This document shows positions 1 to 64,000 of a stretch of 64,000 nt of DNA, piece by piece. Source of the stretch: an uncultured Caryophanales bacterium (lineage in GTDB: Bacteria > Bacillota_I > Bacilli_A > RFN20 > CAG-826); NCBI GenBank assembly GCA_946407815.1, contig CAMJPB010000001.1, positions 248,001-312,000 on the forward strand. Reading direction: 5' to 3'. The position numbers and the translations under genes were made by a program. The notes under the pieces were generated by a model. That model was not told where the DNA came from, made no database searches, and saw nothing but the letters and a program-made list of their open reading frames with translations. Each line of letters begins with the position of its first letter. The first letter of the stretch is position 1.

Positions 1-239
1 ATGAAGATATTGCACGTAAATTTGGTTATTTCGTTAAAGCCTTCGAATACGGTACTCCTCCTCATGGCGGAATCGCATTCGGGCTTGAAAGATTATCTAT
101 GATAATCTGTGGAACAGATAACATTCGTGACGTTATCGCCTTCCCAAAAAATCTTAAAGCAAGTTGTCCAATGAGTAACGCTCCAAGCGGAGTCGATGAA
201 GCTCAACTTATAGACTTAGGCATCAAAATTGCTGAATAA
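1..239 (+). CDS. aspS: Aspartyl-tRNA synthetase, C-terminal end (partial)
   Basis: This is the last 79 codons of a gene entering from the left edge, read in the frame starting at base 3. Aspartyl-tRNA synthetase charges tRNA-Asp in the cytoplasm. The class II motif 3 region is visible as [15 protein letters not shown], with the arginine that contacts ATP, followed by [10 protein letters not shown], which is characteristic of bacterial-type AspRS near its C-terminus. The stop TAA at 237-239 overlaps the ribosome binding site of tkt (AAAGGAG), so the two are probably co-transcribed. The N-terminal anticodon-binding domain lies outside the window. AsnRS and LysRS share motif 3, but the IRDVIAFPK ending argues for AspRS. 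Confidence 0.9.
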
Positions 240-251
240 AGGAGAACAAAA

Positions 252-2225
252 ATGAACGAAAAAGAATTACAACAATTATCAATCAACGCTATTAGAGCCA
301 CTGTTATTGATACAATCAATAAAGCAAAAAGTGGTCACCCAGGTATGGCACTTGGAAGTGCACCTATTATGTACACACTTTTTACACGCCATTTAGTCGC
401 TGATCCAAAAGATCCAATGTGGTTTAATAGAGACCGTTTCGTTTTATCTGCAGGACATGCAAGCTCACTTTTATACACAATGCTTCATGTTTCTGGCTAT
501 GATGTCACAATTGATGACTTGAAGTCATTCAGACAACTCCACAGCCGCACTCCAGGCCACCCAGAATTTAGAGATACTGCTGGTGTTGATGCCACAAGTG
601 GACCTTTAGGTCAAGGCATCGCCCAAGCCGTTGGTATGGCTATGGCTGAAAGAGCTGTAAAAGCACAATATCCACAAGGAAAGGTTCTTTGTGACCATTA
701 TACATACGCATTATGCGGTGACGGATGCTTACAAGAAGGCATTTCTCAAGAAGCCATCTCCTTAGCAGGTCACCAAAAATTAAATAAATTAATTTTATTC
801 TACGATTCAAATGCAATTACATTAGATGGAAAGCTCGATTTAAGTTTCTCAGAAAACGTAAAAATGCGTTTCAAAGCTTCTGAATGGAATGTTTTAGAAG
901 TTGAGGAGGGAAATGATGTTGAAGCGATTGATGAAGCAATTTGCAAAGCAAAAACATCAAAATCTAAACCAACTTTAATTATCGTCCACACAGTTATTGG
1001 CTTTGGTTCAGCAAAACAAGGAACTAATAAAGTTCATGGTAGCCCACTTGGCGAAGAAGATGGTGCTAATGCTAAGGCATTATATGGCTATAAATATGGA
1101 CAATTTGAAATTCCAAACAAAGTTTATAACCACTTCAAAGATACATTTGCTAAACGTGGTCAAGAAGCCCATAAAAATTATGAAAAGGATGTTTCTGAAT
1201 GGAAAGCAGGCCACGCTAGTGCTGCAAAACGTTTTGAAAAAGCACTTGCAGGCGATGTTTCTAGCTACTTCGGCAAAGAACCTAAATTCGCAGAAGATGA
1301 TGCTTTAGCATCAAGAAATTCTTCTGGTAAATGTTTAAACGAACTTTATAACAAGATTCCATTCTTAATGGGTGGATCAGCCGACGTTGCTGGTTCAGTT
1401 ATGACAAAAATCACTGATGGAATCGACTTTACTCCAAAATCTGCCAGAGGCAGAAATATCAACTGGGGTATTAGAGAATTCGCAATGGCATCCGCTCAAA
1501 ACGGTATGTTATTACATGGTGGCGTTAAAACTTATGTTGGCTGTTTCTTAGTCTTTGCTGACTACATGAAAGCCGCAGTTAGAATGGCTGCTTTAAGCAA
1601 ATTACCTGCAATTTATTTATTCTCACATGACTCAATCGCAGTTGGTGAAGATGGTCCAACCCATCAACCAATTGAAACCTTAGCTATGCTAAGAAGTATT
1701 CCAAATTGTAACATTATCCGTCCATGTGATTCCCGTGAGACATACGCAGCATGGGAAAGAGCACTTAAGAGTCAAGAAACTCCAACTGCTTTAATTCTTT
1801 CTAGACAAAATCTTCCTATATTAGGAAGCAAATATAAAGATGTCGCTAAAGGAGCTTATGTTATTTCTAAAGAAAAAGCTCATTTAGATGCAACTCTTAT
1901 TGCAACTGGTTCTGAAGTTTCATTAGCAGTTGAAGCTCAAAAAGAACTTTTATCAAAAGGAATCGATGTCAGAGTCGTTTCTATGCCTTCATGGTTTGAT
2001 TTTGATAAACAAAGTAAAGAATACAAAGAACAAGTTATGGGCATTTGCAGATGCAAACGTTTCGCTGTTGAAATGCTTTCAACCTTTGGTTGGCATAAGT
2101 ATGCAGCACACGTAATGGGCATTGATACATTTGGTGCTTCAGCTCCTGCAAAAGACGTTATCGCCGATTATCACTTCCTTAAGGAAGATGTTGTTAAATT
2201 CGTTGAAGAAGGACTTAAAGAATAA
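252..2225 (+). CDS. tkt: Transketolase
   Basis: Thiamine-diphosphate enzyme of the non-oxidative pentose phosphate pathway; it moves two-carbon ketol units between sugar phosphates and supplies pentoses and erythrose 4-phosphate. At 657 aa it has normal family length. SGHPG lies near residue 27. The ThDP/metal motif starts at GDGCLQEG (about 155) and ends near DSNAI (about 187). The pyrimidine-domain region with GVREFAM-type sequence (here GIREFAMA) and HDSIAVGEDGPTHQP is intact. The start has a strong AAAGGAG 8 nt upstream. The stop overlaps the start of yqhY by one base (TAATG). Next to deoB and deoC elsewhere in the window it can feed deoxyribose and ribose carbon into glycolysis. Confidence 0.97.
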   Translation: MNEKELQQLSINAIRATVIDTINKAKSGHPGMALGSAPIMYTLFTRHLVADPKDPMWFNRDRFVLSAGHASSLLYTMLHVSGYDVTIDDLKSFRQLHSRTPGHPEFRDTAGVDATSGPLGQGIAQAVGMAMAERAVKAQYPQGKVLCDHYTYALCGDGCLQEGISQEAISLAGHQKLNKLILFYDSNAITLDGKLDLSFSENVKMRFKASEWNVLEVEEGNDVEAIDEAICKAKTSKSKPTLIIVHTVIGFGSAKQGTNKVHGSPLGEEDGANAKALYGYKYGQFEIPNKVYNHFKDTFAKRGQEAHKNYEKDVSEWKAGHASAAKRFEKALAGDVSSYFGKEPKFAEDDALASRNSSGKCLNELYNKIPFLMGGSADVAGSVMTKITDGIDFTPKSARGRNINWGIREFAMASAQNGMLLHGGVKTYVGCFLVFADYMKAAVRMAALSKLPAIYLFSHDSIAVGEDGPTHQPIETLAMLRSIPNCNIIRPCDSRETYAAWERALKSQETPTALILSRQNLPILGSKYKDVAKGAYVISKEKAHLDATLIATGSEVSLAVEAQKELLSKGIDVRVVSMPSWFDFDKQSKEYKEQVMGICRCKRFAVEMLSTFGWHKYAAHVMGIDTFGASAPAKDVIADYHFLKEDVVKFVEEGLKE

Positions 2226-2539
2226 TGGCTGATTATATTTATATAAATCAATCAAACCGTGGTGGAGAACTTGCGATTTCTCGTAAGGTTTTTGCCCGTC
2301 TTGCTTTAGCAGCCGTTGATCACACATCCTTGAAGGGGGCGTGTAAAGTAAAGGAACCCGTCAAAGTCGTCTTTAAAAAAGACGGCAAAGTTATTGTCGG
2401 GGTCCACATCACAGTTAAAAGAGGCAAAAAGATCTCAGATATTTGCGAAGAACTTCAAAAAGAGATTGCTCACGCTTTAGATGTTTATGTTGAGTCTATT
2501 CCATTTGAAGTTGAAATATCTGTTGATGAAATCAAGTAG
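2225..2539 (+). CDS. yqhY: Asp23/Gls24-family protein YqhY
   Basis: A 104-residue protein of the Asp23/Gls24 (DUF322) family. Visible family features are the N-terminal GGELAISRKVFARLALAAV stretch, the central variable glycine-containing loop and the C-terminal ISDICEELQKEI helix followed by a hydrophobic beta strand. The position directly before nusB is that of B. subtilis yqhY, which lies between accC and nusB and has been tied to control of fatty-acid synthesis (acetyl-CoA carboxylase). Here acc genes are absent and tkt takes their place. It starts one base inside the tkt stop. It is not an HPr phosphocarrier despite its similar size: the HPr active-site histidine motif is missing. Confidence 0.85.
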   Translation: MADYIYINQSNRGGELAISRKVFARLALAAVDHTSLKGACKVKEPVKVVFKKDGKVIVGVHITVKRGKKISDICEELQKEIAHALDVYVESIPFEVEISVDEIK

Positions 2540-2541
2540 TT

Positions 2542-2952
2542 ATGGAAAGTTTGTTTTTATCTCGTAATGAAGAGCATGAATTAATTATGACATGCATCTA
2601 TGATGCATTACTTTATTCAAACATGGATAAAGAATTTTCTGTTGAAGAAATTATGACTTCAGTGTTTGGTGTTGAGTATGATGAAATCTCATTCTTTGTA
2701 AAAGAAATGGTTATCAAATCACTCTCACACATCAACGAGATAAAGAAAGTTTTCCAAGATAGAATGCCAAAATGGAATTTTGACCGTCTTAACTTGCTTG
2801 AACAAGCAATTCTTATTATGAGTTATACTCATAGGCAGACACAAGATACCGATAAGAGAATTATCATTAATATCGCTGTGAAACTTGCCAAAACCTATTT
2901 AGACAAAGATGATTACAAATTTGTAAACGGAATCTTAGATAAAGTTTTATGA
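2542..2952 (+). CDS. nusB: Transcription antitermination factor NusB
   Basis: All-helical RNA-binding protein, 136 aa, that with S10 (NusE) forms the boxA-recognition complex for rRNA antitermination. The C-terminal half carries the family signature: the region around WNFDRLNLLEQAILIMS, then INIAVKLAKTYLDKDDYKFVNGILDKVL. The start lies 2 nt after the yqhY stop. The stop is UGA, overlapping the xseA start as ATGA, which implies translational coupling. Order yqhY-nusB-xseA-xseB-dxs matches B. subtilis except that folD and ispA are missing. Confidence 0.93.
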   Translation: MESLFLSRNEEHELIMTCIYDALLYSNMDKEFSVEEIMTSVFGVEYDEISFFVKEMVIKSLSHINEIKKVFQDRMPKWNFDRLNLLEQAILIMSYTHRQTQDTDKRIIINIAVKLAKTYLDKDDYKFVNGILDKVL

Positions 2953-4154
2953 TAAGCAAAGATCTTTTCTCAGTAACGTCGTTAAATAGATATATCAAAC
3001 TTAAGTTTGATAATGACTTTACTTTGAAAGGATTACGCCTAAAAGGTGAGGTTTCTAACTTCAAACATTATCCTTCTGGCCATATCTATTTCTCCTTAAA
3101 GGACGAAGAAAGCACGATCAAAGCCGTAATGTTTAATGAATATACACGATTTATGCGAGCTTCCATTAAAAATGGAGATGAAGTGATCGTTACTGGCTAT
3201 GTTAGTGTCTATCCAAGCCGTGGCGAATACCAAGTATACGCTCAGGCCATGGAGCTTTATGGCGAAGGCGCTCAATTATTAGAACTTGAGCTTCTTAAAA
3301 AGAAGTTAGCGGCCGAAGGTTTATTCGATGAATCAAGAAAAAAGAAACTTGTTTCTTTCCCTACATCAGTTGGCGTTATTAGTGCTCCTAATAGCGCAGC
3401 CCTTGCGGATATCCAAACAAACCTCTTACGAAGAAATCCGCTTTTAAACGTTATAATCTTCCCGTCCTTGGTACAAGGAGCAGACGCTCCAAAATCGCTC
3501 TTAGAAGCCCTAAAAAAGGCAAAAGAGAGCAACATTGACACTCTTATCATCGGCCGAGGTGGCGGAGCAAGTGAAGATTTATCTGCTTTTAATGACGAAA
3601 CTCTTGTTAGAGCAGCCGCTGAATTCCCTGTGCCGATAGTATCGGCAGTAGGCCATGAGATTGATTTTACGCTCATTGACTATATTGCAGACGCACGTGC
3701 ATCCACTCCTACAGGTGCTGCAGAACTCGCAACTATAGATAAGCGCGAAATTTACGAACTTCTCGCTAATAGAGCTGTAGAGTTAGATGAATTTATTACT
3801 GATAAAATCAGTAACTACAATCATAAACTTGAATTAGTAAAGAAAATGTCGTTCTTTGAAAATCCAAAATCAATGTATGAGAAGACTTTGATTGAAATTG
3901 GTAATACTTCTAAAAGACTCGATTCATTTATGAATCATCTAATCGAAATGAATAAAGAAAGAATTGTCTCAATTAAGAAACAACTTAAATCGTTATCTTT
4001 AGATAACACATTGCAAAGAGGATTCTCAATTAGCGAAAATGAATCTGGAAAGATCATTACTTCCATAAGTGATGTAGAAATTAACCAAATGGTTAAAACT
4101 AGAATACATGGTGGTGTATTGACCACAAAAGTAATTCAAAAGGAGGCTAAGTAA
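2949..4154 (+). CDS. xseA: Exodeoxyribonuclease VII large subunit
   Basis: Catalytic large subunit of ExoVII, which degrades single-stranded DNA to short oligonucleotides in repair. An OB-fold domain occupies about residues 1-100 (LKGEVSNFKHYPSGHIYFSLKDE). The conserved catalytic core follows, with DTLIIGRGGGASEDLSAFNDE near 200, SAVGHEIDFTLIDYIADARASTPTGAAE, and a coiled-coil region toward the C-terminus where XseB binds. 401 aa is slightly shorter than E. coli XseA but normal for Firmicutes. The start overlaps nusB by 4 nt, and xseB begins right after the stop. Confidence 0.96.
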   Translation: MISKDLFSVTSLNRYIKLKFDNDFTLKGLRLKGEVSNFKHYPSGHIYFSLKDEESTIKAVMFNEYTRFMRASIKNGDEVIVTGYVSVYPSRGEYQVYAQAMELYGEGAQLLELELLKKKLAAEGLFDESRKKKLVSFPTSVGVISAPNSAALADIQTNLLRRNPLLNVIIFPSLVQGADAPKSLLEALKKAKESNIDTLIIGRGGGASEDLSAFNDETLVRAAAEFPVPIVSAVGHEIDFTLIDYIADARASTPTGAAELATIDKREIYELLANRAVELDEFITDKISNYNHKLELVKKMSFFENPKSMYEKTLIEIGNTSKRLDSFMNHLIEMNKERIVSIKKQLKSLSLDNTLQRGFSISENESGKIITSISDVEINQMVKTRIHGGVLTTKVIQKEAK

Positions 4155-4343
4155 ATGGCTGAAGAAAAGATTGAATTTGAAAAGTCTTTAAAAAGACTTG
4201 AGGAAATTGTTAATAAGGTTGAAAGCGAAACTCTTCCTTTGGAAGAATCCTTAAAACTTTACGAAGAAGGAAAGAAGCTTATTGCCTCTTTAGAAAAGAC
4301 TCTTAAAGAAGCAGAAAGAAAAGTTGAAGAACTTCAAAAATAA
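4155..4343 (+). CDS. xseB: Exodeoxyribonuclease VII small subunit
   Basis: 62-residue helical small subunit that binds the coiled-coil of XseA. The family pattern is visible: FEKSLKRLEEIVNKVESETLPLEESLKLYEEG, then a charged helix ending in KKVEEL-like sequence. It starts immediately after the xseA stop, with AGGAGG in the last xseA codons as ribosome binding site. It is followed by a short AT-only inverted repeat and three tandem 11-bp repeats before dxs. Confidence 0.94.
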   Translation: MAEEKIEFEKSLKRLEEIVNKVESETLPLEESLKLYEEGKKLIASLEKTLKEAERKVEELQK

Positions 4344-4363
4344 CTATTTTAATAGTTGTCTTA

Positions 4364-4396
4364 AAAATTAGTAGAAAATTAGTAGAAAATTAGTAG
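4364..4396 (+). repeat. TTAGTAG tandem repeat, site A (3 perfect 11-bp copies)
   Basis: Three consecutive copies of AAAATTAGTAG between xseB and dxs, followed by TTTTATAG and 11 nt later the dxs start. The same 11-bp period occurs after three other genes in the window (11980, 20457, 49321 minus strand). No function is known to me. The copies hold stop triplets but no plausible hairpin. Confidence 0.9.
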
Positions 4397-4407
4397 TTTT
4401 ATAGAAT

Positions 4408-6279
4408 ATGTCCAAGAAAGATGTTAACAAAGTTAAACACATTGATTTAGATTCAATTGAGAATCCTAAGTTTTTGGCTACTTTAAATTACGATGAACTC
4501 AATGTTTTGGCATCTGATATTAGAAGTAAAATGATTGAAGTTACAAGTAACTTAGGTGGGCATCTTTCAAGCAACCTTGGTGCCGTCGAATTGACAATTG
4601 CTCTTCATAGAGTCTTTGACTTATCAGTAGATAAAGTTATATTCGATGTCGGACATCAATCTTATACTCACAAGATTTTAACTGGACGTAAATTATATAA
4701 TTTAAGACAAGAAGGCGGTGTATCTGGTTTCCTTAAATTAGAAGAATCGCCATATGATTGCTTTGAGGCTGGTCACTCATCAACATCAATTTCTGCTGCA
4801 AATGGCTTTGCCATAGCAAGAGATTTAAATGGTGATAAATATGAAATTGTTGCCTTTATTGGTGATGGTTCAATTAATTCTGGCCTAGCATTTGAGGGCC
4901 TTAATTCAATTGCTCACAGCGATCACAAGGTCATAATTGTCATAAATGACAACAATATGTCAATTTCTAAACCAGTCGGTGGTTTATCTAAATTTTTAGA
5001 GGATGTTTCAACATCTCGAAGATACAATAGATTCAAACATCGATATCAAAAAACGTTTAGTAAGACTAAATTTGGTCGTTTTATCTTAAGAGTAAGCCGT
5101 TCAATTAAGAATTTCTTTAAACACATTTTAGTAAAAGGAAACGCATTTACTGCTTTAGGCTATGCCTATATTGGCCCAATTGATGGTCATAACATTAGAT
5201 CAATCGAAAGAGCTTTGAAAAGAGCTAAAAACACCAAAAAATCAGTCGTTATCCAAGCTGTTACCATAAAAGGTAAAGGTTATAAATACGCTGAAGAAGA
5301 TCAAACCGGTTATTGGCATGGCGTGAGCCCATTTAATATTGAAACTGGTGAGCCAAAAAATAAACACGAGGGTGAAATTTCCTGGTCACATGTCTTTGCA
5401 GACTTAACCGAAATTGAGATGGAAAAACACCCAAATAGTGTACTTATTTCTCCAGCAACCCTTAAGGGTTCTGGTCTTGATGAACTTTATGAAAAGTACA
5501 AAGACAGAATTATTGACGTCGGCATTAACGAAGAGCATGCAGCTACTTTAGCAGGTTCTTTATCAGTTGCTGGAATTCACCCAATTGTTTCGATTTATTC
5601 GACATTTTTACAACGTGCATACGACGAAGTCAGCCACGATATTGCACGTATGAATTTAAATTCAACATTCCTCATTGACCGTGCAGGATTAGTTGGTGCT
5701 GATGGTGAAACTCACCAAGGCATCTATGATGAAGCTTATTTATCAACAATCCCAGGCACAGTTATTGCAATGCCTTCGACAATCGATGAAGCAAAGCTTC
5801 TTTTTGATGAATCATTTAATAATCATGGTCCATTCTTTATTAGACTTCCTAGATCTTTAGTCGCAAAACAAGAAGGATTTAACAAAGTTAATAGTGAATT
5901 TGGTCGCTGGATGAAAGTCAAAGAAGACTCTAGAGAGTTGGTCATTATCTCTGTTGGTCCGTTAATGCGCGAGCTTGAAAAGCAAATCATAAATAACGGC
6001 ATCAAATGTACTTTAGTAAATGCAATTTATGTCAATCCAATCGATGAAAAGTTACTCGACGAGATTCTCGATGCTAAGAAAATAGTCATTTATGACCCTT
6101 ATTCGACGCGTGGAGGCCTTGTTAATAGTGTGATGGCATATTTACTCGAGAAAAAATTTAAGGGCTCTATTTCGGCCTATTTTGTGCCAAACGAATTTGT
6201 AAAACAAGGAACAATTGCTCAACAATTAGAGCGATTCCATATAACTCCAGAAGACGTAATAGAGGAGTTAAAAAGATAG
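4408..6279 (+). CDS. dxs: 1-deoxy-D-xylulose-5-phosphate synthase
   Basis: ThDP enzyme that joins pyruvate and glyceraldehyde 3-phosphate to start the MEP isoprenoid pathway. 623 aa, normal length. N-terminal GGHLSSNLGAVELTIALH and DVGHQSYTHKILTGR are typical of DXS, the ThDP motif runs from GDGSINSG (about 152) to NDNNMSI (about 182), and the pyrimidine-binding domain has DRAGLVGADGETHQG. ispG and ispH, two later steps, are also in this window, so the MEP route is likely in use. The region just upstream has no clear ribosome binding site, only the TTAGTAG repeats. ispA, usually between xseB and dxs in Bacilli, is missing. A terminator follows. Confidence 0.96.
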   Translation: MSKKDVNKVKHIDLDSIENPKFLATLNYDELNVLASDIRSKMIEVTSNLGGHLSSNLGAVELTIALHRVFDLSVDKVIFDVGHQSYTHKILTGRKLYNLRQEGGVSGFLKLEESPYDCFEAGHSSTSISAANGFAIARDLNGDKYEIVAFIGDGSINSGLAFEGLNSIAHSDHKVIIVINDNNMSISKPVGGLSKFLEDVSTSRRYNRFKHRYQKTFSKTKFGRFILRVSRSIKNFFKHILVKGNAFTALGYAYIGPIDGHNIRSIERALKRAKNTKKSVVIQAVTIKGKGYKYAEEDQTGYWHGVSPFNIETGEPKNKHEGEISWSHVFADLTEIEMEKHPNSVLISPATLKGSGLDELYEKYKDRIIDVGINEEHAATLAGSLSVAGIHPIVSIYSTFLQRAYDEVSHDIARMNLNSTFLIDRAGLVGADGETHQGIYDEAYLSTIPGTVIAMPSTIDEAKLLFDESFNNHGPFFIRLPRSLVAKQEGFNKVNSEFGRWMKVKEDSRELVIISVGPLMRELEKQIINNGIKCTLVNAIYVNPIDEKLLDEILDAKKIVIYDPYSTRGGLVNSVMAYLLEKKFKGSISAYFVPNEFVKQGTIAQQLERFHITPEDVIEELKR

Positions 6280-6284
6280 AAATT

Positions 6285-6307
6285 GAGGCGATTGCCTCTT
6301 TTCTTTT
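6285..6307 (+). terminator. Terminator after dxs
   Basis: Hairpin GAGGC-gatt-GCCTC followed by TTTTCTTTT directly after the dxs stop. It closes the tkt-to-dxs operon and separates it from the dinB promoter. Confidence 0.8.
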
Positions 6308-6329
6308 ACTTAAATTGGTTAACATAATA

Positions 6330-6356
6330 TTGAAGATTTATCTGGATTTCTATAAT
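6330..6356 (+). promoter_or_regulatory. dinB-xerD promoter (possibly leaderless)
   Basis: Perfect -10 box TATAAT at 6351-6356. A TTGAAG sits 15 nt upstream, short for a sigma-A spacer, so the -35 is uncertain. The -10 ends 8 nt before the dinB start codon, so transcription should begin within one or two bases of the AUG, giving a leaderless mRNA. Confidence 0.55.
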
Positions 6357-6364
6357 ATAGAATT

Positions 6365-7573
6365 ATGAGCAAGATTATTCTTCACATCGATTTGAATGCC
6401 TTTTTCGTTAGATGCGAAGAAATTAAGAATCCGTCCTTAGAAGGAAAGCCAGTCATCATCGGAAGAAATGGTCGTGGTGGCATTGTTTCAACTTGTTCTT
6501 ATGCCGCTAGAGAATACGGTGTTAGATCAGGAATGCCAACCTACCAAGCATTGCTTAAGTGCCCAAATGTCATCTTAATTGAAGGTGATTATCATTACTA
6601 TCAACAAAAATCGAACGAGTTTTTCGCGTTCATTAAAAAATATACAACCAAAGTTGAACCTGCATCAATTGATGAATGTTTTGCCGATTTTACTGATGTT
6701 TTGAAAGGTAACAAAGAGCCAATATCTTATTTAAGAGAGATGCAAAAAGAACTCTTTAAGGAGACAAAACTTAAATGTTCAATCGGTGTTGCCCCTACAA
6801 AATTCCTCGCTAAAATGGCTTCTGATATGAAAAAGCCTAATGGCTTAGTAGTAATCCGCAAGAAAGATGCAAAGGCAAAGTTAGCACCTCTGCCAATCGA
6901 GGATTTCTTTGGAATTGGTAAGAAAACTTCACCTAGATTGCGCAAAATTGGCATCAACACAATTGGTGATTTAATCAAAAGAATCGATGAAGAAGATCCA
7001 CAAATTAAACAAGAATTAGGTAAGTTTTACTATGTAATTTCCGATTGGATTAACGGAAAAGGTGATGATGAGGTTAATACTCAGCCGTGGGATCCAAAAT
7101 CAGTCGGTCATTCTACAACGTTATTTAGTGATGCTTTATCGGTAGAAGAGCTCGAAAAACCTTTAAGAGAGCTCTCAGAAGAAGTTGCAAGAGACGCTCA
7201 AAAAGAAGGCAAGAAAGGCAAAACCATCCAACTTGTCTTAAAAGACAATGAATTTAAGATTATCAATAGATCTAAACGCCTGCCTCAAATGTCGAACAGT
7301 TTTGATGATATTTTCAAAACAGCCTTTGAACTTCTAGAAGAAAACTACGATGGACGTCCGATTAGACTTATTGGAGTAACACTTCAACAATTAAAGAATC
7401 CAAAAGAAACTTACGAACAATTATCAATATTTGATAACTATGAGCAAATTAAAGAAGAAAATCAAACTAGATTACTCATTGGCGAACTCAATCGAGCGAT
7501 GAATAAATCTGTTTTCAAAACGGCCGCAGACCACCTAAAGGAAAGAGAATATGACACTAAACGAGGCAAGTGA
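6365..7573 (+). CDS. dinB: DNA polymerase IV (Y-family)
   Basis: Translesion DNA polymerase, 402 aa. The first catalytic aspartate is in IDLNAFFVRCEE at residue 8-9, with steric-gate phenylalanines next to it. The second acidic pair is in SIDECFADFT near residue 103. The CSIGVAPTKFLAKMASDMKKP segment and the helix-hairpin-helix thumb (FFGIGKKTSPRLRKIGI) follow, then the little-finger domain. The C-terminal end has QLSIFDNYEQ, resembling a beta-clamp-binding QLxLF peptide near residue 358. It overlaps xerD by 23 nt. The stop is UGA. Confidence 0.94.
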   Translation: MSKIILHIDLNAFFVRCEEIKNPSLEGKPVIIGRNGRGGIVSTCSYAAREYGVRSGMPTYQALLKCPNVILIEGDYHYYQQKSNEFFAFIKKYTTKVEPASIDECFADFTDVLKGNKEPISYLREMQKELFKETKLKCSIGVAPTKFLAKMASDMKKPNGLVVIRKKDAKAKLAPLPIEDFFGIGKKTSPRLRKIGINTIGDLIKRIDEEDPQIKQELGKFYYVISDWINGKGDDEVNTQPWDPKSVGHSTTLFSDALSVEELEKPLRELSEEVARDAQKEGKKGKTIQLVLKDNEFKIINRSKRLPQMSNSFDDIFKTAFELLEENYDGRPIRLIGVTLQQLKNPKETYEQLSIFDNYEQIKEENQTRLLIGELNRAMNKSVFKTAADHLKEREYDTKRGK

Positions 7574-8429
7574 GTTATATTTTCAATACCTTAGAGTGGA
7601 AAAAGGTGTTTCTATTGAAACAATACAGAATTATCTGTACGATTTAAGACAATTTTTCACTTTTTTGAACAAACAAACAACTGATGATTTGAGAAGTGAT
7701 GACATCCAGGAATTCGTGCGAATCCAAACGCAGAACATGCTTTCGGTTCCAACGATTCTTAGACGCATCTCTTGCACTAAAAACTTCTATCTTTTCTTAG
7801 AAAAAGAGCATTTAATCTCGTTCCAAATAGACTTACTTGATAAACCAAAAGGCGCTAAAAAGTTGCCGGTTTGTATCTCAACAGAAGAGGTGGAAGCTTT
7901 GCTTAATGCGCCAAATTTAGATAAACCGGAAGGGCAAAGAGACAAAGCTATGCTCGAAGTAATGTACTCATCCGGTTTACGAATTAGTGAGCTCCTATCG
8001 CTCAGATTGAAACAACTAAATTTTGAACGAGGAATGATCAAAATCATCGGTAAAGGTGATAAAGAAAGAATCGTTCCAATCGGTGAATATGCCACCGAAT
8101 ACTTATTAAAGTATATCAACGACGGAAGAAAGAAAAATCCTGGCAAAAACTCTGAATACATCTTCCTAAATCGTTATGGAGAGCCAGTTTCGAGAGTTTA
8201 TTTTTTCAAACAAGTTAAAAAATACGCTGAACAAGCTAATATTTATACTGAAATTTCGCCTCATACGCTTAGACATTGCTTTGCAACTCATATGTTAGAG
8301 AACGGCGCAGAGCTAAGAGCAGTGCAGGAAATGCTTGGACACGCTAATATAGCGACCACACAAATATACACAAACATCTCGAGCAAACGAATTTTAAGCG
8401 CATATGATTTGTATAGTAAGCGAAAATAG
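7551..8429 (+). CDS. xerD: Tyrosine recombinase XerD
   Basis: Site-specific recombinase, 292 aa, expected to resolve chromosome dimers at dif with a XerC partner. N-terminal SAM-like core-binding domain about 1-85; catalytic domain with Arg in YSSGLRISELL (about 144), Lys in the IIGKGDKERIVP beta hairpin, HTLRH (His and second Arg, about 239), HANIATTQIY with the nucleophile Tyr at 273. The gene order dinB-xerD-deoB resembles Firmicute xerD-drm. A dif-like site lies about 3.7 kb downstream at 12105. Only one Xer gene is in the window, so the XerC partner must be elsewhere. XerD versus XerC is assigned by neighbourhood (deoB) rather than by a decisive residue. Confidence 0.88.
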   Translation: MTLNEASELYFQYLRVEKGVSIETIQNYLYDLRQFFTFLNKQTTDDLRSDDIQEFVRIQTQNMLSVPTILRRISCTKNFYLFLEKEHLISFQIDLLDKPKGAKKLPVCISTEEVEALLNAPNLDKPEGQRDKAMLEVMYSSGLRISELLSLRLKQLNFERGMIKIIGKGDKERIVPIGEYATEYLLKYINDGRKKNPGKNSEYIFLNRYGEPVSRVYFFKQVKKYAEQANIYTEISPHTLRHCFATHMLENGAELRAVQEMLGHANIATTQIYTNISSKRILSAYDLYSKRK

Positions 8430-8437
8430 GGTAAAAT
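8409..8437 (+). promoter_or_regulatory. Candidate deoB promoter
   Basis: TTGTAT, 17 nt, TAAAAT across the end of xerD, 24 nt before the deoB start, which has its own AAAGGAG. Moderate match to sigma-A only. Confidence 0.4.
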
Positions 8438-8461
8438 TTTTACGTCTAAAAGGAGAAAAAC

Positions 8462-9658
8462 ATGACTAAATTCAAAAGAGTATTCGTAATTGTTATTGAC
8501 TCAGTTGGCATTGGTGAAATGCCTGATGCTGAAAGATTTGGTGACAAAGGAACAAATACTTTTGTTCATACAGCAGAAAAATGCGGTGGACTTAATGTCC
8601 CTGTAATGAATTCATTAGGTTTAGGAGATCTTGCTCCAGTCAAAGGAACAACAAAAGTTGCTCACCCACAAGCTTACTGTGCCCGTCTACGTGAAGCCTC
8701 AAACGGTAAAGACACAATGACAGGTCACTGGGAGATGATGGGAATTTACACAACAAAACCATTCGTCACATTTACAGATACAGGTTTCCCAAAGGAATTA
8801 ATGGATGAACTTGCCGAAAAGACAGGTCATAAATTAATCGGAAATAAAGCTGCTTCTGGTACCGAAATTCTAAAAGAATTAGGTGAAGAACAAATGAGAG
8901 ATAATTCTCTTATTGTCTACACATCTGCAGACTCAGTTCTTCAAATTGCAGCACACGAAGAAGTCACTGGTGTACAAGAATTGTACAGATGCTGTGAAAT
9001 CGCTCGTGAAATCTGTATGAAACCTGAATATTATGTTGGTCGTGTTATCGCTCGTCCTTACGTTGGAAAAGACAAAGACAGCTTCAAGAGAACACCAAAT
9101 AGACACGATTTAGCAGTCTCTCCAAGTGGCATAACTACAATGGATGTTCTGAAAGAACAAGGTTACATGGTTTCGTGTGTTGGTAAAATTGGAGACATCT
9201 TCAATCAATGCGGTGTTGTTAAAACTCAAAAGACCGTTTCAAATATGGACGGAATGGATAAAACAATTGATGAATGCGAACATCACGATTTCGAAGGTTT
9301 ATGCTACATCAACTTAGTTGAGTTCGATTCTGAATATGGTCATAGACGTAATCCAACAGGTTATGGCAAGTGTCTTGAAGAATTCGATAAGCGCTTAGGC
9401 GAACTTATTGAAGTTTCTAAAGAAAACGATTTGATTATCGTTACAGCCGATCACGGTAATGATCCAACTCACACCGGAACCGATCACACTAGAGAAAAAG
9501 TCCCATTCCTTGCTTATAGCAAGTCATTCAAAAATGGTAGATATCTCGAAGAAAGAGAATGCTTCGCTGATATCGGTGCAACAATCTTAGAGAACTTTGG
9601 ACTTAAAAAGGCTCCAAATCAAATTGGAACCCCAATCAAAGAACTTCTTGAAGATTAA
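8462..9658 (+). CDS. deoB: Phosphopentomutase
   Basis: Interconverts (deoxy)ribose 1-phosphate and 5-phosphate in nucleoside salvage; the product deoxyribose 5-phosphate is the substrate of DeoC, also encoded here at 36.8 kb. 398 aa alkaline-phosphatase-fold enzyme. N-terminal [13 protein letters not shown] provides the metal aspartate, [13 protein letters not shown] contains the threonine nucleophile region, and the C-terminal [18 protein letters not shown] carries the second metal site. Ribosome binding site AAAGGAG at normal spacing. It converges on the CRP-like gene with a 4-bp overlap at the stops. Confidence 0.97.
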
Positions 9659-10245
9659 TTAACTTTAGAAATTTTATGAGGAGAACGTCGAATGATGTTC
9701 TCTTTTTCTAACTTTGTTAGAAGTCGAGATAATGTTTCACGTTTAAGGTGAAGAATGTCCGCTAAATCTGTAACAGACTCAAACTTAATTTCGTCATTAT
9801 TCTCTTTAAGATAGAACAAAAATCTTTCTTCTGCAGACGAGAATGAAAGCATTTTAATAGTGGAGTTTAGCTTCTTTCCAAAGTTGGATTGGATATTTAA
9901 ATAGGCAATTAAAAACTCTTTATTGCATCGCAATATTCTTTCTAAATTGGCTTTATTGATCGAAACGATAGTGGAATCTTTTAAGGCAATAACGTCACCT
10001 TTGTAGGTCGGATTATCTGAAAAAAGTAAGTTATTTCCAAACATTTCTCCATTTTCGAGAATGTTGAAGATGACTTCAGAACCAGAATAGTGCATAGAAC
10101 TAATTTTAACCTGGCCAGAAACAACGATTGAGACTTCAGAGCATAATTCCCCTTCCCTAAACAAAACCTCGCCTTTAACAAGTGTTTTTACATGTAAAAG
10201 AGAACGCTCTTCTTTGCTAAGTAATGACAAAATATTAGTTTTCAT
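9655..10245 (-). CDS. Crp/Fnr-family transcription regulator
   Basis: 196-residue cyclic-nucleotide-binding-fold regulator: beta-roll domain about 1-105 ([20 protein letters not shown]), dimer helix about 110-135, winged helix about 155-190. The recognition helix reads R169-E170-T171-L172-S173-R174. The R-E-T-x-x-R pattern is that of E. coli CRP, which reads TGTGA, and an exact TGTGA-N6-TCACA lies 8 bp upstream of the start. The cAMP-contacting Arg-Ser pair of CRP is not present in the phosphate-binding loop region, and no Fe-S cysteine cluster is seen, so the effector is unknown. It probably regulates itself and the divergent ABC lipoprotein gene. Confidence 0.88.
9680..9707 (+). terminator. 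deoB terminator inside the opposing regulator gene
   Basis: Hairpin AGAACGTC-gaat-GATGTTCT (one G-U pair) followed by CTTTTTC on the plus strand. It sits inside the last codons of the converging Crp/Fnr gene, so the sequence serves as coding DNA on one strand and terminator on the other. Confidence 0.65.
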
Positions 10246-10252
10246 ATAAAAG

Positions 10253-10268
10253 TGTGATTTGAATCACA
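10253..10268. promoter_or_regulatory. CRP-type operator TGTGA-N6-TCACA
   Basis: The sequence TGTGATTTGAATCACA is an exact match to both half sites of the CRP consensus with a 6-nt centre. It lies between the divergent Crp/Fnr regulator (start 10245) and the ABC lipoprotein gene (start 10321). Candidate -10 boxes for the lipoprotein gene are TATAAA at 10283 or TAATAT at 10290; with the latter, the operator centre would be near -41.5, a class II activator position. Confidence 0.8.
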
Positions 10269-10320
10269 TAACTATTATGGATTATAAAATAATATATTGC
10301 TACGAAAAGAGATGATAAAT

Positions 10321-11229
10321 ATGAAAAAAGTAAGTTTATTAGCATTAATGCCAATATTATTGGCAGGATGTGGAACAAAAGGATTAAAAATTGTTGTTCC
10401 TACTGGTGCTCCAGCTGTCGCAATGGCTGGTTTAGCGACCGAAGAGGGATTTATTACAGATACAGATCCGTCAAAGATTTTAGCGATGATGGTAGCAGGA
10501 AATGCCGATGTTGCTGTTCTTCCAACTAATGTTGGAGTGCAAGCCATCAACAAACAAGGCCTTCCTTTCAAAATGCTTTGTACAATCACATTTGGCAATT
10601 TTTATGTCGCATCAACAGGTCACGATGACAATGGTGTAATGGACGAAACTGACTATATAGTCGCATTCCAACAAGGCGCTGTTCCTGATAAAGTTTTCCA
10701 TTACGTTCACGGAACATCATTAGATAGTGCTCTGCACTACGTTCCATCTGCACAAGATGCGGCAAAATGCTTAAAACTTGGCAAGAACCCATTAGACGAT
10801 AACAAGTTTGTCGACTATGTCTTGATTGCAGAACCTGCTTTAACAACCATTCAAAGCTCAACTCCAAACGTCTCAGTTTACGAAGATTTACAAAGTAAAT
10901 ATAAAGAGCAAAGTGGTGGTCTAATTCTTCCTCAAGCTTCTGTTTTTGTCGCAAATACAGTGAAAAGTGTGAATGCAGTTTATAAAACAATTGAGTCATC
11001 CATCAAAAAGATGACAGCAGAACCTGATCAAGTTGCCGAACTTATGAATAAAGTAGCGGATCCAGAGGTACTTTTCGCAGTTAAACCAGAAGTGGCGGTG
11101 CAAGTCACAAAGAACGGAAATAGGATGGGAATCGACTGCAAAGCAGCGTCAGTCATCAAAGATGACATTAACAATTTCCTCTCAATTTTCGGAGTAGATG
11201 GAATTAAGGATGAAAGTATTGCGAAATAA
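10321..11229 (+). CDS. ABC transporter substrate-binding lipoprotein (NitT/TauT-like)
   Basis: 302 aa from the ATG at 10321, preferred over an in-frame TTG at 10297 because it gives a clean signal peptide: MKK, hydrophobic core, lipobox LAGC with lipidated Cys at 17. The mature protein begins with a periplasmic-binding fold typical of NMT1/SsuA/TauA-type proteins (IVVPTGAPAVAMAGLA, then GNADVAVLPTNVG). The substrate cannot be deduced; thiamine precursors, sulfonates or nitrate-type anions are all transported by relatives. The permease gene overlaps its 3' end. No ATPase gene is adjacent. A CRP-type operator upstream suggests control by the divergent regulator. Confidence 0.82.
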   Translation: MKKVSLLALMPILLAGCGTKGLKIVVPTGAPAVAMAGLATEEGFITDTDPSKILAMMVAGNADVAVLPTNVGVQAINKQGLPFKMLCTITFGNFYVASTGHDDNGVMDETDYIVAFQQGAVPDKVFHYVHGTSLDSALHYVPSAQDAAKCLKLGKNPLDDNKFVDYVLIAEPALTTIQSSTPNVSVYEDLQSKYKEQSGGLILPQASVFVANTVKSVNAVYKTIESSIKKMTAEPDQVAELMNKVADPEVLFAVKPEVAVQVTKNGNRMGIDCKAASVIKDDINNFLSIFGVDGIKDESIAK

Positions 11230-11998
11230 GTATTTATTCCTTTTAGGCTTTCTATTTTTAATAGGAGTCTGGTTTTTAGTGTCTGTATTAATCGACCAAG
11301 GCTCCATGATTTTTCCTTCACCAATAAAAACATTCAAATTGATGTTTGAACTACTTGGACAAGGAAAAACCTACGGCTATTTAGGCTTTTCTATAATTAG
11401 ATTATTAGTTGGTTTTGGCATCTCAATGGTGTTAGCATTCCTTTTAGGAATATTGGTCAATAATAACGAAGCCTTATATAATTTCTTTACGCCTATTATC
11501 ACATTCTTTAAGGCAGCTCCTACCGCAACGTTTGTGTTCCTTTTCATCGTTTTAGTCGGTGGAAGAAACGCTCCAGCCTTTGTTGTAATTGTGATGACCT
11601 TCCCAATTCTTTATGAAGCGGTGGTAAGTGCGATCAGAAATACCGATCAAACAATCCTCGATGCCGCTCAAATGGATGGCTCAAACAAGCTTAAAACTTT
11701 GTTTTATATACAGTTACCTTTAGGCCTCCCATTCATTTCTCTCGGCCTTGTCTCAACATTCGGCATGGCTTTTAAGGTAGAAATAATGGCGGAAATTATC
11801 ACCGGTATCACTAAGGGCGGAATCGGAACAATGATAAATATTAACAACTATCTTGATCCAACTAACCTTGAGCCGATGTTTGCCTACTCATTAATGGCCA
11901 TAATCCTTGTTTTAGTGGTGTCAATAGTGGCGTCAATTTTGAAGAATAAATTAAGTGGAAATAAGCCTTCAAAAAATACAAAATTAGTAGAAAATTAG
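11198..11998 (+). CDS. ABC transporter permease (SsuC/TauC-like)
   Basis: Membrane component of a binding-protein-dependent importer, 266 aa with about six hydrophobic segments. The EAA loop that docks the ATPase is visible as DAAQMDGSNKLKTLFYIQLPLGLP near residues 160-180. It overlaps the lipoprotein gene by 32 nt; a second ATG at 11210 is an equally possible start, as neither has an ideal ribosome binding site. Its last codons and stop (KLVEN, TAG) are themselves made of the TTAGTAG repeat. A cognate ATPase is missing downstream, where the strand changes and the dif-like site lies. Confidence 0.85.
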   Translation: MELRMKVLRNKYLFLLGFLFLIGVWFLVSVLIDQGSMIFPSPIKTFKLMFELLGQGKTYGYLGFSIIRLLVGFGISMVLAFLLGILVNNNEALYNFFTPIITFFKAAPTATFVFLFIVLVGGRNAPAFVVIVMTFPILYEAVVSAIRNTDQTILDAAQMDGSNKLKTLFYIQLPLGLPFISLGLVSTFGMAFKVEIMAEIITGITKGGIGTMININNYLDPTNLEPMFAYSLMAIILVLVVSIVASILKNKLSGNKPSKNTKLVEN

Positions 11999-12001
11999 TA
12001 G
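11980..12001 (+). repeat. TTAGTAG tandem repeat, site B (2 perfect copies)
   Basis: Two copies of AAAATTAGTAG forming the last codons and stop of the permease gene, then TTTTATACGG. Identical in unit to site A at 4364. Confidence 0.9.
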
Positions 12002-12021
12002 TTTTATACGGCTTAAAAACG

Positions 12022-12054
12022 AAAAGAATTCCGCGTTTTGCAGAGTTCTTTTTC
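12022..12054 (+). terminator. Terminator after the permease
   Basis: Stem AAAAGAATTC / GAGTTCTTTT (one G-U pair) around an 11-nt loop, ending in a T run. It precedes the dif-like site. Confidence 0.65.
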
Positions 12055-12104
12055 ATTATTATTAAGTTAAAAAGTATCGATAAATTCGTATTTTCTTATT
12101 ATTT

Positions 12105-12132
12105 GGTTAACATAATGGACATTATACGAAGT
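12105..12132 (-). other. dif: dif-like XerC/XerD recombination site
   Basis: Read on the minus strand: XerC arm ACTTCGTATAA, 6-bp centre TGTCCA, XerD arm TTATGTTAACC. The 11+6+11 layout and the arms match known dif sites: by eye about 21 of 28 positions agree with the B. subtilis dif and about 20 with the E. coli dif as I remember them, and the XerD arm core TTATGTTAA is identical to E. coli. Gene direction flips here, from nearly all plus on the left to nearly all minus on the right, as expected at the replication terminus. It sits in the 159-bp gap between converging genes. Confidence 0.82.
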
Positions 12133-12157
12133 TCTTATATAATTAAAAAGGATGAAA

Positions 12158-13255
12158 TTATTTCAAATACATTTCGAAACATTCATCAGTGAGTTTATTT
12201 GTGATATCTTTTTTAGCTCCAAGTAAATATTTTCTATTGTCTTCCAAAGTTGTTAAAAATCCTTGTTTCCAATCTTCCATACAGGCATTAATTAACCAAG
12301 TTGAATCAAATTCTCTGGTTGGTTCGATCTTATCACAAGCATAAACGACCATTCCAAGCGGGCTCATGTTTGCCTTTCCTGTGCAATGAAATTTAATTGC
12401 GTCTAAAATTTCAGGATCTTCAACGCCTAATTTGGTTTTTGCTAAAAATTCACCTGCGAATTGATGATAAGCGAAATTTGGAATATCCAAATATTCTGGA
12501 TAATAATCTTTCATTATCTTCAAAAGGTTTTCATCTTCTTTGTAATAACCTTTGCCTAAATCATGTAAAAGAGCAGCGAAATAATACTTATATAAAGGCT
12601 CTAATTTATTAACTTCCGCCACTTTTAAAGCCAAATTTGCGACTTCAATTGAGTGATTTAAACGCTTTTCAGGGATAAAAAATGCAACTTTCTTTACAAA
12701 GTAAAGACGATTCTTTTCAATGTATTCTAGGACTTCAAAAGGTAAATCCACCGATTTCATATCTTTAATTGCTGAAGATGATACTTCACCGCTTTTATCA
12801 AAACCTAAATCGATCATATTAAATTCTTTAATATTGTTCTCATTAAAGTCATTTTCAGGCCTATAACAATACACAATTTGAACTAGTTTAGATAATTCTT
12901 TAGCATCTTTCCAATCTTGGAACTTATTGACCTGATCCGCGCCAATTAAAAAATACAAATTATCATCCTTGTGGATGTTTTTAAGATATTTTACTGTATC
13001 AATTGAATAATTAACTTCCGTGTTTGAATTTAATTCAAATTCACAAATTTCGTAGTCAAAACTAACGCCTTTTAGAGCGATTTTCAGCATTTCTAATCTT
13101 TGATTAGAACTGACTTCTGGTGATTTCCATCTAGGAGCTTTTGATGGCACAAAAATGAGCGAAGCATTGAACTTCTTTGCTGCTGCCTCGGCCATTCTTA
13201 AATGGCCATTATGAACAGGGTCAAATGTGCCGCCAAAAACAACGAAATTTTTCAT
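12158..13255 (-). CDS. nadD: NadD-YqeK fusion: nicotinate-nucleotide adenylyltransferase plus HD-domain hydrolase
   Basis: 365 aa, two proteins in one. Residues 1-190 are NadD, which makes deamido-NAD from NaMN and ATP, with the nucleotidyltransferase motif GGTFDPVHNGH (8-18) and SSSAIKD (the SxxxR/SSTxIR region). Residues 195-365 are an HD-domain phosphohydrolase of the YqeK type: HSIEVAN (about 203), ALLHDLGKG (about 229), YHQFAGE, and FHCTGKANMSPLG. YqeK proteins hydrolyse Ap4A. In B. subtilis these are neighbouring genes; the fusion is known from Mollicutes. The gene directly follows yqeH. aroE, yhbY and rsfS, which flank it in Bacilli, are absent. Confidence 0.93.
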   Translation of the reverse strand: MKNFVVFGGTFDPVHNGHLRMAEAAAKKFNASLIFVPSKAPRWKSPEVSSNQRLEMLKIALKGVSFDYEICEFELNSNTEVNYSIDTVKYLKNIHKDDNLYFLIGADQVNKFQDWKDAKELSKLVQIVYCYRPENDFNENNIKEFNMIDLGFDKSGEVSSSAIKDMKSVDLPFEVLEYIEKNRLYFVKKVAFFIPEKRLNHSIEVANLALKVAEVNKLEPLYKYYFAALLHDLGKGYYKEDENLLKIMKDYYPEYLDIPNFAYHQFAGEFLAKTKLGVEDPEILDAIKFHCTGKANMSPLGMVVYACDKIEPTREFDSTWLINACMEDWKQGFLTTLEDNRKYLLGAKKDITNKLTDECFEMYLK

Positions 13256-14403
13256 TATTTAACTTTTACTTTAGGTCTAGATGTGTAAATTGAGACACCT
13301 TTTGGAACGTAAACTCTAAGTTTTTGGTTAGTTGCAAAACCACAAACCCAGCCAAGTCCAGCAAATCCTATATCTCTATATGAACCTTCAGGATTTGACA
13401 TTGTAATCTCAAATGTTTCCATATCTTTTGTGGAGTTTATCTTTGATAAAGAAGGTGTAAGTGCACCTCTTTTGCTTAATTTAATGAATTTTGATTCGAC
13501 ATCGCTCACATGGCTCTTGTTGAGGTGAACGTTCTTGTGGAAGAAGCATGTTAAATCGAATTTATTGCCGTCAACAAGCTCGATAATGGCAAGACCACCA
13601 ATAAATAACGAGTGGCCCTTAGAAATGCTCATTTTGCGTGGTTCTACGGCTTTTGTGAGGTAAATACTCTTCAAAGTTTTCGCATCAATTCCAAATAAAA
13701 TGGAGTTAGTAATGGAAATACCTGGAGTCTCGTACATTGCAGACTTGTTTGTCATCGGTATTTGCATAACCTTTAAATGAGTGTGCTTATAGTTACAAGT
13801 AACTATGTTACCGTTTGAAAGGTTGTTATAAATCTTTAAGAAAGCATTTATTAATGCTGTCTTACCGGAATCTTGAGGTCCAACAATAAAGACGTCTTTA
13901 CCGTTTTTAAGTTCAAAAATACGAGTTAATGTTGCTCTGATGGAATCTTCATCATTAACAGTTGCGATATAAACATCTGGAGCGTGAATTTGAAGTCCTG
14001 CGACTCTAAATCTATGAGCAACGTACTCCGAAACTTCTTCTTTGCTTGTTGTTTGAGGTAATAAGTCATATTTTGTACCTACAACAAGAATGTTCATTCC
14101 TTGAATAAGATCAATAACTTCTTTAGAGAAAGATGTTTCAAATGAGAAAAGGTTTACTACGTAAACAAGGAGGCATTCTTTTGCTTTTGCTTCTTTTAAA
14201 ACATCGATAAATTCATAATCGATAAAAGGCTCATTGGAAACTGAACGATATCTTTCAGCCTCGAAACATTTTTGGCAAAAGAAAAACTTTTGAGTAGGAT
14301 TTTGTAAGACTTCAGGGTTAATATAACCTTCTTTAGAAGGGTCTTCACTTTGAAGTGTTGCGCCACAAGTGTAGCATTTTCTGACTTTTTGAATTTGATC
14401 CAT
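13255..14403 (-). CDS. yqeH: Ribosome-biogenesis GTPase YqeH
   Basis: Circularly permuted GTPase needed for 30S subunit assembly. Start chosen at 14403 because GGAGG lies 9 nt upstream and the ATG overlaps the yqeG stop (TAATG); an in-frame ATG 15 nt earlier lacks this. N-terminal zinc finger C10, C13, C43, C46. Permuted G motifs in order: G4 as TKYDLLP, then G1 as GPQDSGKTALINAF (about 175-185), then G3-like ETPGI. 382 aa from this start. Forms an operon with yqeG and nadD-yqeK. Confidence 0.93.
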   Translation of the reverse strand: MDQIQKVRKCYTCGATLQSEDPSKEGYINPEVLQNPTQKFFFCQKCFEAERYRSVSNEPFIDYEFIDVLKEAKAKECLLVYVVNLFSFETSFSKEVIDLIQGMNILVVGTKYDLLPQTTSKEEVSEYVAHRFRVAGLQIHAPDVYIATVNDEDSIRATLTRIFELKNGKDVFIVGPQDSGKTALINAFLKIYNNLSNGNIVTCNYKHTHLKVMQIPMTNKSAMYETPGISITNSILFGIDAKTLKSIYLTKAVEPRKMSISKGHSLFIGGLAIIELVDGNKFDLTCFFHKNVHLNKSHVSDVESKFIKLSKRGALTPSLSKINSTKDMETFEITMSNPEGSYRDIGFAGLGWVCGFATNQKLRVYVPKGVSIYTSRPKVKVK

Positions 14404-14924
14404 TAGATTTGCCTCCAATCTTTAAGTAAATTCTTCTTTTTTAGCTTTTTTCTGAGCGGATTATCGAATAATCGATTAAATCTTGTTGTTGGTTGATCTT
14501 CTTTAACGAGCTTTTCGGTTAAGATTGATTTAACCTTTGCCCCATTTGCGCAGCTAATGTCTGTCACAATTTGATCACCAATCATTATAACTTCCTCTTT
14601 TTTAATGTTTAGCTTTTTCATTATCCGTTTTATTCGGATAGCAAATGGTTTTGCTAAACTTGAGAAATGTCTAACCCCTAACTCTTTGGAATATTTTTTA
14701 ACTCTTTCTCCCGTATTATTTGAAACAATAATAAGTTCGATTCCGAGTTTTTCAAGTCCCTCTTTGAGTTCTTTAGCTTCAGCTAACGGAGTTTTTTGTT
14801 TATATGAATCAAGAGTGTTATCGAGGTCTGCAAATACGTATTTAATTCCTAGTTTCTTATAAAAAATTAAATCGATTTCATAAATCGATTGAGCATGAGC
14901 AAACGGGATGAACCTTTTGAACAT
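14403..14924 (-). CDS. yqeG: HAD-superfamily phosphatase YqeG
   Basis: 173-residue HAD IIIA phosphatase-type protein. Motif I FADLDNTLDSYK (about residue 31-42), motif II IIVSNN, and motif III/IV MIGDQIVTDISCAN are intact, so it should be catalytically able; the physiological substrate is not established to my knowledge. First gene of the yqeG-yqeH-nadD/yqeK operon. No ribosome binding site is visible and the -10 box ends only 8 nt upstream, so a leaderless message is likely. Confidence 0.9.
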   Translation of the reverse strand: MFKRFIPFAHAQSIYEIDLIFYKKLGIKYVFADLDNTLDSYKQKTPLAEAKELKEGLEKLGIELIIVSNNTGERVKKYSKELGVRHFSSLAKPFAIRIKRIMKKLNIKKEEVIMIGDQIVTDISCANGAKVKSILTEKLVKEDQPTTRFNRLFDNPLRKKLKKKNLLKDWRQI

Positions 14925-14932
14925 ATATCGGT

Positions 14933-14961
14933 ATTATAAATGAATTTTAGATAACTTTAAA
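14933..14961 (-). promoter_or_regulatory. yqeG promoter (leaderless architecture)
   Basis: TTTAAA at 14956-14961, 17-nt spacer, perfect TATAAT at 14933-14938 on the minus strand. Only 8 nt separate the -10 box from the yqeG start codon. Confidence 0.6.
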
Positions 14962-14994
14962 GTTTTCTAACAAAACAAATATAAATCGCGCATA

Positions 14995-15020
14995 TAAAAA
15001 GCACCGTTTTTCGGGTGCTT
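14995..15020 (-). terminator. Terminator after parC
   Basis: On the minus strand AAGCACCC-gaaaaa-cGGTGCTT followed by TTTATA. It lies in the 107-bp gap between yqeG and parC, which otherwise holds only the yqeG promoter. Confidence 0.85.
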
Positions 15021-15031
15021 ATTTATGGTTT

Positions 15032-17650
15032 TTATAAGTCATCATCATCGAAGATTGAGATTTGAGTGTAACCTGTCTCTTTATCTGGTTCTTCCTTCTT
15101 AGAAGGAATTTCTTCGATAATTTCAGCTTCTTGAAGTTCTTCTTGCACTGGAACTTCAATCATATTTGAGACTGTTGAGGCTAAGATTCTATCTTTGCCT
15201 TCAATAAATGGAATTTCGAGTGTAATTTTCTTTCCAAGATCAATCGAATCGTGACAATAATAGTCCATCGGAGTCAAATGATAGTCATTTACGTTAACTT
15301 CTTTGACTTCCTTCATGTTTGTGAGGAATCTAATTATATTAGATTCAATTGAAGTATCAACTTTGAAGGCATACACCAATTTGTGCTCTTCAGATTTGAA
15401 TGATTTGAAGACCTGAGTTGGTCTACCTAAACGAGTGACGAAATTGGTCTTATCTGGGTCATAAATTCTGACCGCTCCTTTGTCGGTAATTAAGCCAATT
15501 TTTCCCGCATAGTTATCCTTTGGATAAACAAGAAGATTTACGATACACGCTGAACCAAGTTTTGAGATGCCTTTTACACCGCCACTTCTCATGCCTGAAT
15601 TTGGTAGTTCATTTTCGTTATAGAATGTGGCATTTCCATCACTTGTAAAGAGCATTAAATCGCTATTTCCGTCGGTAAATGCGACGTCTGCGAGTTCATC
15701 ATCTTGTAGTAATTTCATACAAATGAGAGCTTTTGAATAACGAATTACCGAGAAGTTATCTAAAGATAAACGCTTAATTTGTCCACGTTTTGAAACAAGC
15801 ACAAAGAACAAATCATTTTTAAACTTCTCTATTGCGTACACACGCACTATTTTTTCATTAGGATTTAAAGAAATCTTAAAATTGATGTGTTTTCCTTCAT
15901 CTTTCCACTTAGAACTTGGAATTTCATAAACTGGAATGTAAAGGAAATTACCTAAGTTTGTAAAGCTGATTAAGTAGTCAGTTGTCATAACTTGACCTGA
16001 AAATACGCACACATCGCCATCTTTTAAGCCAGGAAGTGGGTTTTCTCCACTGCTTGCATATGATTTTATTGTTGATTGTTTGAAGTAACCGTCACGAGAA
16101 ACAGCAACCATGACTTCCTCTTTGGAAATGAGGTCACGAACGTCAATTTGTTTAGTCTCTTCTTTCTCGATAATTTGGGTCTTTCTGTCGTGTCCGTATT
16201 TGTCAGAAATTGTCTTCAAATCTTTGATCAAAAGGCGGTTCAATTTATCACGATTTTCGAGGATTCCGTTGAGAAATTCGATGTTCTCTTCAAGGGCTCG
16301 TTTTTCGTTCTCTAAAGTTGTAATATCTGTGTTAGACAACTTATAAAGTTGTAACATAACAATTGCTTCACTTTGGGCCTCGTTAAAACCGAACTTATTT
16401 TGGATGTTTTTCTTGGCATCTTGCTTGTCTTTTGAAGCACGAATTGTTTCAACAACTTGATCCAAAATTGAGATGGCTTTTATGAGCCCGTTTACGATGT
16501 CCAAACGGCCTTTAGATTTCGCTAAATCGAAGGTCGATCTACGGGTAATTACATCGACTTGATGATCGATATATGAGTCAACAAAATCGAGCAAATTCAT
16601 GGTTTTTGGAGAACCATTTACGATGGCAACCATATTTGCAGAATAGCTCATTTTCAAGCCAGATTTTGTCATCAAATAGTTGTAAATAACATCAATTTTA
16701 GCGTCTTTTTTAATCTCAATAACGATTCTAATTCCGTTTCTATCAGATTCATCTCTAACTTCAGCAATACCTGGTAAAACATTATTATGTTTTAACATGT
16801 CAATTTCGTGAACAAGTTGAATCTTTTGGGCTTTATATGGAATTTCGGTAACAATTATGGCTTTTTCTTTATTTGTATCAATTATTTCGGCTTTTGCAGC
16901 AACTTCGATACGTCCTCTACCTTCAAGATAAATATCTTGAAGACCTTTAGAAGCATAAATAATTCCACCACTTGGGAAATCAGGACCTTTAATGAATTCC
17001 ATTAGGTCTAAAGGTTCGACTCTAACGTGGTTAATACGGTAAATTACGGCTTCAATAACCTCTTTGAGGTTATGTGTCGGAATATCAGTTGCCATACCAA
17101 CAGCAATACCTTCTGTTCCGTTAACAAGTAAATTAGGGAATCTTGAAGGTAAAACAACAGGTTCAAATTGGCTATCATCGAAGGTTAAAGCCATATCAAC
17201 GGTGTCTTTATCGATATCTCGAACCATTTCTTCCGCAATTTGGGATAATCTTGATTCGGTATAACGATAAGCTGCTGGTCCATCACCATCAATTGAGCCA
17301 TTATTACCTTGGAAATCGATTAAAGGAGCGTTATTTTTCCAATCTTGAGACATTCTAACTAAAGCCTCATAAATTGAAGAGTCTCCATGTGGATGATATT
17401 CACCCATAACAGCACCAACTGTGTGGGCACATTTCTTTGTTGGACGGGTAAAAATATTACCGTCTTTATACATAGTATAAATAATACGTCTTTGGACAGG
17501 TTTTAAACCATCTCTTGCGTCTGGAATTGCACGGTCTTGAATGACATATTTTGCGTATGTTGCAAAACGTGTTCCCATGATTTCTTCAAGGGTTTCGCTA
17601 TGGATATTTTCAACGATTTCTACTTCTGGAGTAATTTTCTTTTTCGCCAT
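15032..17650 (-). CDS. parC: DNA topoisomerase IV subunit A
   Basis: 872 aa. Cuts and rejoins DNA during decatenation of daughter chromosomes together with ParE. The winged-helix breakage domain has HTVGAVMGEYHPHGDSSIYEALVRM (about 77-100, the quinolone-determining region, with serines and glutamate of susceptible enzymes) and the active-site tyrosine Y130 in AAYRYTESRL. The C-terminal beta-pinwheel repeats run from about 490 to 790, with a charged tail. ParC rather than GyrA is inferred from its place behind parE next to divergent plsY, as in B. subtilis yneS/parE-parC. Strong GAGGAGGTG within the parE end; 1-nt gap. Confidence 0.93.
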   Translation of the reverse strand: MAKKKITPEVEIVENIHSETLEEIMGTRFATYAKYVIQDRAIPDARDGLKPVQRRIIYTMYKDGNIFTRPTKKCAHTVGAVMGEYHPHGDSSIYEALVRMSQDWKNNAPLIDFQGNNGSIDGDGPAAYRYTESRLSQIAEEMVRDIDKDTVDMALTFDDSQFEPVVLPSRFPNLLVNGTEGIAVGMATDIPTHNLKEVIEAVIYRINHVRVEPLDLMEFIKGPDFPSGGIIYASKGLQDIYLEGRGRIEVAAKAEIIDTNKEKAIIVTEIPYKAQKIQLVHEIDMLKHNNVLPGIAEVRDESDRNGIRIVIEIKKDAKIDVIYNYLMTKSGLKMSYSANMVAIVNGSPKTMNLLDFVDSYIDHQVDVITRRSTFDLAKSKGRLDIVNGLIKAISILDQVVETIRASKDKQDAKKNIQNKFGFNEAQSEAIVMLQLYKLSNTDITTLENEKRALEENIEFLNGILENRDKLNRLLIKDLKTISDKYGHDRKTQIIEKEETKQIDVRDLISKEEVMVAVSRDGYFKQSTIKSYASSGENPLPGLKDGDVCVFSGQVMTTDYLISFTNLGNFLYIPVYEIPSSKWKDEGKHINFKISLNPNEKIVRVYAIEKFKNDLFFVLVSKRGQIKRLSLDNFSVIRYSKALICMKLLQDDELADVAFTDGNSDLMLFTSDGNATFYNENELPNSGMRSGGVKGISKLGSACIVNLLVYPKDNYAGKIGLITDKGAVRIYDPDKTNFVTRLGRPTQVFKSFKSEEHKLVYAFKVDTSIESNIIRFLTNMKEVKEVNVNDYHLTPMDYYCHDSIDLGKKITLEIPFIEGKDRILASTVSNMIEVPVQEELQEAEIIEEIPSKKEEPDKETGYTQISIFDDDDL

Positions 17651-17651
17651 A

Positions 17652-19592
17652 TTACTTCACCTCCTCAATAAAGGAGTCAACTTCGTTGAAATTGATGTTT
17701 TCTTCAATCCATTGACGTCTAGTTTGTGGATCATTACCCATAAGGGTAATAAGTCTTTGTTCTGCAACTAAAGAATCTTCAATAGTAACTTTGAGTAAAA
17801 CTCTGGATTTTGGATCCATTGTCGATTCTTTGAGTTGATCGTCATTCATTTCGCCTAAACCTTTGAATCGTTTTACTTTACAACCGTATCCGATTCTAGC
17901 TTTTGCCTGATCTAAACCCTCATCATCCCAGGCATATTCGTACTTCTTTTTGTCGTTTTCTTTATATATTAAATATAAAGGAGGTAACGCAACGAACAAT
18001 TTTCCTTTCAAAATGAGTGGTCTCATAAAGTTGTAGAAGAAAGTGATTAAAAGTGTTTGAATGTGCGCTCCATCGGTATCAGCATCAGTCATAATGATAA
18101 CTTTCCCATAATGGGAATTGTCGGCATTAAATGTCTCTTTTACACCTGCTCCGATGGTATTAATTAGGGTTGCACATTCTTCATTTTTGAGAACTTTATC
18201 GATTGGCAACCCGAAAGTGTTTAAAGGTTTACCACGTAGTGGTAATATCGCTTGATGCACTCTATCACGGCTCTTTTTCGCTGTTCCGCCAGCAGAATCA
18301 CCCTCAACTATGAAAAGTTCGTTCTTATCATAATCTTTACTAGCTGCAGGAGTTAACTTATCAGACAAGACTATGTCTTGTTTGATAGTTTTTCTAGAAC
18401 GCATCTCATCACGTACTTTTCTGGCTGCAATTCTGGTATTTTGAGCATCAACACATTTCTTGATCAAATTGACCGCGAACTCTTTGTGTTCTGCAAGATA
18501 ATAACTTAAGTTATTATAAATAAAGTTTGTAACGATTGGTAAAGCTTCAGGTGTACCTAGTTTTTGCTTGGTTTGACCCTCATATTCGAGCTTTTCTTCA
18601 GGAATTTTAAGAGAAATTACTGCAGTTAAGCCTTCTCTGATGTCTCCACCTTCGAGTTTTGTATTCTTTTTGATTAATCCATGCTCTTCGGCATAGTCAT
18701 TAATAGCTTTTGTAAGACCAGCTCTAAATCCTTGTTCATGAGTTCCGCCATCTCTAGTTCTTACGTTATTGGCGTATGAGTAGATATTTTCACTGTATTC
18801 TTGAACAGCATATTGCATTGCTATATCTATAGATATAGAATCATCAACACCTTCAAACGAAATGATGTCTCCAATGACGTTTTTGTCATGTTCAAGTGAG
18901 CTTATATATTCCTTTATACCGTCTTTATAACAAAACTCGACTTTTTCTCCACTTCTTTCGTCAGATAGCATGAATTTTACGCCTTTTAAAAGGAACGCAC
19001 TTTCTTGGATATGTGAAGAAATCATGTCGAACTTGAAGTCAGTTGTTGAGAAGATTCTTGCGTCTGGTTTGAAGCGGACTAAAGTGCCCTTTTTCTTGGT
19101 ACTACCAAGAACTTCAAGCGGAGTTACAAGTTTTCCACCATTTTCAAAACGAATATGATAGATTTGTCCACCCTTAAAAACGGTAACATCGCAGTATTCT
19201 GATAACGCATTTGTGACTGCAGAGCCAACGCCATGGAGTCCCGCAGATGATTGATAGGCTTTATTGGAAAACTTACCACCTGAGTGGAGTGTTGTGAAGA
19301 TCAATTGGACAGCAGGCATCTTAGTCTGTTGATGTATATCAACAGGAATTCCTCTTCCTTCATCTTCAACGCTCAAAGATCCATCCTTATGAATGGTAAT
19401 TTTGATCGTATTTCCGTAACCATTTAAGGCTTCATCAACAGCATTATCAACGATTTCCCAAACAAGGTGATGAACACCATAAAGGTTAGTTGAGCCGATG
19501 TACATTGCAGGTCTTTTTCTGACACCAGAAAGTCCCTCTAAAAGGTCAATATCAGCCGCTGTATATGATGATTTTGCTTTAATTTCTGCCAT
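17652..19592 (-). CDS. parE: DNA topoisomerase IV subunit B
   Basis: 646 aa ATPase subunit of topoisomerase IV. GHKL ATPase domain: EIVDNAVDEALNGYG, DEGRGIPVDIH, GLHGVGSAVTNALS. TOPRIM domain: ELFIVEGDSAGGTAK and MTDADTDGAHIQTLL; C-terminal FKGLGEMNDDQL. Length and the parC partner fit ParE. Starts with an AAAGGTAA ribosome binding site; a TATAAT at 19626-19631 (minus strand) lies about 34 nt before the start. Shares a short divergent promoter region with plsY. Confidence 0.93.
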   Translation of the reverse strand: MAEIKAKSSYTAADIDLLEGLSGVRKRPAMYIGSTNLYGVHHLVWEIVDNAVDEALNGYGNTIKITIHKDGSLSVEDEGRGIPVDIHQQTKMPAVQLIFTTLHSGGKFSNKAYQSSAGLHGVGSAVTNALSEYCDVTVFKGGQIYHIRFENGGKLVTPLEVLGSTKKKGTLVRFKPDARIFSTTDFKFDMISSHIQESAFLLKGVKFMLSDERSGEKVEFCYKDGIKEYISSLEHDKNVIGDIISFEGVDDSISIDIAMQYAVQEYSENIYSYANNVRTRDGGTHEQGFRAGLTKAINDYAEEHGLIKKNTKLEGGDIREGLTAVISLKIPEEKLEYEGQTKQKLGTPEALPIVTNFIYNNLSYYLAEHKEFAVNLIKKCVDAQNTRIAARKVRDEMRSRKTIKQDIVLSDKLTPAASKDYDKNELFIVEGDSAGGTAKKSRDRVHQAILPLRGKPLNTFGLPIDKVLKNEECATLINTIGAGVKETFNADNSHYGKVIIMTDADTDGAHIQTLLITFFYNFMRPLILKGKLFVALPPLYLIYKENDKKKYEYAWDDEGLDQAKARIGYGCKVKRFKGLGEMNDDQLKESTMDPKSRVLLKVTIEDSLVAEQRLITLMGNDPQTRRQWIEENINFNEVDSFIEEVK

Positions 19593-19643
19593 TATTTGCG
19601 TTACCTTTATCGATTTCAGTTCTTGATTATAACAAAATATTTG

Positions 19644-19673
19644 TTGTAATCTAAAGCACTTTTTGTGTATGAT
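19644..19673 (+). promoter_or_regulatory. plsY promoter
   Basis: TTGTAA, 18 nt, TATGAT in front of plsY. The transcript would carry GGAGGA before the ATG at 19699. It overlaps the oppositely directed parE promoter. Confidence 0.5.
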
Positions 19674-19698
19674 TTATGGGGTTTGGAGGAGAATTCAG

Positions 19699-20445
19699 AT
19701 GGATATTATCTTGTATAATATAATTGCTTGTTTGGCCTCATTAATTTTTGGATATTTTTTCGGTGCAATTCCGGTCGGAGTCATACTTTGTAGACTCTTT
19801 AAGGGTGAAGATCCACGTGAAAATGGGTCAAAAAACTCTGGCGGAACCAACGTTGGACGTCTTTATGGCAAAAAATTAGGTGCTGCAACCATCATTTTGG
19901 ACGCAATTAAGACAATAATTCCTATGATTTTAGTGTGGGTTTTTCTCAATTTCTGCGGAATTAAGGAAGCTTTTGCTAATAATTTAGGTGAAAATATGTT
20001 CCATGACGGCGCATTAGTAATTATGTTTGCTCCTTTAGGAGCAACACTTGGTCACTGTTGGCCAATCTTTGCTGACTTCAGAGGCGGTAAGGCTGTAGCA
20101 AGTTATGCAGGTTTTGCTATTTCAACAAGCTGGGCACTCTTTTTAGTTAGCTTTTTAGCATTCGGAATTACCCTCAAAAAATCCAAATATGTATCCCTCT
20201 CATCCATGGTTGGAGCAGCAGTGGCAGCCGTTCTTGCATGGGTTCTTTTTATCCTCTCAATCACACTTAAAATTAATGTCAATCTATGCTTCTGGGGTTT
20301 CGGTCTTATCGAGCTCTGGGCAGTCGCAAATTTAGAGTTTGCTATAACCTCAACACTTGTAACTGGCATTTTAATTTTCAGACATCGATCAAACATCAGA
20401 AAACTCGCCGCTCACAACGAGAACAAAATCAAGTGGATGAAATAG
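19699..20445 (+). CDS. plsY: Acyl-phosphate:glycerol-3-phosphate acyltransferase
   Basis: Integral membrane enzyme that makes lysophosphatidate from acyl-phosphate, the first acylation in phospholipid synthesis. Start placed at 19699 because GGAGGAG lies 9 nt upstream; an in-frame ATG at 19663 has none. Conserved PlsY motifs are present: GAIPVGVILCR, NGSKNSGGTNVGRLYGKKLG (the GSGNxGxTNxxR-like motif), GHCWPIFADFRGGKAVAS, and the last RHRSNIRKL. 248 aa is longer than the usual 200 because of an enlarged central loop and extra hydrophobic sequence. Divergent from parE as in B. subtilis. Confidence 0.93.
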   Translation: MDIILYNIIACLASLIFGYFFGAIPVGVILCRLFKGEDPRENGSKNSGGTNVGRLYGKKLGAATIILDAIKTIIPMILVWVFLNFCGIKEAFANNLGENMFHDGALVIMFAPLGATLGHCWPIFADFRGGKAVASYAGFAISTSWALFLVSFLAFGITLKKSKYVSLSSMVGAAVAAVLAWVLFILSITLKINVNLCFWGFGLIELWAVANLEFAITSTLVTGILIFRHRSNIRKLAAHNENKIKWMK

Positions 20446-20456
20446 GATTTTTGGTA

Positions 20457-20478
20457 AAAATTAGTAGTTTTTTAGTAG
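20457..20478 (+). repeat. TTAGTAG repeat, site C (2 copies)
   Basis: AAAATTAGTAG followed by TTTTTTAGTAG, then TTTTATTTA, just after the plsY stop. Same 11-bp period as the other three sites. Confidence 0.85.
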
Positions 20479-20504
20479 TTTTATTTACTGTGAATTAAGT
20501 TAAG

Positions 20505-20551
20505 CCTCCATTGTGGAAATGAGAAATTGTTTCGATGAAATGGAGGTTTTT
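20505..20551 (+). terminator. Hairpin terminator after plsY
   Basis: CCTCCATT (20505-20512) pairs with AATGGAGG (20539-20546), followed by TTTTT. The 26-nt loop holds a further weak GAAA/TTTC pairing. Confidence 0.65.
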
Positions 20552-20764
20552 AATTGACAATTTTTAAATGACGATTTTTCCGACCCCGATTAGACATTTC
20601 AAAAAATTCTTCATTTCAAAAACAGGCTCATAAAGGCACGAAATTTGTTCGTTCTAACAACACCACTACCGCCACTATTTCGAGGCCTTAATGCGCCTTT
20701 TCTCTAATCCAAAATTCAATGTCAAAATTCAAAATCTATCTTTGGCCACATAAAAATATGACAA
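20552..20764. other. Gene-free region with a long imperfect hairpin
   Basis: The 367-bp gap between plsY and yneF has no credible ORF. Beyond the plsY terminator it contains an extended inverted repeat: arm 20625-20644 pairs with arm 20677-20697 over about 17 of 20 positions around a 32-nt loop. The plus strand continues with TTTTCTC and the minus strand with TGTTTTTG, so it could terminate in both directions or be part of a small structured RNA. I do not recognise a known RNA family. Confidence 0.5.
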
Positions 20765-20791
20765 CAAAAAAAGCGCCTTTTTGAGACGCTT
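20765..20791 (-). terminator. Terminator after yneF
   Basis: On the minus strand AAGCGTC-tcaaaaa-GGCGCTT followed by seven T-type bases (TTTTTTTG). Confidence 0.85.
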
Positions 20792-20812
20792 AATTTTTGT
20801 CAATTATAAACC

Positions 20813-21049
20813 TTATTGATTACGTTTCATTGAGTTCATGACTGCACGGATTTGAGCTTCACTTGGCTTACGTCCCATTTGCATGAACATTGCACGAATC
20901 ATGTTTTCATTAATTGGAGGATTTTTCTTAAGTTCACGCTTGAAGAACCAACGTGAGATGAAGAATCCTGCCACTAAACCAGCGATAATACATCCGATAA
21001 TAATGCCAATTAATGCCCCAGTTTCAACTGCAAATACTGTTAATTCCAT
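20813..21049 (-). CDS. yneF: YneF family small membrane protein (UPF0154)
   Basis: 78 aa: one N-terminal membrane helix (GALIGIIIGCIIAGLVAGFFISRWF, shown by the hydrophobic run at about 10-35) and a conserved cytoplasmic tail with NPPINENMIRAMFMQMGRKPSEAQI, diagnostic of the YneF family. Function not known; in Bacilli it lies near tkt and plsY-par genes, in Mollicutes it is widespread. Strong AAAAGGAGAG ribosome binding site. Directly downstream of efp with a 12-nt gap, so co-transcribed. Confidence 0.9.
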   Translation of the reverse strand: MELTVFAVETGALIGIIIGCIIAGLVAGFFISRWFFKRELKKNPPINENMIRAMFMQMGRKPSEAQIRAVMNSMKRNQ

Positions 21050-21061
21050 TTTTCTCTCCTT

Positions 21062-21616
21062 TTAGGCGCGTCCTTGATACTCGCCTGTGTCTGTACGTAC
21101 AAGAACTTTTTCTCCTGCGCTAATAAATTCAGGAACTTTCAATGAGAATCCTGTCTCAAGTGTAGCGACTTTTAAAGCCCTATTTACTGTATCACCACGT
21201 ACGCTAAGCTCGCAATCTGCAATTGTTAGAGCAACGGTAGGTGGTAATGAGATTCCTAAGATTTCGTTTTCATAGAAAACGATGTCAATCTCTGAGTTAG
21301 CAACAAGGAAGTTTAATTCCCATTCTAATTTTGATTTTGCGATCTCAATTTGATCGTAAGTGTTATTATCCATAAACACAAGCATATCGCCTGCGTCATA
21401 TAGATAAGACATTTTCTTCTTGTCTATAGACGTTCTTTCCACATCATAGCCAGAATTACGTGCAAGCTCGGTAATTGCGCCTGTACGAAGGTTTTTTACC
21501 TTAATTTTGGCAACCATCTTTCTCATGGCGGTTTTATTTAAAAGAATGTCCATGACTTGGTATAAATTACCTTCATCTAAGAAATAATTTCCAGGTCTTA
21601 ATTCTGTAACGTTCAT
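21062..21616 (-). CDS. efp: Elongation factor P with divergent loop
   Basis: 184 aa, three beta-barrel domains. Binds between the P and E sites of stalled ribosomes to help proline-rich peptides. Family landmarks: KVKNLRTGAITE (about 38-49), MSYLYDAGDMLVFMDNNTYDQ, ITISLPPTV-type segment (ISLPPTVALTI), GDTVNRALKVATLETGFSLKVPEFI and the C-terminal VRTDTGEYQGRA. The usual KPGKG tip is replaced by K28-T-A-M31-R: the position of the modified lysine (K32 of B. subtilis) is methionine. Clear GGAG ribosome binding site and promoter. Confidence 0.92.
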   Translation of the reverse strand: MNVTELRPGNYFLDEGNLYQVMDILLNKTAMRKMVAKIKVKNLRTGAITELARNSGYDVERTSIDKKKMSYLYDAGDMLVFMDNNTYDQIEIAKSKLEWELNFLVANSEIDIVFYENEILGISLPPTVALTIADCELSVRGDTVNRALKVATLETGFSLKVPEFISAGEKVLVRTDTGEYQGRA

Positions 21617-21639
21617 TTTATTTCTCCAAAATCGAACAA

Positions 21640-21668
21640 ATTATATCTAAATATTAGATATTTTTCAA
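21640..21668 (-). promoter_or_regulatory. efp-yneF promoter
   Basis: TTGAAA, exactly 17 nt, TATAAT on the minus strand. The -35 box lies within the last codons of the preceding metallo-hydrolase gene. Confidence 0.8.
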
Positions 21669-22304
21669 ATAACTGTTATATTTTTTCTCTCTATCTAAGA
21701 AAGTACATGCTCCATGACCAGGATAAACTTTAATTCCTTCAGGGAGAGCTTTAAGTTTTGCTAGAGATGACTCCACCATTCTATTTGAGCCTGTTGGTAG
21801 GTCGGTTCTTCCAATTGTTGAGAAGAATAAGGTGTCCCCTGAAAATAGGGCTTTTTCCTTCTCTAAATAGAAACTAACACTTCCTTTTGTGTGAAATGGA
21901 GTGTGAATTACTTTTATTTCAAAGCCGGCTTCCTTTATGATTTCTCCATCGCTCACCTTTAAAAGGTGCTCAGGCACATAAGTAACAACTTTGACTGGAT
22001 AACCCTCATCAAAAGCCTCTTGTGATAAGTTATAGTGAGCATTTGATAAAAAATCAGCCTCTTCCTCTCCAATATAAACTCTAGCATCTGGGAATTCTTT
22101 GCAAATTTCTTCTAAACTTGAAATGTGATCCCAGTGGCCATGTGTGATTAAAATTGCCACTAACTTGATATTTAATTTATGAATATGATTGATTAGTCCA
22201 CCATCTTCGCTGAAACTTGGATCGACTAAAAACGCTTCGTTATTTTCGTTAATCCCGAAGAAACTATTTCCAGCGACGTTTCTAGAATAGTAAATATCAA
22301 TCAT
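21654..22304 (-). CDS. Metallo-beta-lactamase-fold hydrolase (glyoxalase II-like)
   Basis: 216 aa. The zinc-binding motif T-H55-G-H57-W-D59-H60 is complete, followed by a downstream H in HTPFHTKGSVSFYL, the metal-bridging D in LFSGDTLF, and PGHGACTF near the C-terminus. This is the short YcbL/GloB-like hydroxyacylglutathione-hydrolase-type family; in glutathione-free organisms the substrate is uncertain. It follows rpmG with only 24 nt between, part of which is the rpmG terminator T-run. No ribosome binding site is apparent. Confidence 0.85.
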   Translation of the reverse strand: MIDIYYSRNVAGNSFFGINENNEAFLVDPSFSEDGGLINHIHKLNIKLVAILITHGHWDHISSLEEICKEFPDARVYIGEEEADFLSNAHYNLSQEAFDEGYPVKVVTYVPEHLLKVSDGEIIKEAGFEIKVIHTPFHTKGSVSFYLEKEKALFSGDTLFFSTIGRTDLPTGSNRMVESSLAKLKALPEGIKVYPGHGACTFLDREKKYNSYLKNI

Positions 22305-22308
22305 AAAT

Positions 22309-22330
22309 AAAAAAATAAGGATTTATCCTT
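22309..22330 (-). terminator. Terminator after rpmG
   Basis: On the minus strand AAGGAT-aa-ATCCTT then ATTTTTTTATTT, overlapping the rpmG stop codon. The downstream hydrolase gene starts 5 nt after the T run, so read-through may set its expression. Confidence 0.65.
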
Positions 22331-22481
22331 ACTTTTTCTCCTTGTGAACAGTGTGTTTTTTGCACTTCCAGCAGTATTTTTTAATTTCCATTCTCTCTGG
22401 ATGTTCTTTTTTATTTTTGTCTGCGATGTAGTTTTCTTCACCACATACTGTGCACTTAAGTGTAAAATGATCTCTTGGCAT
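22329..22481 (-). CDS. rpmG: 50S ribosomal protein L33 (zinc-binding form)
   Basis: 50 aa from the ATG at 22481, chosen because AAAGGAG lies about 10 nt upstream; the longer in-frame ORF starting at 22526 adds unrelated residues. Cysteines C10, C13, C37 and C40 form the zinc ribbon of the C+ type L33. The family sequence [13 protein letters not shown]-like start and [15 protein letters not shown] end are clear. Zinc-free duplicates are common in Firmicutes; none is in this window. Confidence 0.93.
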
Positions 22482-22514
22482 AGGTAATAATCTCCTTTGC
22501 TTTTTGCGACAAAA

Positions 22515-22523
22515 ATAATAGCA
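22515..22523 (-). promoter_or_regulatory. rpmG extended -10 promoter
   Basis: TGC-TATTAT on the minus strand, 34 nt before the rpmG start. No good -35 was found; the TG extension may compensate. Confidence 0.5.
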
Positions 22524-22539
22524 CATTAATTAAAATATA

Positions 22540-22568
22540 TCTACAAGATATTTTATGTTTGTTATAAT
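22540..22568 (+). promoter_or_regulatory. ispG promoter (leaderless architecture)
   Basis: TCTACA, 17 nt, TATAAT. The -10 box ends 6 nt before the ATG at 22575, leaving no room for a leader. Confidence 0.65.
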
Positions 22569-22574
22569 CTTTTT

Positions 22575-23642
22575 ATGAAAATGGTTACTAGAGAAGAAAC
22601 AAAACGCATCAAAATCGGAAATATTACAATAGGTGGATCAAAAAAAGTATTGATTCAATCAATGTGTAATATTAAAACGAGTAAAGTTGATGATGTTGTA
22701 AAACAAATTAACGAATGTGCCGCTTTAGGCGCAGATTTAATGCGTGTTTCTGTTTTAGACATGGAAGACGCTAGAGCAATTAAAGAAATTGTTGCAAAAA
22801 TCTCTATTCCATTAATCGCTGACATTCATTTTGACTACAAACTTGCGATCGAATCAATTAATTCAGGCGCAAGTGCAGTCAGATTAAACCCAGGCAACAT
22901 TGGTTCAGAAGAAAACGTCAAAAAAGTCGTTGACCTTTGCAAAGCAAAGAACATTCCAATTCGTATCGGAGTAAACTCTGGTTCAATTGATAAAAACGTT
23001 AACAATGACACCTCAATTGTTAAGGCAAAAGAGCTCGTCGAAAGCGCCGCAAGAACTGTCGCAATCTTAGAAAAATATGATTTCCACAACATTGTTATCA
23101 GTTTGAAAGGTTCACACGTTTTAGAAACAATCGAAGCCTATAAATTGGCTTCTGAAAGATTTGATTATCCACTTCATTTAGGAATCACAGAAGCAGGTCC
23201 AAAAGACATCGGATTAATTCGCTCAACAGCTGGGCTGGCTCCTATCCTCTTAAATGGTATCGGAGATACCATTCGAATTTCGCTCTCAGATGAGCCTCAA
23301 GAGGAGGTCAGAGCGTGCCGTAGACTTCTCAAAGATTTAGAGATTAGAGAAGATTATCCTAACTTAATCTCGTGCCCAACATGTGGACGTACACAAGTCA
23401 ATTTAGTGCCTCTTGCAAAGCAAGTGCTCAAATATCTTGAAGACAACCACATTAATAAAACTGTCGCAGTCATGGGATGCATAGTAAATGGTCCTGGCGA
23501 AGCCAAGCGTGCGGACATTGGATGCGCAGGCGGCAAAGGCCAATGGGTAATATTTAAAAAAGAAGAGATTATTAAAACTGTTCCTGATTCAGAAATATTT
23601 GCTGAATTAGTTAAAGAAATCGAAAAAATAAAAGAGGACTAA
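22575..23642 (+). CDS. ispG: 4-hydroxy-3-methylbut-2-enyl diphosphate synthase
   Basis: Iron-sulfur enzyme of the MEP pathway that reduces MEcPP to HMBPP. 355 aa, the compact bacterial form. TIM-barrel N-terminal domain with KVLIQSMCNIKT and RVSVLDMEDARAI; Fe-S ligands C267 and C270 (CPTCGRTQ) and C302 (MGCIVNGPGEAK), with the catalytic glutamate in GPGEA. IspH, the next enzyme, is encoded 2.3 kb away. Monocistronic: own promoter, and a hairpin terminator that contains its stop codon. A second ATG two codons in is possible as start. Confidence 0.96.
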   Translation: MKMVTREETKRIKIGNITIGGSKKVLIQSMCNIKTSKVDDVVKQINECAALGADLMRVSVLDMEDARAIKEIVAKISIPLIADIHFDYKLAIESINSGASAVRLNPGNIGSEENVKKVVDLCKAKNIPIRIGVNSGSIDKNVNNDTSIVKAKELVESAARTVAILEKYDFHNIVISLKGSHVLETIEAYKLASERFDYPLHLGITEAGPKDIGLIRSTAGLAPILLNGIGDTIRISLSDEPQEEVRACRRLLKDLEIREDYPNLISCPTCGRTQVNLVPLAKQVLKYLEDNHINKTVAVMGCIVNGPGEAKRADIGCAGGKGQWVIFKKEEIIKTVPDSEIFAELVKEIEKIKED

Positions 23643-23652
23643 GTCCTCTTTT
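23630..23652. terminator. Bidirectional terminator between ispG and nfo
   Basis: Perfect 10-bp stem AAAAGAGGAC-taa-GTCCTCTTTT. The A and T flanks let it work for ispG on plus and nfo on minus. Confidence 0.85.
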
Positions 23653-24525
23653 CTAGTTCTTCCAATCTATAAATTTGGAATTTTTTAACATTTCAATTTC
23701 AATTTTATAAGGTGGTTTATCATCAACGTATGGAGTTTCAAGAATCTTTGGAACTTCACTAACACGTGGATTGTGAACAACTTTGTTGAGTGAATCGAAT
23801 CCGATTTCGCCATAACCTATGTTCTCATGTCTATCTTTATGCGCGCCAATTGGGTTCTTTGAATCGTTTACGTGGATGACATAAAGTTTATCAAGACCAA
23901 TGGTGTTTTCGACGTTGTCTAAGATCTTATCAAAGTCACTTACATCGTAGTTATTGTCACTAATGTGACAAGTATCAAGACAAATGCCGACTCTATCAGG
24001 ATATTTGCACTTAGAAATGATTTCTTGCATTTGTTCAAATGAAGTACCCATTTCTGAGCCTTTTCCAGCCATTGTTTCAAGAGCGATTTTAACGTCTGTT
24101 CCATCTTGAGAAAGAACTTCATCAAGCGCTTTTATAATTGAGTCTACACCGTTTTCAACACCAGTATTAACGTGGCTTCCTGGATGAAGAACAAGGATTT
24201 TACAACCAAATCCAGCAGTTCTTCTTACTTCATTTAAAAGAACTGATTTGGCCATATCATAGTTGCCTTTATTAAGTTGATTGGCGATGTTAATTATGTA
24301 AGGAGCGTGGACGACAATCTTTGATTCATCAAAATTGTGCTCTTTCAAAAGAGCACGTCCTTCTTCAATTCTAAGTTTTTCAAGAGGAGATCTAAAAGCG
24401 TTTTGTGGCGCGCCTGTATAAAACATGAGCGTGTTTGCACCATAAGAAATAGCTTCTTCAACAGAACCTAAATAATATTTTGGAGCTGACATAGAAACAT
24501 GTGAGCCGATTAGAATTTTATCCAT
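23653..24525 (-). CDS. nfo: Endonuclease IV (AP endonuclease)
   Basis: 290 aa from the ATG at 24525, chosen over an upstream in-frame ATG because AGAGGG precedes it and LIGSHVSM is the usual N-terminus. Cleaves abasic sites and 3'-blocked ends in base excision repair. Zinc-TIM-barrel motifs: GSHVSMSAPKY, VVHAPYIINIAN, VLHPGSHV, ALETMAGKGSEMG, GICLDTCH, VIHVNDSKNPIGAHKDRHENIGYGEIG, ILETPY. Start overlaps the cshB stop by 8 nt. cshB-nfo is the B. subtilis yqfR-yqfS order. Confidence 0.95.
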   Translation of the reverse strand: MDKILIGSHVSMSAPKYYLGSVEEAISYGANTLMFYTGAPQNAFRSPLEKLRIEEGRALLKEHNFDESKIVVHAPYIINIANQLNKGNYDMAKSVLLNEVRRTAGFGCKILVLHPGSHVNTGVENGVDSIIKALDEVLSQDGTDVKIALETMAGKGSEMGTSFEQMQEIISKCKYPDRVGICLDTCHISDNNYDVSDFDKILDNVENTIGLDKLYVIHVNDSKNPIGAHKDRHENIGYGEIGFDSLNKVVHNPRVSEVPKILETPYVDDKPPYKIEIEMLKNSKFIDWKN

Positions 24526-25870
24526 TTTGATTTTCCCTCTTGTAGCGTTCAACTCTTTGACGTCTGATATCTTTTTTAATAATCTCACGTCTATGTTTTT
24601 GTTTAACTTTTTCAATCGCTTGTTTTTGTTTTTTCTTATAACCAGGCTTAACTTTCTTATCTTTATTACGAATTTGAGCCTTTACTTGTTTAATCTTATT
24701 TTGAAGTTCTTCATCAACTTTTCGTTTTGTTGGATGAGACTTTTCAATACCTTTTCCTTCCACGAGTTGGTTATCTCTAAGTACAAAGTACTTAAATTTA
24801 ACTCCATTCTGGATTAACGCTAAAGGTTTAGCCGTTTTATCGTTGTTATAGAAAGTGTAGCAATTACCCTTTTTATTAAATCTTCCAGTTCTCCCGGCGC
24901 GGTGATAATAGAACTCAAGATTATTTGGTAAATCAACGTTAATAACGTCACTTACATCTGGAATGTCTAAACCTCTAGCGGCCATATCCGAGCAAACAAG
25001 AATATAAACTTCATCATTTTTAACTTGTCTTAGCACCGATTTTCTTTCTCTAGCATTTAAATCACCAGTAAGTAAAGCGGCTTTATATTTTTTTGCTCTA
25101 AGAGCACTATATATCTCATTAGCGGTCTCTTTTTTAGAAGCAAAAACCATTAATAAGTAAGGTTTTATAATCTCAATTACATCAATCAATGATGTTAAAA
25201 CATCATTATGTCTTATATCTACGAGGTAATGAGTGACATTTGAGGCTGTCATTGTTTCTTCGTTAATGACAGGGATATTTGGACCGATATAACGCTCTAA
25301 TTCGTGCGCTAAATTGGCCTCAAGTGTTGCAGAATAAACTAAGAAACGAGGTTTATTTGTCTGATCAACAATTTTATCGATTTCACCAAAAAATCCTTCT
25401 CTTAAAAGCATATCGGCTTCATCTAATACAATTGTATTTACGCTTTTTAATGAGACAGAACCCACTAAAATATCAGCGAGTCTACCAGGTGTTCCGATTG
25501 CAATATGAGGAGGAATTGATAAGCCTTGAGCGCTTTCTTCTCTTTCGATTCCAGACTTAAATAATTTGATTTTAACGTCTGGGAATTCCTTTAAAAATGG
25601 AGTCGCAAAATCAAAGATTTGTTGAGCAAGTTCTCTAGTAGGCGCAATGATAATTGCTTGGATATTTTGATTTTTTAAATCAACTTTCTCAATTATCGGC
25701 ACTAAAAAGGCTAAAGTTTTGCCCGTTCCTGTCGCGGATTGGACCATTAAAGTTTCACCTTTTAAAGCTTTAGGAATTGCTCTTAATTGGATTTGGGAAG
25801 GATTAGAAAAACCTTGTCTTTCCAAAGACCTAATCATTTCATTTGATAAATTGATTCCTTTAAACGACAT
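24518..25870 (-). CDS. cshB: DEAD-box ATP-dependent RNA helicase
   Basis: 450 aa RNA helicase. Q motif GFSNPSQIQ, motif I SATGTGKT, motif Ia PTRELAQQ, GTPGRL, DEAD (VLDEADMLL), SAT (YSATLE), motif V ARGLDIPDVS, motif VI HRAGRTGR. The C-terminal about 70 residues are very basic and lysine-rich, a likely RNA-binding tail. Assigned to CshB (YqfR) by its place before nfo and near ispH. Divergent from ispH. Expected roles are mRNA turnover, ribosome assembly or cold growth. Confidence 0.88.
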   Translation of the reverse strand: MSFKGINLSNEMIRSLERQGFSNPSQIQLRAIPKALKGETLMVQSATGTGKTLAFLVPIIEKVDLKNQNIQAIIIAPTRELAQQIFDFATPFLKEFPDVKIKLFKSGIEREESAQGLSIPPHIAIGTPGRLADILVGSVSLKSVNTIVLDEADMLLREGFFGEIDKIVDQTNKPRFLVYSATLEANLAHELERYIGPNIPVINEETMTASNVTHYLVDIRHNDVLTSLIDVIEIIKPYLLMVFASKKETANEIYSALRAKKYKAALLTGDLNARERKSVLRQVKNDEVYILVCSDMAARGLDIPDVSDVINVDLPNNLEFYYHRAGRTGRFNKKGNCYTFYNNDKTAKPLALIQNGVKFKYFVLRDNQLVEGKGIEKSHPTKRKVDEELQNKIKQVKAQIRNKDKKVKPGYKKKQKQAIEKVKQKHRREIIKKDIRRQRVERYKRENQNG

Positions 25871-25914
25871 AATTTTTCCCGCGCCTAATTATACACGAAA
25901 AATTGTAAACGTGG

Positions 25915-25920
25915 TATTAT
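25915..25920 (+). promoter_or_regulatory. ispH -10 box
   Basis: TATTAT ending 7 nt before the ispH start codon. No convincing -35 was found. Suggests another leaderless transcript. Confidence 0.4.
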
Positions 25921-25927
25921 AGAACAC

Positions 25928-26788
25928 ATGAAAGTTACGATTTTAGAACCTAGTGGTTATTGCGTTGGCGTAGAACGCGCCATGAAACTAGCAATTGAGA
26001 CAAAAGAAAATTACCCTTCAAATAACGTGGTTGTTTTAGGAATGCTAGTCCATAACCAAGATTCTTTAAAAGAGCTTGAAAAACACGGTGTAAAGACGAT
26101 TTATGAACCAAATTGCTCATATGAGCAACTTGTCGACAAAATTTCTGAGCCTTCCACCGTCATTTTGACCGCCCACGGGCACTCAAAAGCACTTGAAGAA
26201 ATGATTATTAAGAACGGTCACACAATCGTTGATGCGACGTGCCCATTCGTCAAAAACTCATTTGAAGAGATTAGAAAAGCAATTCAAAAAAGAGATGTTT
26301 TCTATATCGGCGTGAAAAATCACCCTGAAGCACTTGCCGCTTTATCAATTTCTGATAAAGTCCATTTTATCGATGCAAAAGAAGCAAAAATTCCTGAAAA
26401 TATCGAATCTTCACCTTTAGTGATTTCCCAAACTACGCTTTCTAGATTTGAAGTCGAACACATTAACGAAAAGATTAAATCTATTTATAAGAATGCCGAA
26501 TTCTTAAACGGAATTTGTAACGCATCCACCAAAAGACAAGAATCTCTAATGAATTTAAAAGATGATGTTGATCTTGTTTATGTTGTGGGTGGGTTAAACT
26601 CAAATAACTCTAAAACTTTATTAAATTTAGCGACCAAGCTTTATCCTCAAAAGAAGGTTTTATTAATTCAAAACGCATCTGAAATAAATAAAAAAGACCT
26701 GCCAGGTCTTTCTCATATCGCAATTTCCTCTGGAGCTTCTACTCCTAAAGAAATTATTAACGAAATTAAAGCAAAATTACTTAATTAA
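25928..26788 (+). CDS. ispH: 4-hydroxy-3-methylbut-2-enyl diphosphate reductase
   Basis: Last enzyme of the MEP pathway, making IPP and DMAPP. 286 aa. The three Fe-S cysteines are C12 (GYCVGVERA), C105 (DATCPFVK) and C197 (GICNASTKRQES), with the catalytic Glu region and substrate histidines (VLGMLVHN, TAHGHS) present. Divergent from cshB; convergent with the NIF3 gene, overlapping it by 12 bp. In B. subtilis (yqfP) it lies in the same neighbourhood but on the strand of yqfO; here it is inverted relative to trmK-nif3. Confidence 0.95.
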   Translation: MKVTILEPSGYCVGVERAMKLAIETKENYPSNNVVVLGMLVHNQDSLKELEKHGVKTIYEPNCSYEQLVDKISEPSTVILTAHGHSKALEEMIIKNGHTIVDATCPFVKNSFEEIRKAIQKRDVFYIGVKNHPEALAALSISDKVHFIDAKEAKIPENIESSPLVISQTTLSRFEVEHINEKIKSIYKNAEFLNGICNASTKRQESLMNLKDDVDLVYVVGGLNSNNSKTLLNLATKLYPQKKVLLIQNASEINKKDLPGLSHIAISSGASTPKEIINEIKAKLLN

Positions 26789-27550
26789 TTCTGGAATTAC
26801 TTCGTGATCGATTATTTCAACTTTTAAAGTTGGGTCAATCTCAAGAAGTAATTTTTTCATTTGTGGCATAAAAATGCGTTCAATTTCATGACACATATCA
26901 AGGAAATTATAGTGATATGCTAAAACTTCTCTTCTTGCATGATGAGGAATGTCGCCAGAAATAAAAATGTCATAACCTTCCTTCATAACGTAGCCAATTT
27001 CTCTTGATCCTGCACCACCAACAATTGCCACTTTTTTAATTATTTTTGTGCCACCATTTATAAGATGAGAATACTCCATTCCTAAGCACTTATTTGCATA
27101 AAATGCAAACTCATGGATTTCCATCGCTTTTTCAAGCTCTCCGCCACGAGCCATTGGAACGGTCTCAAGTGGACGAATATTTTTAAGTTTAAGTGCTTCA
27201 GCAAGAGCGTCGTTCATTCCGCCTCTACCCGTATCAAAATTTGTGTGCATTGAATAAACTGGAATGCCTAATTTATCGATTTCTTCACAAACGAAGCGTT
27301 TGACTTCGTTATGATTAAGAATTCTTGCTCTTGTCCCGTAGATAAATGGGTGATGGGTTAAAATTAAGTCTGGCTTTTTGTCCATTTTCTTTACTTTGTT
27401 AAGAACTTCTTCGTCAAAATCTAAACAAAGTAAAATGTGATTGATATTATCTGGTAATTTTCCAGTCATTAAACCGATTCTATCGCCCCTACTTTTAATT
27501 GATTTTGGGAAGCGTTTAGCAAGTTCTCTAAATAACTTAATTTTTTCCAT
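26777..27550 (-). CDS. yqfO: NIF3-like dinuclear metal-binding protein (YqfO)
   Basis: 257 aa member of the NIF3/DUF34 family, short form without the central PII-like insertion of B. subtilis YqfO. Metal-ligand regions: LTHHPFIYG (two adjacent His), SMHTNFDTGRGGMND, GGAGSREIGYV, and C-terminal ISGDIPHHARREVL. Often annotated as GTP cyclohydrolase I type 2, but the biochemical role is unsettled. Overlaps trmK by 14 nt, the usual trmK-yqfO pair, which hints at a link to RNA modification. A possible plus-strand terminator for ispH is inside its 3' end. Confidence 0.9.
   Translation of the reverse strand: MEKIKLFRELAKRFPKSIKSRGDRIGLMTGKLPDNINHILLCLDFDEEVLNKVKKMDKKPDLILTHHPFIYGTRARILNHNEVKRFVCEEIDKLGIPVYSMHTNFDTGRGGMNDALAEALKLKNIRPLETVPMARGGELEKAMEIHEFAFYANKCLGMEYSHLINGGTKIIKKVAIVGGAGSREIGYVMKEGYDIFISGDIPHHARREVLAYHYNFLDMCHEIERIFMPQMKKLLLEIDPTLKVEIIDHEVIPELIK
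26795..26857 (+). terminator. Possible ispH terminator inside the NIF3 gene
   Basis: AATTACTTC pairs with GAAGTAATT 41 nt later, enclosing an inner CAACTTT-t-AAAGTTG hairpin, and is followed by TTTTC. AT-rich and long, so uncertain. Confidence 0.35.
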
Positions 27551-28202
27551 ATCTTTCTAATCTTTCGTTTATTTTTTCAAGAATCAAGACTCTGTCTTGC
27601 ATATCTCGATTATCTTTAATTTTCTCAATAGTTTTATTGTTTTTATTAATTAAAAATCGTTTGTATTTAGGCCATAATTCGTCTTCATAAATCTTATAAC
27701 CAAATTCGAATTCGTCGTCTGAATATTTAACATCTTCAGTTGCTTTTTCAAAGACATTAATGACGTAGAATTTACCTTCTTCGTAAACAATTTTCTCTTT
27801 TACAATCTTAAATCCATAGTTAACAATCGTTTTTCTAGCGACAGGAATATCTCGATGGGCATCAATGATAAACTTTTTAAGTTTTACGACCTTGTTAGGA
27901 TGTGCATTAAGAATTTTCTTGATACTTAACCCACCCATTCCGGCAATGATAACAGTTCCAACTGTTTTATCAACTGCCTCAATGCCATCAGATAAGGAAA
28001 GACGAATGTTTTTAAACGCCTTTAATTGACTATCGAGATTTTGATAAGGTCCTTTTTTGTTTTCAATCGCTACAATGGTCACATTATTGTATTTTGCGAG
28101 TAAATAAAGCTCTAAAATACCATGATCTGCTCCAACATCAGCGACTCTTTCATTAGGCCCTACAAAGTCACCTATCGTTCTGATTCTTCGAGAAAGATTC
28201 AT
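27537..28202 (-). CDS. trmK: tRNA (adenine-22-N1)-methyltransferase
   Basis: 221 aa SAM-dependent Rossmann-fold enzyme that makes m1A22 in tRNA. Signature N-terminus LSRRIRTIGDFVGPNERVADVGADHGILELYL, with the SAM-binding ADVGADHG, then VIIAGMGG (about 85-92) and the C-terminal coiled helical extension (about 160-221) typical of TrmK. Start overlaps the rpoD stop by one base; its end overlaps yqfO. Order rpoD-trmK-yqfO matches B. subtilis. Confidence 0.94.
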   Translation of the reverse strand: MNLSRRIRTIGDFVGPNERVADVGADHGILELYLLAKYNNVTIVAIENKKGPYQNLDSQLKAFKNIRLSLSDGIEAVDKTVGTVIIAGMGGLSIKKILNAHPNKVVKLKKFIIDAHRDIPVARKTIVNYGFKIVKEKIVYEEGKFYVINVFEKATEDVKYSDDEFEFGYKIYEDELWPKYKRFLINKNNKTIEKIKDNRDMQDRVLILEKINERLERYGKN

Positions 28203-29476
28203 TAATTTCTAATCTCTCTATAATCTCCTAAACGTGAAACACGTTTACGGGTTCTAAGTTTTTTAATAGCTTTCGCCTCAATTTGACGAATTCTTTCTCT
28301 AGTGACACCAAAGACTTTACCAACTTCTTCAAGTGTTCTTGGGTGGTTATCAATTAAACCATATCTTAACTCAAGAACTCTTCTTTCTCTGTCGGTAAGT
28401 TCGAGCATAACTTCGTTAAGTTCATCCTTTAGAAGAGATTTTGTTGTGTAATCACTTGGAGATTCAACTTCCTTATCTTCAAGGAAATCTCCTAAGTGTG
28501 AATCATCTTCTTCACCAATAGGAGTCTCTAAAGAGACTGGTTCTTGATTAATACGTTGAATTTCTCTAATTCTAGCAGCACTTAATGAGCCTTCTAAACG
28601 ATCAGAAATTTCTTCAGCGGTTGGATCACGGCCAAGCTCTTGGACGAGTTGTCTTTGAGCACGCGTAATCTTGTTAATTGTTTCAACCATGTGGACCGGA
28701 ATACGAATTGTACGAGCTTGGTCAGCAATGGCACGAGTAATGGCTTGTCTAATCCACCATGTGGCGTAAGTTGAAAACTTAAATCCTTTTGTATAGTCGA
28801 ATTTTTCGACAGCTTTAATTAAACCCATGTTACCTTCTTGGATTAAATCTAAGAAAGGCATACCACGGCCAGCGTAACGCTTTGCAATAGAAATAACTAA
28901 ACGTAAGTTAGCGTTAATTAATTCTTGTTTTGCATCTTCGTCGCCCGCGATAATTCTTTGGGCTAAATCTATTTCTTGTTGGGCGGTTAATAAAGGAACT
29001 TTTCCGATTTCTTTAAGATAAATCTTAACTGAGTCATTTACCTTAACATCACCAATGACAAGTTTGGAAATATCTTGAAGTTCTTTTTCATCAGGAACAT
29101 CTTCATCATCCATGTCCATTGAGACGGCTGATTCATCGAATTCTAATTCTTCAATTCCTTCTTCATCATTGTCGGAAATAACGTTAATTTTATTAGATTT
29201 AAAATAGTTGATAAGTTCTTCAACATCTTTGTCTTCTAAATCTAAGAATGAAATTGCGTCTTGAATTTCACCTTGTTCAATTTCATTTCCGTCAGCTTTT
29301 GCTTTTTTAAGCAAACGTTTCTTAATCGAGTCTAGTGATTCAATTTCCTCTTCATCGTCGTCATCAGCAATTTTCTTTACTTTCGGTTCTTTGACGACCT
29401 TTTTTACAGCTTTGCTTTCTGCTTTCTTAGCTGCTTTTGGTTCCTTCTTTTCCTTTGCTACTTTCTCTTTAGCCAT
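28202..29476 (-). CDS. rpoD: RNA polymerase primary sigma factor
   Basis: 424 aa sigma-A. Regions 1.2-2.4 with [36 protein letters not shown] and [17 protein letters not shown]; region 3; region 4 with [29 protein letters not shown]. The N-terminus has an unusual lysine/alanine-rich stretch (residues 1-35) followed by a run of Asp/Glu, before a region 1.1-like segment. Strong GAGGAGG ribosome binding site. dnaG-rpoD is the macromolecular synthesis operon order. The -35/-10 boxes found in this window (TTGAxA, TATAAT) fit its expected specificity. Confidence 0.96.
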
Positions 29477-29510
29477 TTAATCGTCCTCCTCTAATTTTGA
29501 CGTCAAATCG

Positions 29511-31313
29511 TTATTTTTTCTTAGAAAGGTATTCCGTTAGAATCCGCGCTTGTTCCTCTGGGGATTTCCCTAAGCACGCTTGTCTTAAGGCATTTTTCTC
29601 GTAAATCTTAGTTCTTTCCTCATTGATAACTTGTTCGCAGTCCTCCAATGTTTTCTTTGAAAATTTAGTCTTATCTTTTCTAAAACCTATAGCGGAGATT
29701 TCAGAAAGAATGTCTTCTTTATTCTTTATATCTAGCGCATTTACTTGATCAATAAGTGAAGTCTCACTTACTTCGCCAGATGTTTTATATTCTTCTACAA
29801 CAAAATTAGCGATTGCTCTAAAGATTTCGTTGTAGAAATATTTAATATCTTCTTCGTAAAATTTAATTGCTTCATCAGAGACAAACATGAGGTCCAATAC
29901 TGTTCTTTCTGCTAAAGTTAATCTTCTAATATCGCGAGAAAGTTTCTTTAAATCTAACGATGTATTTACCTCACCGTTAACAAATGTTAATGGTTTGTTG
30001 CTACTTTCAGCTTTATTCTTGAAATCTTTTAGTGAATTTCTTATAGCTGCTGATGTAAAACCAGTTGCTTCAGAAAGTTTATAAATATAGTCGTCTTGCA
30101 CGAGTTTGTCTTTAATTGAGGCAATCATCGGCATGAAATGATGCACAACTTTTTTCTTATCTTCAATAGTTTGAAGCGGAGAGATGTTTTGATAATAGTT
30201 GAGTGCAAAGTTAAATGGATCAACTAATGAGTTAACATAAACTTTTAGTTTATCTTCGCCGTCTTGCTTCAAAATTTCGTCCGGATCACGAACTTCTCCA
30301 GGCATTGAAACTAGTCGATAAGGAAGTCTTGCTTCATCGAGTTGCGCCATAAGTCTCATCATTGCAGATTGACCAGGTTTATCCCCATCTAAACAAATTC
30401 TAATCTCAACTCCAAGCTTTCTTAAAAGCTCAATGTGTTGTTTAGTAAGTTTTGTGGACATTAAGGCGACACAAGAAGTAATTCCGATTGAATCAAAGGC
30501 AAAAACATCCATGAAACCTTCAACTACATAAATGTAGCCATCGTGTCTAGCAGTTTGCTTGGCAAGATGATAGTTATATAAAATGTTGCCTTTGGTAAAA
30601 ATTACAGTTTCAGGTGAGTTGACGTATTTTGGAGCTTCTGGGTCGTCATTAATTTTACGTGCGGAAAATCCGCAAACTTGTCCATTCCCATCTTTAATAG
30701 GGAAGATCAAGCGACCTTGGTTGTTATCACTCATACCAGCGGTTTGAGCAATTGCAATACCTGTATTTTCAATGTTTTTCAAAGAAAACCCTTTAGCTTT
30801 AAGGTATTCAATTGTCATTTTGCCGTCTGCAAAAGCATAACCAACACCAAATTTGGTGCATTGTTCCATCGTTAATTTACGTTTCTCGAGATAATCTCGA
30901 GCAGTCTTGCCTTCTTCGGTTGTTAAGGCATAAACGTAATACTTTTGAAGTTCGTTAATACAATTATAAACTGGCACTAAGTTTTCATCGACTTTTCTTT
31001 GATAAACTTGTTTGTGCAAACGTGGATCATCAAAGCCAATAATGTCACAAACTTTTCGAACAGCTTCTTCGAAGCTACACTTGTCATATTTTTGAACGAA
31101 AGTGAAGACATCACCACCAGTTTGACAGACAAAACAATGGAATGTTTGTCTATCTTTGCTTATTTGCATGGAAGGATCATGATCATCGTGAAAAGGGCAA
31201 ACAGCAACATAGCCTTTGCCTTTCTTTTGCACCGAACTGAGATAGTAGGAAATAACGTCCACTATATCAGCACGTTGCTTTATCTCTTTCACTAAATCAA
31301 AATCAATTGCCAT
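29511..31313 (-). CDS. dnaG: DNA primase
   Basis: 600 aa. Synthesises RNA primers at the fork. Zinc-binding domain with C39, H42, C60, C63 (CPFHDDHDPS and FHCFVCQTGGD). Core RNA polymerase domain with GYAFADGK and GRLIFPIKD, TOPRIM motif YVVEGFMDVFAF and CLDGDKPGQ. The C-terminal helicase-binding domain is present. Starts 6 nt after glyS, using GAGGA at the end of that gene. Followed by rpoD. Confidence 0.96.
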   Translation of the reverse strand: MAIDFDLVKEIKQRADIVDVISYYLSSVQKKGKGYVAVCPFHDDHDPSMQISKDRQTFHCFVCQTGGDVFTFVQKYDKCSFEEAVRKVCDIIGFDDPRLHKQVYQRKVDENLVPVYNCINELQKYYVYALTTEEGKTARDYLEKRKLTMEQCTKFGVGYAFADGKMTIEYLKAKGFSLKNIENTGIAIAQTAGMSDNNQGRLIFPIKDGNGQVCGFSARKINDDPEAPKYVNSPETVIFTKGNILYNYHLAKQTARHDGYIYVVEGFMDVFAFDSIGITSCVALMSTKLTKQHIELLRKLGVEIRICLDGDKPGQSAMMRLMAQLDEARLPYRLVSMPGEVRDPDEILKQDGEDKLKVYVNSLVDPFNFALNYYQNISPLQTIEDKKKVVHHFMPMIASIKDKLVQDDYIYKLSEATGFTSAAIRNSLKDFKNKAESSNKPLTFVNGEVNTSLDLKKLSRDIRRLTLAERTVLDLMFVSDEAIKFYEEDIKYFYNEIFRAIANFVVEEYKTSGEVSETSLIDQVNALDIKNKEDILSEISAIGFRKDKTKFSKKTLEDCEQVINEERTKIYEKNALRQACLGKSPEEQARILTEYLSKKK

Positions 31314-31319
31314 TAAGTT

Positions 31320-32687
31320 TTATTCCTCGAGTGCTTCCTCTAAATAATCTTTGACTTTGTCAATTGGAAGTCTAACTTGTTCCATTGTGTCTCTATTTCT
31401 AATTGTTACAGAATTGTCTGTAGCGGTATCAAAATCAACAGTAATACAGAAAGGAGTTCCAATAGCGTCTTGTCTTCTATAACGTTTGCCAATTGAAGCG
31501 GTCTCATCATAGATGACATGGAATTTCTTTGCTAATTTTTGTTGTAATTCTTTTGCAAATTCTCTTTGCTCTTTGCTTAAAGGTAAAACAGCTGCAAGAT
31601 AAGGTGCTAAGAAAGGTTTGAAATGCATAACGACTCTAAAGTCGTTTTCAAGTTGTTCAACATCATAAGCATCAGTTGCAACCATTAAGAAGATACGATC
31701 AACACCCATTGAAGGTTCAATGCAGTACGGAACGTATTTTTCATTTGTTTCAGGGTCTAGATACTCTAGAGATTGTTTAGAAGCTTCCATATGACGTTTG
31801 AGGTCATAATCGGTTCTATCTGCAACACCTAAAATCTCACCCCAACCAAATGGGAATTTGTATTCAACATCACAAGTTCCTTTTGAATAGAATGCTAATT
31901 CTTCTGGTTCGTGGTCTCTATAACGGAGGTTTTCTTCCTTAATTCCAAGAGATTCAAGGAACTTTAAAGAATAATCTTTCCAATATTTGAACCATTCAAG
32001 ATCGGTACCTGGTTTGCAGAAGAACTCACATTCCATTTGTTCGAATTCACGAACACGGAAAATGAAGTTTCCTGGAGTAATCTCATTTCTAAATGCTTTA
32101 CCAATTGCGCAAATGCCAAATGGAATTTTCTTACGAGATGTTCTTTGAACATTTTTGAAGTTAACGAACATACCTTGGGCTGTTTCTGGACGTAAGTAAA
32201 CTAAAGATTCACTTGCTTCAGTAACACCAATGTGAGTTCTAAACATCATGTTAAATTGTCTAATGTCTGTGAAGTCAGATTTGCCACAAACTGGACATTT
32301 AACGCCTTTGCTTCTAATGAATTCCATCATTTGTTCTTGGGTCATGCCATGAACATCAACATCTGGAAATTGCTCTTCGATTAAGTTGTCTGCTCTATGT
32401 CTTGCATGACATGACTTACAGTCAATTAAAGGATCGGAGAATGTTGCAACGTGTCCTGTTGCTTTCCAAACGCCTGGATTCATTAAAATTGCAGCATCAA
32501 TTCCAACATTGGTTGGAGATTCTTGGACAAACTTCTTCCAATAAGCTCTTTTAATGTTGTTTTTTAATTCAACTCCTAAAGGACCGTAGTCCCAAGAGTT
32601 GGATAAGCCACCATAAATTTCTGAATCTGGATATACGAAACCACTTGTAATTAAATGGTTTACAATTTCATCAAATTTCTTTTCCAT
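31320..32687 (-). CDS. glyQS: Glycyl-tRNA synthetase, alpha2 type
   Basis: 455 aa class II synthetase of the homodimeric kind (as in Mollicutes and eukaryotes), not the GlyQ/GlyS tetramer of B. subtilis. N-terminus [24 protein letters not shown] is diagnostic. Zinc-type cysteines CKSCHARHR and CPVCGKSD flank the insertion; motif 2 [21 protein letters not shown]; motif 3 [12 protein letters not shown]-terminal anticodon domain. Ribosome binding site GAGGACG. Its leader is only about 30 nt, so there is no T-box here, unlike valS. Confidence 0.95.
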
Positions 32688-32721
32688 ATATTATCGTCCT
32701 CATTTAAAAATGATGTGAATA

Positions 32722-32750
32722 AATATCCACCTTTTTATGTAATTTGTCAA
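32722..32750 (-). promoter_or_regulatory. glyQS-dnaG-rpoD promoter
   Basis: TTGACA (perfect -35, 32745-32750), 17 nt, GATATT on the minus strand, between recO and glyQS. Likely drives the block glyQS-dnaG-rpoD-trmK-yqfO. Confidence 0.6.
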
Positions 32751-32770
32751 CCTATTTTAAGTGTACTTTC

Positions 32771-33487
32771 TTAAATTTGACTTAACAAAGTTAATGATTT
32801 AAATTCAATTTGGGATGTGTGATTTAGAAACTCACAAAGCTCAAAAATGATCTCTTTGCATTCATCGTTGCTAAAAGCAACTTTTGTAAAATTATCTAAA
32901 TCTACTTTGAAAATATAACGTAAGATTTTAAGTTTTCTAGGATCAGTTTTCACGTGATATGAGGCATCAAAACATTTTTGACAAATAAATCCACCATCTT
33001 TATAAGATAGAGCGCTTATTGCCACTTTTTTGCCACAAATAACGCACGAATCAACATCAAGGCCATAACCGGATGCTTTTAAAACCTTTGCGAAGTATAT
33101 CAAAAGGGCAGTTAAAGGAGAAAAATCTCCATTTAAGCTCTCTAGTGTTTTCTCTAAGAAGTAATATACTTCTCCAGCATCATTTGTGCCGATTAATGAG
33201 TTTGTAGTTTCAGATATAAAATCAAGAATTGCTAGTTTCTCGAAACTTTTAGTTATGTTTGGATAAGACGAGATGACTTCACCTACTCTAAGAAAGTCAC
33301 CTTCTTGGCCATTGAATGTTTGGAAATTTGATTTTGTGAATAGATTCACACTTGGTGCATTTTTTGAGGTAATTTTTAAAACACCCTTTGCCAAAAATGA
33401 CCTAATTCTATCTTTAGTTAAAACAGATATCATTGCCGCTCCTTCTTTATAAGAAGTACGACGAATAACAATACCTTCAAATTCCAT
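32771..33487 (-). CDS. recO: DNA repair protein RecO
   Basis: 238 aa recombination mediator that helps load RecA on SSB-coated DNA. N-terminal OB fold (FEGIVIRRTSYKEGAAMISVLT), helical domain, and a zinc finger with C148, C151, C169, C172. The start overlaps the era stop by one base; era-recO-glyQS is standard Firmicute order. Confidence 0.93.
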   Translation of the reverse strand: MEFEGIVIRRTSYKEGAAMISVLTKDRIRSFLAKGVLKITSKNAPSVNLFTKSNFQTFNGQEGDFLRVGEVISSYPNITKSFEKLAILDFISETTNSLIGTNDAGEVYYFLEKTLESLNGDFSPLTALLIYFAKVLKASGYGLDVDSCVICGKKVAISALSYKDGGFICQKCFDASYHVKTDPRKLKILRYIFKVDLDNFTKVAFSNDECKEIIFELCEFLNHTSQIEFKSLTLLSQI

Positions 33488-34359
33488 TATTTATAACCTA
33501 ATTCTTTTAGAATTCTTGGATTATTGAGCCAGTCTTCTTTAACCGATACAAATAATTCAAGGAAAATACGTTTATTGTAGTATTCCTCTAAATCGGTTCT
33601 AGCTTTCATGCCAATAGCTTTGATTCGTTTACCGTTTTTGCCAATAACGATTCCCTTGTGAGATTCTTTATCAACAATGATTGTTGCTCGAATGTAAACT
33701 GCTTCTTTTTTAGATTTAATTTCGTCAACTCTAACAGCAAGATCGTGTGGGACTTCATCTTTTAAGAGTTTGAGGAGTTTTTCGCGAATAACTTCGCTGA
33801 TCATAAATGATGAGTCTTTATCGGTAACTTGATCCTCTGCAAAGTATCTTGGACCTTCTTTAATAACTGACTTAACTTCTTGAAGAAGTTCATCAATACC
33901 AAAGTTTTCGATTGCTGATGCTTCAAGAATCTTCGCATTAGGATACATTTCTCGATATTTTGCTTTTATTTGCTGTACTTCAGGAAGTCGCATTAAATCA
34001 ATCTTATTGATAACTATAAAAAGTGGGATTTCTTTAGAAAGTGATTCATTAATGAATTGGTCACCAACATCAAATTTTTTAGATGCGTCCACCACTAAAA
34101 TGTTTGCATCAACATCTTTAGCAGAATCTAAAGCCTCTTTATTCATAAATTGGCCAAGTGAATGGCTAGCCTTATGAATTCCTGGAGTATCAATGAAGAT
34201 AATTTGATATTCTCCATCATCGTAAATTCCCTTAATGGAATTACGAGTTGTTTGCGCTTTTTCTGTAACAATTGAAAGCTTACGCTCTAAAAGAGCGTTT
34301 ATGATTGTAGACTTTCCAGCGTTCGGTCTACCAACAATTGAAACAAAGCCGCTTTTCAT
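33487..34359 (-). CDS. era: GTPase Era
   Basis: 290 aa ribosome-assembly GTPase that binds the 3' end of 16S rRNA. G1 GRPNAGKST, G2 TTRNSIKGI, G3 DTPGIH, G4 NKIDLM, G5 SA(IENFG). C-terminal KH domain with VIGKNGKRIKAIGMKAR. Overlaps cdd and recO by one base each, so tightly coupled. Confidence 0.96.
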   Translation of the reverse strand: MKSGFVSIVGRPNAGKSTIINALLERKLSIVTEKAQTTRNSIKGIYDDGEYQIIFIDTPGIHKASHSLGQFMNKEALDSAKDVDANILVVDASKKFDVGDQFINESLSKEIPLFIVINKIDLMRLPEVQQIKAKYREMYPNAKILEASAIENFGIDELLQEVKSVIKEGPRYFAEDQVTDKDSSFMISEVIREKLLKLLKDEVPHDLAVRVDEIKSKKEAVYIRATIIVDKESHKGIVIGKNGKRIKAIGMKARTDLEEYYNKRIFLELFVSVKEDWLNNPRILKELGYK

Positions 34360-34760
34360 TATTTTAATGCGTCTTCTGAGAATGCGTATGGAAGAAGTTC
34401 AACAATGTTTGTTTCTTGAACGTCTCCACGTAAATTTGACATATAAATTGGAGCATCTTTTGGGAAGAGTTCGCTGATAACTTGTCTACAAGCTCCACAT
34501 GGTGAGCATGGTTCATCTGTATCAGCAGAAAGAGCTAATGCAACCATGTCTTCTTTCTTAACACCGTGCATTTTTGCATTATAAAGAGCGTTTCTCTCGG
34601 CACACATGCACATTGGATATGCAGAGTTTTCGATGTTTGCGCCAACATAAACAGTTCCATCTTTGCATAGTAAAGCTGCGCCAACAGCAAAGTGTGAATA
34701 AGGCGAATATGAAAGCTTTCTAGCTTCCTTTGCCTTTTCAATAAGTTCTTCTGGTTTCAT
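34359..34760 (-). CDS. cdd: Cytidine deaminase
   Basis: 133 aa zinc enzyme deaminating (deoxy)cytidine to (deoxy)uridine. Active site C53-A-E55 and PC88-GAC91 are visible (CAERNALY, PCGACRQV). With deoB and deoC it suggests the cell salvages and breaks down nucleosides. Lies between ybeY and era as in B. subtilis, but dgkA is missing. Confidence 0.96.
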   Translation of the reverse strand: MKPEELIEKAKEARKLSYSPYSHFAVGAALLCKDGTVYVGANIENSAYPMCMCAERNALYNAKMHGVKKEDMVALALSADTDEPCSPCGACRQVISELFPKDAPIYMSNLRGDVQETNIVELLPYAFSEDALK

Positions 34761-35206
34761 TACTTTAGTCCTCCCAAAATTTTATTTTGTAATTCAAACA
34801 TAACTTTTTCATCAGCCTCATTCATGTGATCATAACCAAGTAAATGAAGCATGCCATGAACAAACAAGAACACCATTTCTCTTTTAAGAGAATGTTCGTA
34901 TTCTTTGGCCTGTTCCTCGGCTTTTTCATAAGAAATAATAATTTGCCCTAAATTAATTGGACCTCCCTTAAGCTTTCTTTCGGACTCTTCGTCTAAGAAG
35001 GCAAAACTGATTACATCAGTTGGGCGATCAACATTACGATATTCGCGGTTAATTTTATGAATCGCTTTATTATCCACAATAGTGACATCTGTAATGTATT
35101 CACCCTTGAGTTTGAGTTCATTAAAGATTTTAACGTAGTATTCGTTAAACGTGTCTTCGTAAATATCGTATGAACTCGGTCCTTGGTTGAGAAAATCTAT
35201 TACCAT
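34760..35206 (-). CDS. ybeY: Endoribonuclease YbeY
   Basis: 148 aa metal-dependent RNase for 16S rRNA 3' maturation and ribosome quality control. Zinc histidines H117, H121 and H127 in HGMLHLLGYDH; also TDVISFAF and IIISYEKAEEQA. First gene of ybeY-cdd-era-recO. phoH, usually upstream, is replaced here by the C39-peptidase gene. No ribosome binding site is evident. Confidence 0.95.
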   Translation of the reverse strand: MVIDFLNQGPSSYDIYEDTFNEYYVKIFNELKLKGEYITDVTIVDNKAIHKINREYRNVDRPTDVISFAFLDEESERKLKGGPINLGQIIISYEKAEEQAKEYEHSLKREMVFLFVHGMLHLLGYDHMNEADEKVMFELQNKILGGLK

Positions 35207-35223
35207 ATATCTTAGGGAAAAGT

Positions 35224-35232
35224 ATTATAACA
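35224..35232 (-). promoter_or_regulatory. ybeY operon extended -10 promoter
   Basis: TGT-TATAAT on the minus strand, 17 nt before the ybeY start, with a very short leader. No clear -35. Confidence 0.55.
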
Positions 35233-35250
35233 TACTTTCTCGAGTTTATA

Positions 35251-36423
35251 CTATAAATTACATGAATCAAAGAATCTTCTTTCCATTTTTCTGGAATCTT
35301 TTCGATTAGAAATTCCTTCTAATAAGTTCGAATAGGCATTAAATCCAGCAAAGTACATTACAAAATGGAAGATAACAAAGTTACAACCCAAATTTTTGGT
35401 AATAAACATCATAATTACTGAAAAACCGAAAGACACGAAAATATAGAAAATGTCTTTCATTGAGTTATAAAGAATGTGGCCATCCGCCTTAACGTTTGCT
35501 TCTAAAGCAAGGTCTTTGGCAACTTTTGGATCCTTAAAACTTCGACTTTCAAGCTCGGTTATGTAGTTTTTGGTGTCTTGTTCGTTTCTTGAAAACACTA
35601 GAATTTCAAGTAATTTGATTAACACTAAAACTAGTAACGCAAAAACATTTTTGAAATCATTTAGAATCAGTAAAAATGTAATCATAAACGCTATTAAAAG
35701 TGATGCGATTTGTTGTCTATTTTTGACAAAGAATTGGCGTTTATAATTAACGTATTCAAGATACTTTTCTTTCGAACAATTTTGTCGATAATTAAAGTAA
35801 CGTGGAATGTACTCTAAGTCGAAAGTATAAACTTGTTTATAAAGTGTAGCTTTTTCTACAATTTGACTTGCGACAAACAAGCACAAAAAGATGAATGAAA
35901 AGAAGAAGTTTTCGCTCTTATTTAATAGATAAAAAGTCACTATTAAAGCAGCTGCTGAAACTAACGAAATTATATTCGTCAAAATGTCGAGTTTTAACGG
36001 CAATAAATGCTGACGTTTTCTTTCTAGCTTTTTGACGAGTTCTGGATTGTCACTTGAAAGGATTATATTTCGCCATCTTCTTAAAAATTCTTCTCTTCTC
36101 ATTCTGACAACACCGCGTCCAGGATCATACAAAACAACTGAATGCTTGTATTTCCTTTTAATTAAAACCGCATGATTGTCATCGATTAACGCAATAGAAG
36201 GTGCGTCTAAATTATCAAAATAGTCCTTGCTACAGGTGCACGCATCAAGTGGGACACCATAATCAGCGGCTATATTCACTAAATCTTCAAGCGTGTAATG
36301 CTCGCGCTTATTAGGTTTAGGAATATAAAGATAAGATTTGTCCTTAGCAATTGTAGCCAGGTACATTTTGAGTGCGGCAAACCCACAATCGTGGTCGTTG
36401 CCTTGGTAAATGAAGTATTTCAT
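35251..36423 (-). CDS. C39-peptidase-domain membrane protein without ABC ATPase
   Basis: 390 aa. Residues 1-130 form a peptidase C39 domain, the protease that removes double-glycine leaders from bacteriocins and peptide pheromones: oxyanion Q7, nucleophile C13 (DCGFAA), H84 (NHAVLI) and D100 (YDPGRG) are all present. Residues about 145-380 hold four to six hydrophobic segments laid out like the membrane domain of a C39 ABC exporter. The nucleotide-binding domain that would complete such an exporter (about 250 aa more) is absent, and no ATPase gene is nearby. Its upstream 40 bp is almost identical to that of comEA, so it is probably expressed with competence genes. No small double-glycine peptide gene was found next to it. 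Function not known. Confidence 0.8.
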   Translation of the reverse strand: MKYFIYQGNDHDCGFAALKMYLATIAKDKSYLYIPKPNKREHYTLEDLVNIAADYGVPLDACTCSKDYFDNLDAPSIALIDDNHAVLIKRKYKHSVVLYDPGRGVVRMRREEFLRRWRNIILSSDNPELVKKLERKRQHLLPLKLDILTNIISLVSAAALIVTFYLLNKSENFFFSFIFLCLFVASQIVEKATLYKQVYTFDLEYIPRYFNYRQNCSKEKYLEYVNYKRQFFVKNRQQIASLLIAFMITFLLILNDFKNVFALLVLVLIKLLEILVFSRNEQDTKNYITELESRSFKDPKVAKDLALEANVKADGHILYNSMKDIFYIFVSFGFSVIMMFITKNLGCNFVIFHFVMYFAGFNAYSNLLEGISNRKDSRKMERRFFDSCNL

Positions 36424-36437
36424 ACATTTTTCCCCCT

Positions 36438-36477
36438 TATATACCTATTACGGGTCAAAATGCGATTTTGGCTAAAA
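36438..36477 (-). promoter_or_regulatory. Competence-type element upstream of the C39 protein
   Basis: 40 bp that match the element before comEA (58530-58569) at 37 positions. On the minus strand it contains CAAAAT-cgc-ATTTTG, which includes AAAA-N5-TTTT, then GACCCGTAATAGG and TATATA, and ends 14 nt before the start codon; GGGGG serves as ribosome binding site. The AAAA-N5-TTTT pattern is the ComK box of B. subtilis. Which regulator acts here is not known. Confidence 0.8.
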
Positions 36478-36567
36478 TTTGTTTTCCTTAGATTGCTTTA
36501 TAAATAATATTTATAACTTTTTTTAAAAATTTTTTATAACTAAATTTTTCAAAGACTTTGAAGGCAA

Positions 36568-36597
36568 GAAAAAAACGAAGGCCGAACCTTCGTTTTT
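36568..36597 (-). terminator. Terminator after rpsU
   Basis: On the minus strand ACGAAGG-ttcgg-CCTTCGT followed by TTTTTTC. Confidence 0.9.
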
Positions 36598-36605
36598 CAT
36601 CATTT

Positions 36606-36779
36606 TTAGTAAGCTTTACGACGAGCCATCTCGGATTTTTGTTTTCTCTTTAATCCTTTTTTGAGATAGAACTCTCTTTTACGTGCTTCAAGAAGAACAC
36701 CTGATTTGTTGACTTGTCTTTTGAAACGACGAAGAGCTTCGTCTAATTGTTCATTTTCGCGAACGACAATTTTTGGCAT
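36606..36779 (-). CDS. rpsU: 30S ribosomal protein S21
   Basis: 57 aa, translated by hand from the minus strand: begins [19 protein letters not shown] and ends with a basic RRKAY tail; the [16 protein letters not shown] segment is typical. S21 sits on the small subunit near the anti-Shine-Dalgarno end of 16S rRNA. Ribosome binding site AAGGAAGTGAG. In B. subtilis it follows mtaB (yqeV); here deoC and rpmF lie between. Confidence 0.95.
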
Positions 36780-36814
36780 TTTTTTCTCACTTCCTTTCGT
36801 ACGTAACGGGAATA

Positions 36815-36843
36815 ATTATATTATTCTCCTTTGACAATTGCAA
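36815..36843 (-). promoter_or_regulatory. rpsU promoter inside the deoC 3' end
   Basis: TTGCAA, 17 nt, TATAAT on the minus strand; the -35 box and most of the spacer are deoC coding sequence. Confidence 0.65.
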
Positions 36844-37465
36844 CACCACATGATGCGCCGATGCGACTTGCACCTGCTTCAATCATTGCTTCAGCTTCAG
36901 CTTTGTTGTGAATTCCACCACTTGCTTTGACTCCAACATTTGGACCAACAGCTGCTCTCATTAATCTGACAGCTTCGACTGTTGCGCCACCTTTTGAAAA
37001 GCCAGTTGAAGTTTTGACATAGTCAGCTCCAGCTCTAACACATGCTTTTGAACATTCGGTAATTTCTTCATCTGTTAATAAGCAAGTTTCAAGAATTACT
37101 TTTAGTAAAATCTTTCCACAAGCCTTCTTAACGAGTCTAACTTCATCTTCAATATAAGCATAATTGTGTTCTTTAGCCATTGAGTCATTTAAGACCATAT
37201 CAACTTCTGTAGCACCTGCTTCAATTGCGAGTTTTGCTTCGTAAGCTTTGCTTTCTGGTAATGTTGCACCTAATGGGAAACCAACGACTGTGCAAACTTT
37301 GACATCTGTGCCTTTAAGTTCTTTAGCGGCAAGAGGGACAAAGCCTGGATTAACGCAGACTGATGCAAAATGAAATTCTTTTGCCTCTGCACATAATTTA
37401 ACAATAGCTTCACTTGAAGCATCTTGTTTGAGAAGTGTGTGATCGATCATTCTAGCGATTTCCAT
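36821..37465 (-). CDS. deoC: Deoxyribose-phosphate aldolase
   Basis: 214 aa class I aldolase splitting deoxyribose 5-phosphate into acetaldehyde and glyceraldehyde 3-phosphate. The Schiff-base lysine is in [15 protein letters not shown], the second essential lysine in GVKASGGI, and [11 protein letters not shown] is present. Completes the route Cdd-phosphorylase-DeoB-DeoC, whose other members are in the window but unlinked. Ribosome binding site AAAGGAG. Follows rpmF by 30 nt. Confidence 0.96.
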
Positions 37466-37495
37466 AAGTTTCTCCTTTGTTAATAATTTAAATTA

Positions 37496-37690
37496 TTATT
37501 TTTCTTCCTTCTTTTCAGCTTTTGTTACAACTGCTTTACCATTATAGTAACCACATTTTGGGCAAACGTTGTGTGCTTTAATCATTGCGCCACAGTTTGG
37601 GCATTTAACTAATCCAGAGACTGAGAGTTTGAAATGGGTTCTTCTTAATCTCTTAGCTGTTTTCGAAGTTCTCCTGAATGGGACTGCCAT
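37496..37690 (-). CDS. rpmF: 50S ribosomal protein L32
   Basis: 64 aa, zinc-binding form with C30, C33, C43 and C46. Starts [19 protein letters not shown] as usual; a lysine/glutamate tail extends the C-terminus a little. In most Firmicutes it follows yceD (DUF177), which is not present. Ribosome binding site AGGAGG (TATAGGAGG). Confidence 0.94.
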
Positions 37691-37718
37691 ACATTTATCC
37701 TCCTATAGACCGTGTAAT

Positions 37719-37746
37719 ATTATATATTAGTCAAGAAGGTAATCAA
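37719..37746 (-). promoter_or_regulatory. rpmF-deoC promoter
   Basis: TTGATT, 16 nt, TATAAT on the minus strand, 28 nt before the rpmF start. Confidence 0.7.
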
Positions 37747-37791
37747 GAATTTTTCATACTATGTACAAAATTTATATAAAAAGTTTAGATT

Positions 37792-39039
37792 TTATCGAAC
37801 TTTAATTTTGTGAATTTTTCCGATGTATTCATCAGGCAAATCGGCCTCTAATTTAATATAATTAGATGTATATCCGCTTAATAAACCGCTCTTTTTATTT
37901 CTTTCCTCAAGGATAACCTCGAACTCTTGACCTTTGAACTTTTCAATGTAAGCTTTATTAAGCTCGTTTGATAAATTTATCAAAGTATCCACTCTTTGAG
38001 CCTTAATTTCCGGTTTAACTTGATCAGGCATTGAATAAGCTTTTGTCCCTTCCCTAGCGGAAAATGGAAAGACGTGCAGTTCTGCGAAATTAACCTTTTT
38101 GATAAAATCAAAAGTTTCTTTAAACTCTTCTTCAGTTTCTCCAGGGAAACCAACAATTACATCTGTAGTAATCGCAATATCTGGTCTAATTTCTCTAATA
38201 CGATTAACTTTGTTAATAAAGTCATCAACATTATATTTTCTGCACATGCGTTTTAAGACTGTTTTAGATCCGCTTTGAAGTGGCATGTGTAAATGATTTG
38301 CTATGCAAGAACACTTCTTGAGTAATTCTAAAAACTTATCGTCAATTTCGCTTTCTTCTATGGAAGAGATACGTAATCTATATAAACCAGGAATGTTGCA
38401 AATCTGTTCAACTAAATCTGAGAACGAACACTCTTTGTTGTCTAGACCATAATGCGCAGTATGTATGCCTGTGAGAACAACTTCCTTGAAACCTTGTTTT
38501 ACGAGTGAAGAAATTTCTTCAAGCACTTCATTTTTATCTCTTGAGCGAGCGACACCACGTGTATAAGGGATCGTGCAATAAGAACAGAAGTTGTTACAAC
38601 CATCCTCGATTTTTACGTAAGCTCTAGTTGAATCGGGAATGGCAATTGTGCCAAAAGATTCATAGTCAAATTTACGTGGTTCTGGATCGATAGCAATTAT
38701 CTGTTTTTTATCTCTTATAAATAAATTTATAAAATCTACTAATTTTCTCCTATTTGAGGTTCCAACAATGATGTCTGCGCCACATTCTTTTTTAACGTAT
38801 TCAGCGTTCTTTTGAGAATAACAACCCATGACACAAACGATGGCATTTGGATTATTTCTTTTCTCTCTACGAATGATTTGACGGGACTTTTGATCAGCAA
38901 TTGCTGTAACTGAGCAAGTATTAATGACAATAATGTCTGGACCTTCGTTTTCCTTAAAACCGTTTTTTAAAAAGAGCTCCTTAAGAGCGCTAGACTCATA
39001 GGAGTTAACTTTACAGCCGAGAGAAATAAATTTAAGCAT
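37792..39039 (-). CDS. mtaB: tRNA t6A37 methylthiotransferase
   Basis: 415 aa radical-SAM enzyme converting t6A37 to ms2t6A37 in tRNA-Lys. N-terminal cluster cysteines C9, C42 and C73 (LGCKVNSYES, INTCSV, MGCYSQ); radical-SAM cysteines C148, C152, C155 in GCNNFCSYCTIPYTRG; C-terminal TRAM domain. LGCKVN distinguishes MtaB from MiaB and RimO. Starts at the rsmE stop. rsmE-mtaB matches B. subtilis yqeU-yqeV. Confidence 0.94.
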   Translation of the reverse strand: MLKFISLGCKVNSYESSALKELFLKNGFKENEGPDIIVINTCSVTAIADQKSRQIIRREKRNNPNAIVCVMGCYSQKNAEYVKKECGADIIVGTSNRRKLVDFINLFIRDKKQIIAIDPEPRKFDYESFGTIAIPDSTRAYVKIEDGCNNFCSYCTIPYTRGVARSRDKNEVLEEISSLVKQGFKEVVLTGIHTAHYGLDNKECSFSDLVEQICNIPGLYRLRISSIEESEIDDKFLELLKKCSCIANHLHMPLQSGSKTVLKRMCRKYNVDDFINKVNRIREIRPDIAITTDVIVGFPGETEEEFKETFDFIKKVNFAELHVFPFSAREGTKAYSMPDQVKPEIKAQRVDTLINLSNELNKAYIEKFKGQEFEVILEERNKKSGLLSGYTSNYIKLEADLPDEYIGKIHKIKVR

Positions 39040-39758
39040 TATTTTGATTCTAAATAATTAGCGATTACGCTTAAAGCGTAGATACAAGCAGTTTCAGAAC
39101 GAAGAATTCTTCTTCCAAGACCAACGACTTTGTAACCTAGATTTTCAGCAATATGGACTTCATGTTCAGTAAAACCACCTTCAGGTCCGACCATAATTGC
39201 GACTTTTTGACCAGGCTTAATTGAATTTACAACTTTGTTGAGATAAGTTGTTGTGCCTTCCATACCCTCGTAGGCAATCATTTTGACATTAGCATCAACA
39301 TCTTTTAGATGGTCTAAATCAATGACTCTATATAAAGCAGGAATCATGCTTCTTTTTGATTGCTCAGCAGCTTCCTTTAATATTCTATTAAAACGTTGTA
39401 ATTTGACTTGTTTATCATCTCTTTTAAACTTAACAACTGTACGATCTGTTTGAAGCAAAACAATTTCGCTTACACCAAGCTCAGTAGCCTTTTGTAGAAC
39501 AAAATCCATCTTTTCGCCTTTAATTAAAGAGGCAATTAAAATGAGATGATTTGGAAGCTCGTGATTCTCACGAATCTTCTTAACAACATCAATTGTAAGA
39601 GGTCTAAGTTTTTTAACTTCTGCTAAGTAAACTAAACCATCGGCAACAACTTCGATTTGTTCGCCGGCTTTTGCTCTCATTACATGAGTAAGATGAAAAA
39701 CGTCGTCTTCACTTAAGACAACTTGTGTGCTTAAAACTCTTCCAAAATATCTTTGCAT
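39039..39758 (-). CDS. rsmE: 16S rRNA (uracil-1498-N3)-methyltransferase
   Basis: 239 aa SPOUT-family methyltransferase. N-terminal PUA-like domain; the knotted SAM site shows IMVGPEGGFTEHEV and LGLGRRILRSETACIYALSVI-type sequence (VGLGRRILRSETA). One-base overlaps with its neighbours. prmA, normally between dnaJ and rsmE, is missing. Confidence 0.95.
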   Translation of the reverse strand: MQRYFGRVLSTQVVLSEDDVFHLTHVMRAKAGEQIEVVADGLVYLAEVKKLRPLTIDVVKKIRENHELPNHLILIASLIKGEKMDFVLQKATELGVSEIVLLQTDRTVVKFKRDDKQVKLQRFNRILKEAAEQSKRSMIPALYRVIDLDHLKDVDANVKMIAYEGMEGTTTYLNKVVNSIKPGQKVAIMVGPEGGFTEHEVHIAENLGYKVVGLGRRILRSETACIYALSVIANYLESK

Positions 39759-40195
39759 TATTCTAAGAATTCTCCATCAGAATCTTGAATGTTATGTTTT
39801 GTTAAATAAACGTAACCAGTAAAGATTGAGTAAAACTCAATAGCGAAATAAGGGATTAAGAATGCTAATGGGCTTTTCCAACCAACAGCAAAGAATAAAA
39901 CAACTCCAACAATCGCAATAAATGAGATACAAATTGCAGCTGTAAGAAATCCTTTCTTAACTTTCCCTAAATAGAAATGTGGAGCACCAGCAAAACCAAA
40001 CAAAAATGCAAGTAAAGCAGCGATTAGACGCTTCTTGTGCTTGATCTCGACAGGGTGATCTAGTTGGTTAATTACTTTAGTAACGTCTTGGGTTGATGTA
40101 TCAGTACCTTCTAAAGGTTTGATTCCACCGCAAAAAGGACAAACTTCTTTGTCCAAGCGCGAAATAACCTCGTGACAGTACTTACATTTAGCCAT
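39758..40195 (-). CDS. Zinc-ribbon TM2-domain membrane protein
   Basis: 145 aa. The N-terminus is a zinc ribbon (C4, C7, C19, C22); a linker leads to a TM2-type membrane part, with KKRLIAALLAFLFGFAGAPHFYLGK followed by two more hydrophobic segments and a charged acidic end. The GxxGxHxFYLGK pattern is typical of TM2 proteins. Function not known. One-base overlap with rsmE suggests co-transcription but no obvious link. Confidence 0.75.
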   Translation of the reverse strand: MAKCKYCHEVISRLDKEVCPFCGGIKPLEGTDTSTQDVTKVINQLDHPVEIKHKKRLIAALLAFLFGFAGAPHFYLGKVKKGFLTAAICISFIAIVGVVLFFAVGWKSPLAFLIPYFAIEFYSIFTGYVYLTKHNIQDSDGEFLE

Positions 40196-40212
40196 ATACG
40201 ATTAATTAAAAA

Positions 40213-40671
40213 TTAATAAGCAGTTTTATCAGCGATATTTTTATACTCATTGTAGAGTTTTAAACATGCTTTACGATCAAGCTCGAAAACCATCTTTTCT
40301 CTACCACCGTTTTCATTGAATTCATAGAAAACTTTATCTCTGAATCCGATGTCTTCGGTATCAACAATATTACATCCGTAATATACTTTCTCGATATTTG
40401 CCCAAAGAATAGCAGCCATGCACATTGGACAAGGCTCGCCTGTTGTATAAAGTTCACAACCACTCAAATCGAATGTTCCAAGTTTCTTACAAGCTTTGTG
40501 AATTGCCATCATTTCACCGTGGCATGTTGGGTCGTTGTTTTTAACAACTTCGTTGTGGCCTTTTCCGATAACTTCACCATCTTTAACGATAACTGCGCCA
40601 AAAGGTCCGCCATGTCCGTGACGAATGCCTTTTCTTGCTTCTAGAATAGCCATGTGCATGTATTTGTTCAT
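40213..40671 (-). CDS. guaD: Guanine deaminase-like nucleoside deaminase
   Basis: 152 aa zinc deaminase. Zinc site H51-G-E53 and PC81-PMC84 (CHGEMMAI, EPCPMCMAAI). GGPFGAVIVKDGEVIG and the overall length and ending resemble bacterial guanine deaminase (GuaD), rather than TadA, which is shorter and HAE-type. The second residue of the HxE motif is Gly rather than Ala. Would convert guanine to xanthine. Ribosome binding site GCGAGGA. Confidence 0.8.
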   Translation of the reverse strand: MNKYMHMAILEARKGIRHGHGGPFGAVIVKDGEVIGKGHNEVVKNNDPTCHGEMMAIHKACKKLGTFDLSGCELYTTGEPCPMCMAAILWANIEKVYYGCNIVDTEDIGFRDKVFYEFNENGGREKMVFELDRKACLKLYNEYKNIADKTAY

Positions 40672-40730
40672 ATAAAAATCCTCGCTTATTATTGTACAAA
40701 ATATAAATCTATTTATAAAGCAAATAATAG

Positions 40731-40757
40731 AAAAAAGACAACTGACTACCAGCTGCC
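40731..40757 (-). terminator. Terminator overlapping the acyltransferase stop
   Basis: On the minus strand GGCAGCTG-gtagt-CAGTTGTC (G-U pairs) followed by TTTTTTC. The 5' arm is the last codons of the gene. Confidence 0.7.
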
Positions 40758-41615
40758 TTTATATCCTGCACCATATTCTTTGGTGTAATAATCGATTCGT
40801 TTTGATGATTTCTCATCGTAAATTGGTGGATAAATATTTTCGCCTTTTTTCCACCCTGCCAAAGCACAAACTGCCTCATGAGCTCTAGTTGTTAAATCTC
40901 TCATTGCCTCAACTTTTGGAAGATCTTTATTTGCGAATAGAGGTTCGCCAATATTAAGTGTAATTTTGGCAATTTGATGGAAAATATTTTTTCTAATCCA
41001 TCCACATTCTCTAAAAGAGAAAGCCATTGGAACTAAAGGCTTGTCGGCCTTATATGCAAAGTATGAAGCACCCTCTTTAAATGGCCTAATTGGTGCATAA
41101 TACTCCCACATTGCGGTCTCGGCGCATACATGTAACCAACCGCCTTTTTCAACAAAATTCAGAGTTTCGCGAGTCATCTTGGCTGTGCCTCTCAAACTCT
41201 GTGTAGGAATAGGAATTCCACCAATCATTCTAACGAAAAAAGCGTTCTCGCCTGAACAGTTTCTATCCCAAACAATAATATTTGGTCGTCTTGGCATTAA
41301 AGCTCTCATAATGCATGGGAAATCCCACATGTGAATATGATTACAGATTGAAACTGCACCATTTTTGTATAATTTTTTGTATTTTCTGAGGTTCTTTTTG
41401 CCCTTAATTCTAAGTCCCATTCTTATCCTAAGAAGCGGAAACATAATGATGATAATTAAAAACTTAATAAAACCACGTTTAAAGTTGAACCAAAAAGAAT
41501 GGTCAATATAAGGATAATTCTCATCGTAAACATTTCCGTTATCTTTATGGACAGGCAAATAATGTTGTGCAGTGTCCTCTGGATAAGGAAACTTATTCGT
41601 TTTTGGGTCAAACAT
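40746..41615 (-). CDS. PlsC-like lysophospholipid acyltransferase
   Basis: 289 aa. The acyltransferase block I motif is N92-H93-IHMW-D98 (NHx4D), downstream of a membrane anchor at about 48-66. The second block, normally FPEGTRS, is C164-A-E-T-A-M-W here, keeping the Glu. Likely acylates lysophosphatidate in membrane synthesis, after PlsY. The N-terminal 45 residues are polar and unusual for PlsC. Many Firmicutes carry several PlsC paralogues, so this may not be the main one. No ribosome binding site; the -10 box lies 7 nt before the start. Confidence 0.82.
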   Translation of the reverse strand: MFDPKTNKFPYPEDTAQHYLPVHKDNGNVYDENYPYIDHSFWFNFKRGFIKFLIIIIMFPLLRIRMGLRIKGKKNLRKYKKLYKNGAVSICNHIHMWDFPCIMRALMPRRPNIIVWDRNCSGENAFFVRMIGGIPIPTQSLRGTAKMTRETLNFVEKGGWLHVCAETAMWEYYAPIRPFKEGASYFAYKADKPLVPMAFSFRECGWIRKNIFHQIAKITLNIGEPLFANKDLPKVEAMRDLTTRAHEAVCALAGWKKGENIYPPIYDEKSSKRIDYYTKEYGAGYKGSW

Positions 41616-41622
41616 ATGAAAG

Positions 41623-41631
41623 ATAATAGCA
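41623..41631 (-). promoter_or_regulatory. Acyltransferase extended -10 promoter (leaderless architecture)
   Basis: TGC-TATTAT on the minus strand ending 7 nt before the start codon. Confidence 0.55.
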
Positions 41632-41702
41632 AAGTTTATTATTAAAATAAATTACTTTGTGATTGTTAACTAAGTCTTAATTAGAAAATCTAAATCTAAA
41701 TT

Positions 41703-41729
41703 AAAGAAAAAGATTGGCAAAGCCAATCT
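41703..41729 (-). terminator. Terminator after dnaJ
   Basis: On the minus strand AGATTGGC-ttt-GCCAATCT followed by TTTTCTTT; ends the hrcA-grpE-dnaK-dnaJ operon. Confidence 0.92.
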
Positions 41730-42867
41730 ATTTTTTGAATGCTTTCTTAAATTTTTCAAATATTGATTCGTCTTTATCGATTGTTTTTTGGTACTCTTCC
41801 AGAAGTTTCTTTTGCTCTCTAGATAGTTTTGTAGGGGTCTTAATCTGGATGTGAAGGTATTCATCACCAGGAGTTCCCTTACGCATATCTTTGATACCGC
41901 GACCCTTAAGTCTGAGGACTTGATTTGGTTGCGTACCCGCTGGAATTTCAACTTCACAATCTCCATAAACAGTAGGAACATCTATCTTCTTACCTAAGGT
42001 AGCATCTACGAAACTAATAGGAATGTCGATATGAATGTCATTTCCATCACGTTTGAAGCTTGCATGTGGCACGATGACAATCTCTAAATATAAATCACCA
42101 TTTTCGCCACCATTAATGCCGTGTCCGCCTTTTCCGCGTAAACGAATTTGTTGTCCTTGGTTAATACCGGCTGGGATATTTACTTCAATATCACGTTTAA
42201 CGTGATTGTAGCCTTTTCCACCACAATCTGGACATTTACTTGTAATAATTTTTCCAGATCCGCCACAATCAGGACAGACTTCCTGGGTTTCCATGACACC
42301 AAAGATGCTTCTATGAGTGCCTGTTACGTATCCACGTCCGTTACAGTGTGGACATGTTTTTATATCAGAAGGCGATTTTGCGCCTGTTCCGCCACAAGTT
42401 TTACATGTTTCGTCATATTCTACTGGAACCAAAACTTTCTTGCCTAGAATCGCGTCCATAAATGGAACACGGATTCTTTGAAGAGTATCTTCACCTCTTT
42501 GCGGGCCAACGTTAGCTCTTCTAGTGCTACGACCTCCGCCAAAGAAGGAACTAAATATATCACCTAAATCAACACCACCGAAACCTTGAGAACCAAAACC
42601 GGCACCACTAAATGGATTTCCAGCACCACCTGTTGAAGCACCTTGTTCAAATGCAGCCATACCGAATTGGTCGTACATTTGACGTTTCTTTTCATCACCT
42701 AAAACGTCCCAGGCTTCTTGAACTTCTTTAAATTTTTCTTCAGCGCCAGGCTCTTTATTTATGTCTGGGTGATATTTTTTAGCAAGTTTACGATAGGCGG
42801 ATTTAATTTCATCAGTTGAAGCTGACTTATTTACGCCTAAGACTTCATAGAAATCACGTTTTGCCAT
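41728..42867 (-). CDS. dnaJ: Chaperone protein DnaJ
   Basis: 379 aa co-chaperone stimulating DnaK ATPase. J domain with H33-P-D35; Gly/Phe-rich linker about 75-115; four zinc repeats [33 protein letters not shown]-terminal substrate domains. Type I DnaJ of full length. Separated from dnaK by a hairpin-containing 76-nt gap, and has its own AAAGGAGAG. Confidence 0.97.
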
Positions 42868-42893
42868 TGTTCTCTCCTTTCTTAACTATTTAA

Positions 42894-42918
42894 GCGAAGG
42901 GACATAAAGTCCCTCCGC
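42894..42918 (-). terminator. Intercistronic hairpin between dnaK and dnaJ
   Basis: On the minus strand GCGGAGGGAC-tttat-GTCCCTTCGC, with no T run after it. More likely an mRNA-stabilising or attenuating stem than a full terminator; it may set DnaK:DnaJ ratios. Confidence 0.55.
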
Positions 42919-42943
42919 CTTGGAAAAAGATGAAATGTGTTGA

Positions 42944-44764
<1,821 letters not shown>

Positions 44765-44775
44765 TTATATCCTCC

Positions 44776-45369
44776 TTAAGCATCCATTTTTGGAGCTTCT
44801 TTTTGGTTTTTGTCTTTTTCATCGTCTTTTTTGTCTGTGGAGACGACCACGATTGCAGGTCTAATTAACCTGTCATGAAGTTTATAACCTTTCGCTTTCA
44901 CTTCGAGAATGCGGTTAGGTTTTCCTTCATCAAACTTTGTTTCTAGTGCGCTCATGGAATTTGGATCAAACCCGTCGCCCACTTTTGGAGATATTTCGTT
45001 AACACCTTCGTTTTCAAGAACGCTTACCATATTTCGATAAATGAATTCAAATCCGATAAGGAAGTTCTTCATTTCTTGGCTAGTTGTTTCACAACTAAGT
45101 GCCATATGGAAGCCATCTAAGATAGGAAGTAAATTCTCAACAAAGCCCGCTGCACGGTACTTTAGAACTTCACGGTGATCTTTCTCAATTGAATCACGTA
45201 AGTTTTTCATGTCAGCATATGCTCGATAGTATTCATTTTTCCAATGCTCACAATCGGCATTTAGCTTATCAATTCTTTCTTTGAGCTTGTTTTCTTCCTT
45301 TGCCTTGGCTGCTTGATGCTTGTTGTTTTGATGCATCTCCTTTTCCTTGGCCTTGGTTTCTTGACTCAT
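44776..45369 (-). CDS. grpE: Nucleotide exchange factor GrpE
   Basis: 197 aa. N-terminal coiled coil (about 1-75, with DCEHWKNEYYRAYADMKNLRD), then VENLLPILDGFHMAL and the beta domain GYKLHDRLIRPAIVVVS. Start at 45369 is supported by AAAGGAG. The first 33 codons overlap the 3' end of hrcA in another frame, an unusually long overlap of 101 nt. Confidence 0.94.
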   Translation of the reverse strand: MSQETKAKEKEMHQNNKHQAAKAKEENKLKERIDKLNADCEHWKNEYYRAYADMKNLRDSIEKDHREVLKYRAAGFVENLLPILDGFHMALSCETTSQEMKNFLIGFEFIYRNMVSVLENEGVNEISPKVGDGFDPNSMSALETKFDEGKPNRILEVKAKGYKLHDRLIRPAIVVVSTDKKDDEKDKNQKEAPKMDA

Positions 45370-46387
45370 TATTTATCTCCTTTCTGCCAGTGGAATAACG
45401 TCTTTCTAGTTCATTAACTAGATATTCCATTGAGCTAACAACTTGGTCGTAATCCATTCTCTTAGGACCGACGATGGCGATTGAACCTTCTTTTTGTCCA
45501 GGAATCTTAACTTTAGCAGAGATAATTGAGACATCATCATCTCCGGTGGATTCTCCACCGATATGGATAGAAATTTCACTGTCTCCTTCTTCTTCAACCT
45601 CTCTAAATACTTCTGGTGAGTCGAATAATTCAATTAATTTTCTAATCTTGCTTGCATCGTCTCTAAACTCAGGTTGTTCGAATAATTCTTCTTTACCGAA
45701 TGCGCTTAAGCGGTCTTTCGCGAATCCGATGAAGGCTTCAAGCATAGCTTGGTAAATTATGTCGTGATCAATGACGTAATCACTAAGTAATGGCTTGATG
45801 GCCTTCATCTTAGGAATTAATTCCGAAATTGAGGTGCCTTTTAATCTTTCATTAAGTAATTTGACACAGCTCTCGACATCGCTTAGCGAGGTTTTTTCAT
45901 TTAAGACGAATGTTTTGTTCTCGACATAACCTTGGTCTGTAATGAATACACAAGTTGCGGATGTTTCGGAGATTGGGATTAATTGAACCGAAACGAGTTT
46001 TTCTTGTGTGGCGTTTGGCCCGAGCACAATACTTGCTAATGAAGTCATTTGTGACAAGATCTCACAAGATTCTTTAATTACGTCATCAATTGATTGGATT
46101 TTTTCGTCTAAGATGCTTTGCATCTGATATTTAAATTCATCACTGACAGAACGTTCTCTAAGATGCTCTATGTAGTATCTATAACCTTTACTAGAAGGAA
46201 CACGCCCGCTGGATGTGTGAGTCTTTTCTAAATAGCCTTCTTGCTCTAAGGAATTCATTTCTGCTCTGATTGTCGCACCGGAATAATTTAAGTCATATTC
46301 TTCAATAAGTGTGCGACTCCCAACAGGTTCTGCTGTCTTGATGAAGTGTTCAACAATCAACTTAAGAACTCGTTCTCTACGATTCAT
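45269..46387 (-). CDS. hrcA: Heat-inducible transcription repressor HrcA
   Basis: 372 aa repressor of CIRCE operators. N-terminal winged helix RERVLKLIVEHFIKTAEPVGSRTL, DNA-contact region YSGATIRAEMNSLEQEGYL, then the GAF-like core and GPKRMDYDQVVSSMEYL near the C-terminus. HrcA is usually about 340 aa; after LERRY this one has an extra 40-residue Gln/Lys/Ser-rich tail that runs through the grpE ribosome binding site and start. First gene of hrcA-grpE-dnaK-dnaJ. Ribosome binding site AAAGGAG. Confidence 0.95.
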   Translation of the reverse strand: MNRRERVLKLIVEHFIKTAEPVGSRTLIEEYDLNYSGATIRAEMNSLEQEGYLEKTHTSSGRVPSSKGYRYYIEHLRERSVSDEFKYQMQSILDEKIQSIDDVIKESCEILSQMTSLASIVLGPNATQEKLVSVQLIPISETSATCVFITDQGYVENKTFVLNEKTSLSDVESCVKLLNERLKGTSISELIPKMKAIKPLLSDYVIDHDIIYQAMLEAFIGFAKDRLSAFGKEELFEQPEFRDDASKIRKLIELFDSPEVFREVEEEGDSEISIHIGGESTGDDDVSIISAKVKIPGQKEGSIAIVGPKRMDYDQVVSSMEYLVNELERRYSTGRKEINNESRNQGQGKGDASKQQASSSQGKGRKQAQRKN

Positions 46388-46405
46388 ATCCTATCTCCTT
46401 TCCGT

Positions 46406-46432
46406 TTGGCACTCTTTTCGCTGGAGTGCTAA
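46406..46432. promoter_or_regulatory. CIRCE operator 1
   Basis: TTGGCACTC-N9-GAGTGCTAA, one mismatch to the CIRCE consensus, between the -10 box and the hrcA start. HrcA bound here would block elongation or initiation. Confidence 0.95.
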
Positions 46433-46439
46433 CACCATT

Positions 46440-46467
46440 ATTATATAGAGAAGATTGGCACTTGCAA
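46440..46467 (-). promoter_or_regulatory. hrcA operon promoter
   Basis: TTGCAA (46462-46467), 16 nt, TATAAT (46440-46445) on the minus strand. The -35 box lies inside CIRCE 2. Confidence 0.8.
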
Positions 46468-46481
46468 GCGTAAAGTGCTAA
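46455..46481. promoter_or_regulatory. CIRCE operator 2 (imperfect)
   Basis: TTGGCACTT-N9-AAGTGCTAA: fully self-complementary apart from one G-U-type position, overlapping the -35 box. Confidence 0.85.
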
Positions 46482-46493
46482 ATTATTCAAAAT

Positions 46494-46518
46494 ATAAAAA
46501 ATACCTACTTTGTAGGTA
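46494..46518 (-). terminator. Terminator after hemW
   Basis: On the minus strand TACCTAC-aaa-GTAGGTA followed by TTTTTT. Confidence 0.85.
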
Positions 46519-46522
46519 AAAT

Positions 46523-46549
46523 TTAGCAGTTTTTACGAGCGAGTGCTAA
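46523..46549. promoter_or_regulatory. CIRCE-like element 3
   Basis: TTAGCAGTT-N9-GAGTGCTAA: the right half is perfect, the left half has two mismatches. It lies between the hemW stop and the hemW terminator, upstream of the hrcA promoter. Confidence 0.65.
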
Positions 46550-47644
46550 TTAGAGCAATTTAAGAAGGACAAAATCCATCAAAATGAGTCCTTCATCGTT
46601 TAGCTTTATTCGTTTGTTTGAGAAGTCAAAATATTTTTTTAGGTCAAAATTTCTAATTTTGTCTTTATATCTCTCTTCAAAATCACATCCGAATTGAGAT
46701 TTATATTTTGCTTTTTCGAACCCATTTTCTAATCTTAAATTCGTGATTAGGAAATATTCTTCGAGCTCTTTTTCCGTAATATTTTCTGTCGAGTCAATAA
46801 AATTGCCTTTTAAATATTCTGGCAGTGATTTAGTATTCTCGTAACGTACATCGTTCTCGTATCCAGATGCACCTAGACCACATCCAAAATATTCTTCGTT
46901 ATGCCAATAAGTGAGGTTGTGACGCGAATATTTTCCATTTCTTGCAAAGTTCGATATTTCATATCGCTCGTATCCGTGATCTCTAAGGAAAGAAACGATA
47001 AATTCATAAAATTTCCTGGAGTCTTCTTCGTTTTGGCTCTTATATCCTTCTTTGAAGAACATGGATCCTTTTTCAACAATGAGTGAATATATCGAAACAT
47101 GATCAACATCAAGTTTAATGAATTCTTCTAAATCTATTTTTAGGTCATTTAAGGACTGGTTCTTAAAGCCGTAAATAAAATCAACATTAATGTTGTTAAA
47201 GCCGTTAGATTTGGCTATTTTTATGATTTTTTGGGCATCCTCGAATGTGTGACAACGTCCAATTTCTTTCAAAAGGGCGTTACAAGTTGATTGAACGCCG
47301 ATGGAAAGACGGGTTACACCGCATCTTTTCATAATATCAAGTTTTGCTTCAGTTAGATTTTCAACGTTCGCTTCGACTGTAAACTCGTAATCTTTATCTA
47401 GATATTTCGCTGCGAAAGATAAGATTCTTTCAAAACCTTCATCACTTAAAACGGTTGGAGTCCCACCACCAAAGTATAATGTACTAACTTTGTTAGTAAC
47501 TTTAGAAGATATTTCTTTTTCTAAAGCATCCAGGTAAGGTTTTTCAAATCTTTTAAAATAAAAAAGTTTTGTGAAATCGCAATATTTGCAGATATGCTCA
47601 CAAAACGGTATGTGTATGTATAAAGACTTTGGATTATTCGCCAT
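46550..47644 (-). CDS. hemW: Radical-SAM coproporphyrinogen oxidase-like protein HemW
   Basis: 364 aa. Radical-SAM cysteines C15, C19, C22 in HIPFCEHICKYCDF; TLYFGGGTPTVLS, TVEANVENLT, RLSIGVQST, YGFKNQS. The motif spacing is that of HemW, a heme-binding chaperone, not HemN: the fourth residue after the cluster is Phe (CDF) and the extra cysteine of HemN is missing. In B. subtilis hemW lies between lepA and hrcA, as here. No heme biosynthesis gene is in the window. Overlaps the upstream small gene by 11 nt. Confidence 0.88.
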   Translation of the reverse strand: MANNPKSLYIHIPFCEHICKYCDFTKLFYFKRFEKPYLDALEKEISSKVTNKVSTLYFGGGTPTVLSDEGFERILSFAAKYLDKDYEFTVEANVENLTEAKLDIMKRCGVTRLSIGVQSTCNALLKEIGRCHTFEDAQKIIKIAKSNGFNNINVDFIYGFKNQSLNDLKIDLEEFIKLDVDHVSIYSLIVEKGSMFFKEGYKSQNEEDSRKFYEFIVSFLRDHGYERYEISNFARNGKYSRHNLTYWHNEEYFGCGLGASGYENDVRYENTKSLPEYLKGNFIDSTENITEKELEEYFLITNLRLENGFEKAKYKSQFGCDFEERYKDKIRNFDLKKYFDFSNKRIKLNDEGLILMDFVLLKLL

Positions 47645-47876
47645 CTTTTTTAGAGGCTTCGTTCATTTGCTTTTGAATTTCTTCGTCTTCAATTGGAACA
47701 AGAACTCTATCAAGTTCTTCTTTAATTGCATCTTCTTCTTTAATCTCTGGTTTATCAATTTGAAGAGGTTTAACAAATCTCTTTACAAGAATAACACCTA
47801 AAACGATTAAACCGAAAAAGGCGACTAAGATAATGACAATAAGAAATGGAGGGAAATCTGTAGCTAAAATTTTCAT
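47634..47876 (-). CDS. Small single-pass membrane protein of unknown function
   Basis: 80 aa: residues 1-9 outside, one strongly hydrophobic segment about 10-32 (FLIVIILVAFFGLIVLGVILV), then a basic KRFVK stop-transfer and a highly charged cytoplasmic tail rich in Glu/Asp/Lys. Not recognised. Lies between the Fic-like gene and hemW with a 10-nt gap and an 11-nt overlap, so certainly in the same operon. Confidence 0.7.
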   Translation of the reverse strand: MKILATDFPPFLIVIILVAFFGLIVLGVILVKRFVKPLQIDKPEIKEEDAIKEELDRVLVPIEDEEIQKQMNEASKKDGE

Positions 47877-47886
47877 ATCAAATATA

Positions 47887-49263
47887 TTACTCCTTGTTTA
47901 TAGGTGTGTAAACAAACTTATTTTTAATTTTTTCCTGTCTATAATAACCACGTTCTGCAAGCAGAACCATTGCTGTTCTAGCAGTCTCATAAACGACTCT
48001 TTCAGCTTTCATGTATTGCTGTAATGTGTAGTACTTGCCTATGGCACAGTGACGAACATAGAAGTCAGCCATTCCTTTTTTGAGGTATGGATCTGCTTCA
48101 AGAAGGGCTTTAATTTTGGCCTTAATCTCTTTCTCAGTGTACTGAGTCTCATCTTTTGGAGCATTAGCTTCGATACGAGCTTGAATTTGCGCTTTTGTCT
48201 CGACTTTCTTAACTTCAACATGAGGTTTTTCAACTTTAAAGCCAAATTCTTTTTGAATTTTCTTCTCATCAGTCCCAATCTTAACTTCGTTATCAAGATA
48301 AGTGGAGTGAACTTCAACGATTCGATTAATAGCAACATTAAATGCCATATTAATGAGGTCTGAGCCTCTCAAAAATGCGTATGTGAAGTCGTGAGTTCTA
48401 TTAACTTCTTTAGAAACTTCAAAAAAGAACTCGTTATCATTTAAGAAAATTTCCAATGGGACATAGACGCTTGATGTGTCAATGCTTGTGGAAGAAAGGA
48501 CTCTCTTTGCAAGCAAAGATGCGAGCTCTACGTTATAGATTTCGAATGGCTTAACATAATTAAACATGAAGAAGATTGCGCTAATTCGAGAAACTAATGA
48601 AACGCTTTGGTTGTTAATATATTCAATCAAGGTCTGCATTGAATCATCTATAAGATGAGCAGGAATTCCTTGGTCATAAGCTTTATCGATTAAGACCTTT
48701 GAGGAGGCTGTTTCGTTATCACTTTCTCTATAGAAACAGGTTAATTCTTCTTCTCCACGAAGTATTGCATAGTTCTTAGCTAAGAAACTATCATCAATTG
48801 AACCAAATGCAGAAGATTTCAACGCTTCTAAAGCCTCAAAATATCTCACCAATACGAAGTATTGATAATCGACTTGTTTTCTTTCAATAATATTGGTTAA
48901 AGTAATTTCAGAAACATCAATTTTGTTCAATCTGGCAACCGCTCTTAAAGAGGTCTTTAGCATGTCGCGTGTAAATGTATAATGAGCGATAGAACCTTTA
49001 GTTAACTTAGTTGTTCCACCAACAAACTTTGTAATTAAGTTATTGGTTTCCAAGTTCTTTGCCTGGATAGATTCGATGAACGCTAAATAATATTTAGAAT
49101 ATGATGCATCGTACAAAGGAAGCTCAATAGCGAACTTTCTTCTAAACTCAATGATCTCTCTCCAGAAAGGCTCAATTAAGTTTGTTCCAAGTGCTTTTGC
49201 GAGCTCAGCTTTTGTACAATATTTTTCAACTGTATATTTTTGATTTAAACCGCTTGCTGCCAT
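47887..49263 (-). CDS. Fic-fold protein with degenerate active site
   Basis: 458 aa. The stretch about 160-255 follows the Fic (AMPylase) family layout: a FYRESDN segment like the family FRxS region, a helix IDDSMQTLIEYIN like the LMxxLLxWLN helix, then ISAIFFMFNYVKPFEIYNVELASLLAKRVL in the place of AAxxHxxFxxIHPFxDGNGRxxRLL. The catalytic histidine is Lys238; only Pro239, Phe240 and Asn244 remain of HPFxxGNGR, so AMPylation is unlikely. A lysine/glutamate-rich linker (about 330-385) leads to a C-terminal winged-helix-like region. Promoter and ribosome binding site AGAGGAAT are clear. Function not known. Confidence 0.6.
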   Translation of the reverse strand: MAASGLNQKYTVEKYCTKAELAKALGTNLIEPFWREIIEFRRKFAIELPLYDASYSKYYLAFIESIQAKNLETNNLITKFVGGTTKLTKGSIAHYTFTRDMLKTSLRAVARLNKIDVSEITLTNIIERKQVDYQYFVLVRYFEALEALKSSAFGSIDDSFLAKNYAILRGEEELTCFYRESDNETASSKVLIDKAYDQGIPAHLIDDSMQTLIEYINNQSVSLVSRISAIFFMFNYVKPFEIYNVELASLLAKRVLSSTSIDTSSVYVPLEIFLNDNEFFFEVSKEVNRTHDFTYAFLRGSDLINMAFNVAINRIVEVHSTYLDNEVKIGTDEKKIQKEFGFKVEKPHVEVKKVETKAQIQARIEANAPKDETQYTEKEIKAKIKALLEADPYLKKGMADFYVRHCAIGKYYTLQQYMKAERVVYETARTAMVLLAERGYYRQEKIKNKFVYTPINKE

Positions 49264-49284
49264 AAATTAATTCCTCTTAGCACA

Positions 49285-49313
49285 ATTATATAAAAGGAAT
49301 AAACTTATTTCAA
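49285..49313 (-). promoter_or_regulatory. Promoter of the Fic-like gene, small membrane protein and hemW
   Basis: TTGAAA (49308-49313), exactly 17 nt, TATAAT (49285-49290) on the minus strand, directly after the TTAGTAG repeat. Confidence 0.8.
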
Positions 49314-49318
49314 TAAGA

Positions 49319-49348
49319 AACTACTAAATTTCTACTAAAAAACTACTA
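49319..49348 (-). repeat. TTAGTAG repeat, site D (3 copies)
   Basis: On the minus strand TAGTAG occurs three times with exact 11-bp spacing (AATAGTAG, TTTTTTAGTAG, AAATTTAGTAG). The first TAG is the lepA stop codon. Units are less uniform than at site A. Confidence 0.85.
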
Positions 49349-51154
49349 TTCCTCATCAATTGAGAGGACTGTCATGAAGGCTTCTTGTGGTACTTCAACA
49401 GAGCCAATTGCCTTCATTCTCTTCTTGCCTTCTTTTTGTTTTTCTAAGAGTTTACGTTTACGAGTAATATCTCCACCATAACACTTAGCCAAAACATCCT
49501 TACGAACGGCCTTAATATCGGCTCTTGCAATGATTTTGCCATTTATGGCAGCCTGAACAGGGACTTCAAATTGTTGCCTTGGAATAATCTCTTTGAGCTT
49601 ACGAACAACAACACTTCCACGTTCGTATGCACTGCCTTTGTGCACGATTGTAGACAAGGCGTCGATAACTTCTCCATTAAGGAGAATGTCCATCTTAGAT
49701 AAGTTTCCAGCCTTATAATCGCTGTATTCATAATCTAACGAGGCATAACCTTTTGTGAATGATTTAAGTTTATCAAAGAAATTGTAAACAATTTCTGCTA
49801 ATGGTAATTCATATGTGGCGACCATTCTGGTATCGTCAAAATATTGTAAATCAATATAAATACCACGACGTTTTTGACATAGATCCATAACTGCCCCTAC
49901 GTACTCTTTTGGGGTCATAATTGAAGCTTTAACGTATGGTTCTTGAATTTCTTTAACTACAGTTAAATCAGGTAGTTTTGACGGGTTATCAAGTTCCATC
50001 ATTCCGCCATCTGTCGTATAAATACGATAAATAACACTAGGTGCGGTTAGGATTAAATCAAGATTATATTCTCTTTCTAAACGTTCTTGGACTACGTCCA
50101 TATGAAGCAAACCTAAAAAGCCACATCTAAAACCAAAACCTAAGGCTTGTGATGTTTCAGCTTCGAAAGTTAATGAGGCGTCATTTAATGTTAGTTTCTC
50201 TAAAGCATCCTTCAAATCTAAGAATTTCTTAGAGTCTACAGGGTAAAGACCACAATATACCATTGGATTCATCTTTCTATAACCAGGTAGCGCTTCTTTT
50301 GCAAGGTTTGTTACTAATGTAACAGTTTCACCTGGATGAACGTCTCTAATGTCCTTAATTTGAGCTGCTAAGTAGCCAACTTCACCGCTACAAAGTTCAT
50401 CAACTTTAATCTCTTTTGGAGTTCTAATTCCAACTTCGATTACTTCGTATTCTTTGTTTGCGGCCATTAATCTAATCTTGTCACCAACTTTAACTTTGCC
50501 TTCTTTAACTCTGATTAAAATGACAACACCACGGTATGAATCATAATATGAGTCGAAGATTAAAGCCTTAAGTGGAGCATTATCATCTCCTTTAGGAGAT
50601 GGAATATAGTTTACAACAGCCTCTAAAACATCAGCAACCCCTTCACCTGTTTTTGCAGAGACTAAACATGCGTTATCTGCAGGAATGCCGATACGATTCT
50701 CGATTTCTTCCTTAGCCATATCAGGCATTGCGGAAGGCAAATCAATTTTATTGATTACCGGAACAATTTCGAGATTATTATCAACTGCCAAGTAGACATT
50801 TGCCAATGTTTGAGCCTCAACACCTTGGGTTGCATCTACGACTAAAAGACAGCCTTCGCATGCCGCTAATGATCTACTTACTTCGTAAGAGAAGTCAACA
50901 TGCCCCGGAGTATCGATTAAATTAAACAAATAATCCTCACCGTTTTTAGCGTGGTACTTAATAGTGACTGCATTAAGTTTAATAGTAATTCCTCTTTCTC
51001 TTTCAAGATCCATTGAATCGAGAAATTGGTCTTTCATTTCTCTTTGAGAAACAGTTTCAGTTAACTCTAAAATTCTATCGGCCAAAGTTGATTTACCATG
51101 GTCAATATGGGCAATTATTGAGAAATTTCTGATATGTTTCTTGTCGTAAGCCAT
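49346..51154 (-). CDS. lepA: Elongation factor 4 (LepA)
   Basis: 602 aa translational GTPase involved in ribosome biogenesis or back-translocation. G1 [15 protein letters not shown]2 [10 protein letters not shown]3 DTPGHVDF, G4 NKIDLPSA; then domains II, III, V-like ([19 protein letters not shown]), and the LepA-specific C-terminal domain ([26 protein letters not shown]). Full length. Starts 12 nt after the helicase gene. Confidence 0.97.
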
Positions 51155-51166
51155 ATGCTCAATATT

Positions 51167-53500
51167 TTATTTATTACTCCAGAAGTTTTCAACTTGTTCT
51201 TTAATATCCTCTATTGAGGTGACAACTTCATAATGAGAGTAAGTGTTTTTAAACAAATCGTGATAAGCCTCAGTCAAATAACGATCATCGATTAAAAGCG
51301 CAACGCCGCGGTCTTTTTCACTTCGTATGACTCTTCCTAAGGCCTGCATAACTTTGTTAATTCCTGGGGCTATATAAGCGTATTCGTAGCCTTTTTGCTT
51401 GGTGCGATCGTAGTATTCTTTGATTAAATCACGTTCAAAGCAAAGTTGAGGCATTCCAACACCAACGATTACAACACCAATAATACGCTCACCTTCTAGA
51501 TCAATTCCTTCGCTAAAAGCGCCACCTAAAACAGCTACTCCAAGCATTGTCTTTTTTGGATTTTCTACGAAACAAGAAAGAAATTGGTCTTTCTCTTCCT
51601 CTTTCATATCACGCTCTTGAACTATAAGTTCAAAGTCGTCGCTAACTAAATAAGGAACAATCATATTCAAGTATTCATAGCTAGGAACGTAGATAAAATA
51701 ATTGCCAACTTTATAGGAAATAAACTCTTTAATGTAATCTGCTACTGTCTGGACTGTTTCTTGCCTGTTTTTATATTTGATGGAAACTTTAGGAGCGACT
51801 AATAATTTAAAATTATTCTTGTCAAACGGGGACGGGAGAAGAAGCATTGGGTTAAAATTATATTGACCGATGACATCAATATAATACTGTGTTGGCGACA
51901 AAGTCGCCGAGAAGAAAATTTTGCCCTTTACTTGGTCAGTCGTTCTTTTAATTTGTTGACTTGGATCTATACAGAAAAGATTAAATTGAAGACTCTTTTC
52001 GTCTTTTCTAGTAACGTATAAAGCAAAAGTATCATCATAAAAATCGAGTAATTTAACAAACTTGTTAACATCGAAGTAAAATTCAGTGAATTCATCTGAG
52101 ACTACGCTGTGATGGTTTTTGTTAATATCTGAACAGGCTAAAAGGTAATTCTCCATCGCCTTTAAGTCTGTTTTATTAAACATTTCAATTCTTGTGTTGC
52201 CTAATGGCAATTCCATATATCTATTGAATAATTTTGTCATTCTAGCTTGAGCATTTTTGAACTTCTTGTGCTCAAAATGTATTAATGAATGTTTAACTTG
52301 TTTATATTTAAACAAATCAAAGGAAGCCGAATACATTGAACGACTTCTAGGAACTAAGTTATGAGCTTCATCGACTAAAATGATCACGTTAGAAGCATCA
52401 GAATCGAAGAATCGTTTCAAATAAACGATCGGGTCAAAGAAATAATTGTAATCACAGACAATAATGTCTGTGTATAAAGATAAGTCTAGTGAGAGCTCAA
52501 AAGGACAAATCGCATAATGACGTGCTATGTCTAAAATGTCCTCAGTCTCAAAAAGCTGTTTATTGGTAATAGAAGTCTTAATAACTTCCCTAATTTTGGT
52601 GTAATAGCCCTTTGCGTATGGGCATTCATCAGGATTACAGGCTTTGCCTGGACAGAAGCAAACTTTTTCTTTTGCCAGAATTTCTATAGCAGAGGCATCT
52701 AGTCCGTTATTAACAAGCAACTTTGCTGCGTTAAACGCCATCTCTTTCCCTGAGTTCTTCGCGGTTAAATAAAAAATTTTCTCATTTTCTCCACTAGCAA
52801 ATGACTTAACGGTAGGGAAAAGAGTCGAAATTGTTTTACCAATTCCGGTTGGAGCTTCAGCAAAAAGGATTCCACCATTTTGAGCTATTCCATAGGAATA
52901 TTTAGCGAGTTCTTTCTGACCTGCTCTAAATTTGTTGAAAGGAAAAGTTATACTATTTGCACTTTCATTTCTTCGAATTTTCTTGTTAAAGATGATCTTA
53001 AAAAACTCAATGTACTCAAAGAGTAGTTTTTCAATTTCGGCCTCAAGTTCGCTTGTTAAATAATCAAAAGTCTTAATTAATTGAGACTTATCAACCTGAT
53101 GAATGTAGGTTAGTCTAATCGAAACTGAATCGTAATGTTTCTCGTGAGCGTACATCAATGCATAGCATTTTGCCTGTCCAAGGTGCCATTCTCTCTGAGA
53201 TTCATAGTATTCTTCAAGTGGAACAATTGTTGATTTGATTTCATCGATAATTGCAGTAGAACCTAGATCAATGATTCCGTCAGCTCTTCCTTCAAGGCTC
53301 ACATCGAAATCATCAACATGAAATTTCTCAAATAAATGATACTCGGAAATATAATTTCCGCCTTGTCGAGATTGATAATAAGCGTGAATCAAAGTGCCCT
53401 CGCTCATCGTGCTGGAATTATAAATTCGGTTATCGATATCACCAGTGCGCAATAAAAAATCAACTAGTTCGTGGACTGATAATGTCAATATCTTATTCAT
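51167..53500 (-). CDS. PD-(D/E)XK nuclease - DinG/XPD-type Fe-S helicase fusion
   Basis: 777 aa. Residues 1-160: a RecB/Cas4-like nuclease domain with GRAD74G, D86-E87-I-K89 and Q109-x3-Y113. Residues 190-777: superfamily 2 helicase with Walker A APTGIGKT (216-223), cysteines C281, C283, C288, C293 and C333 around an Fe-S-type insertion, DEAH box (VDEAHNLV, 378-381), SATLSPT, GRVIRSEKDRG near the end. Relatives of DinG/Rad3 unwind 5'-tailed DNA; the fused nuclease suggests processing of displaced or branched DNA. Such fusions exist in Firmicutes without a well-studied function. Between fmt and lepA, with no mobile-element features near. Confidence 0.85.
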   Translation of the reverse strand: MNKILTLSVHELVDFLLRTGDIDNRIYNSSTMSEGTLIHAYYQSRQGGNYISEYHLFEKFHVDDFDVSLEGRADGIIDLGSTAIIDEIKSTIVPLEEYYESQREWHLGQAKCYALMYAHEKHYDSVSIRLTYIHQVDKSQLIKTFDYLTSELEAEIEKLLFEYIEFFKIIFNKKIRRNESANSITFPFNKFRAGQKELAKYSYGIAQNGGILFAEAPTGIGKTISTLFPTVKSFASGENEKIFYLTAKNSGKEMAFNAAKLLVNNGLDASAIEILAKEKVCFCPGKACNPDECPYAKGYYTKIREVIKTSITNKQLFETEDILDIARHYAICPFELSLDLSLYTDIIVCDYNYFFDPIVYLKRFFDSDASNVIILVDEAHNLVPRSRSMYSASFDLFKYKQVKHSLIHFEHKKFKNAQARMTKLFNRYMELPLGNTRIEMFNKTDLKAMENYLLACSDINKNHHSVVSDEFTEFYFDVNKFVKLLDFYDDTFALYVTRKDEKSLQFNLFCIDPSQQIKRTTDQVKGKIFFSATLSPTQYYIDVIGQYNFNPMLLLPSPFDKNNFKLLVAPKVSIKYKNRQETVQTVADYIKEFISYKVGNYFIYVPSYEYLNMIVPYLVSDDFELIVQERDMKEEEKDQFLSCFVENPKKTMLGVAVLGGAFSEGIDLEGERIIGVVIVGVGMPQLCFERDLIKEYYDRTKQKGYEYAYIAPGINKVMQALGRVIRSEKDRGVALLIDDRYLTEAYHDLFKNTYSHYEVVTSIEDIKEQVENFWSNK

Positions 53501-53514
53501 AACTCAAATAAAAC

Positions 53515-53537
53515 AAAAGACTACAAAGTAGTCTTTT
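53515..53537 (-). terminator. Terminator after fmt
   Basis: Perfect AAAAGACTAC-ttt-GTAGTCTTTT followed by GTTTTATTT on the minus strand, in the 38-nt gap before the helicase gene. Confidence 0.85.
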
Positions 53538-53538
53538 T

Positions 53539-54474
53539 TTAATTAACTTTCTTTCCGTTTAGATGGTGTGAGCCGTTTGCAAAACTCTTGCCATCCATTT
53601 TCTTTTTGCCTGAAAGTTGAAGTTCTTGAAGTTCGACAACTCCATCCTTAAGTTTAAGAAAAACACCTTTTTCGATTAATAAAGTGCCGATTTCACCAGT
53701 AACTACCTTGTTTGCTCTTGAACATTTATAAATCTTAAGCTTAAGGTCGTCTAACATGACATAAGCACCTGGTTCTTCGCTCATACCGCGAACGCAGTTG
53801 ATGAATTGATCGATTCCATACTCTAAAGAGAGTTTCTCGGTTTCAGGTTTAATTTTGTCTGCAAAAGAGACTTTAGATTCATCTTGTTCCTCGCCTTTTA
53901 GCTCATTATTAAAGTACTTTGGAAGGAGTCTATTACAGACATCTATACAACAATTAACAATCTTTTCACAAAGTGAAGTGTAATTGTCTTCAGGTGTAAT
54001 TTCGCATTTTGAGAAGCCAAACATTTGTCCGGCGTCCATCTTGTCGACCATTTCCATAAGAGTTACACCAGTTTCCTTTTCACCGTTCATAATGGCACGT
54101 TGAATTGGAGCGGCTCCTCTATATTTTGGAAGAATCGAACCGTGTAGGTTTAAAGCACCCATCTTAGGAATGTCTAATAAACCTTGAGGAACGATTTGGC
54201 CATAGGCCATTGTTAAAATTAAGTCTGGATTAATATCTTTAACAAATTCATAATCCAAACGGATTTTATGTGGTTGATAGACAGGAATATTGTTGGCTTT
54301 GGCGACAACTTTTGTTGGAACTTCGGTAATAATTGCCTTTCTTCCAACAGGTTGATCTTCTTGAGCAACAACGCCAACAATGTTAAAACCACCAGAGATA
54401 AGAGCCTGCAAAACTTTTGCGGACATTTCTGGTGTTCCCATATATAGAATTCTGACGTCTTTTACTTGTTTCAT
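53539..54474 (-). CDS. fmt: Methionyl-tRNA formyltransferase
   Basis: 311 aa enzyme formylating initiator Met-tRNA with 10-formyl-THF. Catalytic centre NLHGSILPKYRGAAPIQRAIMNGE, with Asn, His and the Asp in VDKMDAGQMF; N-terminal VRILYMGTPEMSAKVLQ. C-terminal OB-like tRNA-binding domain present. The start codon is 8 nt from a perfect -10 box; no ribosome binding site, so a leaderless message is likely. def, its usual neighbour, is not here. Confidence 0.96.
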   Translation of the reverse strand: MKQVKDVRILYMGTPEMSAKVLQALISGGFNIVGVVAQEDQPVGRKAIITEVPTKVVAKANNIPVYQPHKIRLDYEFVKDINPDLILTMAYGQIVPQGLLDIPKMGALNLHGSILPKYRGAAPIQRAIMNGEKETGVTLMEMVDKMDAGQMFGFSKCEITPEDNYTSLCEKIVNCCIDVCNRLLPKYFNNELKGEEQDESKVSFADKIKPETEKLSLEYGIDQFINCVRGMSEEPGAYVMLDDLKLKIYKCSRANKVVTGEIGTLLIEKGVFLKLKDGVVELQELQLSGKKKMDGKSFANGSHHLNGKKVN

Positions 54475-54482
54475 GCCCTATT

Positions 54483-54511
54483 ATTATATGTTTAGGGAGC
54501 ATGATTATCAA
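54483..54511 (-). promoter_or_regulatory. fmt promoter (leaderless architecture)
   Basis: TTGATA (54506-54511), exactly 17 nt, TATAAT (54483-54488) on the minus strand, with 8 nt to the fmt ATG. The best example of this arrangement in the window. The rest of the 241-bp gap to rpsT is AT-rich; no other gene is seen. Confidence 0.8.
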
Positions 54512-54715
54512 TCATTATAGATAAAGCTAGTTAATACGAAATTTCAATTATCACTTCATAAATAGATTTATGTAAGACTTCTTGCAAAATGGGTTAAAAT
54601 TTGAAAAAGTTTTAAAAAAATTTATTCGATGAATTCTAACAAAATTGAACATTTTATTCCAAAATTTTTTAGATAATGTAGACTAATAGACGTTTAGCGA
54701 AAGGAATTAGCAAAA

Positions 54716-54982
54716 ATGGCACAAATTAAATCACAAATTAAAAGAATCCAAACTAACGAAAAATCACGTCAAAGAAACGTTTCATACAGAAGCCACATCG
54801 CAACCGAATCCAAGAAGGTTAGATTAGCTTGTGAAAAGAAAGACGTCGAAGGCGCAAAAGCAGCATTAAAAGTTGCTTTAAGATTAATCGACAAGTCAGT
54901 TACTGCTGGTGTTTACACACGTAACACTGCTGCACGTAAAAAATCATCACTCAACAGACTTGTTAACGAATTATCCAAATAA
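54716..54982 (+). CDS. rpsT: 30S ribosomal protein S20
   Basis: 88 aa helical protein binding 16S rRNA early in assembly. MAQIKSQIKRIQTNEKSRQRN start and the RNTAARKKSSLNRLV end are typical. Ribosome binding site AAAGGAA. On the plus strand, against replication direction, as in other Firmicutes where rpsT opposes holA; ends 1 nt before the holA stop. Possible -10 GATAAT at 54672, but the -35 is unclear. Confidence 0.97.
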   Translation: MAQIKSQIKRIQTNEKSRQRNVSYRSHIATESKKVRLACEKKDVEGAKAALKVALRLIDKSVTAGVYTRNTAARKKSSLNRLVNELSK

Positions 54983-54983
54983 G

Positions 54984-55934
54984 TTAATTTGGAAAATTAA
55001 TTAGAAATAATTCTAAACCATAAGAGCGGTCAATCTGGCCGCTTTTTATTTGCATATCTAAGTTATATAACTTATCTAGAGCATTAGAAATTTGTCTTCT
55101 AGATATATTACGTGAATTTTTAAGGGCTATTTTTACCCTTACAGGTGAGACGCCGAGTTCAGATGCGATTTCCTCTTTCTCAAAACCTTTTGAGTCTAAA
55201 TAACATACCTCAGAAATAAATCTGAATTGGCTCGCAAGCATTGGAATAAGTGCATCAACGAACTTTTGACCTAACAACTTCAAATCTCTATAAATAGAGA
55301 TAGCTGCACCATTATCGCCTCTAAATAAAGCATTTGACATTTGGAATGCGTCATCTTCTAAAGGCTTAGCAACCATCAAAGCGACGTCCGCTAAAGTGAT
55401 CGAATTCTTATAAAGGCAAAGCTTTTCAGCCTCATTGATGAAGCGAGTTAAATCGCCATCAACACGATTAGAAAGTTCTTCGACGGCTTCGCTTGTAATA
55501 TCAACATTTTTATTCTTAAAATACTTCCTGATGTAAAGTGGCCATTGTTCTTTTTCAATGTTTAAGAATTCAAAGGCTTGCCCATTTTCTTTAATAAAAT
55601 TAAAGATTTTACCGTTTTTATTAACTTTATCACTTCGCAAAATGAAAATTAAGTCAATATCATCAGTCGATTTTTTAAGGATTTCCATTACCTTTTCTTC
55701 ATCGCTTTCGCTCACTTCTTTTGTTAAGAAAATGGCATTATCTACCACTACGGCTTTCTTGTCATAGCCAAGAGGAAGAGATGAAGCTTCATATGCGATT
55801 TCGTCTATTGATGATTCCTCAAAATCAATCTTGTAAACATTAAAATCATCAGTTTCGCCAAGACGATCCTTTAATATTTTATTAAGGTGTTTGCGAATCA
55901 TCGGATAGAGTTCGCCATAGAGAATGTAATTCAT
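54984..55934 (-). CDS. holA: DNA polymerase III subunit delta
   Basis: 316 aa clamp-loader subunit (YqeN). N-terminal pattern MNYILYGELYPMIRKHLNKIL (the YLLYGxEx10-like start), central GDLTRFINEAEKLCLY, and C-terminal helical domain with ALIPMLASQFRFISEV. The 3' end contains a plus-strand terminator hairpin for rpsT. Order comEC-holA / rpsT-divergent is the B. subtilis order. Confidence 0.92.
   Translation of the reverse strand: MNYILYGELYPMIRKHLNKILKDRLGETDDFNVYKIDFEESSIDEIAYEASSLPLGYDKKAVVVDNAIFLTKEVSESDEEKVMEILKKSTDDIDLIFILRSDKVNKNGKIFNFIKENGQAFEFLNIEKEQWPLYIRKYFKNKNVDITSEAVEELSNRVDGDLTRFINEAEKLCLYKNSITLADVALMVAKPLEDDAFQMSNALFRGDNGAAISIYRDLKLLGQKFVDALIPMLASQFRFISEVCYLDSKGFEKEEIASELGVSPVRVKIALKNSRNISRRQISNALDKLYNLDMQIKSGQIDRSYGLELFLINFPN
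55024..55047 (+). terminator. rpsT terminator inside the holA 3' end
   Basis: AGCGG-tcaatctgg-CCGCT followed by TTTTATTT on the plus strand, 43 nt after the rpsT stop and within holA coding sequence. Confidence 0.6.
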
Positions 55935-55952
55935 TTCGTGAATTATTATACA

Positions 55953-57962
55953 TTATGCTGTTAATGAAAAATAGCAAATAGTACCTTCTAGGTCAGTTCT
56001 CCTGATTTTAACGTTATATTTTTTCAAACGATCAATGATTTCTTGATGGGGATGACCATAATAATTTTTCTCTCCACAAGATATAACTGCCTCTTCTGGA
56101 GAAGCTAGTTTTAGGAATTTTTCTGATGTTGATGTGTTAGAACCATGATGCCCAACTTTTAAAATATCACAGTCGACATCATATTTCTGAATCATCTTTT
56201 CTTCTGTCTCTACAGAAGCATCACCAGTAAATAGGAACTTTTTACCAATAAAATTTAAACTTAAAACCAAAGATTTATCGTTTTCATCTTCAAAACCAAA
56301 ATCGTTTAAGTTCTCAAATTTTAAATCTCCAATTTGATACGGAAATTGTTCCGGTTCAGTTAGGACATTATAAACTTTAAACTCCTCAATCAGTGAATCC
56401 TTGGCTCCAGCGTGATCAAAGTCATCATGCGAGAGAATTAAAGCATCGATATGAGTGATTTTCTTTTTATTCATAAACGGAATTAGGGTTTCTTCCGCCA
56501 TATCAAAGTTTTTATAACCACCTGTGTCAATCATTACAGTGTGGGTTTTATTTTTAATAATTATTGAATCTCCTTGACCAACATTTACAAAGTAAACACA
56601 GTTACTTATTGGTTCTTGGAGTGGAACTACAGAAACCGTAATCATGACCGCTAAGCATGCAATCGCTATTTTTGCATGCCTTATTCTTACTGATTCTAGA
56701 TAAAAGACTAACAGCAAAAACACCGTCAAATAGAAATAAATAAAAGTTCCACCCCAATCACCAAATGGAATCCGAATTTTATTCGAATCCATTATTTCTA
56801 ATATCCAAATAATCGCTTTACCTATGAAGATTGTAGGTGTATAGAAAGGAGTGATTACCGATAGCATTGAGAAGACTAGGAATAAAAAATTTATTGGAAC
56901 AAGAAGAATCATCTCAACAAATGTTAGAGGATTGAGATATGACGAACCTACTCTTAAAGGAAATGCTAGACCCGAAAATAAAAGAGTCCCAACAACTTTC
57001 TGTTTCCATTTCTTTTTTAGAAACTTTAGTGCTGATAAAGCTACCGGAGCGATTAAGGATAATAAGAAACCTATATAAAACGCTTCTTGATAAACAAGAT
57101 GGTAATCGATTGCTATAAAGATCAATGCTAGTATGGAAACTAGCTGTACGTGTGCAAGTTTTCTTTCTAAGAAAAACTCATTAATTGTTTTAAGAATATA
57201 TAGGCCAAATACACGTAATGTGCCTATTTTGGTGAAGGAGAAAATGGCAAATGGAATAAAAATCGTGAATGCAAGGATTCTCGAGGTCTTTTTAGTAAAC
57301 TTTAGTAAAAGTAGGTAATTCGCGATAGCAAATAGAGCGTGCAAATACACTCCTGATAGTGAGAATAAGAATAAGATACTACTGCTATCAGCTTTCTTTA
57401 CTAAATCACTCGAGTAATCCTTGTCATTGAACAGAAACGCAGAAATCAAAGTGGCTGTATTTTCATCATAATGTGCAAGAAATTTCTTTTTAAATTGGTG
57501 AATTCTTATTAATGATCGTCTTTTTACTTCCGTATTTTTGACAATCAATTCCCGTTTCACACCTTTGTTCAATAGGTATCTTTTGAAATTATACTGAGAT
57601 TCAAAAGTTGTATATTTTATTTCTGTGACCTCTCCTTCCAGAACAATTTTGTCACCAATCTCAAAATCATTTCCTTTCGAATATACATAGTATCTTTCAA
57701 ATTTAGACTGAAAAATGTAGTAATTATCCCTTGCATCAATAACAATCCCGCCATAATCAGGACCCTTATTTTCAGCGAAGGTCACTCTCGGAATGAAGAC
57801 CCCTATTGCGAAGAATGCAATAAAGACCACAAATTTCTTCTTGCCAAATTTCCAAAGTACGAACGCGAAATAGGCAATACTTATCAAAATTGAAACTACT
57901 AGGTTACACCTAGCGAAATACAGACCAATTACTAATGCAAATGTTACGCCTATTAAAATCAT
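55953..57962 (-). CDS. comEC: Competence DNA-uptake channel ComEC/Rec2
   Basis: 669 aa. N-terminal hydrophobic segments, an OB-like domain (about 75-145), the competence membrane domain with ALISAFLFNDKDYSSD and SGVYLHALFAI, and a C-terminal metallo-beta-lactamase-like domain with VGQGDSIII, LSHDDFDHAGA and VGHHGSNTSTS. It carries single-stranded DNA across the membrane. Full length and all motifs intact, so the uptake channel should work. Overlaps comEA by 1 base via ATGA. comEB is absent between comEA and comEC. Confidence 0.93.
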   Translation of the reverse strand: MILIGVTFALVIGLYFARCNLVVSILISIAYFAFVLWKFGKKKFVVFIAFFAIGVFIPRVTFAENKGPDYGGIVIDARDNYYIFQSKFERYYVYSKGNDFEIGDKIVLEGEVTEIKYTTFESQYNFKRYLLNKGVKRELIVKNTEVKRRSLIRIHQFKKKFLAHYDENTATLISAFLFNDKDYSSDLVKKADSSSILFLFSLSGVYLHALFAIANYLLLLKFTKKTSRILAFTIFIPFAIFSFTKIGTLRVFGLYILKTINEFFLERKLAHVQLVSILALIFIAIDYHLVYQEAFYIGFLLSLIAPVALSALKFLKKKWKQKVVGTLLFSGLAFPLRVGSSYLNPLTFVEMILLVPINFLFLVFSMLSVITPFYTPTIFIGKAIIWILEIMDSNKIRIPFGDWGGTFIYFYLTVFLLLVFYLESVRIRHAKIAIACLAVMITVSVVPLQEPISNCVYFVNVGQGDSIIIKNKTHTVMIDTGGYKNFDMAEETLIPFMNKKKITHIDALILSHDDFDHAGAKDSLIEEFKVYNVLTEPEQFPYQIGDLKFENLNDFGFEDENDKSLVLSLNFIGKKFLFTGDASVETEEKMIQKYDVDCDILKVGHHGSNTSTSEKFLKLASPEEAVISCGEKNYYGHPHQEIIDRLKKYNVKIRRTDLEGTICYFSLTA

Positions 57963-58513
57963 CAGTTACGTAGACGAACGTAATCTTTGATTTTCTCGAA
58001 TGTGGCGTTTCCGATTCCGCTTACCTTTTTTAGGCCTTCAATACATTTGTATTCACCGTTTGTGGTGCGATAGTCCACTATCGCCTTTGCAACCGTGGAA
58101 CCAATCCCTTTAACGGATTGTAATTCCTCTGAACTGTCTTGATTAATGTTTACTTTTACGATTGGTTCCATTGAACAAACGTCTGAATGGTCGTATTTTG
58201 GCGCAATATAAAAGCTCGCTTTGTCTTCAAGTAAATATGAAGTATCAAATGCGCACTCATCTGCGTTCGTGGTAAGCCCACCGGCTACAGTAATTAACTC
58301 TTGTAAAGTTGTATTGTCTTCTAGCACATACGTACCAGATCTTTTAACTTCACCTGAAATAGTTACAGATAAAGTTCCTGAAGTCGTCGTGTTGTCCGAT
58401 ACTAATGAAGTAGCGGCATTTCCACCCGCCTTTTCCACCTTTGGATCGACGAATTGGAATACCACAATCATGACGACTGCAGTGACAATTACAGCAGCGA
58501 ATAATTTAATCAT
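57962..58513 (-). CDS. comEA: Competence DNA receptor ComEA
   Basis: 183 aa membrane-anchored DNA-binding protein: N-terminal anchor (about 2-22), SLBB-like domain (SGEVKRSGTYVLEDNTTL, about 52-80), and C-terminal helix-hairpin-helix pair (INQDSSEELQSVKGIGSTVAKAIVDYR, KKVSGIGNATFEKIKDYV). Captures incoming double-stranded DNA. Ribosome binding site GGGAGG. Upstream is the 40-bp element shared with the C39-peptidase membrane protein. Stop is UGA overlapping comEC. Confidence 0.93.
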   Translation of the reverse strand: MIKLFAAVIVTAVVMIVVFQFVDPKVEKAGGNAATSLVSDNTTTSGTLSVTISGEVKRSGTYVLEDNTTLQELITVAGGLTTNADECAFDTSYLLEDKASFYIAPKYDHSDVCSMEPIVKVNINQDSSEELQSVKGIGSTVAKAIVDYRTTNGEYKCIEGLKKVSGIGNATFEKIKDYVRLRN

Positions 58514-58529
58514 GCCATTTTCCTCCCTC

Positions 58530-58569
58530 TATATACCTAATACGGGTCAAAATGGCATTTTGGCTAAAA
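58530..58569 (-). promoter_or_regulatory. Competence-type element upstream of comEA-comEC
   Basis: On the minus strand TTTTAGC, CAAAAT-gcc-ATTTTG (AAAA-N5-TTTT, a ComK-like box), ACCCGTATTAGG, TATATA, ending 16 nt before comEA. 37/40 identical to the element at 36438-36477. Upstream is a 50-bp stretch of nearly pure A/T. Confidence 0.82.
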
Positions 58570-58618
58570 AATTTTTTTAATAAAATTTTTATTAGAAATA
58601 AAATTTTTATTACTTTTT

Positions 58619-61165
58619 TTACAAATTTCGGAGTTTTTCTTTAAGCGCCTCTAACTTGGCTCTTTCAAGCTCTACCTTCTCTTTAGGTGCTTTTTCGACA
58701 AATCGAGGGTTAGAAAGCATGCCTTCACAACGAGCAATTTCTGATTTCAAAAACTCGATATCTTTTTGTTTTTTAAGAGCGAGTTCTTCATCTGAGATTG
58801 AGTCTTCAATGTAAAGAGTTGAGTTGTTGTAGACATACTTCATTCCTTTTGAAGAAGCTTTTTCACATAACTCAATTTTTTCGGCGAATGTAAATCTTCT
58901 TAAATAATTTTCATAACCTTCGAATGGTTTATTTTTGTATTCAACGACAAGATTTAGTTTGTAATTTGGAGCAAGTTTATTACTTACTTTATAGTTACGA
59001 ACATCTTGAATAATTTTGTAGAGTTCTTCGACATCTTCTAAGCCTTTATTTGAGCATTTAATTGCTCTCGGGAAGCTCTCTAACATGATCGATTTTTTAT
59101 GCTCTGGTAAGGCTAAATAAAGTTCTTCACCAATGAATGGGGCAAATGGGTAAATCATGATAATAATATTCTTAAGAATATTCACTAATAAAGATTTAAC
59201 GATTTGCTTGTAATTTTCATCGTCTCCTTGAAGAGCAACTTTGCTCATTTCAAGGTAGTTTGAACAGAAGTCATCGTAGACGAAATTATATAGGTAAGTT
59301 GAAGCCATAGAATATTCATATTTATCCATATAAGTTTCAACTGATTTGATTGTATTTTGAAGTTTGACAAAGACATCTTTTTCAAGTGGTCTAAGTTCAT
59401 CAAATTTGATTTCAGATTCTTTAAAATTTTCGCCAACAATGTCCAAGACATAACGAGCGGAATTCCAAATCTTGTTGAGATAATTTGAAGAAGCCTGAAC
59501 TTTTTCTTCAATATAACGAATATCTTGTCCAGGTGCTGAACCGGTTGTTAAGAAATATCTTAAAGCATCAACACCATACTTATCGATTACATCGATTGGG
59601 TCAATACCATTGCCTAAAGACTTAGACATTTTTCTGCCTTGTGAGTCACGAATTAATCCATGGATTAAACAGTCTTTAAATGGAGATTCTTGAGTGAATT
59701 CCAAGGATTGGAAAATCATTCTACTGACCCAGAAGAAAATAATGTCATAGGCTGTAACCATAAGTGAATTTGGGAAATATCTCTTAAGGTCTTTTGTTTC
59801 TTCAGGCCAACCTAAAGTTGCAAATGGCCATAAAGCAGATGAGAACCATGTATCTAAAACGTCCTCATCTTGGACATAATTTGGATCTGTGATTGGAGTT
59901 TCTGAAACAATAATATCTCCTGTTTGCTTATTATAATAAGCAGGAATACGGTGTCCCCACCAAAGTTGTCTCGAAATACACCAATCATCGATGTTTTCCA
60001 TCCATTGTCTATATGTGTGATTGAAACGTTCTGGAACAAAGTTAACCTTAGATTCTCTAAGAGCTTGGTCTGCTAAAGGTTTCATCTTAACAAACCATTG
60101 TTTCATGAGCATTGGTTCAACGACACAATGACTTCTTTCGCTATGACCGACTTGGTGAACAATACCTTCGATTTTGATTAAACGTCCATCTTTACGAATT
60201 TGTTCGACCACTGCATCACGGCATTCATAACGGTCCATGCCTTTATACTTGCCACAGTTTTCGTTCATCTTTGCATCTAAATCCATACATTTAATGAATG
60301 GCATGTTGTATTTCTTTGCTAAAGCAAAGTCATTTGGGTCGTGGGCTGGAGTACATTTCATAGCACCAGTACCAAATTCGATATCAACATATTCATCTGC
60401 CATGACTGGAAGTTCATCTTCGTTGGCTGGGTTGATAACTTTTTTGCCAATTAAATGTTTGTATCTTTCATCGTTTGGGTTAACAAATACAGCTGTATCG
60501 CCAAACATAGTTTCTGGACGAGTTGTAGCGACTGTTAAATATTCATCGCTTCCAACAATTGGATATTTGAAATAATAGAATTTACCTGGATCATCAGAAT
60601 ACTCAACCTCAATGTTGCTTAAAGCAGTCTTAAGTTCAGGGTCAAAGTTAATAATTCTTTCACCTCTATAAATAAGACCTTTGTCATATAACGTCTTAAA
60701 GACGTGTAAAACTGCTTTGTTGAGTTGGTCGTCAAGAGTGAATCTTTCACGGCTATAATCGAGCATTAAGCCCATTTTAGCCCATTGTTTATGAATAAAA
60801 TCAGCGTACTCATGTTTCCATGACCAAGCTTTTTCTAAAAATCCTTCACGACCAAGGTCATAGCGAGAAACGCCTTCTTTTCTAAGTCTTTCTTCAACTT
60901 TGGCTTGGGTCGCAATGCCGGCGTGGTCCATACCAGCGAGCCACATGACATCGAAACCTTGTAACTTTTTATATCTAGCAGTTATGTCTTGGATTGTTGT
61001 GTTCCAAGCATGGCCTAAATGTAATTTACCTGTAACGTTTGGAGGAGGAATTACCATTGAAAATGGCGATTTTGATTCATCACCCGCGGTAAAATAACCT
61101 TCCTTTTTCCAAGTATCATACTTACCTTCTTCAACTTTTTTAGGATCATATCTTTTATCTAACAT
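58619..61165 (-). CDS. valS: Valyl-tRNA synthetase
   Basis: 848 aa class I synthetase. HIGH motif as PPNVTGKLHLGHAW, editing domain with ATTRPETMFGDTAV and GTGAMKCTPAHDPNDF, KMSKS as GRKMSKSLGNG, anticodon domain, and a C-terminal coiled coil (about 785-848). Ribosome binding site AAGGAGG. Controlled by a T-box leader. Confidence 0.97.
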   Translation of the reverse strand: MLDKRYDPKKVEEGKYDTWKKEGYFTAGDESKSPFSMVIPPPNVTGKLHLGHAWNTTIQDITARYKKLQGFDVMWLAGMDHAGIATQAKVEERLRKEGVSRYDLGREGFLEKAWSWKHEYADFIHKQWAKMGLMLDYSRERFTLDDQLNKAVLHVFKTLYDKGLIYRGERIINFDPELKTALSNIEVEYSDDPGKFYYFKYPIVGSDEYLTVATTRPETMFGDTAVFVNPNDERYKHLIGKKVINPANEDELPVMADEYVDIEFGTGAMKCTPAHDPNDFALAKKYNMPFIKCMDLDAKMNENCGKYKGMDRYECRDAVVEQIRKDGRLIKIEGIVHQVGHSERSHCVVEPMLMKQWFVKMKPLADQALRESKVNFVPERFNHTYRQWMENIDDWCISRQLWWGHRIPAYYNKQTGDIIVSETPITDPNYVQDEDVLDTWFSSALWPFATLGWPEETKDLKRYFPNSLMVTAYDIIFFWVSRMIFQSLEFTQESPFKDCLIHGLIRDSQGRKMSKSLGNGIDPIDVIDKYGVDALRYFLTTGSAPGQDIRYIEEKVQASSNYLNKIWNSARYVLDIVGENFKESEIKFDELRPLEKDVFVKLQNTIKSVETYMDKYEYSMASTYLYNFVYDDFCSNYLEMSKVALQGDDENYKQIVKSLLVNILKNIIIMIYPFAPFIGEELYLALPEHKKSIMLESFPRAIKCSNKGLEDVEELYKIIQDVRNYKVSNKLAPNYKLNLVVEYKNKPFEGYENYLRRFTFAEKIELCEKASSKGMKYVYNNSTLYIEDSISDEELALKKQKDIEFLKSEIARCEGMLSNPRFVEKAPKEKVELERAKLEALKEKLRNL

Positions 61166-61188
61166 GACTTTTCCTCCTTAATTTTTAT

Positions 61189-61405
61189 ATAAAAAAGCAT
61201 CCGTTTAAGGACGCTTTATACGTGGTACCACCTTAATTCTCTTACACAGTAAGAGCACTTAATTAAGTTTTAACGTAACAACCGGAATGTTCCCATTCTG
61301 CCTCTTAAGCGACAATGATTATTTCTTAGATGGCATTTTCACCAGGTAGCCACTCTCTAATGCTAAGAAGGTTAATCAACCTCTTCGTCATCGGCAAGAC
61401 ATATT
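61189..61405 (-). promoter_or_regulatory. T-box riboswitch (valS leader)
   Basis: About 215 nt before valS. Minus strand: conserved T-box AAGGTGGTACCACG at 61234-61221, terminator GCGTCC-ttaaac-GGATGC plus T run at 61217-61189, and stem I distal features AGAGAGTGG and CTGGTGAAAATGCC. A GTC triplet at 61313-61311 after stem I is a candidate valine specifier. Uncharged tRNA-Val would favour the antiterminator and valS transcription. Confidence 0.93.
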
Positions 61406-61442
61406 ATAGCAAATAAATATTTAAATTAAATATCTGTTTGAA

Positions 61443-63326
61443 CTAAATCTTTAGTAATTCAATACCCTCTTTTGGAATATGAATTTTGAATTTGTCCATC
61501 GCATAGACAGAGAAGTTATTTTCAACATAAAATGTTGCATAATTCTCTACACCATTAACTAAGCCATAAATGAAGTTTCTATTTCTTGCTTTATCTTCAT
61601 CATAGGCTGTGAATGTGATGAGGTTTGATTTAGGTTGCTCTAAATCTTTTAGACCTTTCTCTTTGAGAAGTTTCTTATTTAGAATTACTTGAGCAAACTC
61701 TGGTTTTAGTTCTACTAAACATTTACCTTCAAAACCTTCATATTCAGGTCTATCTTCAACTTCTAAGGTTGTGCCAAATGCTTTAACGAATAATTTATCG
61801 CCTTTTCTTGTGGCATGACCTTCAGTGACGTTTGGATAGATTGTCTCGTGTGATTTAACAAGTTCGCCGTTCTTATCAAATAATTTGATATTTTTGACAG
61901 GAATATAAATGTGATCAATCTTCATGTCGTGGTCTAAATGTAACTTGGCGACGAAATATTCGTCGAGACCATCAACTTTGAAGAATGCAGCGATATAATC
62001 TGTCTTATCTTCAGTGAAGTCAATTTTAATTGGGAGTTTGATGCTATCCTTAATAGGATTGAGTGAAATTTCATCCACTGCTGCATCAAGAATAAGTTCT
62101 TCGCCAAATTTAGAAGGAAGAATTTTATTCTTAAGCTCTTCTGGAAGTTCAAGTTTGTTCTTGCCAACAATTAAGCTATCTCTATTAACAGTAACCTTGA
62201 AATTATTGTATGGACGAATTCCTAAAATGGAATGAGTTGTTACCTCATCAAATAAGTAAGCTTGGTTCATGTCAAAGGCAAGTCTGATCTTTTCTTTAGT
62301 CTTAACTCTACCTTTAAATGGAGCCTTAACAATAATATTGTTCTTGATTCCTGGAATTTGACAATAATAGATTGTCTCATCACCAAGTTGTTCGACTACG
62401 TCGATAATACCTTCGATTTCGCCTTTTTCATCAACGCTGATTGCTTCTGGACGAATACCGAATTTAACTTCTTGACCAATGTAAGAATCATTAATAAGTT
62501 GTTTTGTCTTCTTCTCAGAAAATCTGAGTTCAGGTTTTGCATCAGCTTCTGATAATGTGGCAACAAGTTCTTTACCTTTCATCGAAAGTTTGGCTGTCAA
62601 AATATTCATTTGAGGTGAGCCTAAGAATGTTGCGACAAATAAATTTGCTGGGTCATTATATAAAGCTACTGGTGAGTCAACTTGTTGAATAAAACCGTCT
62701 TTCATAACAACAATTCTAGTACCCATTGTCATAGCTTCGGTTTGGTCATGGGTAACATAAATGAATGTTGTTTTTAGTTTTTCGTGAAGTTTTGTAATTT
62801 CACTTCTCATTTGAACTCTTAACTTAGCGTCTAAGTTTGATAAAGGTTCATCAAGAAGGAAGACTTTTGGCTCACGAACGATAGCTCTACCAAGGGCAAC
62901 ACGTTGTCTTTGACCACCAGATAAAGCCTTAGGCTTTCTTGTGAGAAGTTCGGAGATTTCCAGAATTTCAGCGGCATCTTTAACTCTCTTTTCAATTTCC
63001 TCTTTTGGGGTGTGTCTAAGTTTTAGACCAAAGGCCATATTTTGGAAAACTGTCATGTGTGGATAAAGAGCGTAATTTTGGAAGACCATGGCAATATCTC
63101 TATTTTTGCTCTCAACGTCATTAACTACTTCATCATCAATATAAAGTTTGCCTTGAGTAATTTCTTCAAGACCGGCAATCATTCTTAAAGTTGTTGATTT
63201 ACCACAACCAGAAGGACCGACAAAAACGACGAATTCTTTGTCAGGAATGTCTAAGTTAAAATCGTTAACGGCTCTTACGCCGCCTTCGTATACTTTGTAT
63301 ACATTTTCGAGTCTTACTTTTGCCAT
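61443..63326 (-). CDS. Carbohydrate ABC transporter ATPase (MsmK/UgpC-type) with long C-terminal extension
   Basis: 627 aa. Residues 1-240 are the ATPase: Walker [10 protein letters not shown] (38-46), Q-loop [11 protein letters not shown], signature LSGGQRQR, Walker [12 protein letters not shown], switch [10 protein letters not shown]. Residues 240-370 form the TOBE/MalK regulatory part ending AYLFDE, where UgpC/MsmK proteins normally stop (about 365 aa). A further 250 residues follow, with no motif I recognise, beta-rich in look. ATPases of this type often serve several sugar permeases. The upstream gene is a DUF624-like membrane protein with a 3-nt gap; no permease is in the window. Confidence 0.88.
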
Positions 63327-63329
63327 GAT

Positions 63330-64000
63330 TTAATTCTCCTTGGTCTTATTTTCTAAATAAAGACCTTTTTTGTAATATTCTGGATAATTTGTCTTATTGA
63401 TGTATTGATCAAAAGCCTCGTGTGAGAGTAATGTCCAACCTATCATCATAAATGAAGATAGAAACGCTATTACTATAATGATAGCAATTTGAGCGATAAA
63501 ATCAACAAACATTAGACCAACAATTAATCCAGTTGTTAAAACAAACATACCTAAATTTTTGAAAAACTTTGCCACGAAAAAGACAAATGAGTTTCTAAAT
63601 ACTTGCCATGCATTATTAGAATAATAACAACCATAAGTCAACGTATAAACGCAAACGATTGATAAAACGATGAATTGGACAATGCATAAACCAATACCAA
63701 CGCTATTTAACCAAGGCTGCTCCACTATTAACTGGGTTCTAAGCATAAAGAAGATGCCAACAACTAAGATAAAAAGTGAAACTCCCCAGACAAAACCAAA
63801 GATCAAAGCTTGTTTCCAGTTCTTTTTAATTCCAACGAAAAATTCAGGACCGGTTAATACGCCTTCTTGCCACACGATCATCTTGGAAACATGAGCTAAT
63901 CCGCTTAGCCCAACAAAACCAATCATTGAGCACGGAATTGCCACTATCATCATGTAGAAAATTAAAGCAAAAATAGTCGCCCCATAATTCTCTGAACCGC
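63330..64000 (-). CDS. YesL/DUF624-like membrane protein (5' end outside window)
   Basis: At least 222 codons; the frame stays open to the right edge, so the start is not seen (an internal ATG at 63953 is not the N-terminus). About five or six hydrophobic segments, with GLSGLAHVSKMIVWQEGV and a loop GPEFFVGIKKNWKQALIFG typical of DUF624 (YesL) proteins, which are commonly linked to sugar ABC transporters. Function unproven. Followed after 3 nt by the sugar-type ATPase. Confidence 0.7.
   Translation of the reverse strand, partial: GSENYGATIFALIFYMMIVAIPCSMIGFVGLSGLAHVSKMIVWQEGVLTGPEFFVGIKKNWKQALIFGFVWGVSLFILVVGIFFMLRTQLIVEQPWLNSVGIGLCIVQFIVLSIVCVYTLTYGCYYSNNAWQVFRNSFVFFVAKFFKNLGMFVLTTGLIVGLMFVDFIAQIAIIIVIAFLSSFMMIGWTLLSHEAFDQYINKTNYPEYYKKGLYLENKTKEN

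Follow-up and report, generated by a model that had tools for sequence, protein, structure and literature searches.

We asked whether a 28-bp sequence at a switch in gene direction in the genome of an uncultured Caryophanales bacterium is the chromosomal dif, and what else has been kept beside it. The sequence lies in a stretch of 64,000 nucleotides from one contig (the window), and a sequence check gave GGTTAACATAATGGACATTATACGAAGT on the plus strand at 12105–12132. The initial annotation had described a dif-like site of 11 + 6 + 11 bp here. That site is a canonical XerC/XerD dif and the arm lengths stand, with the strand corrected: dif reads on the minus strand as ACTTCGTATAA-TGTCCA-TTATGTTAACC (XerC arm, 6-bp centre and XerD arm, the layout of Bacillota dif), so that the XerD arm falls at 12105–12115 and the XerC arm at 12122–12132. 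The XerD-arm core, TTATGTTAA, is identical to its E. coli counterpart, as had been noted. In the 736,588 bases available (two contigs of a 45.5% complete MAG), the 28-mer is the sole match at three or fewer mismatches, and the better site elsewhere that would count against the assignment is absent; the reversed pattern, used as a control, has zero matches in the same bases at the same threshold. As XerCD/dif requires, the site is 28 bp long with two 11-bp arms, a 6-bp centre and a conserved XerD arm, and it is intergenic, located at the skew-defined terminus and single-copy, as counted in a 45%-complete genome.

The terminus itself is marked by both base composition and gene direction. In sampled stretches of the same contig (C1), GC skew is positive to the left of the window (+0.028 to +0.100, nine of nine stretches) and negative to its right (−0.008 to −0.096, eight of eight), and within the window it is +0.049 to the left of dif and −0.057 to the right. 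Over a contiguous stretch of 90 kb, the cumulative skew reaches its maximum at window position 11456, 0.65 kb from dif, and the sign changes at dif; an extremum had been predicted at about 12.1 kb. Gene direction also switches at dif as had been noted, although the counts given (12 of 13 genes plus on the left, 45 of 49 minus on the right) were off by one or two: the list of open reading frames has about 11 of 12 genes on the plus strand to the left, the sole exception being a Crp/Fnr-like gene, and three plus genes to the right (plsY, ispG and ispH). The gene for DnaA, predicted to lie opposite, was not found in the available part of the MAG (45% complete). In relatives it is about half a chromosome from dif: the two are at 808,813 and 1,871,765 in a single-contig genome of 2,079,823 bp (G062), a separation of 51% of the chromosome, and dnaA is at 713 kb and dif at 184 kb in a genome of about 1.0 Mb (G018), and at 695 and 56 kb in one of about 1.2 Mb (G032). 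On contig C1 of the window's own genome, skew falls close to zero in one stretch of the right arm (L099 and L100, G000 C1:550001–600000), a possible inversion or approach to the origin. As a separate observation, gyrA and gyrB lie 3–7 kb from the terminus, unlike in many Bacillota, in which both are beside dnaA at the origin.

Exactly two proteins with a Phage_integrase domain are encoded in the available genome (two contigs, 45.5% complete). The one encoded at window 7551–8429 scores best as XerD (319.5 bits, slightly below the NCBIfam cut-off, versus 290.5 for XerC and 122.8 for XerS), and its gene ends 3.68 kb from dif, in agreement with the 3.7 kb first reported. The second is XerC, encoded on contig C2 beside trmFO, where xerC usually lies in Bacilli. 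The FtsK encoded at C1:201371 includes the gamma domain, which scores 32.8 bits (cut-off 30.6). The two-recombinase system is complete.

By analogy with other bacteria, XerC and XerD would bind the two 11-bp arms, XerD would be activated by FtsK arriving at the closing septum, and chromosome dimers would be resolved at dif, where the forks meet. Whereas we infer binding, strand exchange and FtsK activation from established XerCD/dif biology, we observe dif in single copy in the available genome, its place at the skew switch, both recombinases and the FtsK gamma domain; because that biology is established and the set of parts is complete, we assign the function with high confidence. The 28-mer could instead be a chance match or a relic, with dimers resolved elsewhere, and the genome is incomplete enough (a 45% MAG) that a second dif or another Xer gene could lie in the remainder. 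The single copy and the zero control matches argue against this, as does the position at the skew switch, and the site recurs at the same place and in the same orientation in about 50 species whose flanking sequence has diverged. This conservation effectively refutes a chance or relic origin, which we regard as having almost no probability. Window 12105–12132 is almost certainly the chromosomal dif of this uncultured Bacilli bacterium (Table 1), and dif itself is an ordinary further case of known XerCD/dif. As candidate FtsK loading motifs, the B. subtilis SRS (GAGAAGGG) and the E. coli KOPS (GGGNAGGG) both lack a useful frequency. GTGGTG and TGGTGG are directed towards dif in the genome of the window (20:1 and 19:2), even in anti-oriented and intergenic DNA, but the bias is weak in the loci of 67 relatives (26:12 and 39:25), and the claim of a loading motif was therefore dropped.

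Table 1 Features of the dif locus, in window coordinates
Feature	Position	Strand	Remarks
xerD, tyrosine recombinase gene	7551..8429	+	Linked to dif; best profile score XerD
deoB (phosphopentomutase)	8462..9658	+	Conserved neighbour of xerD, XerD-arm side; named from sequence and synteny
TTAGTAG-N4-TTAGTAG, 11-bp-phased pair	11984..12001	+	Points at dif from the XerD-arm side; conserved across the order; overlaps the end of an ABC permease gene
XerD arm of dif, TTATGTTAACC	12105..12115	-	Sequence, uniqueness, relatives; TTATGTWAAC kept across the class
6-bp central region of dif, TGTCCA	12116..12121	-	Sequence; differs between species
XerC arm of dif, ACTTCGTATAA	12122..12132	-	Sequence, uniqueness, relatives
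nadD-yqeK fusion	12158..13255	-	Nearest gene on the XerC-arm side; transcribed towards dif
gyrA and gyrB	15032..19592	-	3–7 kb from dif, XerC-arm side; position kept across the order and several other families

What makes the locus a variant worth specialist attention is a conserved linkage of xerD and an element at the side of dif. With CodV/RipX–dif of B. subtilis and dif of S. aureus it shares the 28-bp 11 + 6 + 11 site, the conserved XerD arm, two Xer recombinases, the FtsK gamma domain and the location at a skew-defined terminus. Unlike in the canonical Bacillota system, xerD is linked to dif, whereas the two are 172–236 kb apart in a staphylococcus-like family (f18) and about 0.5 Mb apart in B. 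subtilis. Genetic linkage of a recombinase gene to its site recalls XerS/difSL of streptococci and lactococci and XerH/difH of Campylobacterota (PMC2731167, PMC5357621). Those systems rely on a single recombinase and an atypical site (difSL is 31 bp long, its centre 11 bp), in contrast to the two recombinases and canonical 28-bp site found here, and membership in either was rejected on these grounds and on an XerS score of 122.8 bits against a cut-off of 267. In the open-access literature searched, recombinase–site linkage is reported only for the single-recombinase XerS and XerH systems, and xerD–dif linkage in two-recombinase bacteria is not reported.

Searching with XerD gave 80 loci, of which the nearest are from Bacilli/Erysipelotrichaceae MAGs, many of them from rumen and gut. 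With dif called at 18 or more of 22 arm positions, 48 loci have dif downstream of xerD at 1.3–7.2 kb, with no difference in orientation between them, and the contigs of the others mostly end too early. The alignment with related genomes that had been proposed as a check thus finds the same type of 28-mer at the same place in about 50 relatives. Gene direction in the 48 loci is 451 plus to 37 minus on the left of dif and 13 plus to 221 minus on the right, counts that include one false site: the dif-like match at L010 (18 of 22) is on the wrong side of xerD, has central bases and an XerD arm that are not dif-like, and was left out of the element analysis. Across the order, all 52 genomes that have both on one contig place dif downstream of xerD and no more than 12 kb from it (by tally), and only G008 and G014, of one family, have dif inverted relative to xerD. 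In other Bacilli families the two are linked in 31 of 41 genomes; besides the f18 range given above, unlinked distances are 51–65 kb (f19), 111 kb (f24) and 29 kb (G079). Families f11 and f22 gave no match to XerD or dif.

Such linkage could be the frozen synteny of a quiet terminus, with no selection for a recombinase gene beside its site, and we lean slightly towards this explanation. The terminus block is syntenic in the order, where tkt-ptsH-nusB-xseA-dxs-dinB-xerD-deoB, dif and nadD-yqeH-yqeG-gyrA-gyrB are largely kept and the segment between deoB and dif is variable; a few lineages (f18, f19 and f24) also lack the linkage. Against it, both the flanks of xerD and the genes beyond dif differ in other families while xerD stays nearest to dif, and gyrA-gyrB-plsY recurs across dif from xerD in several of them. 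Beyond xerD these families carry hemW-lepA, dxs-dinB, holA or efp-nusB-xseA; what lies past dif varies too, yet xerD or xerD-deoB remains the closest to the site. In family f8, dif is inverted relative to xerD and its far-side neighbours are different where visible, yet xerD is still 5–7 kb away.

Several dif sites have further peculiarities. On the XerC-arm side, window 12122–12134 (TATACGAAGTTCT) agrees with a loxP arm at 12 of 13 positions, and the dif of L013 has 16 consecutive bases in common with loxP; the likeness may be due to chance or may be a trace of an ancestry shared by Cre and Xer sites. One relative has two inverted copies of dif 147 bp apart (G069:C136:8708-8881), either an assembly artefact or a duplicated site. 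In f18 (L201, L203 and L204), a second, degenerate dif-like site lies inverted at a few to 25 bp from dif and may be an extra XerD-binding site.

The dif-side element emerged from a search of intergenic DNA for short words polar towards dif. This identified TTAGTAG, a pair of which (at least 12 of 14 positions) is present in 61 of 67 loci, versus 0.25 expected from dinucleotide shuffles and one to three loci in other-strand and other-side controls. The pair is 100–160 bp from dif in 60 of the 61 loci and has one orientation, with its start at 112–152 bp in nearly all. Clustered at 75% identity, the spacers between element and dif form 52 groups, so the element has been conserved while its background diverged. 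It is absent from the loci read in families f4 and f8 and in the other orders sampled. The pair is not exclusive to dif, because ten exact copies occur in the genome of the window, several of them at gene ends far from dif; in relatives, exact pairs are scarce away from dif and concentrated around it, about 19 of 30 (by tally) being on the xerD contig or no more than 20 kb from dif. Three 11-bp-phased copies of TTAGTAG also lie just upstream of dxs at window 4368–4396, and many relatives have a copy there. A dispersed repeat around GGAATTCCCGGGGATTTT is found at gene ends of the window's genome, near xerC and several TTAGTAG pairs (L002, L151, L152, L154, L157 and L158), and could be either a family of terminators or a site bound by a protein.

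A second motif accompanies the pair. In 46 of 67 loci, TGTGGA[AT]A occurs on the same strand no more than 200 bp from dif; the background rate is 0.012 per locus, and the opposite strand has 1. Exactly nine positions are strongly conserved (TGTGGA[AT]AA), and these are the DnaA box (TTWTCCACA) read backwards. The distance of the box from the start of the TTAGTAG pair clusters at about 26, 37 and 48 bp, in steps of 11 bp, and in seven loci TTAGTAG abuts a GTGGAWAA box (GTGGATAA or GTGGAAAA); the copy in the window has the pair but no recognisable DnaA box. The dif locus of the order is a conserved module: xerD-deoB, variable cargo, the TTAGTAG pair, in most cases a DnaA-box 9-mer or two, a terminator-like stretch, then dif. 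In other families, a perfect T[AT]TCCACA box core is found 46–56 bp from the XerD arm in 8 of about 39 loci, where it has the opposite orientation and in some cases forms a tandem pair, with no box at that position in loci of f13, f14, f15, f17, f18, f20 and f24. The open-access literature searched contains no mention of DnaA boxes at dif, and the literature searched has no description of a conserved TTAGTAG/DnaA-box element there. To our knowledge, canonical XerCD/dif is regarded as needing no accessory sequence.

The closest resemblance is to the BUS of oriC, a pair of DnaA boxes with DnaA-trios, for which the criterion is a DnaA box with three or more DnaA-trios no further than 16 bp away (PMC8287927). 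Both have a DnaA-box 9-mer and TAGTAG in the same relative order, and TAGTAG recalls the DnaA-trios (PMC8287927). Unlike the BUS, the element at dif is at the terminus, its TAGTAG units are 11-bp phased rather than contiguous triplets, and its spacer to the box is about 20 bp in most loci, with the seven abutting loci as exceptions. TTAGTAG as a part of oriC was rejected: the dnaA loci of 16 relatives have clusters of DnaA boxes and lack the pair.

With low confidence, we propose that the element is a binding site for DnaA, alone or with a partner protein, and modulates what happens at the terminus. DnaA is suggested by the 9-bp core, and a neighbouring protein on one face of the helix by the 11-bp phasing. 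In its fuller form, this is a speculative proposal that is more probably wrong than right: through a conserved DnaA-bound element (pair and boxes, about 60–150 bp from the XerD arm), the initiator of replication would be coupled to the terminus, for instance to set the time of Xer recombination or to titrate DnaA until the terminus is copied, and the perfect boxes that several other Bacilli families carry at −46 to −56 would be variants of this control. A role in transcription termination, or at the 3′ ends of the left-hand operon, and not at dif, is likewise a doubtful candidate, given that a number of copies elsewhere in the genome come after a stop codon or a terminator hairpin; at dif, however, the upstream gene varies (permease, Crp-like, deoB and others) while the distance to dif holds at 100–160 bp in 60 of 61 loci, and the DnaA boxes keep their places at about 26, 37 or 48 bp from the start of the pair.

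Two further readings invoke other DNA-binding proteins. TTAGTAG is CTACTAA on the other strand, and a Rok-like nucleoid protein could bind the repeats and recruit DnaA to the terminus: TACTA is a preferred site of B. subtilis Rok (PMC9757077), Rok is required in vivo for DnaA binding to some B. subtilis regions (PMC4447404), and the element at dif combines CTACTAA with DnaA boxes. We consider this rather unlikely, and the origin regions of the 16 relatives, with their box clusters and no pair, argue against it. A polar replication fork trap such as B. subtilis Ter/RTP would account for the clustering of exact pairs near dif (about 19 of 30 in relatives), most of them oriented towards it. However, RTP homologues are found in none of 13 genomes of the order by a model that recovers the B. 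subtilis control, so membership in that class was rejected, and polarity is inconsistent, with the copies at 268461 in G000 and 192386 in G076 pointing away from dif; on both counts an RTP-type trap is unlikely, and we give any fork trap of this kind little credence.

The assignment of dif fixes the terminus of an uncultured rumen and gut lineage of Bacilli and aids the ordering of its genomes. What is new is a two-recombinase system in which xerD has been kept beside dif across an order and much of a class, and a DnaA-box element whose distance from dif has stayed fixed amid flanking sequence that turns over. If this element is bound by DnaA, a single regulator would serve both initiation and termination of replication, and would do so at a defined site.
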